Part shown: in pieces, positions 1-48,790 of the stretch
Position numbering within the stretch: the stretch's first letter is position 1
How the letters are laid out: each line of letters starts with the position of its first letter
Origin: a virus
DNA: 48,790 nucleotides
IMG/VR virus record: IMGVR_UViG_3300045933_000055
Span: 1-48,790 of that record
Strand: one strand, 5' to 3'
Program-made: the position numbers and the translations under genes
Notes under the pieces: model-generated
What the model was told of the DNA's origin: nothing
The model's database searches: none
The model's input: only the letters and a program-made list of their open reading frames with translations

Positions 1-181
1 GACCGCGGAGTCCAACAAGATCCGCGTCGCCGTGCTCCGTCCCGTCCTGGCGGTCGAGCTGGCGAAGATCGGCTCGAGCACGAAGGGCATGATGGAGTGG
101 GAGGGAACGCTCGAGGTGCTCGCCCCGAACGCCATCGGCTACATTGATAGCTTGTGCACCGGAGTTGCCGGCTGCCCCTGA
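1..181 (+). CDS. Major capsid protein, C-terminal fragment (complete copy at 47707-48738)
   Basis: The reading frame enters at base 2 and ends with TGA at 179-181. It encodes the last 59 residues of the capsid protein, identical to the C-terminus of the complete copy at the other end. The fragment exists only because the contig is cut within this gene; on the circle it is one gene. The single difference from the other copy is silent (GGA versus GGC, Gly). Confidence 0.95.
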   Translation, partial: TAESNKIRVAVLRPVLAVELAKIGSSTKGMMEWEGTLEVLAPNAIGYIDSLCTGVAGCP

Positions 182-233
182 TCCATGAGCGAGTGCATCA
201 ACCACGTTGGCCGATTCGATGACGACGGCTACG
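1..233. repeat. Left copy of the 233-bp contig-end repeat
   Basis: These bases recur at 48558-48790 with 232 of 233 identical; the one difference is A at 106 against C at 48663, a synonymous glycine codon change. The repeat starts inside the major capsid gene and ends inside the HNH gene. That is an unlikely place for a physical terminal repeat, so it is read as overlap from a circular or permuted genome of about 48,557 bp. Confidence 0.95.
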
Positions 234-595
234 GCCTTGTCTGGAAAGATGGCCGTCAGTGGCGAGCGCATCGGCTGGCGTGGTGTGAGGCCTTTGGCAG
301 CATCGCCAAAGGCCTCATGGTGCTTCACTCGTGCGACAATCCGTCTTGCGTCAACATCGACCACCTTCGGTTGGGAACCGCGCAGGACAACCACAACGAC
401 CGGCGACTGCGAGAGCGATCGCCGTGGGGCGAGAAAACGAATCGAGCCATCCTTTCCGAGGATGACGTTGTTTGGATTCGCAAGGTGCGAGCGATTGGTG
501 TGATGAGCAGTAGGGATACCGCTCGAGCATTCGACGTGTCGCAGGGAGCTGTGCAGAACATCGTCAAGCGGCGCACTTGGCCGCATGTGGCTTGA
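185..595 (+). CDS. HNH endonuclease with C-terminal helix-turn-helix
   Basis: This 136-residue protein carries the HNH_3-type signature found in phage homing endonucleases: H48 and C50, a second Cys at 55, an N-x-D-H-L segment at 57-61, and a GTxxDNxxD run at 64-72. The C-terminal third (about 90-130) reads as a helix-turn-helix of the resolvase or NUMOD type that would contact DNA. It starts three bases after the capsid stop and is followed by a TGATG overlap. A free-standing HNH gene between capsid and tail genes is typical of homing elements in phage structural modules. It might instead help packaging, as some HNH proteins next to terminases do, but here the terminase lies about 8 kb upstream on the circle. 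Confidence 0.85.
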   Translation: MSECINHVGRFDDDGYGLVWKDGRQWRAHRLAWCEAFGSIAKGLMVLHSCDNPSCVNIDHLRLGTAQDNHNDRRLRERSPWGEKTNRAILSEDDVVWIRKVRAIGVMSSRDTARAFDVSQGAVQNIVKRRTWPHVA

Positions 596-723
596 TGTCA
601 GGCAGAGCGTGCAGGCACTGCGGCGGCGCGATCTTGGTCACGAAGACTAAGAAGACGCTGATCCTGGCCTGCACGCTCTGCCATCATCGAGAGACCAAGG
701 TCTTCACCTCCAAGGGGGGTTGA
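595..723 (+). CDS. 42-residue zinc-ribbon protein
   Basis: A short frame begins at ATG 595, sharing its A with the HNH stop codon, and ends with TGA at 721-723. The translation has two paired-cysteine knuckles, C-R-H-C near residue 6 and C-T-L-C-H near residue 30, about 20 residues apart, as in a minimal zinc ribbon. Frame and spacing suggest translation coupled to the HNH gene. No specific function is apparent; nucleic-acid or protein binding is usual for such knuckles. The small size keeps confidence moderate, but four well-placed cysteines argue against a chance frame. Confidence 0.65.
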   Translation: MSGRACRHCGGAILVTKTKKTLILACTLCHHRETKVFTSKGG

Positions 724-764
724 AGGAAGTGCGCCAAACCGGCGCGTGCCGTCGGTGCCAAGCC

Positions 765-1190
765 ATGCCGAACTACACCTTCAAGTGCGAAGCCTGTGGT
801 GATTCAGAACTCCAACGGCGACCCGTCGAAGAGTGCGAAGCCACCTTCGCCTGCGCCTGTGGCGGCACCAAGCAGCGAGACTTCGCCGCCGACTTCGCAA
901 CCGTCCAGTTCGACACCAGCGGATGCCGCGACCACAACGTGATCCCGCGCGAGAAGCGCGTCTACGTCCCTGGCTCGAGGGGTGACGCCGACAAGCGAGA
1001 GGCGAAGATCGCCGAGGGAGTCAAGCAGCGTCGAGAGCAGCTGCGCGATGGCGGCAACAAGGGTTCGGTCAAGCAGACGCACGCGATCCCTGCCGAGCTC
1101 TACCACGGCAAGATCCGCGAGACGAAGGACAAGCAATACTGGCAGGACCCGAAGAACGTCGATCGACACAAAGACTTCAAGGTGGGCTGA
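765..1190 (+). CDS. FmdB-type zinc-ribbon protein
   Basis: The ATG at 765 opens M-P-N-Y-T-F-K-C-E-A-C-G, the characteristic start of the FmdB/CxxC-SSSS regulatory zinc-ribbon family. A second knuckle, C-A-C-G-G, follows near residue 33. The remaining ~100 residues are charged and lack a recognised domain. The frame is open upstream to a GTG at 729, which sits behind an AAGGGGG ribosome-binding site, so a start 12 codons earlier is possible; family similarity favours 765. FmdB-like proteins are often encoded just before phage tail adaptors. The gene overlaps the adaptor start by one base. Confidence 0.65.
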   Translation: MPNYTFKCEACGDSELQRRPVEECEATFACACGGTKQRDFAADFATVQFDTSGCRDHNVIPREKRVYVPGSRGDADKREAKIAEGVKQRREQLRDGGNKGSVKQTHAIPAELYHGKIRETKDKQYWQDPKNVDRHKDFKVG

Positions 1191-2887
1191 TGACCGCAAC
1201 GTGGCAGGACAAGTTCGACCGCGAGGACGGGCCGATCGGCGCCAACTACACGATCGCGTGCGGTCTGGTTTCGATCAGCGACGAAGCGGTGATCCCGGTC
1301 GGACTCTCCGGCACGAGCCCGGAGACTTACCTGCCGACGCGCGAGAAGACGCAGGTGCTCTTCACGGCGTCCGCGATGGACAACGCCGACGCCGTGATCC
1401 GCGGCGTGTGGGCGCGCGACCTCGACCAGGTCACGACCGTCGTCGGCATCAACGGCGACCCGTCGTTCACGCTGCTCGCGCGCATGACGAAGGACCCGCT
1501 GATCGTCGATCTGCACGGCGACGAGGACCCGTCGTGCTACGACCAGGGCTACGGACTTCGTGTGACGTGTCCGCTCGATCGCTCGGCGCCGATCCTCAAG
1601 CTCATCAAGTTCTCGCCGACGCGGCGCGCGCCGAACCTCTCGCGGCCGTCGAGCATGGAGCCGGACGGCGCGACGGTGCTCGCGAGCATCACGCTGCAGG
1701 CGGCCGACCTGAACCTGCAGCCTGGCTGGATGACGCCGACCGCCACTACCGTTCCGTCGGGGCCGATGCCCTATCAGGGCTTCTGGCAGGACATGCGGCT
1801 TCGCATTCGCCGCGGTGAGTCCGAGGTGGTGCTCGAGGCCTTCCTCAACGACCGACACCTCAACACGCCGGTCTTGCAGTTCGTCGACAAGCAGGACCCG
1901 CTGTGGAGCATCATCGGTGTTCCCGGCTTCGAGTTCCTCTCGGCGCTCGACAACGTGCAGCCGGCCGGCGTCAGTCCCTACGACCTCGTTGGCACGCCGC
2001 TCATGCGCTGCAGCCTCTTCGCTGTGCAGACGGCGAAGGACTTCGTCAAGCCGACGATGCCGCAGCCGGACAACTTCTACACCTACGACGAGGTGACGAA
2101 GCGAGTGATCGCGCTCGTCGAGAAGAACGGCGACGCCAAATACACGGCGACGACGTCGGGGCAGACGAAGATGGCGACCTACCTCGGCTTCGTGTGCGAC
2201 GCGGAGGCCGAGATCATGCGAGCGGTCGGCTTCTGGCGTTGGCTGTGGCGCTCGAGCTCGATCTATCTGCAGAACGGCATCGCGGTCTACGAGCTGCCGG
2301 CCGACTGCGGCATCATCGACGTCATCCGTCCCGGCAACTACAGCGGCCCCGCGCTGTCGCGCGTCGAGTCGAAGTTCTTCCGCTCCCGCGTCGGCTCGGT
2401 CAGCGGCTCGAGCGGCCCGCCGCGCGTGTGGATCGACCAGGGCGAGTCGGTCAACAACCAGAAGCAGATCCTCGTGTTCCCGACGCCGTCGACGGCGACG
2501 CAGAACAACTCGCAGTCGACGCAGTTCCCCAACGGAGTCCCGAACGAAGTCTCGCTGCTCGCCGATCCCTACATCCAGGTCGAATACTACGCGCGTCGCG
2601 TTCGACCGACGGTGCCTTCGCAGCAGATCCCCTACATCCCGCAGGAGCACATCGACGTGCTGGTTTGGGGCGCCGCGGCGCACGCGATGATCCTCGACAC
2701 CGACGCCGAGAACAACGCGGCGACGTCGCGCGTCTTCCAGGCGAAGCTGGCGAGCCTCGTGCGCGAGCAGATGCGCGGCGCGACCAACGAGCCTGAAGTC
2801 GTGCGCGACATCACGCAGTTCGGCCCCGGCATCGGCATGCCGCTCCTGCGCGTCGATCAGCTGAACGGCTTGGGGTGGCTGCCGTGA
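1190..2887 (+). CDS. Head-tail adaptor protein with N-terminal jelly-roll domain
   Basis: The 565-residue product has two parts. Residues 1 to about 270 begin with a D-x-F-D-R-E-D-G-x-I-G-x-N pattern typical of concanavalin/LamG-like beta sandwiches. From about 295 to the end the pattern (Y-D-E-V-T-K-R-V, then an E-x-x-R-x-x-GFWRWLWR segment, then P-Q-E-H-I-D-V-L-V-W-G-A-A-A-H) resembles the helical T7 gp11/P22 gp4-like adaptors that sit under the portal. Its position, after capsid and before the nozzle genes, supports this. The adaptor portion alone would be normal size, so the beta-sandwich addition is unusual and could decorate the neck or bind a glycan. The family call is by pattern only. 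Confidence 0.6.
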   Translation: MTATWQDKFDREDGPIGANYTIACGLVSISDEAVIPVGLSGTSPETYLPTREKTQVLFTASAMDNADAVIRGVWARDLDQVTTVVGINGDPSFTLLARMTKDPLIVDLHGDEDPSCYDQGYGLRVTCPLDRSAPILKLIKFSPTRRAPNLSRPSSMEPDGATVLASITLQAADLNLQPGWMTPTATTVPSGPMPYQGFWQDMRLRIRRGESEVVLEAFLNDRHLNTPVLQFVDKQDPLWSIIGVPGFEFLSALDNVQPAGVSPYDLVGTPLMRCSLFAVQTAKDFVKPTMPQPDNFYTYDEVTKRVIALVEKNGDAKYTATTSGQTKMATYLGFVCDAEAEIMRAVGFWRWLWRSSSIYLQNGIAVYELPADCGIIDVIRPGNYSGPALSRVESKFFRSRVGSVSGSSGPPRVWIDQGESVNNQKQILVFPTPSTATQNNSQSTQFPNGVPNEVSLLADPYIQVEYYARRVRPTVPSQQIPYIPQEHIDVLVWGAAAHAMILDTDAENNAATSRVFQAKLASLVREQMRGATNEPEVVRDITQFGPGIGMPLLRVDQLNGLGWLP

Positions 2888-3810
2888 CGAAGTGGACCCC
2901 GATCCCGACGCGCCCTGCCGGCCAGCCGTGGCAGGGCATGGACACGACCGGCGGCCGTCTCGACGACGGCACCGGCAAGCAGACGCAGAACAGCGTCAAC
3001 GTGACCATCAACCGCGCCGACGTCCTGGCGAAGCGCAAGGGCTTCGTGCGCGGCCTCGCCGAGCGGTTCGGCACCGTGGTCTGTGGTCTGCACACCTACG
3101 TCGACAACTGCGGGCAGGAGTGGCTCCTCGTCGCGAGCGACGAAGGGATCTCGATCAGGCAGCCGTTCAACGTGCCGGTCTTCGAGAACGACGACAGCTA
3201 TCCGCTGGACGGCTTCGACGACGAGGACGGGATCAGCACCGACAACTGGCGCAACACGAGCCTCTATCTCGCCCCCGCCGGCGCGCTGCAGCGCGGCACC
3301 GGGAACTCGACGGCGCCGTTCGATGCCGCGAGCTACCTGCGTTGGTTCAAGGCCGCGTCGGCGCTCGCCTACGAGGTCACGATCCAATACGAGTTCACCT
3401 CGAGCGTCAGCGACGCGCAGGTGGCGAGCGTCACGATCAAGGGCTCTGGCGACTTCACGACCGGCCGGCGCCTGCAGGCCGACGTGTCGTTCACCGCCGG
3501 CGGCGACTACGTCGTGCACCTCTACAAGACGACGCCGGATGGAGGTCTCGTGCTGCTCGGCACGATCGACGTCGCGGGCAGCGTGACCGCGCCGAGCGGC
3601 TTCCTGAAGCTCGGCTATCGCCGGTCCTTCCCTCCTGGCGGCGTGGCGACCTTCATCCCGTTCGTCGAGGTGACCCCTTCCGGAGGGGCGCTGCAGGAGC
3701 TGGCGACGAACACGCTGACCGAACTCGAGGACACCGAACTCGGCGGCTTCTCCGGCATCGGCTGCTCGCAGTGGGCTTCGATCCTGCAGGTGACGGGAGG
3801 GCCGGTCTGA
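2884..3810 (+). CDS. Nozzle-associated tail protein (N-terminal part of a tail tubular B-like system)
   Basis: The GTG at 2884 overlaps the adaptor stop (GTGA) and has GGGGTGG upstream; a GTG at 2875 is an alternative. The product has 308 residues. The N-terminus (S-V-N-V-T-I-N-R-A-D-V-L-A-K-R-K-G-F-V) resembles the start of phage nozzle proteins (T7 gp12/P22 gp10-like), followed by one propeller-like blade (G-L-H-T-Y-V-D-N-C-G-Q-E-W-L-L-V-A). From about residue 100 a beta-sandwich follows, with no further blades. The remaining blades appear to lie in the next gene, so the nozzle may be split over two polypeptides. It stops in a TGATG overlap with that gene. Confidence 0.5.
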   Translation: MTKWTPIPTRPAGQPWQGMDTTGGRLDDGTGKQTQNSVNVTINRADVLAKRKGFVRGLAERFGTVVCGLHTYVDNCGQEWLLVASDEGISIRQPFNVPVFENDDSYPLDGFDDEDGISTDNWRNTSLYLAPAGALQRGTGNSTAPFDAASYLRWFKAASALAYEVTIQYEFTSSVSDAQVASVTIKGSGDFTTGRRLQADVSFTAGGDYVVHLYKTTPDGGLVLLGTIDVAGSVTAPSGFLKLGYRRSFPPGGVATFIPFVEVTPSGGALQELATNTLTELEDTELGGFSGIGCSQWASILQVTGGPV

Positions 3811-6800
3811 TGGTTCTTGGCATCCGCTTCCCGAAGACGCTCGAGTGCTCGGAGTCGCCGAACCCGGCGGTTCCTCTCGTCAACCGCGTCGGCCTGCTCA
3901 CGTTCTCGAGCGAGAACGGAACGCCTTACGCGGCCTCCGGCACGTCGTTCTGCGACGCTCCTGTCTGCCCTGCGCGCTACAGCCAGGTGCGCAAGGTGGT
4001 CTTCTGGATGAACGCGCGCTTCAACTCGATCTCCTCGCGCGCGCGAATGCGTGTGTGGATTCGACCTGAGGTCAGCGGCACGAAGGTTCCGGCTCAGATC
4101 GAGCTGCAGCAGGGGCAATCAAACGTCCTGCTCGGCGTCGGTGGGGTGTTCCCGGTCTCGAGCTTCGACGTCGGGCAGATGTTCGACAATGCTGGTGGAT
4201 CAACGGTCGATCCGCTGCCGATCGACACCGATCACCTCGGTCCTGCGGCGCTGATGAAGGTCGAGTTCGATCGCTTCGACGCTGGCAGCGCAGACTTCTT
4301 CGCAGCTTGGGACTCGGTCACTGATCCTGACACCTACATCTTCTTCGGCTTCGTGGTCGAGCGAACCGATGGAGCAAACTTCGTTGGTAGCGGTGGCGTC
4401 GCGAGTGCGGCGAACTACGGCGTCACGATCGTTCAGGCTCCGAGCTCGAACAACCGAACGACGACGCTGATCGCTGGGTATCCGGGTTGCCTCATGAACG
4501 GCGCGCTCGTCACGACGCCTGGCGGTGATCGACCGACGTTCTTCCGCTACGTCGCGAGCGAGTGGGACAACATCACGTCGATCAACGCGCTCGGCGTCTT
4601 GTTCCAATACACAGGAGGTGGAACGCTCACGCTCTCGTGGTCCGCTGACGTCTCTCGAGTGACCGCTCTCTCGCCGGAGGCGCTGACGGTCATCTCCTCG
4701 ACGTCGTTCTCGCACGGTCCAGCCGCGCTCTCTGGCGCGCGATTCATGTGGCGAGGCAACGACTTCCTGTCGCAGCTGCAGGATGGCGATCTGCTGACCG
4801 TGGTGCCGGTGCAGGTCAGTAGCGATCCGGTGAACAACAGCATGATCTGGTTCGAGATCGTGCAGGAGGGATTCACCAACACGGTCTGCCACCATCCGGC
4901 CGGCAGCGCGCTCATCAACGGCTACAGCACGGGCACGCCTTACGGGTCGCCGGCGACCGGCTACTTCGATCCGCAGTGGTATCAGAGCTTCCCCGACGAT
5001 CGCATCCTCGGGCGAAGGATCTACCTCGCCAACTTCCACTTCAACGCGGTCATCAACGTCACGTCGAGGCTCTACCTCGATGCCGACAACGAGAGTGACG
5101 TCACCGGTCTCGCGAGCGCGACGCTCGCCGGCATCACGCCGTCGCTGCCGTCGACGCCGGTCAGCGGCCTCGGCTACAAGAATCTCTTCGACACGAGCTT
5201 CTCTCCCGATCCGATCAACCTCGCCGGCACGCGGCGCCTGGTGTGGGGATTGCCGACGCCGAGCGGCGGCATGGACGAGGACTTCCCCGGCGACGGCGGC
5301 ATCTACTACGTGCTGTCGGTGCCGGAGAGCGAGATTCCCGAGATCGGCAACGTGTTCCCGGTCGGCGCCTTCAATCCCGAAGGATGCGCTTCGACGGCCG
5401 CCGGCCTCGGTGACCCTGGTGTGCTCGTCATCGCGAACGGCAGCCTGCCGCCGAAGAAGTTCAACCCGCTCGCTAGCGTGATCGAAGACGCTGGCATTCC
5501 CGCACCGTTCTGCAACGAGGACCCGCCTCAGACGATCGTCGACGATACGGCCGCGAGCCCCAACGGAGGTCTCGGGCTCGGCATCTACCGCTACCGCTAC
5601 ACGTTCCGCAACTGCTGCACCGGCAAAGAGAGCGACCCGAATGGCGAAGACATTGTGGTGGACACAAGTGGCGCGAGCCCTGCTGCACAGGTCACGCTCA
5701 ACTTCGCGGGGGTTCGCATTCCGGGCGATACGCAAATCTGCGAAATCTGCGTCTACCGCACGGTGCTCGACGGGGCCTTCCCGGTCATGGCGAAGGTGGG
5801 CTGCTTCGATCCTGATGTCGAATCGACGCTCGTCGACACCTTGAGCGACGAGGCGCTCGACTTCGAGAACGATGCGCTCTCGACGCTGAACGCGCCGCCG
5901 CCGTGCACGCCGATCGTCGTCGAGTTCCGCAACCGTCTCGCCTTCATGGGCGACATCCCACAGCTTTCTCCGGCAGGGACCGTCACGGTCGTCGAGGGAA
6001 GCGACATCGTCACCGGCAGCGATGACGTCGAGTGGGACCGTTGCCTCGAAGGCAAATACATCCAGCTCGAGGGCGACTGCCGGCCTTACGAGATCCTCTG
6101 CATCATGCCGCCGGAGCTCGGCACGTCGCCGCCGATCCGGCGCCTGCAGCTCGTCGAGCCCTACGAGGGTGGCAACCAGACCGGCGCGCTCTACACGATC
6201 TGCGGGCACCCGAACCGCGTGTGGTTCAGCGAGCCGTTCGAGCCGGAATACGTGCCGGCGTCGAACTTCGTCGACACCGAGCCTGGCGACGGCGATCGCA
6301 TCATGGGCGGCGTGTCGAACTTCGATTCGCTGGTGATCTGCAAGCGTCGCAAGACCTACGTCATGCGCTGGCGTGACAACCCGGTGCTCGAGGTGCCGTG
6401 CCCTGCGCGCGTGTCGAGCGACATCGGTTGCATCTCGCCGCGATCGTTCGCACAAATCGAGAGCGGCAGCGTTTGGTTGAGCGATCGCGGGATCTGCATC
6501 TACGACGGCCGTTCGGTGCAGATGGTGCCGGAGAGCGCCAACTTCGACGTCTTCTTCACTGACCCGGAGAACGAGAACTACATCCGCCGCGACACGATGG
6601 GCCGCTGCCTCGGCGCGGTCGGCGTCTTCTACCCGAAGCGTCAGCAATACCTGTTGCTGCTTCCGACGGTGGCGACGCAGCGCGGAGCGAACGTGCTGAT
6701 GGTGTGGGACACGCACCTTCGCAACGTGACGGTCCACAAGTTCTGCCAGGAGTTCCTGTCGATGACCGTTGGCAAGGACGAGGACGGCAACGAGCGCGTC

Positions 6801-7556
6801 TACGTCGGCGACACGAACGGCTTCGTCTGGATTCTCGACGTCGGCGATGCCGATGGCGTTGGCTCGCCTGGGCAGACCGGAACGGTCAGCGGCACGATCA
6901 CGTTCGGAGGCATCGACCCGGCGCTCGGCGCGAGCGTCATCGAAGATGAGACGGCTACGTTCATTGTTGGCGGTCTTCCTGGCCTTGCCGGTCTGTCTGG
7001 CGTCCCTGGGCTCTCTGCTGCTTTCAACGGCGACGACCTCGGCCTTGCTGGCGTTTGCGTGTTCTTCCGCGCTCGCGATGCTGCTCCCGACGATCCCTGG
7101 GACAGCCGACTCGTCTACGCCGCGACGGCCGAACGCTTGTTCGTGACGCCGCCGCTGGACGCCAACACCGACATCACGGGCTATGACTACATGATCGGCC
7201 CGATCGACTTCCGCGCCGAGTTCAAGCCGACGAGCTACGGCGACGACGACGCACTGAAGCGCAACTGGCGACAGATCATCACCTACGAACCGGAGGACGT
7301 GACGTCGACGATCCGCGTGCAGCTGGTGCCGGACTTCCAGGGCGAGGACGACGAGGAAGGAAGCGTCGTCGACGCCGAGGGCGAGGTCGGTGCAGGGCGC
7401 ACGTTCGACCTCAGCTACAGCCGCGGTCGCCAGCTCCGACCGACCGGGCGCCGGCTCTACAACTACGAGCAGCTCATCATCACGAACTTCGCGCCAAACC
7501 AACCGGTGCGACTCCTCAACCACCAGATGGCCGTCGCGCCACACACGAGCAAGTGA
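3810..7556 (+). CDS. Large tail nozzle / tail tubular protein B-like
   Basis: ATG 3810 shares its A with the upstream stop, with GGGAGGG just ahead; the product has 1248 residues. The first ~500 residues are beta-rich with no known family visible. A fibronectin-like stretch (Y-R-Y-R-Y-T-F-R-N-C-C-T-G-K-E-S-D-P-N) lies near residue 600. From about 800 to the C-terminus come blades of the kind seen in phage nozzle propellers: R-V-W-F-S-E-P, D-R-I-M-G-G, L-V-I-C-K-R-R-K-T-Y-V, and S-V-W-L-S-D-R-G-I-C-I-Y-D-G. It would form the distal tube that seals DNA and opens at ejection. It is larger than T7 gp12 and notably cysteine-rich. The gene ends in a GTGA overlap with the fibre gene. Confidence 0.6.
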   Translation: MVLGIRFPKTLECSESPNPAVPLVNRVGLLTFSSENGTPYAASGTSFCDAPVCPARYSQVRKVVFWMNARFNSISSRARMRVWIRPEVSGTKVPAQIELQQGQSNVLLGVGGVFPVSSFDVGQMFDNAGGSTVDPLPIDTDHLGPAALMKVEFDRFDAGSADFFAAWDSVTDPDTYIFFGFVVERTDGANFVGSGGVASAANYGVTIVQAPSSNNRTTTLIAGYPGCLMNGALVTTPGGDRPTFFRYVASEWDNITSINALGVLFQYTGGGTLTLSWSADVSRVTALSPEALTVISSTSFSHGPAALSGARFMWRGNDFLSQLQDGDLLTVVPVQVSSDPVNNSMIWFEIVQEGFTNTVCHHPAGSALINGYSTGTPYGSPATGYFDPQWYQSFPDDRILGRRIYLANFHFNAVINVTSRLYLDADNESDVTGLASATLAGITPSLPSTPVSGLGYKNLFDTSFSPDPINLAGTRRLVWGLPTPSGGMDEDFPGDGGIYYVLSVPESEIPEIGNVFPVGAFNPEGCASTAAGLGDPGVLVIANGSLPPKKFNPLASVIEDAGIPAPFCNEDPPQTIVDDTAASPNGGLGLGIYRYRYTFRNCCTGKESDPNGEDIVVDTSGASPAAQVTLNFAGVRIPGDTQICEICVYRTVLDGAFPVMAKVGCFDPDVESTLVDTLSDEALDFENDALSTLNAPPPCTPIVVEFRNRLAFMGDIPQLSPAGTVTVVEGSDIVTGSDDVEWDRCLEGKYIQLEGDCRPYEILCIMPPELGTSPPIRRLQLVEPYEGGNQTGALYTICGHPNRVWFSEPFEPEYVPASNFVDTEPGDGDRIMGGVSNFDSLVICKRRKTYVMRWRDNPVLEVPCPARVSSDIGCISPRSFAQIESGSVWLSDRGICIYDGRSVQMVPESANFDVFFTDPENENYIRRDTMGRCLGAVGVFYPKRQQYLLLLPTVATQRGANVLMVWDTHLRNVTVHKFCQEFLSMTVGKDEDGNERVYVGDTNGFVWILDVGDADGVGSPGQTGTVSGTITFGGIDPALGASVIEDETATFIVGGLPGLAGLSGVPGLSAAFNGDDLGLAGVCVFFRARDAAPDDPWDSRLVYAATAERLFVTPPLDANTDITGYDYMIGPIDFRAEFKPTSYGDDDALKRNWRQIITYEPEDVTSTIRVQLVPDFQGEDDEEGSVVDAEGEVGAGRTFDLSYSRGRQLRPTGRRLYNYEQLIITNFAPNQPVRLLNHQMAVAPHTSK

Positions 7557-8620
7557 CCGCCGATCGAACCTGTGACCTGGCTCCGTTCACGTCGCCTGTC
7601 GTTGCACAGATCGCGACATTGGATCAGGCTGCATCGGCGGTCGAGATTCTTGTTCAGAGCCTCGAGAACTTCCTGTCGCGCTTCAAGACGGCCGTCTGCG
7701 AGGACCTCACGCAGATCGTCGATGAATGCTGCGGCACAGACACGATCAGCTTCCTCGAGCTGACCGACACCCCGGAAAGCTACGCAGGAGCAGCCGGCAA
7801 GTTCGTGCAGGTGAAGTCGGCGGAAGACGGTCTGCAGTTCTTCCCATCGAGCTTCAGCGGTCAGGCCGGAAAGCCGGTTGTCGTCAACGCGACAGAGGAT
7901 GGCTTCACGTTCGAGTCGTTCCCTAGCGAGTTCACCGCTCTCGACAAGTGGATCAGCTACTTCTTCGGGTTGGTTGCTGGAACGCCGCTGCAGACGATCG
8001 GTCACGGTGGAGGAGCGTCATCGCCGACTGGAACAACGACAGTGCCGGCTCTGGCGACAACGAACGCATCGACAAGCACCTTCAAGATTCAGTTCGTCAC
8101 CGTCAACAGCACGAACCAGATTTGCTTCGTCATCTACACGCAGCTTGCGGTGGCGATCGGATCTTCGCAGGGATTCCACTGGCGAGCCGTTGTTGGTGGC
8201 AACACGACGATCACGAACCAGCGCGCCTATTGGGGCATGCGTGCGGTCACGACGAATCCGACGTCGGTTGACCCTTCGTCGCAGGTGAACATCATCGGCT
8301 TCGGCTACGACGCCGGCGACACCACGCTCCACGTCTTCCACAACGACAACGCAGGAACGGCGACCGACATCCCGCTCGGTGCCAACTTCCCCGTTGCAAC
8401 CGGCGAGCTCTTCGAGTTGACGCTCGACTGCGAGCCTGGATCGAACGAAGTCGTCTACACGATCACGCGGCTCAACACCGGGGACACGGCGAGCGGCACG
8501 ATCACAACCGACTTGCCGGCGACGACGCAGTTCCTCTCGGATGTCTTTTGGGTCGCGACCGCTGGCACAGCTGGCGCCGCGCAGATGTGGTTCACGAGTC
8601 GATTCCTTGGGCAGTTCTGA
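7553..8620 (+). CDS. Tail fibre / receptor-binding protein
   Basis: GTG 7553 overlaps the nozzle stop; the product has 355 residues. Residues about 66-96 contain F-L-E-L-T-D-T-P-x-S-Y-A-G-A-A-G-K, followed by V-x-S-A-E-D-G-L-x-F, the collagen-free repeat found in many phage fibres. A second, degenerate copy (G-Q-A-G-K-P-V-V-V-N-A-T-E-D-G-F) follows at about 100. The C-terminal ~200 residues are rich in Thr, Gly and aromatics, with a W-x-x-R...Y-W-G-M-R-A pattern typical of a beta-sandwich head of trimeric fibres. It is likely attached to the nozzle or adaptor and recognises the host surface. The short length suggests a compact fibre. Confidence 0.65.
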   Translation: MTADRTCDLAPFTSPVVAQIATLDQAASAVEILVQSLENFLSRFKTAVCEDLTQIVDECCGTDTISFLELTDTPESYAGAAGKFVQVKSAEDGLQFFPSSFSGQAGKPVVVNATEDGFTFESFPSEFTALDKWISYFFGLVAGTPLQTIGHGGGASSPTGTTTVPALATTNASTSTFKIQFVTVNSTNQICFVIYTQLAVAIGSSQGFHWRAVVGGNTTITNQRAYWGMRAVTTNPTSVDPSSQVNIIGFGYDAGDTTLHVFHNDNAGTATDIPLGANFPVATGELFELTLDCEPGSNEVVYTITRLNTGDTASGTITTDLPATTQFLSDVFWVATAGTAGAAQMWFTSRFLGQF

Positions 8621-8634
8621 AGTAGGATCAAACC

Positions 8635-9483
8635 ATGACCTCGACCATCGCACCTCCGAGCACTCCGCAAGCCGCGCGGCAGGGCGGCGGCGGCGCCAGC
8701 GGACAGGGTCTTCCTCCGACAGGGCTGCAGCAGCAGCTGAACTCCCTGCGCGAGCAGTATCAGGCCTACCGGACCGCGCGCGCACCTGGGCTCGGCAGCG
8801 TCGGTGTCGACGTCAATCGCGGCGCCGGCCAGAACCAGCAGTCGCTGCGCGCCGGGCTCGTCGGGCAGCAGCAGCAGGGTCAGCCGATGCAGGCGACCAG
8901 CGGCGAAGCGCCGATGCCGGCGGGACAGACGTCGCTGCAGTCGCTGGCACAGCGCCTTGCCGGCAGCTACGGCTTGGCGATCGGTCGCGATCAGCTCGTC
9001 GACGCCGCGGGCAACTTCAACTTCACGCCGGATCAGCTGGCGAAGGCGAGCGGCGGCGCGGAGACGATGGGCACCGCTGCGGCGAAGCTGAACTACATCG
9101 CTTCGGCGATCCAGCGGCAGCAGACGCAGGACGCGATGAAGAAGAGTGAGGCGGCGCTGCAGGCCGGTCTCGGTGTCACGTCGAAGCGTTCGCGTGGTTC
9201 GGCGGTCGAGCAGCAGCAGCAGTTCTACTCCGGGCTCGCCAACCTCTATCAGAACCAGGACTACGAGGCCGCGGACTTCAGCTACTTCATCCAGAAGGAG
9301 CAGATGGACATTCAGGCCGAGATCCTGCGCAAGGTCGAGAAGCTGCAGAAGAAGAAGGCGCGAGCTGGCTTTTGGGGCGGCGTCGCGCTGACCGTCGTGG
9401 GTGTGGCATCAGGCAACGTCGCGCTCGCCGGCCAGGGCGTCGCGATGGCGGGATCGAGCGCCGGCGAAACTGGCTACTTCTAA
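8635..9483 (+). CDS. Internal virion (ejection) protein with C-terminal membrane segment
   Basis: The 282-residue protein begins with a Gly/Gln/Pro-rich low-complexity stretch (1-100), continues as an Ala/Gln-rich helical region, and ends with a lysine-rich coiled segment followed by a hydrophobic Gly/Ala/Val stretch at about 245-275. The architecture resembles the smallest T7-like core protein (gp14), which leaves the virion first and inserts into the outer membrane. The ATG follows a TAGGAT site. It is the first of three consecutive ejection-type genes. Assignment is by position and architecture, not by conserved residues. Confidence 0.55.
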   Translation: MTSTIAPPSTPQAARQGGGGASGQGLPPTGLQQQLNSLREQYQAYRTARAPGLGSVGVDVNRGAGQNQQSLRAGLVGQQQQGQPMQATSGEAPMPAGQTSLQSLAQRLAGSYGLAIGRDQLVDAAGNFNFTPDQLAKASGGAETMGTAAAKLNYIASAIQRQQTQDAMKKSEAALQAGLGVTSKRSRGSAVEQQQQFYSGLANLYQNQDYEAADFSYFIQKEQMDIQAEILRKVEKLQKKKARAGFWGGVALTVVGVASGNVALAGQGVAMAGSSAGETGYF

Positions 9484-9493
9484 GGGACCACCT

Positions 9494-10786
9494 ATGCCTA
9501 CGCAGAAGACCGTCGACACCCGTGCAATGCTCGCCGCCGGCGAGAGCGGCAGCGCGGCCGTGCAGCGCGCCGCCGAGCTGCAGTCGCAGGAAGCCGACGC
9601 CAGCCGCCGGCAAGGCCTGCAGACCGCGCAGATGGTCGGCGAAACGCTGCAGCGCGGCGAGGAGCAGAAGCAGCAGCAGCGCCAGTTCGACGCGAGCCAG
9701 GCGCAGCGCGAGAGCGAGTTCACGCGCCAGCTCGGTCAGGAAGAGGCGCGGCTCGCCGAGACGACGCGCGCGAACCGTATGGGCGAGGCGCTGCGCGCCG
9801 ACGAGCAGGACATCGAGATGGCCGACAAGGGTCTCGAGTCGAAGGGCACGTCGCGCGCCGACAAGCTGAAGGCGGAGATGGACCGCGGCGCGCAGCAGAC
9901 CGGCGCCGGTCAGCAGCAGGACCCGGAAGAGCAGGCGAACGCGCAGCGGTTCGACGAGCAGGCCGGCAAGCCGCTCGAGGTCGCCGGACCCGAGCGTCGC
10001 ACGATCGCCCCGACGGAAGCACGGACGTCGGCGGAGGCAAGCAAGGCGACGACGAACCGGATGAACGCGCAGGCGAACTACCTCAACGCCGTGCGCAACT
10101 TCCAAGAGGCGAAGCTGAAGGGCAAGGACGGCGACCCCGAGACGCTGAAGCGCGAGCTGAACAACCTGCAGCAGCCGATCAAGTCGGCCGCGAAGCTGTT
10201 CGACGCCGGGAAGAAGGGCGACATGACCGCTTCGCAGTGGGACGACCTGAAGGCGCTCGCCGAAGGCAACCCCGACACCGCGTTGCAGCAGGAGCTCGCC
10301 GCGAAGAAGTTCGGGCCCGCGACCGGTCGCTTCCTGCAGAACCGCGTGTCGCAGAGCGCGATCCAGTTCATGGCGGTCACCGGCGACATGCCGGACGGCG
10401 ACCTCGTCGACATGGCGGCGCCGGCGATGCGCCAGTTCACGCAGAGCGCCGAACAGATGCAGCTCTACCTGAAGGGCGCCGACGTGAACGGTCTGCTCTC
10501 CGGCGCGCTCGGCATCCAGTCGCTGGCCGATCGAAATCGGATGGTGAGGAAGCTGACGGCGCAAGCCATGATGCAGCAGATGGCGAACCCGAAGCCGAGC
10601 GGTGGTGCAGTGATCCCGTCGCAAGGCGGGAAGGCGATGAATCCGCAGCCGCAAGGCGGAGCGAAGTTCGACGAGAAGAACTCGTTCGTCGGCCGGCAGC
10701 TGCGCGAGGGCTTGGTGCCGCAGCAGCAGGCGCCAGGCAAGCGTTCGAGTCCTGTCATGGGTGAAGGGGGCACGCAGCCGAAATGA
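9494..10786 (+). CDS. Coiled-coil internal virion (ejection) protein
   Basis: ATG 9494 sits 6 bases after AAGGGA; the product has 430 residues. Residues about 15-200 are strongly Ala/Gln/Glu/Arg-rich and heptad-like, including a Q-K-Q-Q-Q-R-Q run. The C-terminal half is more globular and ends in a basic, Pro/Gly-rich tail. It lies between the gp14-like and giant ejection genes, where T7-like phages encode gp15-type core proteins, but no family motif was recognised. It ends in an ATGA overlap with the next gene, implying coupled synthesis. Confidence 0.5.
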   Translation: MPTQKTVDTRAMLAAGESGSAAVQRAAELQSQEADASRRQGLQTAQMVGETLQRGEEQKQQQRQFDASQAQRESEFTRQLGQEEARLAETTRANRMGEALRADEQDIEMADKGLESKGTSRADKLKAEMDRGAQQTGAGQQQDPEEQANAQRFDEQAGKPLEVAGPERRTIAPTEARTSAEASKATTNRMNAQANYLNAVRNFQEAKLKGKDGDPETLKRELNNLQQPIKSAAKLFDAGKKGDMTASQWDDLKALAEGNPDTALQQELAAKKFGPATGRFLQNRVSQSAIQFMAVTGDMPDGDLVDMAAPAMRQFTQSAEQMQLYLKGADVNGLLSGALGIQSLADRNRMVRKLTAQAMMQQMANPKPSGGAVIPSQGGKAMNPQPQGGAKFDEKNSFVGRQLREGLVPQQQAPGKRSSPVMGEGGTQPK

Positions 10787-13700
10787 ACGAGGTCCCGACG
10801 TCGGGACTGCCTAGCGAGCAGGAACCCGGCGCTCGCGCGGCAGTCGTTCAAGATCCGAAGCCTGCAGCTCCGCAGCAGCAGGAAGTGTTCGATCCGCCGT
10901 CTCCTGGCGAAATCTCGTCGTTCGACTTCCTCGAGTCGTCGACGAACGAGATCAACCGTGCGGCCGAGTCGAACGACTTCCGCACCGTCGATCGCCTGAT
11001 GGACGCGCAGCTGTCCGAGGTGATGCAGGGGCTGGTGCTCGAGGACTTCGGCACCGGGCGCACGGGGAACGTGATGACGCGCCGCATGACCGGTGCGCAC
11101 CCCGAGGTCAACCTCGCCGCCGTGTCGATGCAGATCGTGCGTCGCAACATGGAGATGGACGACGTGCTCGCCGCGAACGGCTGGCAGGCGCTCGAGGCGA
11201 AGGGGAACGAGATCGTTCGCCTCTACAAGGAACGCAACGGCGCCGACAAGGTCGAGGTGCGCGCCGGCATGACGCCGGAGGAGATGTTCCAGGCGAGCCA
11301 GCAGTTCGAGCCGGTGATGGTCGATCCGAACGAGATCGCCGAGTTCCGCCAGCAGCTGCAGCAGCTCGACGCGAAGCTCCGCCCGCTCGGCACCTCCGTT
11401 TGGACCGACCCGCGCACGTCGCGCATCGCGAACATCCTGCAGACGAGCGCCGAACCCGGCCGTGCCGGCTACCTCGCCGACAGCGAGCAGAACATCAACG
11501 ACCAGCTCGGCGGCTTCACGAAATACGTCGGCCTTCCCGTGGTCGAGGGCATCGACGCATTCGTTGGCACCGCTGCACAGGTCGGCGTCGGCGCGCGCGA
11601 CATCCTGCACCGGCTCGGTGTCGTCTCGCTCGACGGACTCACGCAGGGCAACACCGAAGCGGTCTACAACGCGCCCACGTCGTGGGTGCAGGACCAGGAC
11701 GGGCAGTGGTATCACAACGGCGGCAAGGTCGGCGCCGTCGAGCTCTACGCTGGGATCTGGTATTCCCTGACCGGTGAGCTGATCGACCAGCAGATGGCCG
11801 AATACGCCGACACGAAGGCGCGAGCGGCGATGCAGGCGAGCGGCATCCAAGGGCTCAACGTCGGGCTCGGTCAGTTCATGGGCTCGATGGCTGGCTTCCT
11901 CGGAACGGGCGGCCCTGCGATGAAGGCGGGCGGCTTGCTGACGAAGGGACTCGGCGTCGCGGTCACCGGCGGCAAGGCTGCGCAGTCGCTGTCGCGCACG
12001 ACGAAGATCGTCTCGATCCTCGCCGAGCGGTCCGGCGCCGCGGCGGCGCTCGGCGCGATGGAGGCGGTGAAGAGCGGCCGAGTCGAGGGCTACGGTGCTG
12101 CGACGCTGCACGGGACGATCATGGCGGTCCCGATGATGGTGATGGGGGCGATGGGCGATCGCCTCGAGCGCACGCTGCGGCGCTACAAGAGCCTGCCGGG
12201 CCCGGTCGCCGCTGGCCTCGCTGGCACCGTCGAGGGCATCGGGCTCGACCTGGGGACGTGGGAAGCCGGCTGGCAGTTCGTGAAGGACCCGAGCGACGAA
12301 ACCTTCAGCAACCTCGCCCAGCAGGTGCTCGTCAACGCGGTCGGCAACGGCCTCCTGCGCGGCTCCGGCATCACCGGGGCGCCGCCGGCGCACGAGTTCG
12401 CCCTGCCGCCCGACGTGCAGCGCCAGCGCAAGCAGGAGCGCCGCGCGCGCGCCGCCGGCACCGAGCCGCTCGAGGTCGCCGCGGAGCGCGGCGCCGCGCC
12501 GGAGACCGCGCAGGCGCTCGGCGAGGCGGAGACCATCCGCCGGCAAGCGGTCGGCGTGGAGCCGGAGGTCGCGATGGCGGCGACGCGGACCGTGCGCGAA
12601 GCCGAGCAGCGCATGGACGTCGAGGAAGCCGGTCTGGCGAAGACCGAGAGCGAGAAGCTCAACGAGCGCCGCGTGGCGAAGGATCGGCTCGACGCGATCG
12701 CCAGCATCGAAGCAACGCCGGAGAGCCGCGCCGAAGCGACCCGCGTGCTCGAGCAGTCGCGCCTGGCGTTCGGGAAGGACTTCCCTCAAGTCGTCCGCGA
12801 TCGCGCGCGCGCCCTGAAGGACGACGGTTCGATGGTCGAGCAGCTCCTCGGAAAGAAGGCGGCGGCCGACTTCCGCGACTCGAACCTGTCGCTCGGCCAG
12901 CTCAAGGACGAGTTCAAGGCGCTCGCCGAAAAGCAGCGCAACCCGGAGACGCGCCTCACGCCGGAAGAGCGACAGCGGATGATCCGGTTGCTCGATCTGG
13001 CGAACAAGCGTGCAGCGATCGACGTCCCGCGCGGCATCGCGAAGGTCGCCGATCGGATGCGTCAGGACTTCGACGCCGGCAACGAAGCGCAGCGCGAGAT
13101 GCTCGAGGCCGGCGCCGTCGTGAAGGCGCTGCTCGGCCGCGAAGGTGGTCCGACCACGACCGACATCGTCACCGCTCGCAACAAGGAGCTCGCCAAGCAG
13201 GGGATCACGCTGCCGGAGCGCGCCGAGCTGCAGGCACAGCGCGCGAAGGAAGGCGGCGAGGATGCCGAGCTGGCGGCGATGGCGAAGAAGCTCGGCATGT
13301 CGGTCGAGCAGCTGCGCGCGGAGATGGGCGAGCCGGAGACGACCGCCCAGCGCGTCGAGCCGACCCCCTCCGGAAGGGTCACCGAGCAGGTGCCGGGGCG
13401 CGAGCCGGGCCCGATCCGTCCCGTCGCCGACAAGGGCAGCCCCGAGTCGCAGATGGTGCAGGAGGGCGGCAGGGAAGGCCTCGAGCCCGACCGGCCGGCG
13501 CCGCCGGACCGCGGCAAGGAACGCGCGCCACGGCCGCTGTCGCCCGAGGAAGAGCTCCTGCGCGGCGTCGCCGAGGCGAAGGCGCCGCCGGCGCGCGGCC
13601 CCGGCACCCCGGCGTCGCTGCGCATGCAACCGTCCCTCGAGCAGGAGGGCGTGCCGGGCACGAAGCCGATCCGCGCGAGCGACGTGCTGAAGGAGATGGC

Positions 13701-16700
13701 CGGCTTCGACGGCGACCCGGTTCGCGCGCCGATGCGCAAGGGCGTCGGCATGCGCGGCCGGATGTCGACGAAGGGCGTGCTCGGCTGGTATTCGCTGCAC
13801 GAGGACATCGTTCGCCTGAAGGGCGCGCGAGACCTCGTCGTTGCCGCGCACGAGTGGTCCCACGCGATGGACCTGGCGACCGGTGCCACGAAGAACCTGC
13901 GCGCGCTGACGCCGGCGGAAGCCGACGGCTTCATCAAGGCCGCGCACCCCTACTACCCCGGCTACGACAAGCTGCCGAAGCGTTCGCAGATGATGGAGTC
14001 GTGGGCCGAGTTTTGGGCTCGGCACATGCTCGACGATCCGACGTTGAAGGAAGAGACCGGCGCCTTCCACGACTTCGCGATGAACTGGATCGCCGATCCG
14101 AAGCGCGCCGGCGTGCTGAAGCAGATGCAGCGCATCCAAGCGGCGCTGCGGCAGTATCGCGATCAGGGCGCGGTGTCGCGCGTTCGCCAGACGGCCGTGC
14201 TCGAGTCGGACCGCGAGTCGGTGCAGGATCTGAAGGCACGCGGCGTGATGGAAGACACGACGTTCGCGCGAGCGAAGGCAGCTGTGCGCAAGGCCTGGGA
14301 CGTGCTGATGCGCACTGCCGTCGACGACGTGCACGAGCTGAAGAAGGCGCAGGAGCGGTGGCTCACGATCGCGAAGGGCAGCAAGGAAAAGGCGATCGCG
14401 GCGCTGCAGGAGATGGACATCACCGCCAACCCGACGCGCCTCTACGACGCGCTGCGGATGACGGCATCGAAGCAAGCCGAGGCCTTCCTCGCGATCGGCA
14501 CGCACGACCTCGCTGGCAACCAGACCGGCGAGTCGCTGCGCGACGTCTTCGCCGACATCGGGAAGGACCGCTACGAAGACTTCATCACCTACCTCATCGC
14601 GAAGCGGTCGCTCGAGGTGCGCGACAAGGGACTGCCGACGCAGCTGGCGCGCGACGACTACCTCACCACGATCGAGAAGCTCGAGAACCCGGACTTCGTG
14701 AAGGGCGCGCAGCGAATCCGCGCGTGGAGCGATCGCCTGATCGACTTCGCGGTGGAAGGCGGCCTGTTCAGCAAGAAGCAGGGCGAGCAGATCAAGGGCA
14801 GCTACAAGACCTACATCCCGTTCCAGCGCGTGCTCGAGGGACCGGAGCAGCACGCTCCCGGCCGCGGCGTCGCCGAGCGCGGAACGGGCGTGAAGTCGAT
14901 GAAGGGCGGGCAGGAGGAGATCCGCGACCCGGTCAACGCTCTCGGCGACATGGCGCGCAACGTGATCGCGAAGACGCACCAGGCGATGGTCATGAAGGCG
15001 ATGGTGAAGTTCGGCATCGTCAACCGCGGTGTCGGCGGCTTCATCACCGAGGTCAAGCGCACGGTCATCCCGAAGGATCACCCGATGTTCGAGATCGCCG
15101 AGGCGATCCGTCGAGCTGGCACTCCGAGCGGGCCCGATGCCGAGTTCACGATCCAGACGCTGACGAAGACGCTCGAGGACATGGCTGCAGCTGGCGAGCT
15201 CGGCGCTTCGATCACGCTGTTCGGCCAGCAGACGATCCCGCGCGGAAGCCGGCCGATCATCGCCTACACGCCGCACTTCACCGAGGCCGAGCTCGCCGAC
15301 ATGACGCCGGCGCAGCAGCGCCTGGCGAAGCACAAGGACGGCCGTCTCCTGTGGCTCGAGGTCGACGTCAACGCCTACGAGGCGCTGATGGGAATCGACG
15401 TGCCGCAGACCATTCTCGACAAGCTGCCCGACGTCGTGCGCAACGTGGTCGAGGCGCCGACGAAGCTGATTCGAGCTGGCGCGACCGTGCTCTCTCCCGG
15501 CTTCGCTCTGCGCAACACGATTCGCGACGTCGCCGGCGACTACGTCTACACGAGCGATGCGAACAAGTCGTGGCTCTTCAGCGGCGTCACGCGCTTCGCT
15601 CGAGGCATGATCGAGCAGCGCGGCGACACGCAGGCCGCTCGGCTGTTCGATGCGCTCGGCGGCGGCGTCTCGACGTTCTTCTCCGGCGAGGTGGCTGCCG
15701 GTCGAACGTCGCGCGAGATGCTCAACCTGCACCGTGGCTGGTGGCAGCGCGCGCGGCACGCGATGGGCGCCTACGGCGACTGGCTGGCGCGCAACACGGA
15801 GCAGCCGCTGCGCACCGAGGCCTTCGCTCGCACGCGCGAGACCGCCCTGTCGGAAGGGAAAAGCGAGCTGCAGGCGAACCTGTTGGCGCTCGAGGCAGCG
15901 AAGGAGGTCACGATCAACTTCGCGCGCGGCGGCACGATCAGCCGCGCGATCAACCGGCTGGTGCCATACTTCAACGCCGGCATCCAGGGCAACCGCAAGT
16001 TCTTCATGACGCTCGCCGGCAAGAGCGGCGACGTCGCGAAGCGCAACGCCTGGCTGCGCGCGATCACCGGCATCACCGTTCCGACGATCGCGCTGTGGGC
16101 TCTGAACCAGGACGAGGAGTGGTATCAGGAGCTGCCCGAGTGGCGCCGCTTCAACTACTGGAACTTCAAGCTGCCGGGCCTCAACGAGATCGTCTCGATC
16201 CCGAAGCCGTTCGAGCTCGGCAAGATGTTCGGAAACGTCCCCGAGATCATGCTCGATCAGCTGGCGGTCGAGAACCCGATCGCGGTCACCGACGCAGTGA
16301 AGGACTCCGTCATCTCGCTCGTGCCGCAGGTGCCGATCCCTGCGATCATGAAGCCGCTCGTCGAGGTGGCGACGAACCACGACTTCTTCACCGGCCGCGA
16401 CGTGGTGCCGGAGTGGCTGCAGGCTTCGCGCATGCCGGAGGATCAGCGCACCGCCTACACGCGGTGGTTCGGCGACGTCGGCGCCGGCATGGCGCGCGCG
16501 CTCGGCATGGACCCGTCGCCGATGGTTGTCGAGCACCTCGTCGACGCCTACACCGGCGGCATGGCTGGCCGGCTCTCGGACTCGCTGTCGTCGGCCGGCG
16601 GCGTGGCGTCGATCTTCAGCGGTCAGGGACCCCGCGATCTGCCCGTCGTCGGCACCCTCTTCCGTCAGGGTGCGTTCGAGCAGTCGCGCAGCGTGCAGCG

Positions 16701-16908
16701 GATCTTCGACCTCGATGCCGAGTTCACGCGCATGGCCGGCAGCGACCAGCTCGAGCCGGAGCAGAAGGCAGCGCGGCGACAGGTGTCGCAGGCGAAGGAC
16801 CAGATCGCAGACTTGAAGGCGCAGGCCAGGGCAGGCACGATCAGCCGGGCTGAAGCCGACCAGCGAGCGATGGAGATCGCCCGCGAAACCCTCGAGAGGA
16901 TTGACTGA
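10783..16908 (+). CDS. Giant polyvalent internal virion protein (2041 aa) with HExxH motif and LPD38-like region
   Basis: The longest gene in the window encodes 2041 residues. Residues about 360-470 are a Gly/Ala-rich hydrophobic region that could cross a membrane. A charged coiled region spans about 540-990. A zinc-protease signature H-E-W-S-H lies at 1023-1027, with a plausible third ligand in E-S-W-A-E-F-W at 1072-1078 (Glu1072 or Glu1076). From about 1346 to 1750, segments such as S-P-G-F-A-L-R-N-T-I-R-D match my recollection of the large polyvalent protein-associated domain LPD38. Position and size fit the largest ejection protein (T7 gp16 equivalent), delivered into the host at infection. 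Whether the metallopeptidase cuts cell wall, host protein or virion protein is unknown; no separate lysozyme domain was seen. Confidence 0.7.
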   Translation: MNEVPTSGLPSEQEPGARAAVVQDPKPAAPQQQEVFDPPSPGEISSFDFLESSTNEINRAAESNDFRTVDRLMDAQLSEVMQGLVLEDFGTGRTGNVMTRRMTGAHPEVNLAAVSMQIVRRNMEMDDVLAANGWQALEAKGNEIVRLYKERNGADKVEVRAGMTPEEMFQASQQFEPVMVDPNEIAEFRQQLQQLDAKLRPLGTSVWTDPRTSRIANILQTSAEPGRAGYLADSEQNINDQLGGFTKYVGLPVVEGIDAFVGTAAQVGVGARDILHRLGVVSLDGLTQGNTEAVYNAPTSWVQDQDGQWYHNGGKVGAVELYAGIWYSLTGELIDQQMAEYADTKARAAMQASGIQGLNVGLGQFMGSMAGFLGTGGPAMKAGGLLTKGLGVAVTGGKAAQSLSRTTKIVSILAERSGAAAALGAMEAVKSGRVEGYGAATLHGTIMAVPMMVMGAMGDRLERTLRRYKSLPGPVAAGLAGTVEGIGLDLGTWEAGWQFVKDPSDETFSNLAQQVLVNAVGNGLLRGSGITGAPPAHEFALPPDVQRQRKQERRARAAGTEPLEVAAERGAAPETAQALGEAETIRRQAVGVEPEVAMAATRTVREAEQRMDVEEAGLAKTESEKLNERRVAKDRLDAIASIEATPESRAEATRVLEQSRLAFGKDFPQVVRDRARALKDDGSMVEQLLGKKAAADFRDSNLSLGQLKDEFKALAEKQRNPETRLTPEERQRMIRLLDLANKRAAIDVPRGIAKVADRMRQDFDAGNEAQREMLEAGAVVKALLGREGGPTTTDIVTARNKELAKQGITLPERAELQAQRAKEGGEDAELAAMAKKLGMSVEQLRAEMGEPETTAQRVEPTPSGRVTEQVPGREPGPIRPVADKGSPESQMVQEGGREGLEPDRPAPPDRGKERAPRPLSPEEELLRGVAEAKAPPARGPGTPASLRMQPSLEQEGVPGTKPIRASDVLKEMAGFDGDPVRAPMRKGVGMRGRMSTKGVLGWYSLHEDIVRLKGARDLVVAAHEWSHAMDLATGATKNLRALTPAEADGFIKAAHPYYPGYDKLPKRSQMMESWAEFWARHMLDDPTLKEETGAFHDFAMNWIADPKRAGVLKQMQRIQAALRQYRDQGAVSRVRQTAVLESDRESVQDLKARGVMEDTTFARAKAAVRKAWDVLMRTAVDDVHELKKAQERWLTIAKGSKEKAIAALQEMDITANPTRLYDALRMTASKQAEAFLAIGTHDLAGNQTGESLRDVFADIGKDRYEDFITYLIAKRSLEVRDKGLPTQLARDDYLTTIEKLENPDFVKGAQRIRAWSDRLIDFAVEGGLFSKKQGEQIKGSYKTYIPFQRVLEGPEQHAPGRGVAERGTGVKSMKGGQEEIRDPVNALGDMARNVIAKTHQAMVMKAMVKFGIVNRGVGGFITEVKRTVIPKDHPMFEIAEAIRRAGTPSGPDAEFTIQTLTKTLEDMAAAGELGASITLFGQQTIPRGSRPIIAYTPHFTEAELADMTPAQQRLAKHKDGRLLWLEVDVNAYEALMGIDVPQTILDKLPDVVRNVVEAPTKLIRAGATVLSPGFALRNTIRDVAGDYVYTSDANKSWLFSGVTRFARGMIEQRGDTQAARLFDALGGGVSTFFSGEVAAGRTSREMLNLHRGWWQRARHAMGAYGDWLARNTEQPLRTEAFARTRETALSEGKSELQANLLALEAAKEVTINFARGGTISRAINRLVPYFNAGIQGNRKFFMTLAGKSGDVAKRNAWLRAITGITVPTIALWALNQDEEWYQELPEWRRFNYWNFKLPGLNEIVSIPKPFELGKMFGNVPEIMLDQLAVENPIAVTDAVKDSVISLVPQVPIPAIMKPLVEVATNHDFFTGRDVVPEWLQASRMPEDQRTAYTRWFGDVGAGMARALGMDPSPMVVEHLVDAYTGGMAGRLSDSLSSAGGVASIFSGQGPRDLPVVGTLFRQGAFEQSRSVQRIFDLDAEFTRMAGSDQLEPEQKAARRQVSQAKDQIADLKAQARAGTISRAEADQRAMEIARETLERID

Positions 16909-17216
16909 TGAAGTGGCTCTTCACCGTGTGCCTAGCACTCTTCGCCGCCTGCGCCGGCTCCCCGCAACCGACCGAGCTGCCGCCGTTCGTCAAGTCCGCG
17001 ATCGCGGTCGCCAAGGGCGTCGGCGACGCGGTGCTGCGGCAGAAGGGCGCCGCGGAGCTGAAGCGCAGCGTGCCAGAGCTGGTGCCGCTGATCGACGTCG
17101 ATCCGGCCGACGAGCAGATCACACTGGCCGAAGTCGAGTCCTTCCTGCGTAGCGCCGCCGAGAACCCCGAGCAGGTGGCCTTGCTCGTGGCAACGCTCTT
17201 CCTGCTGAGGCAGTAA
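16908..17216 (+). CDS. Small lipoprotein, possible lysis (spanin-type) protein
   Basis: The 102-residue product starts with a lysine, a hydrophobic run, and L-F-A-A-C at 11-15, a near-canonical lipobox (Phe at -3 is less usual), so Cys15 is the likely lipidated residue. The mature part is mixed helical, without the proline richness of classical Rz1. The start shares its A with the stop of the giant ejection gene. Being last but one in the late operon, beside a small membrane protein, is where lysis genes often lie. An outer-membrane spanin or another envelope lipoprotein are both possible. Confidence 0.5.
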   Translation: MKWLFTVCLALFAACAGSPQPTELPPFVKSAIAVAKGVGDAVLRQKGAAELKRSVPELVPLIDVDPADEQITLAEVESFLRSAAENPEQVALLVATLFLLRQ

Positions 17217-17218
17217 CC

Positions 17219-17500
17219 ATGTCGGGAGGCGATGTGAAACTCACGCCTGACAAGACCTGGATTCCCGTCGGAGTAGCCGTTGCGGGGCTTGCCTCGCTCG
17301 TCGCTGGTGCTGTATGGGTGACCTCGTCGTTTCAGTCGCTCGAGTTCACCAACAAGCAGCTCGACCAATCTGTTCGCCGCGTCGAGCAAACGCTCGAACG
17401 GTTGCTCGCGGACGGAGTCAGCACCAGGCAGGCGCAACAGTGGATCGAAATCTTCAAGGCGCGGAACCCGTCCCTCAACGTGCCGGACCTTCCGAAGTAG
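17219..17500 (+). CDS. Small membrane protein with coiled coil (holin or inner-membrane spanin candidate)
   Basis: The 93-residue product has one hydrophobic segment at about 15-34 followed by an amphipathic coiled region at about 38-65. This topology is seen in inner-membrane spanins and in some single-span holins. The ATG follows GAGG and lies two bases after the lipoprotein stop. Together with that neighbour it could form a lysis pair, though no endolysin is recognised nearby. A second hydrophobic reading (17501-17601) continues in another frame after the stop; see findings. Confidence 0.5.
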   Translation: MSGGDVKLTPDKTWIPVGVAVAGLASLVAGAVWVTSSFQSLEFTNKQLDQSVRRVEQTLERLLADGVSTRQAQQWIEIFKARNPSLNVPDLPK

Positions 17501-17605
17501 CGCGGGTCCGGCCGCTGCCCGGCCGCGGCGCCGTTCTGGCGGTGGCGGCCTTCACCGTTGGCGCGTGGTGGGCGATCGGGGCCTTCTTCGACTGGTGGTA
17601 AGCCC

Positions 17606-17626
17606 CCCTGGATCAGCCGCCCAGGG
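17606..17626. terminator. Weak hairpin at the convergent junction
   Basis: CCCTGG (17606-17611) pairs with CCAGGG (17621-17626) around a 9-base loop between the ends of the rightward and leftward arms. No T-run follows on either strand, so intrinsic termination would be weak. The position between converging operons is the main support. Confidence 0.25.
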
Positions 17627-18038
17627 CCGCCAGGATCGCTTCCCGCCAGCCGCCGGCCGGCGCCGCCCAGGGAATCGACTTCCGGTCGGCGGTCGCCTCG
17701 AGCACGGCTGAGAATGGCAGGGCGAGCGTCTCTTCGCCGTTACGCCAGAGCAGCATCGACACGGCGCCGCAGCGGTGCGCCAGCTCGAGGGCGTTCCACT
17801 GGTGAGGCTGCAGGCCGTTCGTGCCGGCGCCGATCGGCAGCGACCGCCGCTTCACCTGCTTGCACTCGATCACGATCGCACGGCCGTCGCGGCGCCAGCC
17901 GAAGAAGTCGACCGGGGTTTGCTGCATCTCCTCCGGCACCTTGAAGACGAAGGCGAGGTTCGCGTTGTAGAGGTCGCGGGCGAACGCGCGCATGTCGAGT
18001 TCGAGTTGGTTCGTCATGCGATGCGCGAGGTTGTTCAC
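17613..18038 (-). CDS. RecU-like Holliday junction resolvase / PD-(D/E)xK nuclease
   Basis: GTG 18038 overlaps the methyltransferase stop (GTGA), giving 141 residues; an ATG at 18017 (134 residues) is the alternative. The core reads P-V-D-F-F-G-W followed by A-I-V-I-E-C-K-Q-V-K-R-R-S-L-P, the PD-(D/E)xK nuclease pattern with acidic Asp44 and Glu58 and catalytic Lys60. Pattern order and spacing resemble RecU-type resolvases. It probably resolves branched phage DNA before packaging. It is the last gene of the leftward arm. Confidence 0.65.
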   Translation of the reverse strand: MNNLAHRMTNQLELDMRAFARDLYNANLAFVFKVPEEMQQTPVDFFGWRRDGRAIVIECKQVKRRSLPIGAGTNGLQPHQWNALELAHRCGAVSMLLWRNGEETLALPFSAVLEATADRKSIPWAAPAGGWREAILAALGG

Positions 18039-18841
18039 GACGTCAGAGCGGCCATGAGTCGCTGGAAGGCGGTGGCTGCGTGCAAGGGACACTGCGAATC
18101 CCCGAGACTCTTGAGCCGGTCCACCCGTTCGGGAACCCCATGAGCCACTCGACCCACGTCGGGTTCAGAGCGCCACCAACCGCGTTCGGTAGCTGCTCCC
18201 CCTTCGTCCCACCCCCGCGCTCCGAATAGCTTCTCGCGTTCGGGTGACGGTAGTCCCGCGCCGCAGGCGTCGGCCACATCGCCAGCGCCAACAATGTTGG
18301 TTGCTCGCGGCCTGTCTTTCCGCAGATCGTGTAGAGCTTGTTCCGTGAGTCGTTCGCCGTCGGTGTTGGCAGCAAGAATCCACATTCGCTTTCGCTCGTG
18401 GTTGGCGCCGACCTCTGCCGCGCTGAAAGTCTCCCACACCGCATCGAACCCGTTGACGGCAAGTCCTCGAAGGATGATGCCGAGACCCCGTGTTCGGAGC
18501 ATGGGACTGTTCTCCACGAACACGAAGCGAGGTCGAATCTCGCAGACCACCCTGAGCATTTGGAACCACAACCCCGACCGCGGGCCCTTGAGGCCTTCGC
18601 CTTTGCCGGCGGAGCTGATGTCTTGGCAGGGGAAGCCTCCGGAGACGAGATCGACTCTCCCGGCCCACTTGGTTCCATCGAAGGATCGGATGTCGCCATA
18701 GATCGGTAGCTCCGACCAGTGTCGGCGGAGCAGCTTCTGTCGGAACTCGTCAACTTCAACAGCGCAGACCGGCGTGTGCCCGAGCATCTCTCCCGCGAGG
18801 ATGCCGCCGCCGATTCCAGCGAACAGGTGTAGCTCTCTCAC
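18035..18841 (-). CDS. C5-cytosine DNA methyltransferase
   Basis: The 268-residue enzyme has all key C5-MTase motifs in order: F-A-G-I-G-G-G (motif I, 7-13), G-G-F-P-C-Q-D-I-S (motif IV, catalytic Cys72), V-E-N-S-P (motif VI), E-R-K-R-M-W-I (motif VIII), and an L-G-D-S-Q-C-P-L motif near the end. The segment between motifs VIII and IX, the target-recognition region, is short. It transfers a methyl group from SAM to cytosine C5. No partner restriction enzyme is adjacent, so it is an orphan, probably protecting phage DNA. GTG start overlapping the upstream stop. Confidence 0.9.
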   Translation of the reverse strand: MRELHLFAGIGGGILAGEMLGHTPVCAVEVDEFRQKLLRRHWSELPIYGDIRSFDGTKWAGRVDLVSGGFPCQDISSAGKGEGLKGPRSGLWFQMLRVVCEIRPRFVFVENSPMLRTRGLGIILRGLAVNGFDAVWETFSAAEVGANHERKRMWILAANTDGERLTEQALHDLRKDRPRATNIVGAGDVADACGAGLPSPEREKLFGARGWDEGGAATERGWWRSEPDVGRVAHGVPERVDRLKSLGDSQCPLHAATAFQRLMAALTS

Positions 18842-19077
18842 AGCGCCTTCAGGATCTTCGAGCGGAACGTCGCGAACAGGTTGTCGAGCTCTAGCGTGCC
18901 GATCGGCCTGCGCTTCAACTTCTCGACGAGCACAGCTTCTTCGGCATCGTAGGTCGGCCAGAAGTCAGGCTTCGGGCTCGAGCGCATCTCGTAGACCTTC
19001 TCGAGCTCGGCGAAGAAGACTCGCCACTTCGAGGCGATGCGTCTACTGGTCAAATCGTCGCTGACGGAGCTGGTCAT
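18838..19077 (-). CDS. Hypothetical 79-residue protein
   Basis: The product is charged and helical (V-F-F-A-E-L-E-K-V-Y-E-M, and later L-K-R-R-P-I-G-T-L-E-L-D-N-L-F), without a recognised family. It overlaps the primase C-terminus by 35 bases and ends in a GTGA overlap with the methyltransferase. An internal ATG (residue 31) would give a shorter product without the upstream overlap. Confidence 0.55.
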   Translation of the reverse strand: MTSSVSDDLTSRRIASKWRVFFAELEKVYEMRSSPKPDFWPTYDAEEAVLVEKLKRRPIGTLELDNLFATFRSKILKAL

Positions 19078-22000
19078 TGAGGTGCATCTCGATTGGTGCG
19101 TCGATCGGCAAGAGACCGTCGGGAGCGTCGCGAACCACGCCCGAACCGCCGGTGTTCCACATCTGCAGCTTGCTCAAGCGCAGCGCCCAAATCTCCGGCG
19201 CCTGCTCCGCGATCTTCAGCAGCTGTTGGATCACTTCGATCGCCGCCTTCGTGAAGCGCAGCGCGAGCTGGCTGCCAAAGGCGCTGTTCCCCTTCGGACG
19301 AATCACGTCGAGAGCGCCGACGCGAACGAGGTCGGTCACCCACTTGTCGAACTCGGTGAACTGCATGCCGGTCAGTGCCTGCAGCTCCGCGCGTGACAGC
19401 AGCCCGAACATCCGGCCGATCGTGAACGTCGCGGCCATCGGGTCGGTCAGGCCGAGGCGCACGGTCAGCATCGCTTCGAGGCGCCACATCGTCTTCGGCT
19501 CGAGGGCGACCTTCACGTTGCGCGAGACCTTCTCGTAGTCGAGCAGCTTCCAGGTGTGCTCGAGCCAGCGCGCCGCCCACTGAACGTGCACCAGCTTGAC
19601 GTGACACGTCGCGAGCCCGATCTCGGTGCTCGAAAGCGTCATGTTCGCGATCGCGATCGCGATTCGGAGCACGCTGTAGACCTTCTCTTTCTCGGTGAAC
19701 AACGGCAGCTCTTCCGAGTAGCGGTCCTTCCAGACCTTCGTGCAGAGGTTGCGCGCTTCCTCGAGCGCGTCCTCGTCGAACACGATCTGCGACGGGTCGA
19801 GGTGCCAGGCGCGGATGGCGACCGCGCGCTGCCGCTCCTGTGTCCACACGTTTTCAACATCTTCAGGGCCGAAGCCGGCTTCGATCTCGTCGATCGGCAG
19901 GCCGAAGTCGAGGCGCGCGAGAGACTCCGGCGTGCCGTAGAGCGCGAGCAGGTGCTGCGCCGGCGTCGCGAACGAGTTCTTCGAGCCGTCGAGCCAGTTG
20001 GCGATCGACACGAGGCGCACGGCCGCGGAGAGCATCATCGAGCCGCTGATCTTCGCCGCCTCCACCTTCCCGATGTCGCGCGCGCCCTGCAGCATCGGGA
20101 ACAGACCGCCCTGCGTCGCGTTGTCCTGCACCATCAGGTGCGCTTCGTCGAGGATGACGAGCTTGCCGTGGTTGCGCGGGAAGACGCCCGGCTTCGACTT
20201 GCTCTGCCCGTTGATGCTGATCGTGCCGATGGTCAGGCCTGGTCGGCTGAAGTTGCCCATCGGTGTGAAGTGCTGGCCGAAGAGCGCCTTCACGTAGGCG
20301 CGGCCGGCGGCCGACTTGCCGGTGCGCGTGGCGCCGATCAAGCAGCAGTCGATCCATGCACGGCGCCGCGCGCCGCCGACGTCCATCCAGAGCGCGCTGT
20401 GCATCGTCAGCCCGAGCGCGACGTGCATGTCGCGGCGCCCGTAGACGTGCGTGGTGTGGTTGGCGACGTCGTTCGCCCAGCGATCGAGAAACCGATCAAT
20501 CGCCTCGACGGTCACCTCTCCGGAAGGGACCTCTGCTAGCAGCGCGACGCGGTGTGGCTCGAGGGGCACGACCACCTTGTCGTCGGCTTCCAGGTGATCG
20601 CACATCAGCACCGGCGTCAGACCGTTCGCGCTCATGTAGAGCCAGCCTCGCACGAGCAGCTCGCCTGACAGCGGCGGCGCAACGTCGCTGAGGATCTCCA
20701 CCGTCCTCGCCCCTTCCTTCTCGTCGTCTTCCCTCGCCATCGCTGACCACCGCGCTCCCGGACTGCTTTCGATCGGTTGGATCTGCCATCGCTTGCAGCT
20801 GTTCGGTTTGCCTGCGATGCGTTCCATGATGTGCTTCGGGACGTTCGTGTCGGTCATCGCTGCGGCGAGCTCGGACTGCAGGCCTGCGAAGTCGATGACG
20901 CCGTTCGGTGCGATCTCCGGCAGCTTGCAGTGGTCGCAGAACTTCTGCTGCCCCATCTCGCACTTCACCGCGCACAGCTTCATCTTGATCGCCACGTCCT
21001 CGGCGACGCCGGCGACCTGACAGCGGAACTCGATGTATTCCCCGAGGTGCTCGTGCACCTTGTCGAACTGCACGCGCTTGGCCTGGCGCAGTGATCGCCG
21101 ACACTCGCCGAGCTTGTAGCGCGGCAGCTCGTCGATCGACTGCAGGCCGGCGTTGACCATGTCGCGGAGGTCGCCGCCCCATTGCTCGAGCGGCGGCAGC
21201 GTGATGGCGCGCACGGACACGGCGCAGCGGTTCATCTCGAACGCGGGCCCGATGACGTCGAGCAGGTTCTTCTTCCGCACGCGCAGCTCTGCGAGCTTCT
21301 TCTCGTCGGGCGCGAGGTCGTCGCCGAGCCCCTGGAAGACGTCGTTGTCGTAGAGCAGGTGCACGTTCTTGTTGCGCACCCAGCCCTGCACGGCGTCGGC
21401 TGGAATCGGTGCGCCGCCGCCGCCTGTCCACGTCTGCACGGCCCACTTCCTCGAGCGCAGTTGCAGGATCAGGAGCGCGGCGAGCACGTCCCATTCGCCT
21501 TCGCAGAGCAGGTAGTCGACGTCGACGTCGGTCTTCAGGTAGCTCGGCAGGAACGGCCAGAAGCCCACCGTGCGCCCCGTCTCGCCCTTGACCTTGTTCC
21601 AGCTCCACTTCGGCTGCCCGTTCAGCGGGAACGGGTCGTAGACGCGGCACCGCTTGCGGAGGCGGCCGTCGTCGGTGTGCTGCGCGAAGACGATCTTGCC
21701 GCCCCACGCGCCGATCGGGAGCTCCTCGAGCTGGTCGGGCAACCAGAAGCCGCGCTTGCGTAGAAACTCGCGGGCGATCTCCTGGTCGGGGTCCTCGAAG
21801 AGCCGCTGCTTGAAGTCGGCGAACGTCTCCTCGGTGATCTCCGGAACGTGCTTGTAGAGCTTCTTCTGCAGCGACACGCCCTCGACCTCGATGCCGACGA
21901 GCTTCGCGAGCGCCTGGCACACGAGCCACGGCTGATCGGTGCCGAGCAGCTTGCCGGTCCAGGTGAAGAGGTCGGCCTTGCTGGCGCACTGGTGGCAGCG

Positions 22001-22186
22001 GAGGAAGCCGCTGGCGATGCTGACGCTGGCCGAACCCGACTTGTCGGTGCATAGCGGGCAGGCGATCTGCAGCCAGTCCCCCTTCGGAGTCTGCGCCTTG
22101 ATCTCGACGTTGAGTCGACGCAGCATCTCTGCTACGTTCGCGCAGAACGCTTCGCGGACCTTCGCGAAGTTGTTGCCGACAGCCAT
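19043..22186 (-). CDS. Primase-helicase: zinc ribbon, TOPRIM and MCM-like AAA+ ATPase
   Basis: ATG 22186 follows GGAG by 6 bases, giving 1047 residues. Order of parts: a CxxC...CxxC zinc ribbon (C43, C46, C64, C67); a TOPRIM core with L-L-C-E-G-E-W-D (Glu229/Glu231) and L-L-Y-D-N-D (Asp280/Asp282); a Cys-containing insert near 410; then an ATPase with Walker A G-A-T-R-T-G-K-S (618-625, Lys624), Walker B V-I-L-D-E-A-H (Asp680), a sensor-1-like Asn730, and A-R-L-D-F (757-761). The last corresponds to the SRFD arginine-finger segment of MCM helicases. It would prime and unwind phage DNA. T7-like primases use a RecA-type helicase instead, so this fusion is distinctive. The MCM assignment is by motif order only. 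Confidence 0.75.
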   Translation of the reverse strand: MAVGNNFAKVREAFCANVAEMLRRLNVEIKAQTPKGDWLQIACPLCTDKSGSASVSIASGFLRCHQCASKADLFTWTGKLLGTDQPWLVCQALAKLVGIEVEGVSLQKKLYKHVPEITEETFADFKQRLFEDPDQEIAREFLRKRGFWLPDQLEELPIGAWGGKIVFAQHTDDGRLRKRCRVYDPFPLNGQPKWSWNKVKGETGRTVGFWPFLPSYLKTDVDVDYLLCEGEWDVLAALLILQLRSRKWAVQTWTGGGGAPIPADAVQGWVRNKNVHLLYDNDVFQGLGDDLAPDEKKLAELRVRKKNLLDVIGPAFEMNRCAVSVRAITLPPLEQWGGDLRDMVNAGLQSIDELPRYKLGECRRSLRQAKRVQFDKVHEHLGEYIEFRCQVAGVAEDVAIKMKLCAVKCEMGQQKFCDHCKLPEIAPNGVIDFAGLQSELAAAMTDTNVPKHIMERIAGKPNSCKRWQIQPIESSPGARWSAMAREDDEKEGARTVEILSDVAPPLSGELLVRGWLYMSANGLTPVLMCDHLEADDKVVVPLEPHRVALLAEVPSGEVTVEAIDRFLDRWANDVANHTTHVYGRRDMHVALGLTMHSALWMDVGGARRRAWIDCCLIGATRTGKSAAGRAYVKALFGQHFTPMGNFSRPGLTIGTISINGQSKSKPGVFPRNHGKLVILDEAHLMVQDNATQGGLFPMLQGARDIGKVEAAKISGSMMLSAAVRLVSIANWLDGSKNSFATPAQHLLALYGTPESLARLDFGLPIDEIEAGFGPEDVENVWTQERQRAVAIRAWHLDPSQIVFDEDALEEARNLCTKVWKDRYSEELPLFTEKEKVYSVLRIAIAIANMTLSSTEIGLATCHVKLVHVQWAARWLEHTWKLLDYEKVSRNVKVALEPKTMWRLEAMLTVRLGLTDPMAATFTIGRMFGLLSRAELQALTGMQFTEFDKWVTDLVRVGALDVIRPKGNSAFGSQLALRFTKAAIEVIQQLLKIAEQAPEIWALRLSKLQMWNTGGSGVVRDAPDGLLPIDAPIEMHLNDQLRQRRFDQ

Positions 22187-22210
22187 CGGTTGCTCCGAGA
22201 GAGAACAGTT

Positions 22211-22246
22211 CGGGCCCGGTTGACGCGACCACGTCAGCCGGGCCCG
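22211..22246 (-). promoter_or_regulatory. Long hairpin in the leader of the primase-helicase gene
   Basis: A 15-base arm (22211-22225) faces its complement (22232-22246) across a 6-base loop with one mismatch. The outer nine pairs, CGGGCCCGG/CCGGGCCCG, are perfect. It occupies the only sizeable gap (22187-22280) in this part of the leftward operon, and ends 24 bases before the primase ATG. No U-run follows on the minus strand. Likely roles are an RNA-processing site, attenuator or translational control; a plus-strand terminator is also possible because TTCCTTT follows there. Confidence 0.5.
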
Positions 22247-22280
22247 TTCCTTTACCGCTTCGCTGCTGCAGCTGCCAGCG

Positions 22281-23075
22281 TCAGCGTTGCTCGTCGTGCT
22301 CGGTCTCGCCGGTCGTCTGCATGCGACCCGCCTGGAACGCGGCCTCGGCGACGTCGTGCAGCTTGTGCGCGAGCTCTCGCAGCTGCTTCGGCACCTGTTC
22401 GGCCTGCTGCCAGATCGGCTCCCAGGTGTAGTAAACGCTCTGCTGCCCATTCGGCAGCGTCTGCGTCTCGCTCTTGACGCGAACCACTACAGGATGTGCC
22501 CACAGGTTCTTCGCACCCGTCATCCATGTGGTGATGAACGTGCGCGCGGCTTGGAAGCTGGTGCGCGAGAAGCGCATGATCGCGGGGCCCATCTCCGTCA
22601 TGCAGACGAAGTTGTGAGACTGCGCGCCGAGCGGCTTCGTGCCCTTCGGATTCTGCGGGGTCTTCGGTCCCCACTCGAAGCACTTCTTGCACGTCGCACA
22701 GTCGCCGTAGACGTCGCCGGTGACTGCGTCGCGCGAAAGGCACCGCTCGAGGCCGGCATACTCCGGCTTCGTCGGGTCGGGCGCGAGCAAGTTGCTCTTG
22801 CTGTGATGCACGAACAGCACGCGCAGCGGAGCCTTCAACAGCTGCTGCGTGCCGGTGTGCAGAACGAGGCCGGCGCGCGCGCCTTCGATCTCGTTCTTCA
22901 CGACCTCCGGCGACATGCCCTGCAACAGGCGAATCGACGGCAGCACGAGGTCGGTCTGCGCGACGTTGTCGCGGCCGACGAGAGGTTCCGCCTCCGGATC
23001 GACGGGGCGAAGGACAGGAAGAAGATCGGCCCCGTCGAACTTGCTCGGGGTCCAGATTGCGGGGATCTCACTCAT
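22281..23075 (-). CDS. Conserved-looking phage protein with a cysteine cluster, possible DNA-binding
   Basis: ATG 23075 lies behind GGAGGT; a GTG at 23084 is possible. The 264-residue product contains L-V-L-P-S-I-R-L-L-Q-G-M-S-P-E-V, then L-F-V-H-H-S-K-S-N-L-L, and a cysteine cluster (C-L-S-R-D...G-D-C-A-T-C-K-K-C) consistent with zinc binding, followed by M-R-F-S-R-T-S-F-Q-A-A-R-T-F. I recognise this layout from other phage genomes but cannot name a function. Between primase and SSB-tail genes, a role in single-strand binding or recombination is a reasonable guess only. Confidence 0.6.
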   Translation of the reverse strand: MSEIPAIWTPSKFDGADLLPVLRPVDPEAEPLVGRDNVAQTDLVLPSIRLLQGMSPEVVKNEIEGARAGLVLHTGTQQLLKAPLRVLFVHHSKSNLLAPDPTKPEYAGLERCLSRDAVTGDVYGDCATCKKCFEWGPKTPQNPKGTKPLGAQSHNFVCMTEMGPAIMRFSRTSFQAARTFITTWMTGAKNLWAHPVVVRVKSETQTLPNGQQSVYYTWEPIWQQAEQVPKQLRELAHKLHDVAEAAFQAGRMQTTGETEHDEQR

Positions 23076-23499
23076 CGGAATCACTACCTCCCTGCCAGCC
23101 GCGAACGGTCACGCCTGGCGTGGTCTTCAGGTTGAGGAACTGCGGGACTGCGCTCTCGTCGACCGTGCCGGCTTCGATGCCCTTCTTCAGGTGCTCGACG
23201 ACGGCGGGCTTGTAGAGCACCAGCTTCTGGAACGGGGCGACGTCGCCAACCGTGTCCATCAGCCACTGCTGCACTTGGTCGTTGTTGTCCTTGTTGACCG
23301 AGCAGTCGAACCGCTTGCGCAGGCTGACGGTCATGTTGCCCTCGAGCGCGAAGGACTTCACCTTCGCCTCGAGCATTGCGTCGACGAGCTCTCGCTCGAG
23401 ACGGGATTGTTCCGCTGAGGCATCAGCGGCAGCCCGGCGGGCGACATCTGCCGCGCGTCTGGCTTCGACGTATTCTTGGAACTTCGCGAGGTGCTTCAC
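23068..23499 (-). CDS. Hypothetical replication-module protein
   Basis: The 143-residue product has an N-terminal Ala/Arg-rich helix (to ~40), a middle beta-like part (V-K-S-F-A-L-E-G-N-M-T-V-S-L-R-K), and ends L-N-L-K-T-T-P-G-V-T-V-R-G-W plus an acidic tail. Similar layouts (helix, strand pair, helix, terminal VR-G-W) occur in uncharacterised phage proteins next to recombination genes. It overlaps the downstream gene by 8 bases. Confidence 0.6.
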   Translation of the reverse strand: MKHLAKFQEYVEARRAADVARRAAADASAEQSRLERELVDAMLEAKVKSFALEGNMTVSLRKRFDCSVNKDNNDQVQQWLMDTVGDVAPFQKLVLYKPAVVEHLKKGIEAGTVDESAVPQFLNLKTTPGVTVRGWQGGSDSDE

Positions 23500-23502
23500 T
23501 GG

Positions 23503-23826
23503 TTAGAACGGGATGTCCCCGTCTCCCTTCTTCTGTTCGGTGGGTGCAGGCTCTGGTGTTGCTTGTGGAGCCGGAGCATCCGCGAGCATGCGGTTGCGGT
23601 GTTCCAGCTCTTTGATGCGCTTGGTGTTGTTCAGCTGCACCTGCACGCGACCTTCAGCGTCGTTGACCACCTGACTGATCTTGCCGCTGATCTCGTCGAG
23701 CGCCATGCTCGAGACGTCTTCGATCACGCTCTTTGCGAGCGTGTCGGCGTCGTTCCAGCTGTGAGGGTTCTTCTTCAGGACTTCGATCGTCACCCGAACC
23801 GTCACGTTGTCGAGGTTGCGTTCCAT
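23503..23826 (-). CDS. Small protein with SSB-type C-terminal tip
   Basis: ATG 23826 overlaps the preceding stop (TGATG); the product has 107 residues. The body is a predicted mixed fold with V-T-V-R-V-T-I-E-V-L strands and helices, followed by a Pro/Ala/Gln-rich linker and the terminus K-K-G-D-G-D-I-P-F. An acidic D-x-D-I-P-F tip is the hallmark with which bacterial SSB recruits replication and repair enzymes. The body is shorter than a standard OB-fold SSB and lacks its recognisable pattern, so it may be a divergent SSB or a mimic that recruits host SSB partners. Confidence 0.55.
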   Translation of the reverse strand: MERNLDNVTVRVTIEVLKKNPHSWNDADTLAKSVIEDVSSMALDEISGKISQVVNDAEGRVQVQLNNTKRIKELEHRNRMLADAPAPQATPEPAPTEQKKGDGDIPF

Positions 23827-24167
23827 CAGCGTCGAGCCCTCTTCGGCTTCTTCGCGCCGTGGTGCTCGTCGAGGAGGTTGATCGCGCGCTGCAGCACGGC
23901 GCGCAGATCCTTCTTCCCCCAAAACGTCACGGCCGCGCTGTCGTCGTCGTCGGGGCCGTGCTGGAACTTGCCGCGCAGCTGCGCGCCCTTGCCGAAGATG
24001 CGCTCCTGCACGTCGTGACTGACGGGCTTGCCGTTGACCACCTGCACCGGCACTGTCGCCGGCAGCTCGAGGTGGAATCGAACGCCGGTGAAGCTGCCGT
24101 CGGCAGTCTTCTTCTCGACGATCTCGACCAGATCGGTCATCTCTTCCGCGTAGACGTTCACTCTCAT
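23826..24167 (-). CDS. Hypothetical protein (113 aa)
   Basis: It begins M-R-V-N-V-Y-A-E-E-M-T and continues with a beta-rich core, an acidic D-D-D-D-S-A-A-V-T-F-W-G-K-K motif, and a C-terminal helix ending in a basic tail. The start plus the D-S-A-V-T-F-W-G-K-K motif recurs in many phage genomes as a protein of unknown function. It is coupled at both ends (ATGA and TGATG). Confidence 0.6.
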   Translation of the reverse strand: MRVNVYAEEMTDLVEIVEKKTADGSFTGVRFHLELPATVPVQVVNGKPVSHDVQERIFGKGAQLRGKFQHGPDDDDSAAVTFWGKKDLRAVLQRAINLLDEHHGAKKPKRARR

Positions 24168-24328
24168 CGTTGTTGCTCCAACAGTGCGAGGATCACGAGG
24201 TGTAGGCGTGCCGGGAACTCTCGCACGTAGTTCAGGGCAGCGCCTTCGATCGTGGCTCCACGATCCGTGTAGCTCTTGAGGTAGTCGCGCAGGTGTTGCA
24301 GCAGCGCGTCCTTCATCGGTTGTTCCAT
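24164..24328 (-). CDS. Hypothetical 54-residue protein
   Basis: ATG 24328 is preceded by GGAGGAAG and shares its A with the upstream stop. The product is helical (L-L-Q-H-L-R-D-Y-L-K-S-Y and L-H-L-V-I-L-A-L-L-E-Q-Q-R). No family recognised. The strong ribosome-binding site and tight coupling support it being real. Confidence 0.55.
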   Translation of the reverse strand: MEQPMKDALLQHLRDYLKSYTDRGATIEGAALNYVREFPARLHLVILALLEQQR

Positions 24329-24720
24329 CAGTCTTCCTCCGGATGCTCTTCGCACCACTCGTAGACTGAAGCGACGGCCTTGCGCAGGTGACCGTTGCGC
24401 AGCTCCTGGCCGTGCAGCCACTCGATGTAGTTGCGATCGGTGCGCGCGATCACGCCGAGCGTGTCGCCTTGGTGCTTGCCGAACGGCATGACGAACTCCC
24501 AGCCGTAGGGCACGTCGTCGCTCTTCTTCGATGCGAAGAAGCTACGCTCCGGTTGCACTGGCAGGCCGATCGCTCCGAGCACTTCGTCGAGTGTCTTCCA
24601 GCCTTGCCCGCGGCAGATGCGAAGCGCGCCGAGCCACGCCGCCTGTTGCTCCGCAGGGGTCGTCGCCGGCGCGAGCGCGAGCGCGAAGGCCTTCTTCAGC
24701 GTGTCGACGACGGCGCTCAC
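24328..24720 (-). CDS. ExoX C-terminal-like / DUF3820-type protein A
   Basis: GTG 24720 overlaps the upstream stop, giving 130 residues. The C-terminal half has V-M-P-F-G-K-H-Q-G-D-T-L-G-V-I followed by N-Y-I-E-W-L, the P-F-G-K-x-x-G-x-x-L...Y-x-x-W-L pattern shared by the C-terminal domain of exonuclease X and DUF3820 proteins. No nuclease active site accompanies it, so it may be a substrate- or protein-binding module. The next gene upstream carries the same pattern, suggesting duplication. Confidence 0.6.
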   Translation of the reverse strand: MSAVVDTLKKAFALALAPATTPAEQQAAWLGALRICRGQGWKTLDEVLGAIGLPVQPERSFFASKKSDDVPYGWEFVMPFGKHQGDTLGVIARTDRNYIEWLHGQELRNGHLRKAVASVYEWCEEHPEED

Positions 24721-24971
24721 GAGCGACCCCAACGGAGGTAGTCTTCGTAGGTGCGCAGCGTCTTCGGCGTCTCGAGCTTCGGCCTCGCTGCAATGATCTC
24801 CTGCTCGCGCGAAACGACGTAGCTCCACACGCCACGCCAGTCGCGCAACCACGGCTGCCGGATCAGGAAGTCGAGGTAGTCCATCGGCAGCTCACGCATG
24901 AGCTTGCCCTTGAACTGGCCGAACGGCATCGGATCGTCGCCGGTCAGCGGTGTGCGGTTACTCTTCGCCAC
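24717..24971 (-). CDS. ExoX C-terminal-like / DUF3820-type protein B
   Basis: GTG 24971, five bases after AGGGGG, is chosen over an ATG at 25007 that would overlap the previous gene by 50 bases. The 84-residue product contains M-P-F-G-Q-F-K-G-K-L-M-R-E-L-P-M-D-Y-L-D-F-L, matching the same P-F-G-x-x-x-G module as the downstream neighbour. Here it is near the N-terminus and followed by a basic helical tail. Confidence 0.6.
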   Translation of the reverse strand: MAKSNRTPLTGDDPMPFGQFKGKLMRELPMDYLDFLIRQPWLRDWRGVWSYVVSREQEIIAARPKLETPKTLRTYEDYLRWGRS

Positions 24972-25173
24972 GACGCCCCCTGCTCTCTTGGCACTTGCGG
25001 CACTCATGCGTTCGGTGCCACGACACGTTGGTTGGCTGAACTTCCTCGCATCGGATGCAGCGGTGCGCCTTTGGCTGTTCACGCATCACGATCGAGAGGT
25101 GGATGCCGCAATAGGCGAGCGTCCCCCAATAGGAGCTGGCTGGCTTGTCGCAGTCGACGCACTCGGATTGCAT
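24958..25173 (-). CDS. Double zinc-ribbon protein (71 aa)
   Basis: ATG 25173 follows AAGGG by 6 bases. Two metal sites are visible: C-V-D-C...Y-C-G-I-H in the first half and C-I-R-C...E-C-R-K-C in the second. Likely a nucleic-acid- or protein-binding ribbon. One of several zinc-knuckle genes in this operon. Confidence 0.6.
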   Translation of the reverse strand: MQSECVDCDKPASSYWGTLAYCGIHLSIVMREQPKAHRCIRCEEVQPTNVSWHRTHECRKCQESRGRRGEE

Positions 25174-25175
25174 GG

Positions 25176-25397
25176 TCAGCCCTTGTGGTAGCCGTAGGGG
25201 TCGGTGCCGGAGAGCGCCCAGCCAGGCGGCAGCTTCAGCGGCGAGCCGCAGAGCCTGCAGTGCGACAGCTTCTTCGTGTCGTAGCTGTTGCCTTGGCACA
25301 CGAGGCAGAGGTTCGGGTGCAGGTGCACGTCAGCGCGACGCTTCAGTGGCTCGGCTTCGATCTCGCGATCGACTCGTTGGTGGCGACCTTCTCTCAT
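25176..25397 (-). CDS. Zinc-ribbon protein (73 aa)
   Basis: A basic N-terminus (M-R-E-G-R-H-Q-R-V-D-R) precedes a C-L-V-C...H-C-R-L-C-G ribbon and a C-terminal G-W-A-L-S-G-T-D-P-Y-G-Y. The start overlaps the upstream stop (ATGA). Function unknown. Confidence 0.55.
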   Translation of the reverse strand: MREGRHQRVDREIEAEPLKRRADVHLHPNLCLVCQGNSYDTKKLSHCRLCGSPLKLPPGWALSGTDPYGYHKG

Positions 25398-25576
25398 GGC
25401 GTCGGCTTTCTCACGACCTCGAGCACCACGAAGCCGCCGGCCTCGTCGCGCGTGATCTTCAGCACAACGTGCAGATCCTGGCCGATGCAGAAGTCGGCGC
25501 CGATCAGCACCTGCTTCATCTCGTAGTCGTAGACGCGGAGCACGTTCCCGGCCTTGTCGACGCACTTGGTCTTCAC
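25394..25576 (-). CDS. Hypothetical 60-residue beta-rich protein
   Basis: GTG 25576 overlaps the upstream stop (GTGA). The sequence alternates strands (V-L-R-V-Y-D-Y, H-V-V-L-K-I, F-V-V-L-E-V-V) and has two cysteines; it could be a small beta barrel. No family recognised. Confidence 0.5.
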   Translation of the reverse strand: MKTKCVDKAGNVLRVYDYEMKQVLIGADFCIGQDLHVVLKITRDEAGGFVVLEVVRKPTP

Positions 25577-25896
25577 GGCACGATGATCTCCGAAGGGGGA
25601 CCGCCCGGCCCCGGCTGCGCGTTCTGACCAGGCGCCGGCGTCGCGGTCGCCTTCTGCGGTCGTGCGTCGCTCAGGATCAGCGCCTTCGCAGCGGTCACGA
25701 TCGTCTTCGTCAGCTCGAAGCGAACCTGCGCGAGTTGCAGCTCCGCGGCAGCCATCAGCTTCTTCTCGAGCCCGGCCTGCGCCTGCTGCAACATGCGATC
25801 GAGCACCCACACGCAGCGTGCGCGCTCGCGTCCGGTGGCTTCGACGGCGACGCGCGTTGCGAGCGCCTTCAGTTCTTCGACGGATCGACGGCTCAT
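25573..25896 (-). CDS. Hypothetical helical protein (107 aa)
   Basis: Residues 1-80 are an Ala/Leu/Arg-rich helix (S-V-E-E-L-K-A-L-A, and K-L-M-A-A-A-E-L-Q-L-A-Q-V), followed by a Pro/Gly-rich tail. It may be a small coiled-coil partner protein. It lies two bases from its upstream neighbour. Confidence 0.5.
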   Translation of the reverse strand: MSRRSVEELKALATRVAVEATGRERARCVWVLDRMLQQAQAGLEKKLMAAAELQLAQVRFELTKTIVTAAKALILSDARPQKATATPAPGQNAQPGPGGPPSEIIVP

Positions 25897-25898
25897 GG

Positions 25899-26228
25899 CT
25901 AGTTCGTGCTCGGTGGTGGTGGGGACAACTTCTCGGCCATCTTCACGCGCGTCTCTTCGTTGTTCAGGCCTTTGCGGTGCTCGACGTGCGTCGAGAAGCT
26001 CGCCATCACGCCGGAGAACTCGAGAGCCTTCGCCACGATCTGCCGCGGCGAGAGCCTGCTGTGGTTGCCTGCGACGAACATGCAGGAGAAGTTCGGGCCG
26101 TTCGCGCCCTGCATGCTGATGCCGAAGCCGCCGGCCTTCGAGAGGTCGGCTTCAGCTTGGTCGATCGCGATGTCGATCATCGCGTGGATGCCGGCACGAT
26201 CGAGACGGCGAACAGGTGTGTCGCTCAT
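25899..26228 (-). CDS. Hypothetical protein (109 aa)
   Basis: ATG 26228 overlaps the upstream stop (ATGA). A helical start (R-A-G-I-H-A-M-I-D-I-A-I-D-Q-A) is followed by glycine-rich strands (G-G-F-G-I-S-M-Q-G-A-N-G-P-N-F-S) and a proline-rich end. No family recognised. Confidence 0.5.
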   Translation of the reverse strand: MSDTPVRRLDRAGIHAMIDIAIDQAEADLSKAGGFGISMQGANGPNFSCMFVAGNHSRLSPRQIVAKALEFSGVMASFSTHVEHRKGLNNEETRVKMAEKLSPPPPSTN

Positions 26229-26557
26229 TTGCGCCTCAATGCCTTCGACAGCGCGTTGGTGAGTCTGGTGATCTTGGTTCGCTGACGCCAACTATCCTTC
26301 AGGTGCCAGAGCAGGACGTTGCGGTGCCACAGCGAGAACTCCGTCAGGCGGCGATGGAAGTCGAGGTCTGATTCGGTCGCGTTGTTCTGTCTCGGCATGA
26401 AGGCTCGAAGACCGAGTCGGTTGAACAGCCAATCGAGCTGGTGTCGTGTTGCTTCGCGAACGGCCGTCTCGAAGTCCGGCGCGTGACGGTGCTGATGTAG
26501 TGCATCTCGGCAAGCGCCGAGTGCCTTCAGCTCAGACCACCAGAACGGAGGTCTCAC
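26225..26557 (-). CDS. Hypothetical aromatic-rich protein (110 aa)
   Basis: GTG 26557 overlaps the co-chaperonin stop. The product is rich in Trp, His and Arg (P-P-F-W-W-S-E-L-K near the start; S-L-W-H-R-N-V-L-L-W-H-L-K later) and ends in a basic tail, which suggests nucleic-acid contact. No known family identified. Confidence 0.5.
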   Translation of the reverse strand: MRPPFWWSELKALGACRDALHQHRHAPDFETAVREATRHQLDWLFNRLGLRAFMPRQNNATESDLDFHRRLTEFSLWHRNVLLWHLKDSWRQRTKITRLTNALSKALRRK

Positions 26558-26847
26558 GGGACCACCGCGAGGATGTTCGCGAAGTCGAGCAGTAAGCAGT
26601 CGCTGAACTTCGGCGCAGCCTTGAAGGCGTAGGCGACGCGATCGCCGACACCGAACGGCAGGCCGTCGTTCGCGGTCGCGGCCTTCAGCTCGTCGCCCTT
26701 GCACGGCCCGATCGCGACGATGTGTCCGAACAGGATGCCAGCCTCACCCTTCGCTTGCAGGCTGGTAGGAAGCACGATGCCGCCCTCCGTCGTGTCCTTC
26801 GGAGGTTCGGGGCGAACGAGAACGCGGTTCCAGGTTGGGCGAATCAC
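26554..26847 (-). CDS. GroES-like co-chaperonin
   Basis: GTG 26847 overlaps the helicase stop (GTGA), giving 97 residues, exactly GroES size. The sequence follows the family from end to end: I-R-P-x-x-N-R-V-L-V at 2-11, the mobile-loop G-G-I-V-L-P at 22-27, G-x-I-V-A-I-G-P at 41-48, G-V-G-D-R-V-A-Y at 66-73, and the closing I-L-A-V-V at 92-96. Co-chaperonins cap GroEL; phage versions such as T4 gp31 adapt the host chamber to fold capsid protein. No GroEL is encoded here, so it should work with host GroEL. Placement in the replication operon would supply it before the late structural genes are expressed. Confidence 0.85.
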   Translation of the reverse strand: MIRPTWNRVLVRPEPPKDTTEGGIVLPTSLQAKGEAGILFGHIVAIGPCKGDELKAATANDGLPFGVGDRVAYAFKAAPKFSDCLLLDFANILAVVP

Positions 26848-28763
26848 AGTGCCTCGAGCAGTTCGCGGAGCGTGACGACCTTGAGAGCTTGCTGCGCGTC
26901 CGCGTCCTTCGCAGCGAGCTTCTTCTCGATGAACTTCTCGACCGAGTTGGTGACGATCGGGATCTGCACGTTGACGGTGCCCTTCGAGCCGATGCGATGG
27001 CACCGTGCTTCCGCTTGGGCGTTGATCGCTGGCGACCAGTCACGACCGAGGAACAACACGTCGCTCGCGTTGGTCAGGTTGAAGCCTTCTGCCAGCTTCA
27101 CCTGCACGAGCATCACGCGGTGCTGTCCCTTGCGGAAGGCGTCGATGGCTTCCTGGCGCGCGATCGTGTCCATCGAGCCGATCAGCTTGCAGGCACCGCC
27201 TTGCGTGCTAAACTTGTTCTCGAGCCACAGAATCGGCGCGTTGAAGCGAGAGAACACGACGACTTGGCGATCGCGCAGCTCGTGCTCGACCGTTTCGATC
27301 AGCCACGCCATCTTCGGCGAGTCGGGGAAGACGAAGGCGTTCGGGTAGCCGTCGACGCGCTCGGCCTTGCCAGCGATCAGCGGCGCGACCTTCTCTGCGT
27401 ATTGCTCTGGCAGCCCGGACAGGAAGCCTTGCGCGATCATCTCGCAGCGCATCGCCGCTTCGACTGCGCTGCGCGCGAGCGGGTGCCACATCGAGGTTGC
27501 CTCAGCGATCACCTCGCTTTCGGGATCACCCTGCTTCGCCGACAAGCCGATCAGCTTCTCGAGCTCGACGCGGGCGAAGTCCTTCATCTGCCGGTAGACG
27601 TCGAGGTGCAGGCCGTCGAGCTCGATCTGCGGCTTGGTCCTCAACAGCGGCGGTAGCGTCAGGACGTCTTCCTTCTTCCTGCCGATGCGCAGCGTGTTGA
27701 CGACGCGGTTCAGCTCTTCGAGGTTCTTGCCACCGCGCACGACATTGACCGGCCGCTTGTTGTTGCCGAACGTCGCCTGCGAGATCACGAGGTGTCGATT
27801 CGCGAAGTCGTGGTAGCTGACCCAGGTGCCGGGTCGCAACAGCTCGATCTGCGCGAACAGGTCTTCGACCGTGTTGCGAACAGGCGTGCCGGTCAGGCCA
27901 AGTCGCAGCGCAGCTGCCGACATCAGCGCCTGCACCGCCTTCGTTCGCTTCGAGTCGCGGTCCTTGCAGTAGTGGAACTCGTCGCCGATCACGCACTGCC
28001 CGTTGCACCATGCCTCGAGCGTGCGCCAAGCCACCTCGTTCATCGAGCGCAGGAGATCGTAGTTGACGATCGCGATGCCGAGATCGTTCGCGTCGATCGT
28101 GGCGCGCATGTATCCGAGCACGTTCGAGCGGTTCGCTGGCGTGCCGTCGATCAGGAACTGCAAGGCGACGGTCTTCCCCGGAATCTGTGTGTCCTGCACG
28201 CCGTAGCAGGCCTGCACCTCTTCGAGCCAGTTGAGCTTCACGCTCTTCGGGCAGATCACGAGTGCACGGCGGCCGGCGCCGGCGAGCCAGCTCAGGATCG
28301 CCGTGGTGGTCTTGCCGAGACCCATGTCGTCGGTCAGCAGCGCCTGCCCCCCTTGCTCCGCCAGGGCTCGCAGCGCCTGCGTCTGGTGCGGCATCGGCAG
28401 CCGGCCGCCCGACGCCGCCTGCCACGCGGCGCCCGCGTCGCCGGGACGCTGCAGCGCCTGCTCGCGGCGTTGGTAGCCGGCCACCTGCCGGTCGGCCCAC
28501 GCCCGCGCTTCGGGTGCCCAGGCGACCTCGAGCCGGGCGGCGAGCAGCGGCTGCAGGGCAGCCAGCCACGCGCGCGCCTGGTAGCGGCTGCACGGCTGCC
28601 CGTTGTGCACGCCCAGCTGCGGGCACCGGCGCCAGCCTGCCCACGCGGAGACGGTCTTGTGCAAGCTGTCGTTGCCGCGTGGGTCACCGCCTTCGAGCTC
28701 GAGCCAGAACTCGGTCCCTGCAGGCGAGGCACGGCAGACCAGCAAGACGCGGACTTGACTCAT
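26844..28763 (-). CDS. SNF2-family DEAD/H helicase
   Basis: ATG 28763 is chosen, giving 639 residues. The first ~120 residues are a variable N-terminus. The helicase core has Walker A D-D-M-G-L-G-K-T-T (145-153, Lys151), a DEAD-box variant D-E-F-H (261-264), motif III L-T-G-T-P-V-R-N, and in the second lobe V-V-V-F-S-R-F and motif VI Q-A-E-A-R-C-H-R-I-G-S. These define an SNF2-like ATPase that translocates on duplex DNA. In phages such enzymes assist replication, recombination or removal of bound proteins. It opens the operon that ends at 17.6 kb and has its own candidate promoter. Confidence 0.85.
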   Translation of the reverse strand: MSQVRVLLVCRASPAGTEFWLELEGGDPRGNDSLHKTVSAWAGWRRCPQLGVHNGQPCSRYQARAWLAALQPLLAARLEVAWAPEARAWADRQVAGYQRREQALQRPGDAGAAWQAASGGRLPMPHQTQALRALAEQGGQALLTDDMGLGKTTTAILSWLAGAGRRALVICPKSVKLNWLEEVQACYGVQDTQIPGKTVALQFLIDGTPANRSNVLGYMRATIDANDLGIAIVNYDLLRSMNEVAWRTLEAWCNGQCVIGDEFHYCKDRDSKRTKAVQALMSAAALRLGLTGTPVRNTVEDLFAQIELLRPGTWVSYHDFANRHLVISQATFGNNKRPVNVVRGGKNLEELNRVVNTLRIGRKKEDVLTLPPLLRTKPQIELDGLHLDVYRQMKDFARVELEKLIGLSAKQGDPESEVIAEATSMWHPLARSAVEAAMRCEMIAQGFLSGLPEQYAEKVAPLIAGKAERVDGYPNAFVFPDSPKMAWLIETVEHELRDRQVVVFSRFNAPILWLENKFSTQGGACKLIGSMDTIARQEAIDAFRKGQHRVMLVQVKLAEGFNLTNASDVLFLGRDWSPAINAQAEARCHRIGSKGTVNVQIPIVTNSVEKFIEKKLAAKDADAQQALKVVTLRELLEAL

Positions 28764-28825
28764 GCACCACACTCACGAAGGGCTCGCCTCGCAACAGCGG
28801 GGCTCGCGAAACTCGGAGGGGCGCG

Positions 28826-28855
28826 CTTCTACTGGAAGGCTCGCGCTTGCGTCAA
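28826..28855 (-). promoter_or_regulatory. Candidate sigma70-like promoter for the helicase operon
   Basis: On the minus strand TTGACG (28855-28850) and TAGAAG (28831-28826) are separated by 18 bases, giving a predicted start about 56 bases before the helicase ATG. It lies just downstream of the multibranched terminator. The -10 box is imperfect. Confidence 0.35.
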
Positions 28856-28866
28856 GCGAGGTCGAA

Positions 28867-28938
28867 GAAAAACATCGGCCCCGGTGCCTGCAGTTTAGTG
28901 CAGGCGATGCGGGAGTCACCCGCACCATACCGGGGCCG
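28867..28938 (-). terminator. Multibranched (three-way junction) terminator-like RNA
   Basis: A perfect 10-bp stem (28876-28885 with 28929-28938) encloses two perfect hairpins: 7 bp (28886-28892/28899-28905, 6-base loop) and 6 bp (28908-28913/28919-28924, 5-base loop). On the minus strand the closing stem is followed after a few bases by TTTTT (28872-28868). It lies between the 28956 gene and the helicase operon. It is either a composite terminator or a structured leader or small RNA. The 7-bp arm contains one copy of the CTGCAG dyad. Confidence 0.65.
28888..28903. promoter_or_regulatory. CTGCAG-type dyad, copy 3 (candidate operator)
   Basis: CTGCAGTTTAGTGCAG matches the perfect palindrome at 33180 at 14 of 16 positions, and, like the other copies, lies outside genes. 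It also forms part of the second hairpin of the multibranched structure. Confidence 0.4.
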
Positions 28939-28955
28939 ACGGACCGCTGCGCTTG

Positions 28956-29702
28956 CTACTGACCGGGCGCAGCGTTCTCGGAAGACGGACAGTGTGCCGC
29001 AACAGGTGCAGGCACGCGCACCTTGAACAGCTCGAGGATCTTTCTGGCAAGCCCCGTCGCATCCTTGTCGAACGCCACGGCCTCGGTGCACAGAACGATC
29101 GCCTGCTCGACAGGGTCGGCCTTCGTGCCGTAGATCGGCATGAAGACGCCGACGTTGCCATCCTTGCGCACAATGATTGGCTTGCGCGTGTCCTGAGGGA
29201 TCTCGAAGGCTGGCATGCCTTGCACCTCGCCAGAAGGATAGACCGCGTCCATGCAGGACTTCGCGTGGTCCACCTTGAACATCAGCTGCATCGTGTCGCA
29301 ACGGTCAAACTCGTCAGCGAGGATGCGCTCGCAGAAGTCAGCCAGGCGTGGATCGTTGTCGATGCGCACCGGATGCATCGCACCGTTGTAGACGCGAAGA
29401 AACCAGCTGTCGCCTTGCCGCTCGAGGCAGAACGGAGCCTTGGCTTTGCGCAGCGCCTTGTAGACGTCGCGCGTCAGCATGACGCCGCACACTGCAGGAT
29501 CGAAGCCTGCATGGTTCAGCAGCGCCGCCATGTTCGCAACCTCTTCGTTGCTCGTGTCGACGATCAGGCATGCAAACTTCTCGCGATCGGTCGCGTAGAG
29601 TCGCAGCTTGCCCGTTCGATACGCGATGACCATCTCGGGGAACCCGCCTCGGTCATCGTCTTCGCAGGTGAAGCGTTCCACGTTTCCAGGTGGCAGCCTC
29701 AT
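28956..29702 (-). CDS. Hypothetical protein (248 aa), weak clamp-like pattern
   Basis: ATG 29702 follows GAGGTG by 5 bases and overlaps the previous stop (ATGA). The sequence alternates strands and helices; L-R-L-Y-A-T-D-R-E-K-F-A-C-L-I-V-D-T faintly recalls the A-T-D-x-x-R/K segment of beta-clamp folds, but this is not enough to call one. The C-terminal ~20 residues are a Pro/Ala-rich tail. It is the last gene before the multibranched terminator. Confidence 0.5.
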   Translation of the reverse strand: MRLPPGNVERFTCEDDDRGGFPEMVIAYRTGKLRLYATDREKFACLIVDTSNEEVANMAALLNHAGFDPAVCGVMLTRDVYKALRKAKAPFCLERQGDSWFLRVYNGAMHPVRIDNDPRLADFCERILADEFDRCDTMQLMFKVDHAKSCMDAVYPSGEVQGMPAFEIPQDTRKPIIVRKDGNVGVFMPIYGTKADPVEQAIVLCTEAVAFDKDATGLARKILELFKVRVPAPVAAHCPSSENAAPGQ

Positions 29703-30076
29703 GCTTCACCTCGCATGTGCATCGTCTCGTCGTCGGCTCGCTTCTGCGCGCTGCAGCGGTTCCTTCCGGTGTCGATGAAGACTTGCGCGCAGGTGCTGTG
29801 CCCGCAGATTGGGCCTCGAGCGTGCGTTGTCCGATCAGCTCGATCGGCATGGTGGATCGGGTGCAGCGTCCATTCCTCGCCTAGCTTCTCGCGAAACTCG
29901 TCGATCGCCGCTTGTCCGTGTTCCCTGCACGTCGCTTGAATCGCGAGGCCTTCAGGACAGACAAGCCAGTCCTTCGCGTTGAAGTAGCGCGCTCGCTTCT
30001 GGTTCGCGCAAGTGTGGCACGCATACGGGATGTCCGGCGGTTGCGTGCGAACATCGAGGATGTGAGTATGCGCCAC
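29699..30076 (-). CDS. Hypothetical cysteine-rich protein (125 aa)
   Basis: GTG start at 30076. C-H-T-C at 20-23, with later cysteines near 40 and 50, could form one metal site, and C-G-H-S-T-C at 91-96 another. Histidine-rich spacers (H-P-I-H-H-A-D) are consistent with metal binding. No family is recognised. Confidence 0.5.
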   Translation of the reverse strand: MAHTHILDVRTQPPDIPYACHTCANQKRARYFNAKDWLVCPEGLAIQATCREHGQAAIDEFREKLGEEWTLHPIHHADRADRTTHARGPICGHSTCAQVFIDTGRNRCSAQKRADDETMHMRGEA

Positions 30077-30079
30077 GGT

Positions 30080-30496
30080 TCACCGCTCACGTGGCAGCAT
30101 GAGAACGAAACCGTTCGTGCCTGGCTCGATCTCGCCAGCTTCGCAAAACAGCTTGAACGGCAACAGCTCGCGCGGGAAGTCAGAGTATTCCAGCTTCTGC
30201 TGCACAATGATCGGCGAAGCGTCGTTGCCGTCCGTGCAGACGAGCAGCGCCCCGTTCACTCCGACCGGGGTCAGCTCCCAACACTGGAACGGTTGCGCCT
30301 GCACCTTCTTCGAGGTCGCGACGTAGCTCGCGATTGCGTCGACAAGCCAGAAGGCGCCGCACGTCTGCGCGACGAACAGAACGCCATCGGTGTAGAGCAT
30401 GCGCCTGGCTAGCGCATGACGGTGGAAGGTCGCCGAGCCGTTGCATTCGGCGATGTAACTGCGAACGGTGTTCGCTTTCTCGTTGTCGGTCAGCAT
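30080..30496 (-). CDS. DUF6876-like protein
   Basis: ATG 30496, eight bases after AAGGA, gives 138 residues; an in-frame ATG at 30505 is possible. Y-T-D-G-V-L-F-V-A-Q-T-C-G-A-F-W-L-V-D-A-I-A-S-Y, then P-F-Q-C-W-E-L and C-T-D-G-N, match the pattern I recall for DUF6876, a small family of unknown function common in phages and plasmids. It lies just after a multibranched terminator-like element and may start a separate transcript. Confidence 0.55.
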   Translation of the reverse strand: MLTDNEKANTVRSYIAECNGSATFHRHALARRMLYTDGVLFVAQTCGAFWLVDAIASYVATSKKVQAQPFQCWELTPVGVNGALLVCTDGNDASPIIVQQKLEYSDFPRELLPFKLFCEAGEIEPGTNGFVLMLPRER

Positions 30497-30540
30497 CAGT
30501 AGCATCCTTGCGAGGTAACTAAACTCGCGTCGGGGGTAGG

Positions 30541-30623
30541 AAAAAGTGACAGCGGGCAGACATCGGGAAAAGGGGAAGAAGGAGAGTCATGCCTTTACGT
30601 CGCGTTGCGCGACAACCGCTGTC
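30541..30623 (-). terminator. Second multibranched terminator-like element
   Basis: On the minus strand GACAGCGG (30623-30616) pairs with CCGCTGTC (30555-30548) and is followed within two bases by TTTTT (30545-30541). Inside lies a perfect 6-bp hairpin, GTCGCG-CAA-CGCGAC (30613-30599). The closing stem spans about 60 bases, so folding is less certain than at 28.9 kb, but the plan is similar. Confidence 0.35.
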
Positions 30624-30629
30624 GGTGTG

Positions 30630-30833
30630 CTATTCGCCTCGTGCTTCGGCCTCGTCAGCTTGGTAGAGCAACGCATCCCATTCGGCCGCCGTCACGTTCG
30701 GCCTCGAGCGTTGCACGAACAGAAGGACGCAGGCGTAAGTGAAGCCGCGCGCTCGCATCGCATCGACCAGTCGCGCAGCATGATAAGGGCTCACCTGATC
30801 TACAGCCAGGTTCGCACGTTCGCGCAGCTTCAT
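30630..30833 (-). CDS. Hypothetical 67-residue protein
   Basis: The product is helical (A-A-R-L-V-D-A-M-R-A-R-G-F and A-A-E-W-D-A-L-L-Y-Q-A-D-E-A-E). It starts in an ATGA overlap and is the last gene before the 30.5-kb gap. Confidence 0.5.
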   Translation of the reverse strand: MKLRERANLAVDQVSPYHAARLVDAMRARGFTYACVLLFVQRSRPNVTAAEWDALLYQADEAEARGE

Positions 30834-31063
30834 GCGTCTTTCACCTCGACAAGGACAACGACGCTGCCAGTGTCGTATTGCTTCACCGTGCTACTCGCGA
30901 CCTTTCCAGCGAACCGATCGGTATCGGAAACGATGTCGACCTTCGTGCCGCTGTCGGTGCGCTCGATGTAGATCGTGCATCCTGGCGCTTCGATCCGGAT
31001 CGTCTTTCTTCCGAGGTCGACACGCTTGCAATCCAAGCCTAGACGTTTCGGTGACCGGGTCAT
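30830..31063 (-). CDS. Hypothetical 77-residue protein
   Basis: A beta-rich pattern (K-T-I-R-I-E-A-P-G-C-T-I-Y-I-E, V-D-I-V-S-D, S-V-V-V-L-V-E-V) follows a basic N-terminus. It is coupled at both ends by ATGA overlaps. No family is recognised. Confidence 0.5.
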   Translation of the reverse strand: MTRSPKRLGLDCKRVDLGRKTIRIEAPGCTIYIERTDSGTKVDIVSDTDRFAGKVASSTVKQYDTGSVVVLVEVKDA

Positions 31064-31320
31064 GACTCGCTTCCTTCTGCCTGCAGGTTAGGCGGCAGCT
31101 TGCGACCGCAGTCGCATTCGAGATACGGGCCGTTTTTCGAGGTGAAGAGTGCGCCGCAACGGTCGCAACTCACGTCGCGATCGTTGTCGCATCCTTCGCA
31201 TTCGTGGTCGCTCGCGTCACCGCTCGCCTCGCGACAGTCGCTGCAGAGGTCGCCAGGTTTGCCGATCAGGATCGCAAAGCAGTAGAGGTGCGCGCAGTGA
31301 ATGTAGCCGCTCGAGGTCAT
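31060..31320 (-). CDS. Zinc-ribbon-rich protein (86 aa)
   Basis: At least four paired or near-paired cysteine groups are visible: C-S-D-C, C-E-G-C, C-D-R-C-G, and C-D-C-G, with histidines near the N-terminus. Two or more zinc knuckles are likely. Function unknown. Confidence 0.55.
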   Translation of the reverse strand: MTSSGYIHCAHLYCFAILIGKPGDLCSDCREASGDASDHECEGCDNDRDVSCDRCGALFTSKNGPYLECDCGRKLPPNLQAEGSES

Positions 31321-31532
31321 CGGGCACCTCGCACAGCTTGCGCCATTCGTTGGAAGCGCGCAGCGTGCGCCATGTAGCGTTCCGCCGCAGCTTCGTTGCC
31401 TTGCCAGTGAAGGCCGCCAGCCTCGAAAAGGCTCGCGATGCCGTCAAGCGTGCGAGCATGCTGTTCGCGTAGCTCGGCGCGCTCTGAGCTGTAGACCGTG
31501 CGAAGGTCTTCCAAGTAGCGAGCGTCATTCAT
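31317..31532 (-). CDS. Hypothetical helical protein (71 aa)
   Basis: ATG 31532 overlaps the upstream stop by eight bases. The sequence is helical and Arg/Glu/Ala-rich (S-S-E-R-A-E-L-R-E-Q-H-A-R-T-L-D-G, R-Y-M-A-H-A-A-R-F-Q-R-M). No family is recognised. Confidence 0.5.
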   Translation of the reverse strand: MNDARYLEDLRTVYSSERAELREQHARTLDGIASLFEAGGLHWQGNEAAAERYMAHAARFQRMAQAVRGAR

Positions 31533-32352
31533 CGGCGCACCCGCATTCCCCGCTTTCGTCGGGCTTGCCGCAGTGCCGACACTTGCTGTCGTGATCCTGC
31601 TCGCCTTCGCTGTCGCGTTCGTGGCATTCAACGCACAGCGTGTCGCCGTAGTCGCCGACGTTCCCGGTCGAGCAGAACGATGCACCGGGAGCGTAGGGGT
31701 CGCCCGGATCGAGGTCGCTGCGCAGGAAGACTACCGTTGTGCAGCTCGGCGCTTGGCACATGCCCGCACACTTGTCGCAATAGGGCTTGCCGTTCACGCG
31801 ATGCGCTTCGTCTAGATCGTGCGCGACGCTGCAGCGCACCGTTCCGCCGCGACCGTTGTTCGCGTCCGGGTCATGATGTAGCTCGCTGTCGAGGCTGTCG
31901 CCCCTCGCGAACGCGATGCCGTGCGAGTAGTGAACGCGCTCGCCGTTCGCCCATTCCAGCCACGCATTCGAGCCCTTGTTAGGCTCGCACAAGCTGAAGG
32001 CTAGGGGCTTGACCGCTTGCGCCTTGCATCCTTCGCACGTCCAAACTACCTCGCGAGCGGGTTCCTTCCATTCGGCACGCTTGGGCATCGGTGCACCTAC
32101 TGCGCTCGCGAACGTGTCGAGAACGTGCGGGAAGCTGTCCGGATCGTCCCAAGCGTCGGCCATCGTCTCCGCGGAGCGGATCGAGCGCGCATCGGCGTCA
32201 GCGTCGGTTTCCCCTTCCGGAGGGGTTCCCTCGCAGCTCGGGCATCCGGCGCCAGCTTTGAATAGCTTCGCTTCCCAAGCCATCATGTCGCCATGGTGCA
32301 CGCCGTAAGCGTCCCAAGGTTCCGAGCAGACGCGGCAAAGGATGTCAGCCAC
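31525..32352 (-). CDS. Multi-zinc-knuckle protein (275 aa)
   Basis: GTG 32352 is chosen; it overlaps the upstream stop by eight bases. The N-terminus C-R-V-C-S-E-P-W-D-A-Y-G-V-H-H-G-D-M, with later G-C-P-S-C-E-G, is a pattern seen in phage proteins of unknown function. Further knuckles occur as C-E-G-C, C-D-K-C-A-G-M-C, C-V-E-C-H, and C-R-H-C...C-G-C. The C-terminus is acidic and histidine-rich. It may bind nucleic acid or host proteins early in infection. Confidence 0.6.
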   Translation of the reverse strand: MADILCRVCSEPWDAYGVHHGDMMAWEAKLFKAGAGCPSCEGTPPEGETDADADARSIRSAETMADAWDDPDSFPHVLDTFASAVGAPMPKRAEWKEPAREVVWTCEGCKAQAVKPLAFSLCEPNKGSNAWLEWANGERVHYSHGIAFARGDSLDSELHHDPDANNGRGGTVRCSVAHDLDEAHRVNGKPYCDKCAGMCQAPSCTTVVFLRSDLDPGDPYAPGASFCSTGNVGDYGDTLCVECHERDSEGEQDHDSKCRHCGKPDESGECGCADE

Positions 32353-32875
32353 GGGACACCTCGCGAATGGCGGCAAGGTAGCTGCCGGTTTCGTCGTCGG
32401 CCATCGCCATGTAGACGTGCGCGACAGCTTCGCGGATCACAGCGTAGTCGGCGCGCAGCTGTGCAGCGTGCTTTTCGAGCCGCAAGCTAGCGGCAAGGTA
32501 AGCGTCTTCCCATTCCTCGGCGCGCGCATCGGCCATCGCCGCAACTTCGCCAGCTGTGAAGCCTGCAGCGAGTAGAGCGGCGCGCGGTGTGCGCGCAGCG
32601 GCGACCTTCAGCAACGGGAGCAAGGTAGATGCAACGGCAGAGACTTCGTCTCCGACGTAGCATGTAGTCTCGCCGAACGTGCCCGCTTCACCGGCGCTGT
32701 TGCCAACGTCGTAACCAACTGGCCCGTTAGCGTCGCCGACCGACAGCCAAGTATCGGCGTCGATCGTGATCGAGACGTGCATCGGCCGGGGCTCGACCGA
32801 ACAGGGAAGGCCGAGACCTTGCTGCAGCAGCTTGGCTAGCTCGGCGAACCATAGGTAGCACGCTTGCGCGTTCAT
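32345..32875 (-). CDS. Hypothetical first gene of the leftward arm (176 aa)
   Basis: ATG 32875 sits six bases after GAGGTG and about 40 bases from a predicted transcription start. The product has an N-terminal helix, a beta-rich centre (H-V-S-I-T-I-D-A-D-T-W-L-S-V-G), and a long alanine-rich helical C-terminus. No family is recognised. Being first in the leftward operon, it is probably expressed early. Confidence 0.55.
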   Translation of the reverse strand: MNAQACYLWFAELAKLLQQGLGLPCSVEPRPMHVSITIDADTWLSVGDANGPVGYDVGNSAGEAGTFGETTCYVGDEVSAVASTLLPLLKVAAARTPRAALLAAGFTAGEVAAMADARAEEWEDAYLAASLRLEKHAAQLRADYAVIREAVAHVYMAMADDETGSYLAAIREVSRG

Positions 32876-32921
32876 CAGTAGCACCTCGGACAGCTCGACC
32901 GGACTAGGGGCGAGCGGCCGA

Positions 32922-32949
32922 AGAGTAGCACGGGAACGAGCGGAGTCAA
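32922..32949 (-). promoter_or_regulatory. Candidate promoter for the leftward arm
   Basis: On the minus strand TTGACT (32949-32944) and TACTCT (32927-32922) are 16 bases apart. The predicted start lies about 40 bases before the ATG at 32875. The flank CGCTTGAC is shared with the candidate promoter at 28.85 kb. Confidence 0.45.
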
Positions 32950-33052
32950 GCGGGGAAGGTCACGCGCGCAGCTGCAGGCGCGCGCCAGGTTGCGCGGGAA
33001 GCGCGCTCGATGGCGCCGGAAGCGTGATGCTTCCCCCGATGCTAGTGGTCTA

Positions 33053-33107
33053 GTGCACAAGGATGCGGCTGTTCGCGGTCAGTTTCGCGGTCAGCTTGTG
33101 CACAAGG
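33053..33107. repeat. Short direct repeats and palindrome in the control region
   Basis: GTGCACAAGG occurs at 33053-33062 and 33098-33107; the second lies in the palindrome CTTGTGCACAAG (33095-33106). Between them, GTTCGCGGTCAG and TTTCGCGGTCAG (33071-33094) stand in tandem with 11 of 12 matching. The nested arrangement suggests binding sites for a repeat-recognising protein. Confidence 0.6.
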
Positions 33108-33179
33108 GTCGAGCGTTCGGGGGAAGGGTCGCTGTTCCCGATGCCCATTGCGGCGGGGCGAAGGCGAACGGATGCCTAA

Positions 33180-33195
33180 CTGCAGTATACTGCAG
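33180..33195. promoter_or_regulatory. CTGCAG-type dyad, copy 1 (candidate operator)
   Basis: CTGCAGTATACTGCAG is a perfect 16-base palindrome. Related sites lie at 33372-33387 and 28888-28903. All three are intergenic, as expected for operators of a phage regulator. Confidence 0.5.
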
Positions 33196-33371
33196 CGCAG
33201 CGACGCGGGGATCATGCGCGCCAGGCATGCGGCTTCCCGTGCACGCGCGCGCTCGAGGGCGAGGTCCGATCGAGCCGGGGCCCACCTCGCGCGTTCATTA
33301 GTGCAATGCCCCCACCCTCTTGCGTCCCTCGAACCTCCACAGCTGGCAGACCAACGCCCCGCGACGTCGAG

Positions 33372-33387
33372 ATGCAGTATCCTGCAG
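33372..33387. promoter_or_regulatory. CTGCAG-type dyad, copy 2 (candidate operator)
   Basis: ATGCAGTATCCTGCAG differs from the perfect palindrome at 33180 at two positions. Both copies continue CGC on the right side. Confidence 0.45.
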
Positions 33388-33663
33388 CGCCAATCTGGCA
33401 GACGACCCCTCTCGGAGGCGATCAGCCGGGTCTCCCCTGACCTCCTCTATAACGTCACCCTAACATTCCCCCAACCAAACACTATCAAGCCGTCCCAAAC
33501 CTGTCATCAGACATATACAATGTCTTCTCCATTCTACTTCTCCATCACGTCATGGAGAAGAGAGAGAGGAGAGAGAGTATACTCTAATGCGTATGTGTGT
33601 GTGGGGGTGGTCTCCCTCTCGTTCTCGTAGAGAGAGAGAGTGTGTTTCCCCGCCGGTGAATCC

Positions 33664-33679
33664 ATCATATACTTATGAT
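33664..33679. promoter_or_regulatory. Dyad ATCATA-N4-TATGAT abutting a -35 box
   Basis: A 6-bp inverted repeat with a 4-base spacer ends where a candidate rightward -35 box begins. The next gene encodes a ribbon-helix-helix-like protein, so autoregulation is plausible. Confidence 0.4.
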
Positions 33680-33707
33680 TGACCTTGGCGGCGTGGTCTG
33701 GTAGCCT
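33679..33707 (+). promoter_or_regulatory. Weak candidate promoter for the rightward arm
   Basis: TTGACC (33679-33684) and TAGCCT (33702-33707) are 17 bases apart. The -10 match is poor, and transcription would start at or next to the ATG at 33715, giving a nearly leaderless message. Confidence 0.25.
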
Positions 33708-33714
33708 CGAGCGG

Positions 33715-34317
33715 ATGCCACAGCACACCGTTGGGATCAACGAGCAGACGATGACGGCCCTTGGAGCTCTGCAAGCGAGGCTCTTGCAGCAAGGGAAGGT
33801 GTTCTCGATCTCTCGTGTGGTCGGTTACCTGATCGGGTTCCACGAAATCATCGCGAAGGAGTCGTTCGACACGACGAACATTGCACCTCCGGAGAAGCAG
33901 TGCCTCGCCTGGATGACGCTCATCTCTCGGGCGATGGCGTATGTTCCGGAGCGCGCGGTCCCAGGAAGGCGGAGGGCCTGCTACAAGGCCTCGCCGGAGA
34001 AGAGGGCCTACGTCACGCAGCAGATCATTCAGCGCCTTGGGATCAAGGACCCGCCCCGCGAGCTGGTGAACTACTACCTCGACAAGGGCGGCATGGACCC
34101 GATGCTCTCCCAGCACATCGCTCCGCTGTCGGACGGCGACGTGCAGCGTCTTCTCGCGGAATGGGAGGCCGAAAAGGTGCTCGAAGCGTCGAAGAAGGGC
34201 TTGCTCACGGCAGAGTCTTCTGATTCAACGGAGGACCCGACGCCTTCCGCGCCGGAACCTGTCAACAACGACGGGCACGACAGCAACAACGACCAGAAGG
34301 AACCGAACGAGCCATGA
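33715..34317 (+). CDS. Ribbon-helix-helix-like DNA-binding protein
   Basis: ATG 33715 gives 200 residues. The N-terminus reads as a strand (H-T-V-G-I-N), a helix (E-Q-T-M-T-A-L-G-A-L-Q-A-R-L-L) and, after a turn, a second helix (S-I-S-R-V-V-G-Y-L-I-G-F-H-E), the layout of CopG/Arc-type ribbon-helix-helix proteins. The middle is helical and basic; the C-terminal ~50 residues are acidic and disordered (Ser/Asp/Pro/Asn). As first gene of the rightward arm, beside several palindromes, it may regulate late transcription. It could also be a packaging or structural protein; the call rests on N-terminal pattern only. Confidence 0.5.
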   Translation: MPQHTVGINEQTMTALGALQARLLQQGKVFSISRVVGYLIGFHEIIAKESFDTTNIAPPEKQCLAWMTLISRAMAYVPERAVPGRRRACYKASPEKRAYVTQQIIQRLGIKDPPRELVNYYLDKGGMDPMLSQHIAPLSDGDVQRLLAEWEAEKVLEASKKGLLTAESSDSTEDPTPSAPEPVNNDGHDSNNDQKEPNEP

Positions 34318-34733
34318 ACGCCACCGAGACGGCCCCCGCTCCCGTGACCCCGACCGATGCCCCGACCCCGGCCGCGCCGCGCAAGCGTGCCTCGCCTCGC
34401 CGCTTCAAGCTGTTCGACGACGGCGGCGGCGACTTCCGCGTCTACGAGGTCATCGGCGCGGGCCACAAGACCCTTCCGCAGGGGTCCATCGTGCCGATCC
34501 CCGAGTTCGGCGGCTACAACAGCGCCATCGACGCGAAGAAGGCCCTGAAGGCCGGCGGCGACAAGCTGCAGGGCAAGACCATCATGATCTGGCGCGGCGT
34601 GGAGATGATCCGCATCGTGCTCGAGACCAAGCCGCGCGTGATGTTCGAGTCGAAGCCGCGCAAGCAGGTGAGCGGACCGCCGGAGGTGGCGGCGCCTGCG
34701 ACCGCCGGCACCGCGGCCCCGTCGACGAACTGA
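34314..34733 (+). CDS. Hypothetical protein with disordered N-terminus (139 aa)
   Basis: It starts in an ATGA overlap. Residues 1-28 are Pro/Ala/Thr-rich and end in a basic cluster; a compact centre (F-R-V-Y-E-V-I-G-A-G-H-K-T-L-P-Q-G-S-I) follows, and the C-terminus is again Pro/Ala-rich. No family is recognised. Confidence 0.55.
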   Translation: MNATETAPAPVTPTDAPTPAAPRKRASPRRFKLFDDGGGDFRVYEVIGAGHKTLPQGSIVPIPEFGGYNSAIDAKKALKAGGDKLQGKTIMIWRGVEMIRIVLETKPRVMFESKPRKQVSGPPEVAAPATAGTAAPSTN

Positions 34734-34744
34734 CTCCAACAGCT

Positions 34745-34769
34745 GCTGGCGATCCCTGGGGTCGCCAGC
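34745..34769 (+). promoter_or_regulatory. Intergenic hairpin before the Acb2/Tad1-like gene
   Basis: GCTGGCGA (34745-34752) pairs perfectly with TCGCCAGC (34762-34769) over a 9-base loop. No T-run follows, so it is more likely an mRNA stability or processing element than a terminator. AGGAGGA follows at about 34781, just ahead of the ATG at 34792. Confidence 0.4.
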
Positions 34770-34791
34770 GTGCGCCTGACAGGAGGAATCC

Positions 34792-35016
34792 ATGGGCAAC
34801 GGAACCGAAGGCACCGATGAAGGACGGCCGACTCGATCGCCGATCCTCAAGCACTTCAGCTACGCGCACCTCCCCACGCACCTGCAGAAGGTGTCGGAGC
34901 CGATCTGCAACCTGGCGATCCTCATGGAGGAGACGCTGCCGCCCGGACCCGAGAAGTCGGCCGGGCTTCGCAAGCTGCTCGAGGCGAAGGATTGCCTCGT
35001 TCGCGCTGCGCTCTAG
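34792..35016 (+). CDS. Candidate Acb2/Tad1-like (DUF7681) cyclic-nucleotide sponge
   Basis: The 74-residue protein has a strong AGGAGGA site. After a disordered start, residues ~20-74 follow H-F-S-Y-x-H-L-P-x-x-L-Q-x-V-S, then L-A-x-x-M-x-x-x-L-P-P-G-P-E-K-S, then L-R-K-L-L-E-A-K-D. This two-helix plan resembles the hairpin domain of Acb2 and Tad1, phage proteins that sequester cyclic oligonucleotide or gcADPR signals and so disable CBASS or Thoeris immunity. Similar small genes occur in many phage structural operons. Similarity is judged by eye; binding residues cannot be verified here, and a plain structural role remains possible. Confidence 0.5.
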   Translation: MGNGTEGTDEGRPTRSPILKHFSYAHLPTHLQKVSEPICNLAILMEETLPPGPEKSAGLRKLLEAKDCLVRAAL

Positions 35017-35025
35017 GATCACGCC

Positions 35026-35226
35026 ATGCCACGAATGCGCAAGGTCGTTCTTCAGATCGAAGTCGAGACGTGCATGCGGGTCCGCGATCTGCGCGAGATC
35101 AACCACATCGCGTTCGGCATCAAGCCAGCTCGTCGGAGCACGCTGCGTCAGGTGATGCCGAAAGGCATCAACCACGACTGCCGCGGGACGATCGAGCAGG
35201 TGCAGGTGAACGTCGTCGAGAAGTGA
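35026..35226 (+). CDS. Hypothetical 66-residue protein
   Basis: A small beta-rich basic protein (K-V-V-L-Q-I-E-V-E-T near the start, V-Q-V-N-V-V-E-K at the end). It lies between the Acb2/Tad1-like gene and the small terminase. No family is recognised. Confidence 0.5.
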   Translation: MPRMRKVVLQIEVETCMRVRDLREINHIAFGIKPARRSTLRQVMPKGINHDCRGTIEQVQVNVVEK

Positions 35227-35227
35227 C

Positions 35228-35965
35228 ATGGGGCGCCGTCGCGATCAAGCTGCGACGGCCGCCTCTGCGCTCGTCGATCCGGATGCGAAGCGGAAGCTCG
35301 AGCTCGCCGCTGAAGCCGCCGGCCTCACGCTGGCGCAGCTGGTGGACCTCGTCCACGACTCCGGCGCGCTCACCGTGGCGCCGGACACTCCCGACGGCAT
35401 CACGACGACGCTGACGCTCGGCGACCTCGGCAAGAGGATGCACGGCGAGCTGATGAAGGTCTTCGCGCCGGAACGCATGGCGTGGTTCGAGCAGCTCCTC
35501 GAGCCACAGCAGGTGGCGCTGATGGTCACCCTTGTCGACGAGGGCTACCGCCCCGAGATCATCGCGCGCGACCTCGGCATCCCTTCCGCGAGGGTCCGCG
35601 CGACCTACGACCAGTATGCCGATCGGATCGGCGCGCAGGTGACGCAGGTGCGCCTGTCGACGATCGCCGGCCACGTTCAGCTCGCCGCGGAGCGTGCGAT
35701 GGCAGGGCTGAAGGCCTCCGGCGACTGGAAGGGCTACTTCGGCGTGCAGAAGGACGTCGTCAAGGTGCTGCAGAGCCTCGGCATCGTCGACCAGGCGATC
35801 CACCGCGTCGAGGTCACGCACAAGATCGAAGACAACAAGCAGGCCGAGATCGACAGCATGCTCGAACTCGAGCGGAAGAAGCAGAAACGTCGCATCGAGA
35901 TCGAGACCGCCGACGGCGTGCGACTCGATCCTGTCCCGCAGCTCGAGTTCGAGAAGGAAGCATGA
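35228..35965 (+). CDS. Terminase small subunit
   Basis: The 245-residue protein has a helix-turn-helix-like segment at about 97-125 (L-V-D-E-G-Y-R-P-E-I-I-A-R-D-L-G-I-P-S-A-R-V) that would bind packaging sites. It is followed by a helical G-D-W-K-G-Y-F-G-V-Q-K-D-V-V-K-V-L-Q-S-L-G-I-V-D region seen in phage small terminases, and a charged C-terminal tail for contact with the large subunit. It lies upstream of the large terminase but is separated from it by four modification genes, an unusual arrangement. Confidence 0.6.
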   Translation: MGRRRDQAATAASALVDPDAKRKLELAAEAAGLTLAQLVDLVHDSGALTVAPDTPDGITTTLTLGDLGKRMHGELMKVFAPERMAWFEQLLEPQQVALMVTLVDEGYRPEIIARDLGIPSARVRATYDQYADRIGAQVTQVRLSTIAGHVQLAAERAMAGLKASGDWKGYFGVQKDVVKVLQSLGIVDQAIHRVEVTHKIEDNKQAEIDSMLELERKKQKRRIEIETADGVRLDPVPQLEFEKEA

Positions 35966-36720
35966 ACATCCTGGCGATCACGCCGTTCACCGGCAGCGAA
36001 GCTCTCGTCTCCATGACCGAGGACTGCATCGAAGGCCTGATGCAGTGCGACGTGCCGCCTGGCGTGCACGTCCGCGTGCTCGCGGTCAACAACGCAGCGA
36101 GCCGGCCGATCGACGTCGAGAAGCTGACGAAGCTCGTCTGCCAGCAGCCGTGCGCCGCGGCGTGGGACCCGATCGAGCAGCTGATCGACACGGCGAACCA
36201 TGGTTTCGGCGTTGGCGTGAACCGCGGTATCGACCTCGCGCTGATTTCAGAGCGGTGGCCGGTTGACCACGTTCTCGTCTTCAACAACGACCTTCAGTTC
36301 CCGCAGCGCGACTGGCTGGTGAAGTTGCTCGAGGACGTTGATCCACCCTACGTGCTCTCGCCGCGCACGGACATCACCGCGACGCCGGAGGCACGACAAC
36401 CGCACCAGGCGGAGCTGCCGGCGCAGCGTGTCGGCCAGGTGTCCGCGTTCTGCTGGCTGGTGCCGATGCGCGTCATCAAGGCGATCGAGCCGCGATGGGG
36501 ATGGCCGCTGTTCCCGCCGCAGTTCAGCAACTACGGCAGCGACGACGCCACGGCAGCGATACTTCGACACATCTACGACGCGACGCCGTTCAAGGTCGTT
36601 CACCGAAGCTGGGTGCGCCACCTGAAGGCGCAGACCGCGAACGAGCTGAAGATCAAGGCCGGCACCGTCGAGCTGTTGACCGAGCTGAAGAACTGGAAGC
36701 GCGCCCACAAGCTCAAGTGA
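35962..36720 (+). CDS. GT2-family glycosyltransferase
   Basis: It starts in an ATGA overlap and has 252 residues. Key GT-A features are A-V-N-N near 41-44, N-H-G-F-G-V-G-V-N-R-G (79-89) that contacts the nucleotide sugar, a metal-binding F-N-N-D (107-110) in place of the classical DxD, and G-S-D-D (192-195) in the acceptor region. The fold is that of inverting glycosyltransferases of family 2. It begins a seven-gene glycan/methyl cassette embedded among the packaging genes. The acceptor is unknown. Confidence 0.7.
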   Translation: MNILAITPFTGSEALVSMTEDCIEGLMQCDVPPGVHVRVLAVNNAASRPIDVEKLTKLVCQQPCAAAWDPIEQLIDTANHGFGVGVNRGIDLALISERWPVDHVLVFNNDLQFPQRDWLVKLLEDVDPPYVLSPRTDITATPEARQPHQAELPAQRVGQVSAFCWLVPMRVIKAIEPRWGWPLFPPQFSNYGSDDATAAILRHIYDATPFKVVHRSWVRHLKAQTANELKIKAGTVELLTELKNWKRAHKLK

Positions 36721-37349
36721 AGATCACGTTCTACCAAGCCGTCTTCAACGGCTACGACAGACCGTCGAAGCCGAAGGATCTGCCTGTTGGCTGCAACTAC
36801 GTCATCACCGCGGGAGCGGTCGACGGAGCTGTCGCGCCAATCTTCAACCGCCAGCACAAGATCCTGCAGCCGCCGCGAATCGGCGACGTCACGGTCTACA
36901 TGGACGGGAACATCGAGATAGCGAAGCCGACGCGAGACGTGGCGCAGTGGGCGTGCAACGTGCTCGGCGACGCCGACATCGCGATCTGCAAGCACGCCGC
37001 GCGAAGGTGCGCCTACGTGGAACTCGAGGCCTGTGTCGGCCGGAAGAAGATCACGCAGGAGCAGGCGGATCGCGCACACCGCGCGCTAGAGGATGCGAAG
37101 CTGCCGCGCAACTTCGGGCTTTGGGAGTGCGGGATCATCATCCGCCGCGTGAACGCGCCGTGGCTCGACGCCTTCCAGGCCGCGTGGTTCAACATGCTCA
37201 TCGCTACCGACGTCTGGCGAGACCAGTTGTGGCTTCCGTGCGTGCTGCACCGCTACGCTGCCGAAGGCAGGGTGCCGACCGGCAAGTTCCAGACGCTTCA
37301 GATGGACGTGCGCAAGAACGACTTCTTCAGCTTCAAGCCACACGCATGA
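36717..37349 (+). CDS. DUF616-like glycosyltransferase
   Basis: GTG 36717 overlaps the upstream stop, giving 210 residues. It starts V-K-I-T-F-Y-Q-A-V-F-N-G-Y-D, has V-Y-M-D-G-N-I-E-I at 60-68 (a W/Y-x-D-x-N/S motif) and a K-H motif at 92-93, followed by a Cys/Tyr/Glu helix. These match the DUF616 family, related to plant TOD1/MUCI70 and bacterial capsule transferases. It is tightly coupled to both neighbours. The family is judged by pattern. Confidence 0.55.
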   Translation: MKITFYQAVFNGYDRPSKPKDLPVGCNYVITAGAVDGAVAPIFNRQHKILQPPRIGDVTVYMDGNIEIAKPTRDVAQWACNVLGDADIAICKHAARRCAYVELEACVGRKKITQEQADRAHRALEDAKLPRNFGLWECGIIIRRVNAPWLDAFQAAWFNMLIATDVWRDQLWLPCVLHRYAAEGRVPTGKFQTLQMDVRKNDFFSFKPHA

Positions 37350-37879
37350 GCAAGTATCGAGACCGCGGCGCCTACCACTTCGCCGAGTTCGCGAACCCAG
37401 GCACCGCCTACGCGATGCACATCGACGACCTGATCCGTAGGCTCGGCGAGCACATCGGCGAAGGCATCAAGACCACGGCGTTCGAGGTCGGTTGCGGCGA
37501 AGGCCTGATCCTGAACCAGCTGACGCTTCGTCTCGGCTGGCGAGTCGCCGGAAGCGACGTCGATCCCTACGCGGTCGACATGGCTCGCAGGCTGTGTCCG
37601 CACGCCGTCGTTCACCTGATCGACGTTCCACCGCCTGACCTCGTCGACGTCGCGCTCTTCTGCGACTCCCTCGAGCACGTCGAGGACCCGCTGAAGATGA
37701 TCGCGTGGGGGAAGAAGGCGAAGTGGATCGTCGTCGCGATCCCGAGCGTCAAGGACCGGCACGCGACGCACGAGATCACGAACGACGCGCTCGAACCCTA
37801 CCTCTCCGAATGGGGAGCGCCGGTGCACCGGGCGACGCGGCACGCGCGGCACCTCACCATCTGGAAGCGCCATGCGTGA
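37346..37879 (+). CDS. Class I SAM-dependent methyltransferase
   Basis: ATG 37346 gives 177 residues. Motif I E-V-G-C-G-E-G (47-53) binds SAM; G-S-D-V-D-P-Y (69-75) has the acidic residue for the ribose; C-D-S-L-E-H-V-E-D-P matches the motif after strand 4 of small-molecule methyltransferases. The short size and lack of a DNA-methylase catalytic motif argue for a sugar or other small acceptor. It lies between glycosyltransferase genes, so methylation of an added sugar is a reasonable inference. Confidence 0.75.
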   Translation: MSKYRDRGAYHFAEFANPGTAYAMHIDDLIRRLGEHIGEGIKTTAFEVGCGEGLILNQLTLRLGWRVAGSDVDPYAVDMARRLCPHAVVHLIDVPPPDLVDVALFCDSLEHVEDPLKMIAWGKKAKWIVVAIPSVKDRHATHEITNDALEPYLSEWGAPVHRATRHARHLTIWKRHA

Positions 37880-38597
37880 GCTGACCATCGGGTTCTCGAC
37901 CTACGGCCAGCCGCGGATGCTGGCCTTTTGGTTCGAGCGGTTCGCGGCGCAGCCGCAGGAGTGGCGCGATCGCGTCGAGGTCGTGGTCGTCGACGACGCG
38001 GGGAAGCCGCCGGCGGAGGTTCCGAAGCTCGAAGGCATCCGGCTCGCTCGAGTGAAGAAGGACATCGCCTGGAACCAGCCAGGGGCCCGCAACCTCGTTG
38101 CGCACCTGGCGTCGACGCGCGCGCTGATGCTGATCGACCCCGACATGACGCTCGGCGACGGCATGCTGCAGAAGCTCGTCGAGGAGTCTCGGCACCTGCG
38201 ACCAGGCCTGATGTTCCGGCCGGCGCTGCGACACGTCAGCACAGAAGCCTTCGACCACACGTCACCGAACGTGCATCTGATCCTGCTCGAGGACTTCAAG
38301 AAGCTCCGCGGCTACGACGAGGACTACTGCGGGAACAAGGGGTGGAGCGACGTGCAGCTGCTGCGCGTGATTCAGAGCGCGATGGTGAATCGGTCGCGCG
38401 ATGACCTGTGGTTCTGGTTCCACCACGGCAACAAGAAAGTGCCTGACGCGCAGGTGACAACGCTCGACCGGAACACGAAGCGCAACAAGGCGCTCCACAT
38501 CGGGAAGATGACGAAGCTGAAGAAACTCGGTTGGCGAGTGTTCGTCGAGAAGGTCATCGGAAAGCCGCTTCGCTTCGAGTGGGAGATCGTGCAGTGA
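37872..38597 (+). CDS. GT2-family glycosyltransferase (second)
   Basis: The 241-residue protein begins with M-R-E-L-T-I-G-F-S-T-Y, followed by V-V-V-V-D-D-A-G (37-44), W-N-Q-P-G-A-R-N-L (67-75) and L-I-D-P-D-M (87-92; DxD metal site). The order follows bacterial GT2 enzymes such as chondroitin-polymerase-like ones; G-N-K-G-W-S-D in the second half fits their acceptor loop. It overlaps the methyltransferase by eight bases and ends in a GTGA overlap with the large terminase. Confidence 0.7.
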   Translation: MRELTIGFSTYGQPRMLAFWFERFAAQPQEWRDRVEVVVVDDAGKPPAEVPKLEGIRLARVKKDIAWNQPGARNLVAHLASTRALMLIDPDMTLGDGMLQKLVEESRHLRPGLMFRPALRHVSTEAFDHTSPNVHLILLEDFKKLRGYDEDYCGNKGWSDVQLLRVIQSAMVNRSRDDLWFWFHHGNKKVPDAQVTTLDRNTKRNKALHIGKMTKLKKLGWRVFVEKVIGKPLRFEWEIVQ

Positions 38598-40276
38598 CCA
38601 TCAGCGCCGAAGACCTTCGCACGGAGCGTTTGCGGCGCGAGCGTGAGTTCTACCTCTCGGAGGAAGGGTTCCTCGACTTCGTGCGCGACAGCGGCGCGGC
38701 GCCTGACGCCGAATACCAGCCGCACGGCCGCTACTGCCAAGACCTCATCACCTGGCGCGGCGAGCCCGATCCCGACAACCCCGAGATCACGATCTACAAG
38801 TCCAAGATGGCCTTGTGGCCGCGTGGCTCCTTCAAGTCGCAGGTGTTCACGATCGGGCAAGCAGCGTGGTTGATCGCGCGCGACCCGAACATCCGAATCC
38901 TGATCTGCTCGGAGACCTCTCGACAGGCGCAGAAGTTCGTCGGCGAGATCATGAAGATCATCGACTCGCAGTGGTTCAAGGACCGCTTCGGAGTCCACAA
39001 GGGCAAGCAGTGGAAGGAAGGCAGCGGCGTCTTCTACTCGGCGCTGCGCACGCGCAAGGGTGTCAAGGACCCGACGCTCGCCGCCGCCGGCGTCGGCGAA
39101 GTCCAGACCGGCGCGCATTGGGACGTCGTCATCATGGACGACGTGTGCTCGCAGGAGAACACGCAGACGCCGGAGTCGATCGACAAGCTCTGGAACTGGT
39201 TCGGTGAGGTGCAGTCGCAGCTCGACCCCGGCACGAAGCTGTTCATGATCGGCACGCTCCACCACTACGCCGACATCTACTGCCGCATCATGAAGGACGA
39301 GGCGATCGCTCGGACCTTCGAGATCAGCAAGCACGCATGGTGCGATCCGATCGTCGACCCTGCGAGCAACGAGCCGACGGAGCTGTTCTTCCCGAAGCGT
39401 CTCACGCGCGCGTTCATCGCCGACCGCAAGCTGAAGCAGACGCCGCGCCTCTACGCCTGCTTCTACGAGAACCGTCCGCAGACCGGCGACGATCAAATCT
39501 TCAAGGCCGACTACTTCCGCGTGATCGAGGATCGCGACATCCCGACCGCGGTGTGGACCTACATCCTGACCGATTGGGCCTTCATCGCAGAGGACAAGAA
39601 GACGCAGCGAGCCGACCGAACGGTCTTTTGGGTGGTCAGCCTCGACTGCAACCGCGTCGCCTACGTTCGCGACATCGTGATCGGTCGGTGGAAGCCGAGC
39701 GACAGCTGCCGCATCTGCTGCGACCTGTGGAGCCGCTACCAGGGGATCGAGTGCAAGGGTGTCGCCGTCGAGAAGGTGACGCACAAGGAACTCCTCATGT
39801 CGCTCTTCGAGGAGATCCGCCGGCAGACCTTTGTGCGCCCGCAGTTCGTCGAGATCGAAGGTCGCAACCAAGAGGTCAAGGACATGCGAATCGAGGCTGC
39901 AGAGCCTCGGTTCCGACGCGGCGACATCTACTTCGCTCGGTCGCTGCGCGAGAGCTACACGCACAAGTGGAAGCCGATGTTCGACGAGATGACGGAATGG
40001 CCGTTCTCGGCGCACGACGACATCCCCGATGCGGTGAGCGACCTCGACAAGCAGGACAAGGAAGGCAAGTATTACATGCCCGCGCCGCCGTCTTCGTGGT
40101 CGCCCGCGTTCGTGAAGCGAATGGAGCCACCGACGATCGACGGCAAGTTCAACCCGCGGAACCAACAGGACGCTCGCGATCGCGCGAAGCATCAGCAGCA
40201 CGACATATGGAACAACAACCCCAACGACGCATCCTCGTCAACGGACGACCTGTGGGGCCGCAACAAGCCCAGGTAG
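38594..40276 (+). CDS. Terminase large subunit
   Basis: GTG 38594 overlaps the upstream stop, giving 560 residues. The ATPase half has the terminase-type Walker A P-R-G-S-F-K-S (76-82, Lys81) and Walker B V-V-I-M-D-D (178-183). The nuclease half has the acidic sites L-T-D-W-A (Asp327) and H-D-D-I-P-D-A (474-480). The enzyme cuts concatemeric DNA and pumps it into the prohead through the portal. Motif sequence and length resemble T7-like terminases. It lies within an island of modification genes. Confidence 0.85.
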   Translation: MTISAEDLRTERLRREREFYLSEEGFLDFVRDSGAAPDAEYQPHGRYCQDLITWRGEPDPDNPEITIYKSKMALWPRGSFKSQVFTIGQAAWLIARDPNIRILICSETSRQAQKFVGEIMKIIDSQWFKDRFGVHKGKQWKEGSGVFYSALRTRKGVKDPTLAAAGVGEVQTGAHWDVVIMDDVCSQENTQTPESIDKLWNWFGEVQSQLDPGTKLFMIGTLHHYADIYCRIMKDEAIARTFEISKHAWCDPIVDPASNEPTELFFPKRLTRAFIADRKLKQTPRLYACFYENRPQTGDDQIFKADYFRVIEDRDIPTAVWTYILTDWAFIAEDKKTQRADRTVFWVVSLDCNRVAYVRDIVIGRWKPSDSCRICCDLWSRYQGIECKGVAVEKVTHKELLMSLFEEIRRQTFVRPQFVEIEGRNQEVKDMRIEAAEPRFRRGDIYFARSLRESYTHKWKPMFDEMTEWPFSAHDDIPDAVSDLDKQDKEGKYYMPAPPSSWSPAFVKRMEPPTIDGKFNPRNQQDARDRAKHQQHDIWNNNPNDASSSTDDLWGRNKPR

Positions 40277-40704
40277 GGCAGCAGCGCGCTCGAGCGACGC
40301 CGAAGAAGGGCTACCGCATCCCCGAGGTGAAGCGAGCGGCAGCCGCCGCGGCAGACTCTCTCCGCCAGGACTTCGGCGAAGCGGAGTGGATCGACCAGGC
40401 CGTCGACGGGCTCGAGGTCTACCTGCAGCGGTGCATCGAGAGCTTCAGCGGCACGCCGACGCCGCAGAACGCCGGACCGATCACGCACGGGAGCGACTAC
40501 CGAGAGTTCGCGCGCAGCGCGCAGGAGATCCGCGAGACGATGGCTGCCGAGGAGGGGGCGACGTCGCGGGCCCCGCAGCGCGTGCCGCGCTACCGTCAGC
40601 GGCCGGACGAGGTCGAGATCCCCGAGGGCGAGCTCGCCGATCCCGTCGAGCAGCCGGCGCCGGTGCCGCCGCCGAAGAAGGCCGGCAACGAGTGGCTCCT
40701 GTGA
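40207..40704 (+). CDS. Hypothetical protein after the large terminase (165 aa)
   Basis: The best start is ATG 40207, which overlaps the terminase C-terminus by 70 bases; no later ATG or GTG keeps the conserved-looking start (R-R-I-L-V-N-G-R-P-V-G-P-Q). The body is helical (L-E-V-Y-L-Q-R-C-I-E) with a Pro-rich C-terminus ending N-E-W-L-L. It may be a small packaging or head accessory protein. It ends in a GTGA overlap. Confidence 0.5.
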   Translation: MEQQPQRRILVNGRPVGPQQAQVGQQRARATPKKGYRIPEVKRAAAAAADSLRQDFGEAEWIDQAVDGLEVYLQRCIESFSGTPTPQNAGPITHGSDYREFARSAQEIRETMAAEEGATSRAPQRVPRYRQRPDEVEIPEGELADPVEQPAPVPPPKKAGNEWLL

Positions 40705-40907
40705 GCCAGCCGTGGGAGACGATCGACGCGGTGTGTGTGCAGTGCCGCGGGAAGTTCAAGGTTCCAGCTGCGCGTCGCCGGCGGGAGCGTAGGCTCGGCA
40801 TCAACAAGCCCGACTTCTGCAGTCGTCGTTGCAACCAGCTCTTCGTGGCGATCAACGGCCGGAAGGCGCAAGACGAACTCCTGAAGCAGAAGAAGCCAAC
40901 TCCATGA
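40701..40907 (+). CDS. Small zinc-finger protein (68 aa)
   Basis: GTG 40701 overlaps the upstream stop. C-V-Q-C and, 25 residues later, C-S-R-R-C make a zinc ribbon; the segment between is rich in arginine. It ends in an ATGA overlap with the next glycosyltransferase-like gene. DNA or RNA binding is likely, function unknown. Confidence 0.6.
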   Translation: MSQPWETIDAVCVQCRGKFKVPAARRRRERRLGINKPDFCSRRCNQLFVAINGRKAQDELLKQKKPTP

Positions 40908-41512
40908 GCATCATCCAGATCGTTGTCCCGGTGACGCACGAGAAGCTGCACCTCCTCGCGGATTGCCTCCGTTCGATCAAGGACCATACGCCGGTCGATC
41001 ACGTCGTGAACGTCGCGATCGGGCAGGCGCTGATCGAAGACAAGGTCGGTGCGATCGTCGCGGAGGCAAGGTCGGTCTACGACCGCTCCGGCCTCGTCAT
41101 CACCTGCGTCGATCCGAAGCTCGGCTACAACGGGATCGTCATGGAGGTCTTGCGAACGAGCGACTTCCAATACACCGTCGTCCTTCCGGTGACGCACCGG
41201 ATCGTCGATCGCGAGTGGTTCGGCAAGATGCAGCTGCCGATGGTCCGAGCGCCGATGTGCGCGATGACGTTCGCTCCCGACGACGAGGCCGCGAACACGC
41301 GCGCCGCGCATCCGTGGGAGTGGCGTCAGCCGGTGCCGTCGAAGTTCTTCATGCTGCAGCGGACGTCGATGGGCACCGTTCGCGGCGCCGCGCTCGACCT
41401 CGACGGCGACGACCTGGCGACGGCCGTGCGTGACCAGCTGCGCACCGTCGGCGCGAACTGCTGGGCGGTCCCGTCGTGCCGCGTGAACCAGATGCTGGCC
41501 GAGTGGCGATGA
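40904..41512 (+). CDS. GT2-like protein, possibly degenerate
   Basis: The 202-residue product begins M-S-I-I-Q-I-V-V-P-V-T-H, has a G-Y-N-G-I-V-M-E-V-L motif near 75-85 and a V-V-L-P-V-T-H-R-I-V segment where the DxD would be, so the usual metal-binding acidic pair is missing. It could be an inactive or unusual glycosyltransferase. It opens the second half of the modification cassette. Confidence 0.5.
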   Translation: MSIIQIVVPVTHEKLHLLADCLRSIKDHTPVDHVVNVAIGQALIEDKVGAIVAEARSVYDRSGLVITCVDPKLGYNGIVMEVLRTSDFQYTVVLPVTHRIVDREWFGKMQLPMVRAPMCAMTFAPDDEAANTRAAHPWEWRQPVPSKFFMLQRTSMGTVRGAALDLDGDDLATAVRDQLRTVGANCWAVPSCRVNQMLAEWR

Positions 41513-42855
41513 CGCGGGTGATCGAGAAGACCCGTTCGCCGCGCATTGTGATCGCGGACGACGCCGGCCTGATCTACTCCGACGACTGGCGTCGTGGGTG
41601 GATCAAGGGCTTCCGCGATCTGCACTGCAACGTCAGCATCGTCGACATCTCGTCGCTTCGTCGCGCGATGGGCGGCGGTCCCTACAGCGTGCGCGGGCAG
41701 GGGAACGCAGCGGCGCTCGCCGACGCGATCGTTTCGCACAAGCCGGATCTGATCTGGTGTCACCACGGTCGGGCGGCGTCGAACGAGTTCTTCCTCTCGA
41801 AGTTCAGGCGTCGAGGAATCCCGACGGCCGTCTACCTCTGCGACGAGCCATACGAGGTCGGCGAGACCGCGCGCTACTCGCCGAGGTTCGACTTCGTGTT
41901 CTCGATGGACTGGTGCACGCTCGAGACTCACAAGCAGGCGCGAGCAGCTGCGCGCCGCGGCGGAGTCTTCTACCTCCCGCCGTGCGCCGACGAGGATCTG
42001 TTCGTGCGGCGCGGCTACGAAGCGCGCAACGTGCCAGCGTTCTTCCTCGGGAACCCGACACTGATTCCGCGCGAGCCGTGGCTGCGAGCTGTCGAAGCTG
42101 CTGTTCCAGGCGCCGACGTCCGCTACTGGCCGAAGGGCGGAAGGCCGGTTGCGAAGGGCTCGAAGGAATGGGTCGGGCACGAAGACCATCCGAAGCACTA
42201 CGCCGGTTGCGTCGTCGGGCTCAACGTGCACCGGCACCCCGGCATCACGAGGGAGTGCTACACGACGCGGATTCAGCGCCGCATGGCGAGCATGCCGATT
42301 CCGAACGGTGCGCAGCTGTGCACGAAGATGCCGGCGCAGGAAGGCACCGGCTTCTGGAACGACTTCAACCTTCCGGCGAGCCACGTCAATCCGCGAGCGT
42401 TCGAGTTCTTCGCGTGCGGGACGCTCGTCGTCAGTGACGATACGCGCAGCGAACTCGAACGCATGTTCCCGATGGCACCTCGAGCAGCCACGAAGGAACG
42501 CTTCGTCGAGCTGGTTCGCTACTACCTCGAGCACACGAACGAAGCAGAGGAGATCGGACGCATATGCTCTGTCCTGGTTTCAAAGCGGCACACCTACCGG
42601 CACCGAGCTCTCGAGGTTCTGATCCGAGCTGGCTTGAACAAGCATGTGCAGGACGTAGTTGCTTCATCTTTGGGGGAGCAGGGGGACTGGTTGACTCCCC
42701 AGGATTCCGAGCTGCTGAAGGCAACATCGTCATCGGAACAAACTGGACGCTCCGAGCCGTGGAGCCCAGCATCTGGCTTGTCGTTGACTCGGACGTTTGG
42801 AAGTCCGAGTCAAGCCTCCTCGCTGGATGCTCCACCGATTGCGCAGCCGTGGTGA
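41509..42855 (+). CDS. CgeB-like (GT4-type) glycosyltransferase
   Basis: The 448-residue frame starts in an ATGA overlap. Features follow the CgeB/GT-B plan: an N-terminal Rossmann part (I-V-I-A-D-D-A-G and H-K-P-D-L-I-W-C-H-H-G), a linker, and the nucleotide-sugar site N-P-R-A-F-E-F-F-A-C-G-T-L-V-V-S-D (from 294). The natural end of such proteins is near the H-T-Y-R-H-R segment (about 361). Beyond about residue 370 the sequence is low in similarity to the family and overlaps another gene in a different frame, so the last ~70 residues may be a read-through tail. Confidence 0.65.
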   Translation: MTRVIEKTRSPRIVIADDAGLIYSDDWRRGWIKGFRDLHCNVSIVDISSLRRAMGGGPYSVRGQGNAAALADAIVSHKPDLIWCHHGRAASNEFFLSKFRRRGIPTAVYLCDEPYEVGETARYSPRFDFVFSMDWCTLETHKQARAAARRGGVFYLPPCADEDLFVRRGYEARNVPAFFLGNPTLIPREPWLRAVEAAVPGADVRYWPKGGRPVAKGSKEWVGHEDHPKHYAGCVVGLNVHRHPGITRECYTTRIQRRMASMPIPNGAQLCTKMPAQEGTGFWNDFNLPASHVNPRAFEFFACGTLVVSDDTRSELERMFPMAPRAATKERFVELVRYYLEHTNEAEEIGRICSVLVSKRHTYRHRALEVLIRAGLNKHVQDVVASSLGEQGDWLTPQDSELLKATSSSEQTGRSEPWSPASGLSLTRTFGSPSQASSLDAPPIAQPW

Positions 42856-43523
42856 ACCGCGGCATCTTCGGCGGCGGAGTTTTCTCCGTCGCTCGAGGAC
42901 GGCAAGTGCGCATCGTTGGCGGGAAGGAGCGACGTCTCTCCGAGATCGGCATCCGTCAGCTGAAGGGGGCGAAGCGAAACCAGAAGAGCGGCGAGGTCGA
43001 ATACGCGATCATGGAGCCGTTCCTGCCCCGCTCTCTCCGCGAGGACTTCCATCACGGCGGCAACTCGCTGTGCTTCGCGATTCAGCTGGCGCACTTGATG
43101 GGTGCGAACCCGATCTACCTCGTTGGCTTCACGCTGCAGAACGGCATCGGCTACTTCTTCGGCCGGACCAACCCGGTCACCAGGCGCACGACGATCTACC
43201 AGCATGAGCGTGCTCTTGCATGGTGCCGGTGGTATGCCAAGATGCACCCCGGTCGAGTGCTGCTCGACCCGAGCTTCAGCGGTCCGATCTACGACGTCTT
43301 CCCGAAGGCGAACTTCGATGCGCGACAAGCAACCGCCGGCGACCAACCTCCCCTCGATCGAAGAGACGAACCAGTCGCGCACCGTCAAGATGCCGACCAA
43401 GTCGCAAGTCGACCCGAAGCCCGACGCGAACTTGACGTCGCTCGACGGCCCGAGCCACAGCCGAAGCGGCCACAGCGGCCACAAGGAAGGGTGATCGGTG
43501 GCCGACCGCGCAACGCTCGGTAA
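42564..43523 (+). CDS. DUF115/MptE-like protein
   Basis: ATG 42564, with AGGAG about 11 bases upstream, gives 319 residues. C-F-I-F-G-G-A-G-G (33-41), I-G-T-N-W (57-61) and L-V-V-D-S-D-V-W (72-79) resemble the N-terminal part of DUF115/6-hydroxymethylpterin pyrophosphokinase-like proteins often found with surface-glycan genes; H-H-G-G-N-S (about 162) and a Y-L-V-G-F segment follow. The domain appears to end near residue 251; the remaining frame overlaps the next two genes and is basic and Pro/Arg-rich. The first 292 bases overlap the CgeB-like gene. Confidence 0.55.
   Translation: MLCPGFKAAHLPAPSSRGSDPSWLEQACAGRSCFIFGGAGGLVDSPGFRAAEGNIVIGTNWTLRAVEPSIWLVVDSDVWKSESSLLAGCSTDCAAVVNRGIFGGGVFSVARGRQVRIVGGKERRLSEIGIRQLKGAKRNQKSGEVEYAIMEPFLPRSLREDFHHGGNSLCFAIQLAHLMGANPIYLVGFTLQNGIGYFFGRTNPVTRRTTIYQHERALAWCRWYAKMHPGRVLLDPSFSGPIYDVFPKANFDARQATAGDQPPLDRRDEPVAHRQDADQVASRPEARRELDVARRPEPQPKRPQRPQGRVIGGRPRNAR
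43318..43494 (+). CDS. Small protein before the portal gene (58 aa)
   Basis: ATG 43318 opens a frame with strong G/C third positions, as in true genes here, ending three bases before the portal start. The product is Ser/Thr/Pro-rich and polar (A-T-N-L-P-S-I-E-E-T-N-Q-S-R-T, then K-P-D-A-N-L-T-S-L-D-G). It competes with the tail of the previous frame, whose composition is poor. Function unknown. Confidence 0.55.
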   Translation: MRDKQPPATNLPSIEETNQSRTVKMPTKSQVDPKPDANLTSLDGPSHSRSGHSGHKEG

Positions 43524-45882
43524 CACGACGAACCCGCCGATGACGCGGGTGAACTCGTATGCCGCCCCAGGTCGCGGCATGGGCACCGCGAAGAAGCTCG
43601 CGGGGACGACGCCGATCTACACCGGCTACGACCTCGACGAGAGCTACGAGGACAACCAGGACCCGCCGAAGGTCGCGCGCCTCTACGAGGAGATGGTCGG
43701 GTTCGAGAACCTCGCGAACGATCCCTACGTGGCCGAGCAGGCGAAGACGGCCGTGCTGTCGTGCTTGAAGGAAACGCTCGGCACGATGGAGTTCCTGCGC
43801 AACAAGTGGCTGGTGCTCTACCGGCTGTGGCGCGGCGAGATCACGAGCGCGGCGTTCGGGCAGAACGTGCATTCGCCGACACCGCTGAAGATCGTCGAGA
43901 CGATCCATCCGCGCATCATGCGGACGATCTTCGGCTCGGAGCGGTGGTTCCAGCTCTACGGCGTCGGCGAGGAAGACGACGTCGCATCGAAGGCGCAGGA
44001 AGCGGTGTGCCGCGATCAGTTCCGCGCGATGCGCTACCGCAGCAAGGCGAGCCGGTTCGTGCGCGGTGGCTGCATCTACGGGACCGCGGTGCAGAAGACC
44101 TACTGGAAGCAGGAGGTTGCAGAGCGCGCGTATCGCAAGGCTCGGCGCGTGCCGAATCCAGAGTCGCCTGGCACGACGAAGGTCGAGCTGCAGGACGTGA
44201 AGCGGCGCGAGTTGATGTTCGATGGCAACGACGCCGTCACCGTGTCGATCTTCGACTTCATCGCGCCGCCGGGAGCGAACTCGGTGCAGGAAGCGGAGTG
44301 GGCCTGCGATCGCTCGCTGTGGGCCGACTACAAGGTGAAGCAGATGGTCGAGCTCGGTCACTGGATCGGGCTCGAGTCACTGAAGGACGATCCCGGCAGC
44401 GACGACGGCAACTTCGCCGACGAGTTCAAGGAACGGAAGGCCTACGCCTACGGCGTCTTCGATGGCCGGAACGCGGTGCAGGCGCCGCACGTCCCGCACT
44501 ACCAAGTGATCGACTGGTGGGGCCCGCTGGTGATCCGCAAGGACGGCGACAGCTACGAGACGCGCATGTGCAACGTGGTCATGCTGCAGCCCGAGGGGAA
44601 GGCACTGATCGCGCGCGTCACCGTGAATCCGTTCTGGCACGGGCAGAAGCCCTACCAGGTGTGGCGCTACATCGACGTCGAGGATGAACTCTTCGGCATG
44701 GGTCCGATCGAGATGATCGCGCGCCTGAGCCGCGAGAAGGACAAGAAGCGCGCGCTCACGTTGAACGGCGCGCAGCTGTCCGGCAACCCGATGTGGGCGG
44801 TCAGTGACCAGAGCAACATCCCGCCCGGTCAGCTCGTCGCGCAGCCCGGCCTCGTTGTGCGCTGCCCGGACCCGAAGAACTCGATCGTGCCGCTGGCGTT
44901 CCCCGACGTCACCGACGCGCCGCTGAAGGCGGAGAACCTGCTCGAGGCGGAGATGCGCGAGGTCACCGGCGTCACGGCGCCCGTGATTGGCGTGAACGAC
45001 CCGATGAGCGGCGCGTCGAAGACGGCGACGCAGAGCAACAACGACCTCGACGAAGCGAACATGCGCCTGAGCGGCGCGATCACGAACTTCGACAACGAGG
45101 TGACGACGCCGATGCTCGAGCAGATGGCATGGAACAACATGCAGTTCTGCAACCACGAGAAGGTGATTCGCGACGTCGGCCCGATGGGAGTCCGCTTCCG
45201 CGATCGCTTCACGATCCGTCCCGAGGATCTGATCGGCCAGTTCATCGTGCAGCCGCTGTCCGGCTTCCGCCTGACGACGAAGCAGACGCAGGTGCAGCAG
45301 CTGCTCAACCTGCTCGACCGCGCGCCGATCATCAATCAGATGTATGGGCCGAACGCGATCAAGACGCTCAAGCTCGCTGCCTACGTGATGGAGCAAGGCT
45401 TCGACATCCGCAACGTGGACGAGTTCGTCTCGCTGCCGCCGGAGGACTCGAAGCTCTTGACCGCGATCGAAGAGCAGGAGATGTGGTATCACGGCAACGT
45501 GCCGCCGCGTCGTCCCGACGACAACGACATGCGGCACGCGCTCGCTCACCAGGAGGAGATCGTCACCGAGCGGTTCGTCGAGCTCGAGCGCCGCGATCCC
45601 GGCACGGCCGCGAAGGCGCGCGCGCACATCGCCGACCACCTGCGCAAGCTGGCGCTCCTGCAGGAGCAGCAGGAGAAGATGCTCATGGAGATGCAGCAGG
45701 CCGCGAACGCGCAGGGCATCAGCACCGGCGGTGAAGGCGGCGTCGGCCCCGACGGAGCGGCGGAGCCGGGACAGGAACCGGACTCGCCGAAGGTGCGTGC
45801 CGACGAGAACGAGGGCGGCGGTGAGAACAAGGAAGTGAAGAGCGAGGCGATGCGCAACGCTCCGAACGGTGGTGCACAGTGA
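43498..45882 (+). CDS. Portal protein (head-tail connector)
   Basis: GTG 43498 lies six bases after AAGGAAGGG, giving 794 residues. Segments such as I-H-P-R-I-M-R-T-I-F-G-S (about 140), Y-G-T-A-V-Q-K-T-Y-W-K and the F-G-M-G-P-I-E-M-I-A-R-L-S-R-E-K-D region (about 400) fit podovirus-type portals, followed by a stem and clip region and a C-terminal Gln/Glu-rich coiled tail, which would form the barrel. Twelve copies should form the DNA channel at the unique vertex. The position directly before the scaffold and capsid genes agrees. Confidence 0.75.
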   Translation: MADRATLGNTTNPPMTRVNSYAAPGRGMGTAKKLAGTTPIYTGYDLDESYEDNQDPPKVARLYEEMVGFENLANDPYVAEQAKTAVLSCLKETLGTMEFLRNKWLVLYRLWRGEITSAAFGQNVHSPTPLKIVETIHPRIMRTIFGSERWFQLYGVGEEDDVASKAQEAVCRDQFRAMRYRSKASRFVRGGCIYGTAVQKTYWKQEVAERAYRKARRVPNPESPGTTKVELQDVKRRELMFDGNDAVTVSIFDFIAPPGANSVQEAEWACDRSLWADYKVKQMVELGHWIGLESLKDDPGSDDGNFADEFKERKAYAYGVFDGRNAVQAPHVPHYQVIDWWGPLVIRKDGDSYETRMCNVVMLQPEGKALIARVTVNPFWHGQKPYQVWRYIDVEDELFGMGPIEMIARLSREKDKKRALTLNGAQLSGNPMWAVSDQSNIPPGQLVAQPGLVVRCPDPKNSIVPLAFPDVTDAPLKAENLLEAEMREVTGVTAPVIGVNDPMSGASKTATQSNNDLDEANMRLSGAITNFDNEVTTPMLEQMAWNNMQFCNHEKVIRDVGPMGVRFRDRFTIRPEDLIGQFIVQPLSGFRLTTKQTQVQQLLNLLDRAPIINQMYGPNAIKTLKLAAYVMEQGFDIRNVDEFVSLPPEDSKLLTAIEEQEMWYHGNVPPRRPDDNDMRHALAHQEEIVTERFVELERRDPGTAAKARAHIADHLRKLALLQEQQEKMLMEMQQAANAQGISTGGEGGVGPDGAAEPGQEPDSPKVRADENEGGGENKEVKSEAMRNAPNGGAQ

Positions 45883-46286
45883 ACCAGCAACGACCGAACG
45901 CGCAGGATTGGGCCGGCGGCTTCGAGGACGTTCGAGAGGTCGAGCGTCGCACGCGACAGGATCACGCCGACTTCCTCGCGAACATGCAGGCGGCGATCAA
46001 GCTCTGCGACGCCGTGTTGCAGGGCGAGAACAGCAGCGCGCACAAGGCGATCTTCGCCACGTTCGAGGACATGCTGAAGCACCGCACGATCGAGCTGCTC
46101 TCCGCGAGGGAGGACCGGCCGGCTGCCGTGCTGCAAGGTCGCTGCCAGGAACTGCGTGCGATCCTGTCCCTGATGAGCAACGCGAGGCAGAACCGAGAAG
46201 CCCTTGCCAACGCGGTCAAGGAAGCGGAAGATCGGTTCCGCGAGATCGAGCGATCCTTCAAACCAACTCCGGAGACGAAACCATGA
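45879..46286 (+). CDS. Hypothetical coiled-coil protein (135 aa)
   Basis: GTG 45879 overlaps the portal stop. The product is almost fully helical and charged (H-A-D-F-L-A-N-M-Q-A-A-I-K-L, R-E-A-L-A-N-A-V-K-E-A-E-D-R-F). It may be a head-assembly chaperone. It ends in an ATGA overlap. Confidence 0.55.
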   Translation: MNQQRPNAQDWAGGFEDVREVERRTRQDHADFLANMQAAIKLCDAVLQGENSSAHKAIFATFEDMLKHRTIELLSAREDRPAAVLQGRCQELRAILSLMSNARQNREALANAVKEAEDRFREIERSFKPTPETKP

Positions 46287-46498
46287 GCAAGAACACCGAA
46301 GGTGCCGGCGGCGCGCAGGCGAAGACCGGCGACCAGGCACTCCCCCTCGACCGTTCGATGCAGGCGAGCCAGACGATGGGCGCGATGGGCAGCAAGACCC
46401 GTTCGCCGCACAACAGCGCCGGCGGTCCGAACTACAAGTATCAGGACCCCAACCTCGCCCCGGTGACGACCGGCGCGGGCATGCCCGAGTCCTACTGA
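46283..46498 (+). CDS. Small Gly/Ser-rich protein (71 aa)
   Basis: The sequence is low-complexity (G-A-G-G-A-Q-A-K-T-G, S-Q-T-M-G-A-M-G-S-K-T-R-S) and ends M-P-E-S-Y. It resembles small disordered head-assembly proteins by location only. The 113-base gap that follows contains a 6-bp hairpin (46544-46549/46559-46564) and nothing else clear. Confidence 0.5.
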   Translation: MSKNTEGAGGAQAKTGDQALPLDRSMQASQTMGAMGSKTRSPHNSAGGPNYKYQDPNLAPVTTGAGMPESY

Positions 46499-46611
46499 TC
46501 GACGAGGCCCAGCCGCCGAGGCCTTGTATCGGCTGCGCCATTGGCACGAATCGCGGAGTCGTGCGCCGCACGAGCTGAAGACGAGGCGAAGTCGCTCACG
46601 CCGAACAACCG

Positions 46612-47658
46612 ATGACCACCCCTTCCAACTTCTCAGCACGCACCGACTCTGCGGCGCTCGCTCTCAAGGGACAGATCAACCAGCAGAATCGAAACCTCGC
46701 CGACCGTCGGCAGATCGACTCTCGCCCGGAGATCCAACCGCGAAGCGTGCCGGTCGGCCCCAACGGACAGCCCGCTCCCCCGCTCCCTCCCGAAGGCAGC
46801 TACGCACGTCAGGCGATCGAACGGCAACGAGCGGCGGCGCAAGCACGCGCCACCGCGCAGCTGCAGACGCAGGACGACCTGTCTCCGCCGCAGGAACAGC
46901 ACGAGCAAAACGGCGCCGCGAACGGCCACCAGCAGCCGCAGGACCAGAACCAGCTCTCGCCGAACGCACAGCGTCGGTTCAGCGAACTCACGAACACCCT
47001 CCGTCAGAAAGACCAGGAGTTGCAGCAGGCTCTCGCTCGAAGCAAGCAGCTCGAGGAGACGCAAGCGCAGACGAACGCTCGTCTGCAGGCGATCGAGGCC
47101 CGCTTCAACCAGGTGGTCAGCCAGAACCTCGACTCGCTCGATCCGGAAACCCGCTCGCAGGTGCTGCAGCAGGCCGCGATCGACGAGTCGGCCGCGCGAA
47201 TCGAACAGCGCGTCATGCAGACGATGCAGCCGGTGATCCAGCGTGTGACGTCACAAGCGATCGAGTCCGAACTCATCGCCGTCGCCGCGAAGTATCCGGC
47301 CTTCTCTGCAGAGGTGCACGGTCCGCTGATCGAGATGTTCCGACAGCAGAACCCGCGCTGCACAATCGAGCAGGCGTTCCGCGCCGTTGCGGAACCCGAA
47401 GAGCTGGCTCCAAGTCGGTCGGGGCGTGCGCCCGCCGTCCCTCCGATCGCAGTTCCGCAGACCGTGTCCGCAGCCCCGCGCTACGTCCCGGCCCCGCCTC
47501 CTCAGCAGAAGACTCCCGAACAGGAAGTCGCCGAGGAACGGGAGCGGGCCTTCCGACTGGCAGCTTCCACCGACCCGAACGACCGGCGCATCGCCGGCCG
47601 GGCGATGGACGCCTACATCGCGAAGAAGCTGCAGGGCCGCTTGCCCGGTCGGCGGTGA
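46612..47658 (+). CDS. Capsid scaffolding protein
   Basis: The 348-residue protein lies directly upstream of the capsid gene. It is rich in Gln, Pro and Ala, with a coiled-coil core at about 125-175 (L-R-Q-K-D-Q-E-L-Q-Q-A-L-A-R-S) and a helical stretch to about 255, then a Pro-rich linker and a basic C-terminal helix (A-Y-I-A-K-K-L-Q-G-R-L-P-G-R-R) of the kind that binds capsid protein in scaffolds. No protease motif is visible. The assignment rests on position and architecture. Confidence 0.65.
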   Translation: MTTPSNFSARTDSAALALKGQINQQNRNLADRRQIDSRPEIQPRSVPVGPNGQPAPPLPPEGSYARQAIERQRAAAQARATAQLQTQDDLSPPQEQHEQNGAANGHQQPQDQNQLSPNAQRRFSELTNTLRQKDQELQQALARSKQLEETQAQTNARLQAIEARFNQVVSQNLDSLDPETRSQVLQQAAIDESAARIEQRVMQTMQPVIQRVTSQAIESELIAVAAKYPAFSAEVHGPLIEMFRQQNPRCTIEQAFRAVAEPEELAPSRSGRAPAVPPIAVPQTVSAAPRYVPAPPPQQKTPEQEVAEERERAFRLAASTDPNDRRIAGRAMDAYIAKKLQGRLPGRR

Positions 47659-47706
47659 CGGCGCCGGAGGTCGGCGGTCCAACAGCGACTTCAGGACCAC
47701 GACCTC

Positions 47707-48738
47707 ATGAGCAGCTTCGTTGGCGACACCGCCATCCTCTCCACGTTCGACGTCGAACGCGGCAACCGCGAGGATCTCCTCGACGTCATCACGAACATCT
47801 CGCCGATGGACACGCTGATGCTGTCCAACCTCGAGAAGGTTCCCGCCAGCAACACGACCCACGAGTGGCTCGTCGACATCCTCGCCGACTTCGGCGATCC
47901 GGACGTTGGCAACGCCGACGTGCAGGCCGTGGCCGAAGGCTCGGATGCGACCTTCGATCCCCTCGTGCCGCGCAAGCGGCTCTGCAACCTCACGCACATC
48001 ATCCGCCGCACGTTCGACGTGTCGGACACGCAGCGTGACGTCAACACCGCCGGCATCCGCGACGAATACGTCTACCAGATGCGCAAGGCGGCGATGGAGC
48101 TCGCTCGCTTCATCGAGTTCGCGATCGTGCACAGCCAGCGCCAGTTCCAGACGGCGCAGGGCAACTCGATCGGCGTGCTGCCGCGCAAGATGGACGGCTT
48201 CTACGCCTTCGCCGCCGCCCAGGACCCGACGTGCGTGACGACGCTCGGTCTCTCCGAAGAGGAGATGGGCACCGTCACCACCGTCGCCGGCTCGAGCCCC
48301 GTGAACTGCATCGACGAGTGCGTGCTCAACGCGCACCTCGAAGCGATGTGGGAGAAGGGCGCGATGACCGACACGCTGTGGGTCAACGCCGCGCAGAAGC
48401 GGTCGATCTCGAACCTCGTGCTGAACCCGAACAGCCAGGTCCGCTACAACATCAACGTCGCGGAGCGCACCGTCATCAACACGGTCGACTTCTACCAGAG
48501 CGACTTCGGGACGCAGCGGGTCTTCCTGCACCGCTACCAGGCGAACGATCGCATCGCGACCGCGGAGTCCAACAAGATCCGCGTCGCCGTGCTCCGTCCC
48601 GTCCTGGCGGTCGAGCTGGCGAAGATCGGCTCGAGCACGAAGGGCATGATGGAGTGGGAGGGCACGCTCGAGGTGCTCGCCCCGAACGCCATCGGCTACA
48701 TTGATAGCTTGTGCACCGGAGTTGCCGGCTGCCCCTGA
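47707..48738 (+). CDS. Major capsid protein (SU10/DUF5309 type)
   Basis: The complete 343-residue copy starts at ATG 47707. Segments T-N-I-S-P-M-D-T-L-M-L-S, H-E-W-L-V-D, A-V-A-E-G-S-D-A-T-F, R-L-C-N-L-T-H-I and M-R-K-A-A-M-E-L-A-R-F-I-E follow the order I recall for the SU10 major capsid (DUF5309) family of HK97-fold proteins. Length also fits. It follows the scaffold gene and lies in the main late operon. The last 61 codons fall in the repeated contig end. Confidence 0.75.
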   Translation: MSSFVGDTAILSTFDVERGNREDLLDVITNISPMDTLMLSNLEKVPASNTTHEWLVDILADFGDPDVGNADVQAVAEGSDATFDPLVPRKRLCNLTHIIRRTFDVSDTQRDVNTAGIRDEYVYQMRKAAMELARFIEFAIVHSQRQFQTAQGNSIGVLPRKMDGFYAFAAAQDPTCVTTLGLSEEEMGTVTTVAGSSPVNCIDECVLNAHLEAMWEKGAMTDTLWVNAAQKRSISNLVLNPNSQVRYNINVAERTVINTVDFYQSDFGTQRVFLHRYQANDRIATAESNKIRVAVLRPVLAVELAKIGSSTKGMMEWEGTLEVLAPNAIGYIDSLCTGVAGCP

Positions 48739-48790
48739 TCCATGAGCGAGTGCATCAACCACGTTGGCCGATTCGATGACGACGGCTACG
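48558..48790. repeat. Right copy of the 233-bp contig-end repeat
   Basis: Equivalent to bases 1-233 at an offset of 48,557, with one mismatch (C48663 versus A106). It contains the end of the capsid gene and the start of the HNH gene. Confidence 0.95.
48742..48790 (+). CDS. HNH endonuclease, N-terminal fragment (complete copy at 185-595)
   Basis: The first 16 codons of the HNH gene before the contig ends. It is the same gene as at 185-595; the break is at the contig end, not a true truncation. Confidence 0.95.
   Translation, partial: MSECINHVGRFDDDGY

Follow-up and report, generated by a model that had tools for sequence, protein, structure and literature searches.

What does a strongly folded RNA segment do between two leftward operons of an uncultured phage? 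The window, by which we mean the whole 48,790-bp stretch of DNA analyzed, is an uncultured phage record of 65% GC whose gene products include a phage large terminase, a portal, a major head protein, internal virion proteins, and an SNF2 helicase. An initial annotation had described three nested stems of 10, 7, and 6 bp followed by TTTTT on the transcribed strand and had placed them between two leftward operons. The fold and its location both held up: the structure, here called element 1, occupies positions 28941-28868 of the minus strand, between a 248-aa ORF (29702-28956; stop codon TAG at 28958-28956) and the helicase gene (28763-26844). The three stems were real, but their lengths had been given slightly short and come to 13, 8, and 7 bp with G-U pairs included. 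The features of this region are as follows.

28956..29702, minus strand: upstream gene, 248 aa, no Pfam or PHROG match; ends 15 nt before P1 of element 1
28929..28941, minus strand: element 1 P1, 5′ strand CGUCGGCCCCGGU; from the fold, 13/13 letters the same in the relative G001
28906..28926, minus strand: element 1 P2 hairpin GGUGCGGG-UGACU-CCCGCAUC; from the fold and the G001 comparison
28886..28905, minus strand: element 1 P3 hairpin GCCUGCA-CUAAAC-UGCAGGC; from the fold and the G001 comparison
28873..28885, minus strand: element 1 P1, 3′ strand ACCGGGGCCGAUG; from the fold, G001 differs at the first letter only (U-A to U-G)
28868..28872, minus strand: element 1 U-tract UUUUU, directly 3′ of P1; UUUUUU in G001
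28850..28855, minus strand: -35-like TTGACG after the U-tract, putative helicase-operon promoter
26844..28763, minus strand: downstream gene, SNF2-family helicase, 639 aa (SNF2-rel_dom, 1.8e-23)

A further minus-strand ORF (26554-27003) overlaps the 3′ end of the helicase gene and matches the GroES co-chaperonin (phrog_3188, 7e-8).

In element 1, the P1 stem surrounds two hairpins, P2 and P3, and is followed by UUUUU without a gap. P1 (28941-28929/28885-28873) comprises 11 Watson-Crick pairs, one G-U pair, and one outer C-G pair, and two unpaired bases separate it from P2. The P2 stem (28926-28919/28913-28906) has 8 bp, one of them G-U, and the loop UGACU; the P3 stem (28905-28899/28892-28886) has 7 bp and the loop CUAAAC. 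The MFE of a 91-base segment was -57.6 kcal/mol (z of -7.65), and the MFE structure made up 70% of the ensemble and was identical to the centroid. The 69-nt core gave a z of -8.1, and its G001 counterpart gave -8.2. The plus strand folds too (z of -6.1), but without a U-tract after the fold. Two-hairpin junctions with outer and inner stems of at least 6 bp (Watson-Crick pairs only) occurred at one place in the 48.8-kb window; 40 dinucleotide shuffles of the window yielded three such junctions with an outer stem of at least 6 bp and none with at least 9 bp. TTTTT occurs twice on the minus strand of the window (28872 and 30545), once after element 1 and once after a second three-way junction that the initial annotation had missed (30623-30541; element 2). 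Rfam 15 covariance models gave no match in the window at the gathering score and none in 28500-31000 at E≤5.

The same structure was present at the equivalent place in G001, a single IMG/VR contig found via its helicase, which is 83% identical to that of the window. Over all pairs, the comparison showed six double-sided changes, two single-sided changes, and no broken pair. Four P2 pairs had changed at both positions and a fifth at only one, with none broken, and P3 in G001 reads GCCAUGCA-CUAAAC-UGCAUGGC, which amounts to two double changes or, equivalently, one inserted A-U pair. P1 was unchanged save for the inner closing pair (U-A to U-G), and because it hardly varies, P1 itself has almost no covariation support. 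All 18 of the P2 and P3 pairs were kept (18/18), an outcome that none of 20,000 shuffled sets of 3′ strands produced, and neither loop, UGACU or CUAAAC, differed. The pattern GTGACT..CACTAAACTG gave many chance matches in viral and bacterial collections, with the fold only in the window and G001, and a search for CTAAAC- and UGACU-loop hairpins in the 3.3 Mb of loci examined returned nothing besides G001. Covariation in relatives, proposed earlier as a check, was thus found as compensatory change, but in one relative only. Since G001 was the only homologue found, the covariation is a single comparison; it provides good evidence for the predicted structure, from one comparison and no more.

The same operon junction in other relatives bears on the function of this structure. 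Upstream of the helicase, simple hairpins were seen in G004 (GGACCCTCCCGCC..GGCGGGAGGGTCC-TTTTT) and G023 (GCCTCGCATTCGAAGTGCGAGGC-TTTTCTTTTT), and a stem with an internal hairpin in G022 (AGCCCGTGAAG..CTTCACGGGCT-GTTTTTTTT, with U8). No terminator was found upstream of the homologous helicase of G009, whose protein, like that of G004, is 45-46% identical to that of the window; termination at the helicase junction is therefore not obligatory. That unrelated terminators replace one another at this junction is the main evidence for element 1 as a terminator. At the place equivalent to the -35-like TTGACG, TTGAC or TTGAA was present in G001, G004, G009, G022, and G023 (six genomes with the window), but no clear -10 box was seen. 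A simple promoter scan of the window called no promoter there, and the -10 box differs between the window and G001; because this box is not conserved, the helicase promoter is only probable. The position of the -35-like TTGAC after the U-tract suggests that the helicase mRNA probably starts downstream of the U-tract.

Other structured or repetitive stretches were seen in these loci. About 235 nt of noncoding DNA just upstream of the helicase are highly conserved between G022 and G023 (approximately L242:3630-3857 and L243:3370-3610), with diverged flanks, and end in a stem with U7-8; the stretch gave no convincing Rfam match and is possibly another phage noncoding RNA. G018 carries a 424-bp GGTCCN hexamer array that immediately precedes the matched portion of its helicase gene (L345:2271-2694). 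In G006 (L239:944-1048), a strong palindromic structure of four hairpins contains C10/G10 runs, has an outer stem of 11 bp, and can be read on either strand.

We consider it likely that transcription of the upstream leftward operon ends at element 1, which would be an intrinsic terminator with a branched hairpin. RNA polymerase moving leftward out of the 248-aa gene would transcribe the 13-bp GC-rich P1, whose apical part consists of two perfect hairpins; closure of P1 just before UUUUU would release the transcript, and the SNF2-helicase operon would restart from the putative TTGAC promoter a few bases past the U-tract. Termination in vivo is what we infer from the features seen in the sequence, namely, the fold with its GC-rich stem abutting the U-tract, the strand, the operon boundary, the compensatory changes in G001, and the hairpin terminators of relatives; the same features uphold the composite terminator, one of three roles offered in the initial annotation. 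Like other intrinsic (Rho-independent) terminators, element 1 has a GC-rich stem followed by a U-tract at a gene end and on one strand, here where a minus-strand transcription unit ends, but two conserved hairpins stand in place of the apical loop and form a three-way junction. A full-text literature search returned no named class of branched three-way-junction terminators in phages. The inner hairpins may help P1 zip up faster or shield the 3′ end, and the conserved loops could likewise serve 3′-end protection or bind some partner; the intact loops are not accounted for by termination alone. Element 1 would represent a clear natural example of branching in an intrinsic terminator hairpin, with compensatory changes preserving the branches. 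Scanners limited to terminators with short loops overlook element 1, as happened here.

Because both loops are unchanged in G001, a stable RNA or a loop-binding partner is possible, as had also been suggested initially. Here the terminator would give rise to a stable 3′-UTR-derived small RNA whose branched fold accumulates after termination or processing and whose loops bind a partner, a reading compatible with termination except that the RNA would be the product. We regard it as unlikely. The loops are identical while the P2 and P3 stems change, and the 21 unchanged letters around both loops have a chance of about 0.4% at the regional identity of 77%, but these figures come from two sequences only, and short loops are perhaps kept just for fast folding. 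The nearby element 2, of similar shape, has a loop clearly under strong selection. No loop-loop complementarity was visible by eye.

Far less probable is a ligand- or protein-sensing leader, that is, an attenuator of the helicase operon, a role from the initial annotation that is not supported. Element 1 does precede the helicase, and a terminator stem is part of it, but its one dominant conformation comes with no alternative antiterminator conformation, no relatives were found past G001, and Rfam gave no match; moreover, the U-tract is followed by the putative promoter, and other phages carry plain terminators at this place. Least credible is a DNA-level element, either an operator dyad around CTGCAG or a cruciform: long perfect inverted repeats are present as DNA too, but the CTGCAG dyad, although present as first described, is not conserved in G001 (CTGCATGG) and so carries no weight as an operator, the P2 changes use G-U pairs, which fits RNA, and the U-tract is on one strand only.

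Element 2 lies about 1.7 kb upstream of the terminator candidate, two genes away. It is a three-way junction followed by a U-tract and precedes a DUF6876 gene. Its parts are as follows.

30616..30623, minus strand: element 2 P1, 5′ strand GACAGCGG; from the fold and structural alignment
30599..30613, minus strand: element 2 P2 hairpin GUCGCG-CAA-CGCGAC; from the fold and structural alignment
30558..30594, minus strand: element 2 P3 hairpin; conserved pyrimidine loop GACUCUCCUUCUUCCCCUUUUCCCG at 30588-30564; from matches to a 17-mer core
30548..30555, minus strand: element 2 P1, 3′ strand CCGCUGUC; from the fold and structural alignment
30541..30545, minus strand: element 2 U-tract UUUUU; the second of the two minus-strand TTTTT in the window

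A common TGACTC had raised the idea that element 1 belongs to the same family as element 2. Both covariance models, R1 and R2, ruled this out: their sole match in the window was 30630-30541, even at E≤10, and element 1 was unmatched. As far as can be demonstrated, the two elements have in common their shape, a U-tract, and a position at an operon junction, not descent.

The 17-base core GACTCTCCTTCTTCCCC matched 18 viral contigs. The fold was present in 13 distinct ones, which with the window gives a family of at least 14 contigs in several unrelated phage lineages (copies at 30623-30541 on the minus strand of the window, at 20907-20990 in G001, and in loci L339-L350); the 17-mer matches in L325, L334, L336, and L338 were not member-like, and L335 duplicates L323. 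Ten members, including the window, have the three-way junction, three (G014, G016, and G019) have a long hairpin instead, and a third architecture with an extra hairpin after the loop was seen in G015 and probably also in L354. A model built from three sequences recovered the ten three-way members at E≤1e-10 and four others at 1e-7 to 5e-5. In the structural alignment, 95.4% of cells pair compared to 61% in shuffles, 20/20 pairs change on both sides somewhere, and the covariation score is 0.502 versus 0.127 ± 0.020 (≤0.109 with partners slid), figures that are somewhat inflated because the alignment was fitted to the structure. The stems were already visible in single-sequence folds, before any model.

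Contigs searched whole held one copy each; G019 has a second match, with one mismatch, to a 15-base probe. Element 2 often begins right after the stop codon of a gene, with an (R)CACACC-like leader, and often ends near the start of the next co-directional gene, and in most members a short T-rich tract follows P1. The flanking genes differ between lineages, and no partner gene common to all carriers was found among the genes called. Rfam 15 gave no match to element 2 in the window or in six other carriers, 50,697 cultured-phage records gave only weak partial matches (E of about 1 or worse), and plasmids gave none; the 17-mer was absent from 1,190 bacterial genomes sampled from three phyla, and the loop string was not found in the phage literature. 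These data strongly support element 2 as a new phage RNA family with an invariant loop, GACUCUCCUUCUUCCCC, on covarying stems in three architectures. Constancy of the loop was sought by exact patterns, so diverged loops would be missed, and in G018 the 3′ part of the loop is already different. As the larger result of this analysis, element 2 would constitute a structure-validated family of RNAs from several lineages of uncultured phages.

The stems vary, and the architecture does too, yet the pyrimidine loop is kept, which makes this loop the probable working part of element 2. Its sequence resembles an anti-Shine-Dalgarno tract. The conserved loop occurs in unrelated carriers that have no partner gene in common; this points to a host target common to them and hence to a directly testable phage-host RNA interaction, and element 2 may act in trans as an anti-Shine-Dalgarno-like or decoy RNA. 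On balance, we lean toward the view that it founds a new class of phage RNA with a 17-25-nt loop, GACUCUCCUUCUUCCCC(UUUUCCC), on stems of free sequence. Such an RNA would be self-contained and horizontally spread, and its trans action would be on a conserved molecule of the host: it could, for example, pair with purine tracts resembling Shine-Dalgarno sequences or sequester a host protein that binds pyrimidines, the latter being the main alternative to anti-Shine-Dalgarno pairing. A role as antisense RNA to its own phage was rejected, as no complementary site of more than 14 bases was common to the carriers.

Two known kinds of RNA invite comparison. The alpha-r14 or "cuckoo" sRNAs (NfeR1) of Alphaproteobacteria have an ultraconserved unpaired pyrimidine anti-Shine-Dalgarno motif and highly variable stems (PMC10746234), and element 2 likewise has an ultraconserved pyrimidine loop motif on variable stems. 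In alpha-r14, however, the motif CCUCCUCCC occurs in three hairpins, whereas the phage-borne element 2 has one copy of a single longer loop, GACUCUCCUUCUUCCCC, which places it outside that family. The c4 antisense RNA of phages P1 and P7 is a phage-encoded regulator believed to expose complementary sequence in its loops (PMC12197685). Element 2 resembles it as a phage-encoded RNA with sequence presented in loops, but c4 targets the ant mRNA of its own phage, whereas no long stretch complementary to element 2 is present in its own phage, and its carriers are unrelated phages.

Two further observations concern the window as a whole. An exact 105-bp direct repeat lies close to both ends (1-105 and 48558-48662), with likeness at the protein level reaching about 175/48732, and represents either terminal redundancy or an assembly overlap inside the major head protein gene. 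Identity between the window and G001 is 97-100% across the virion half (about 38.7-48.8 kb and 1-3 kb) but only about 71-85% across the early half (24-38 kb), with a sharp mosaic boundary near the terminase gene.
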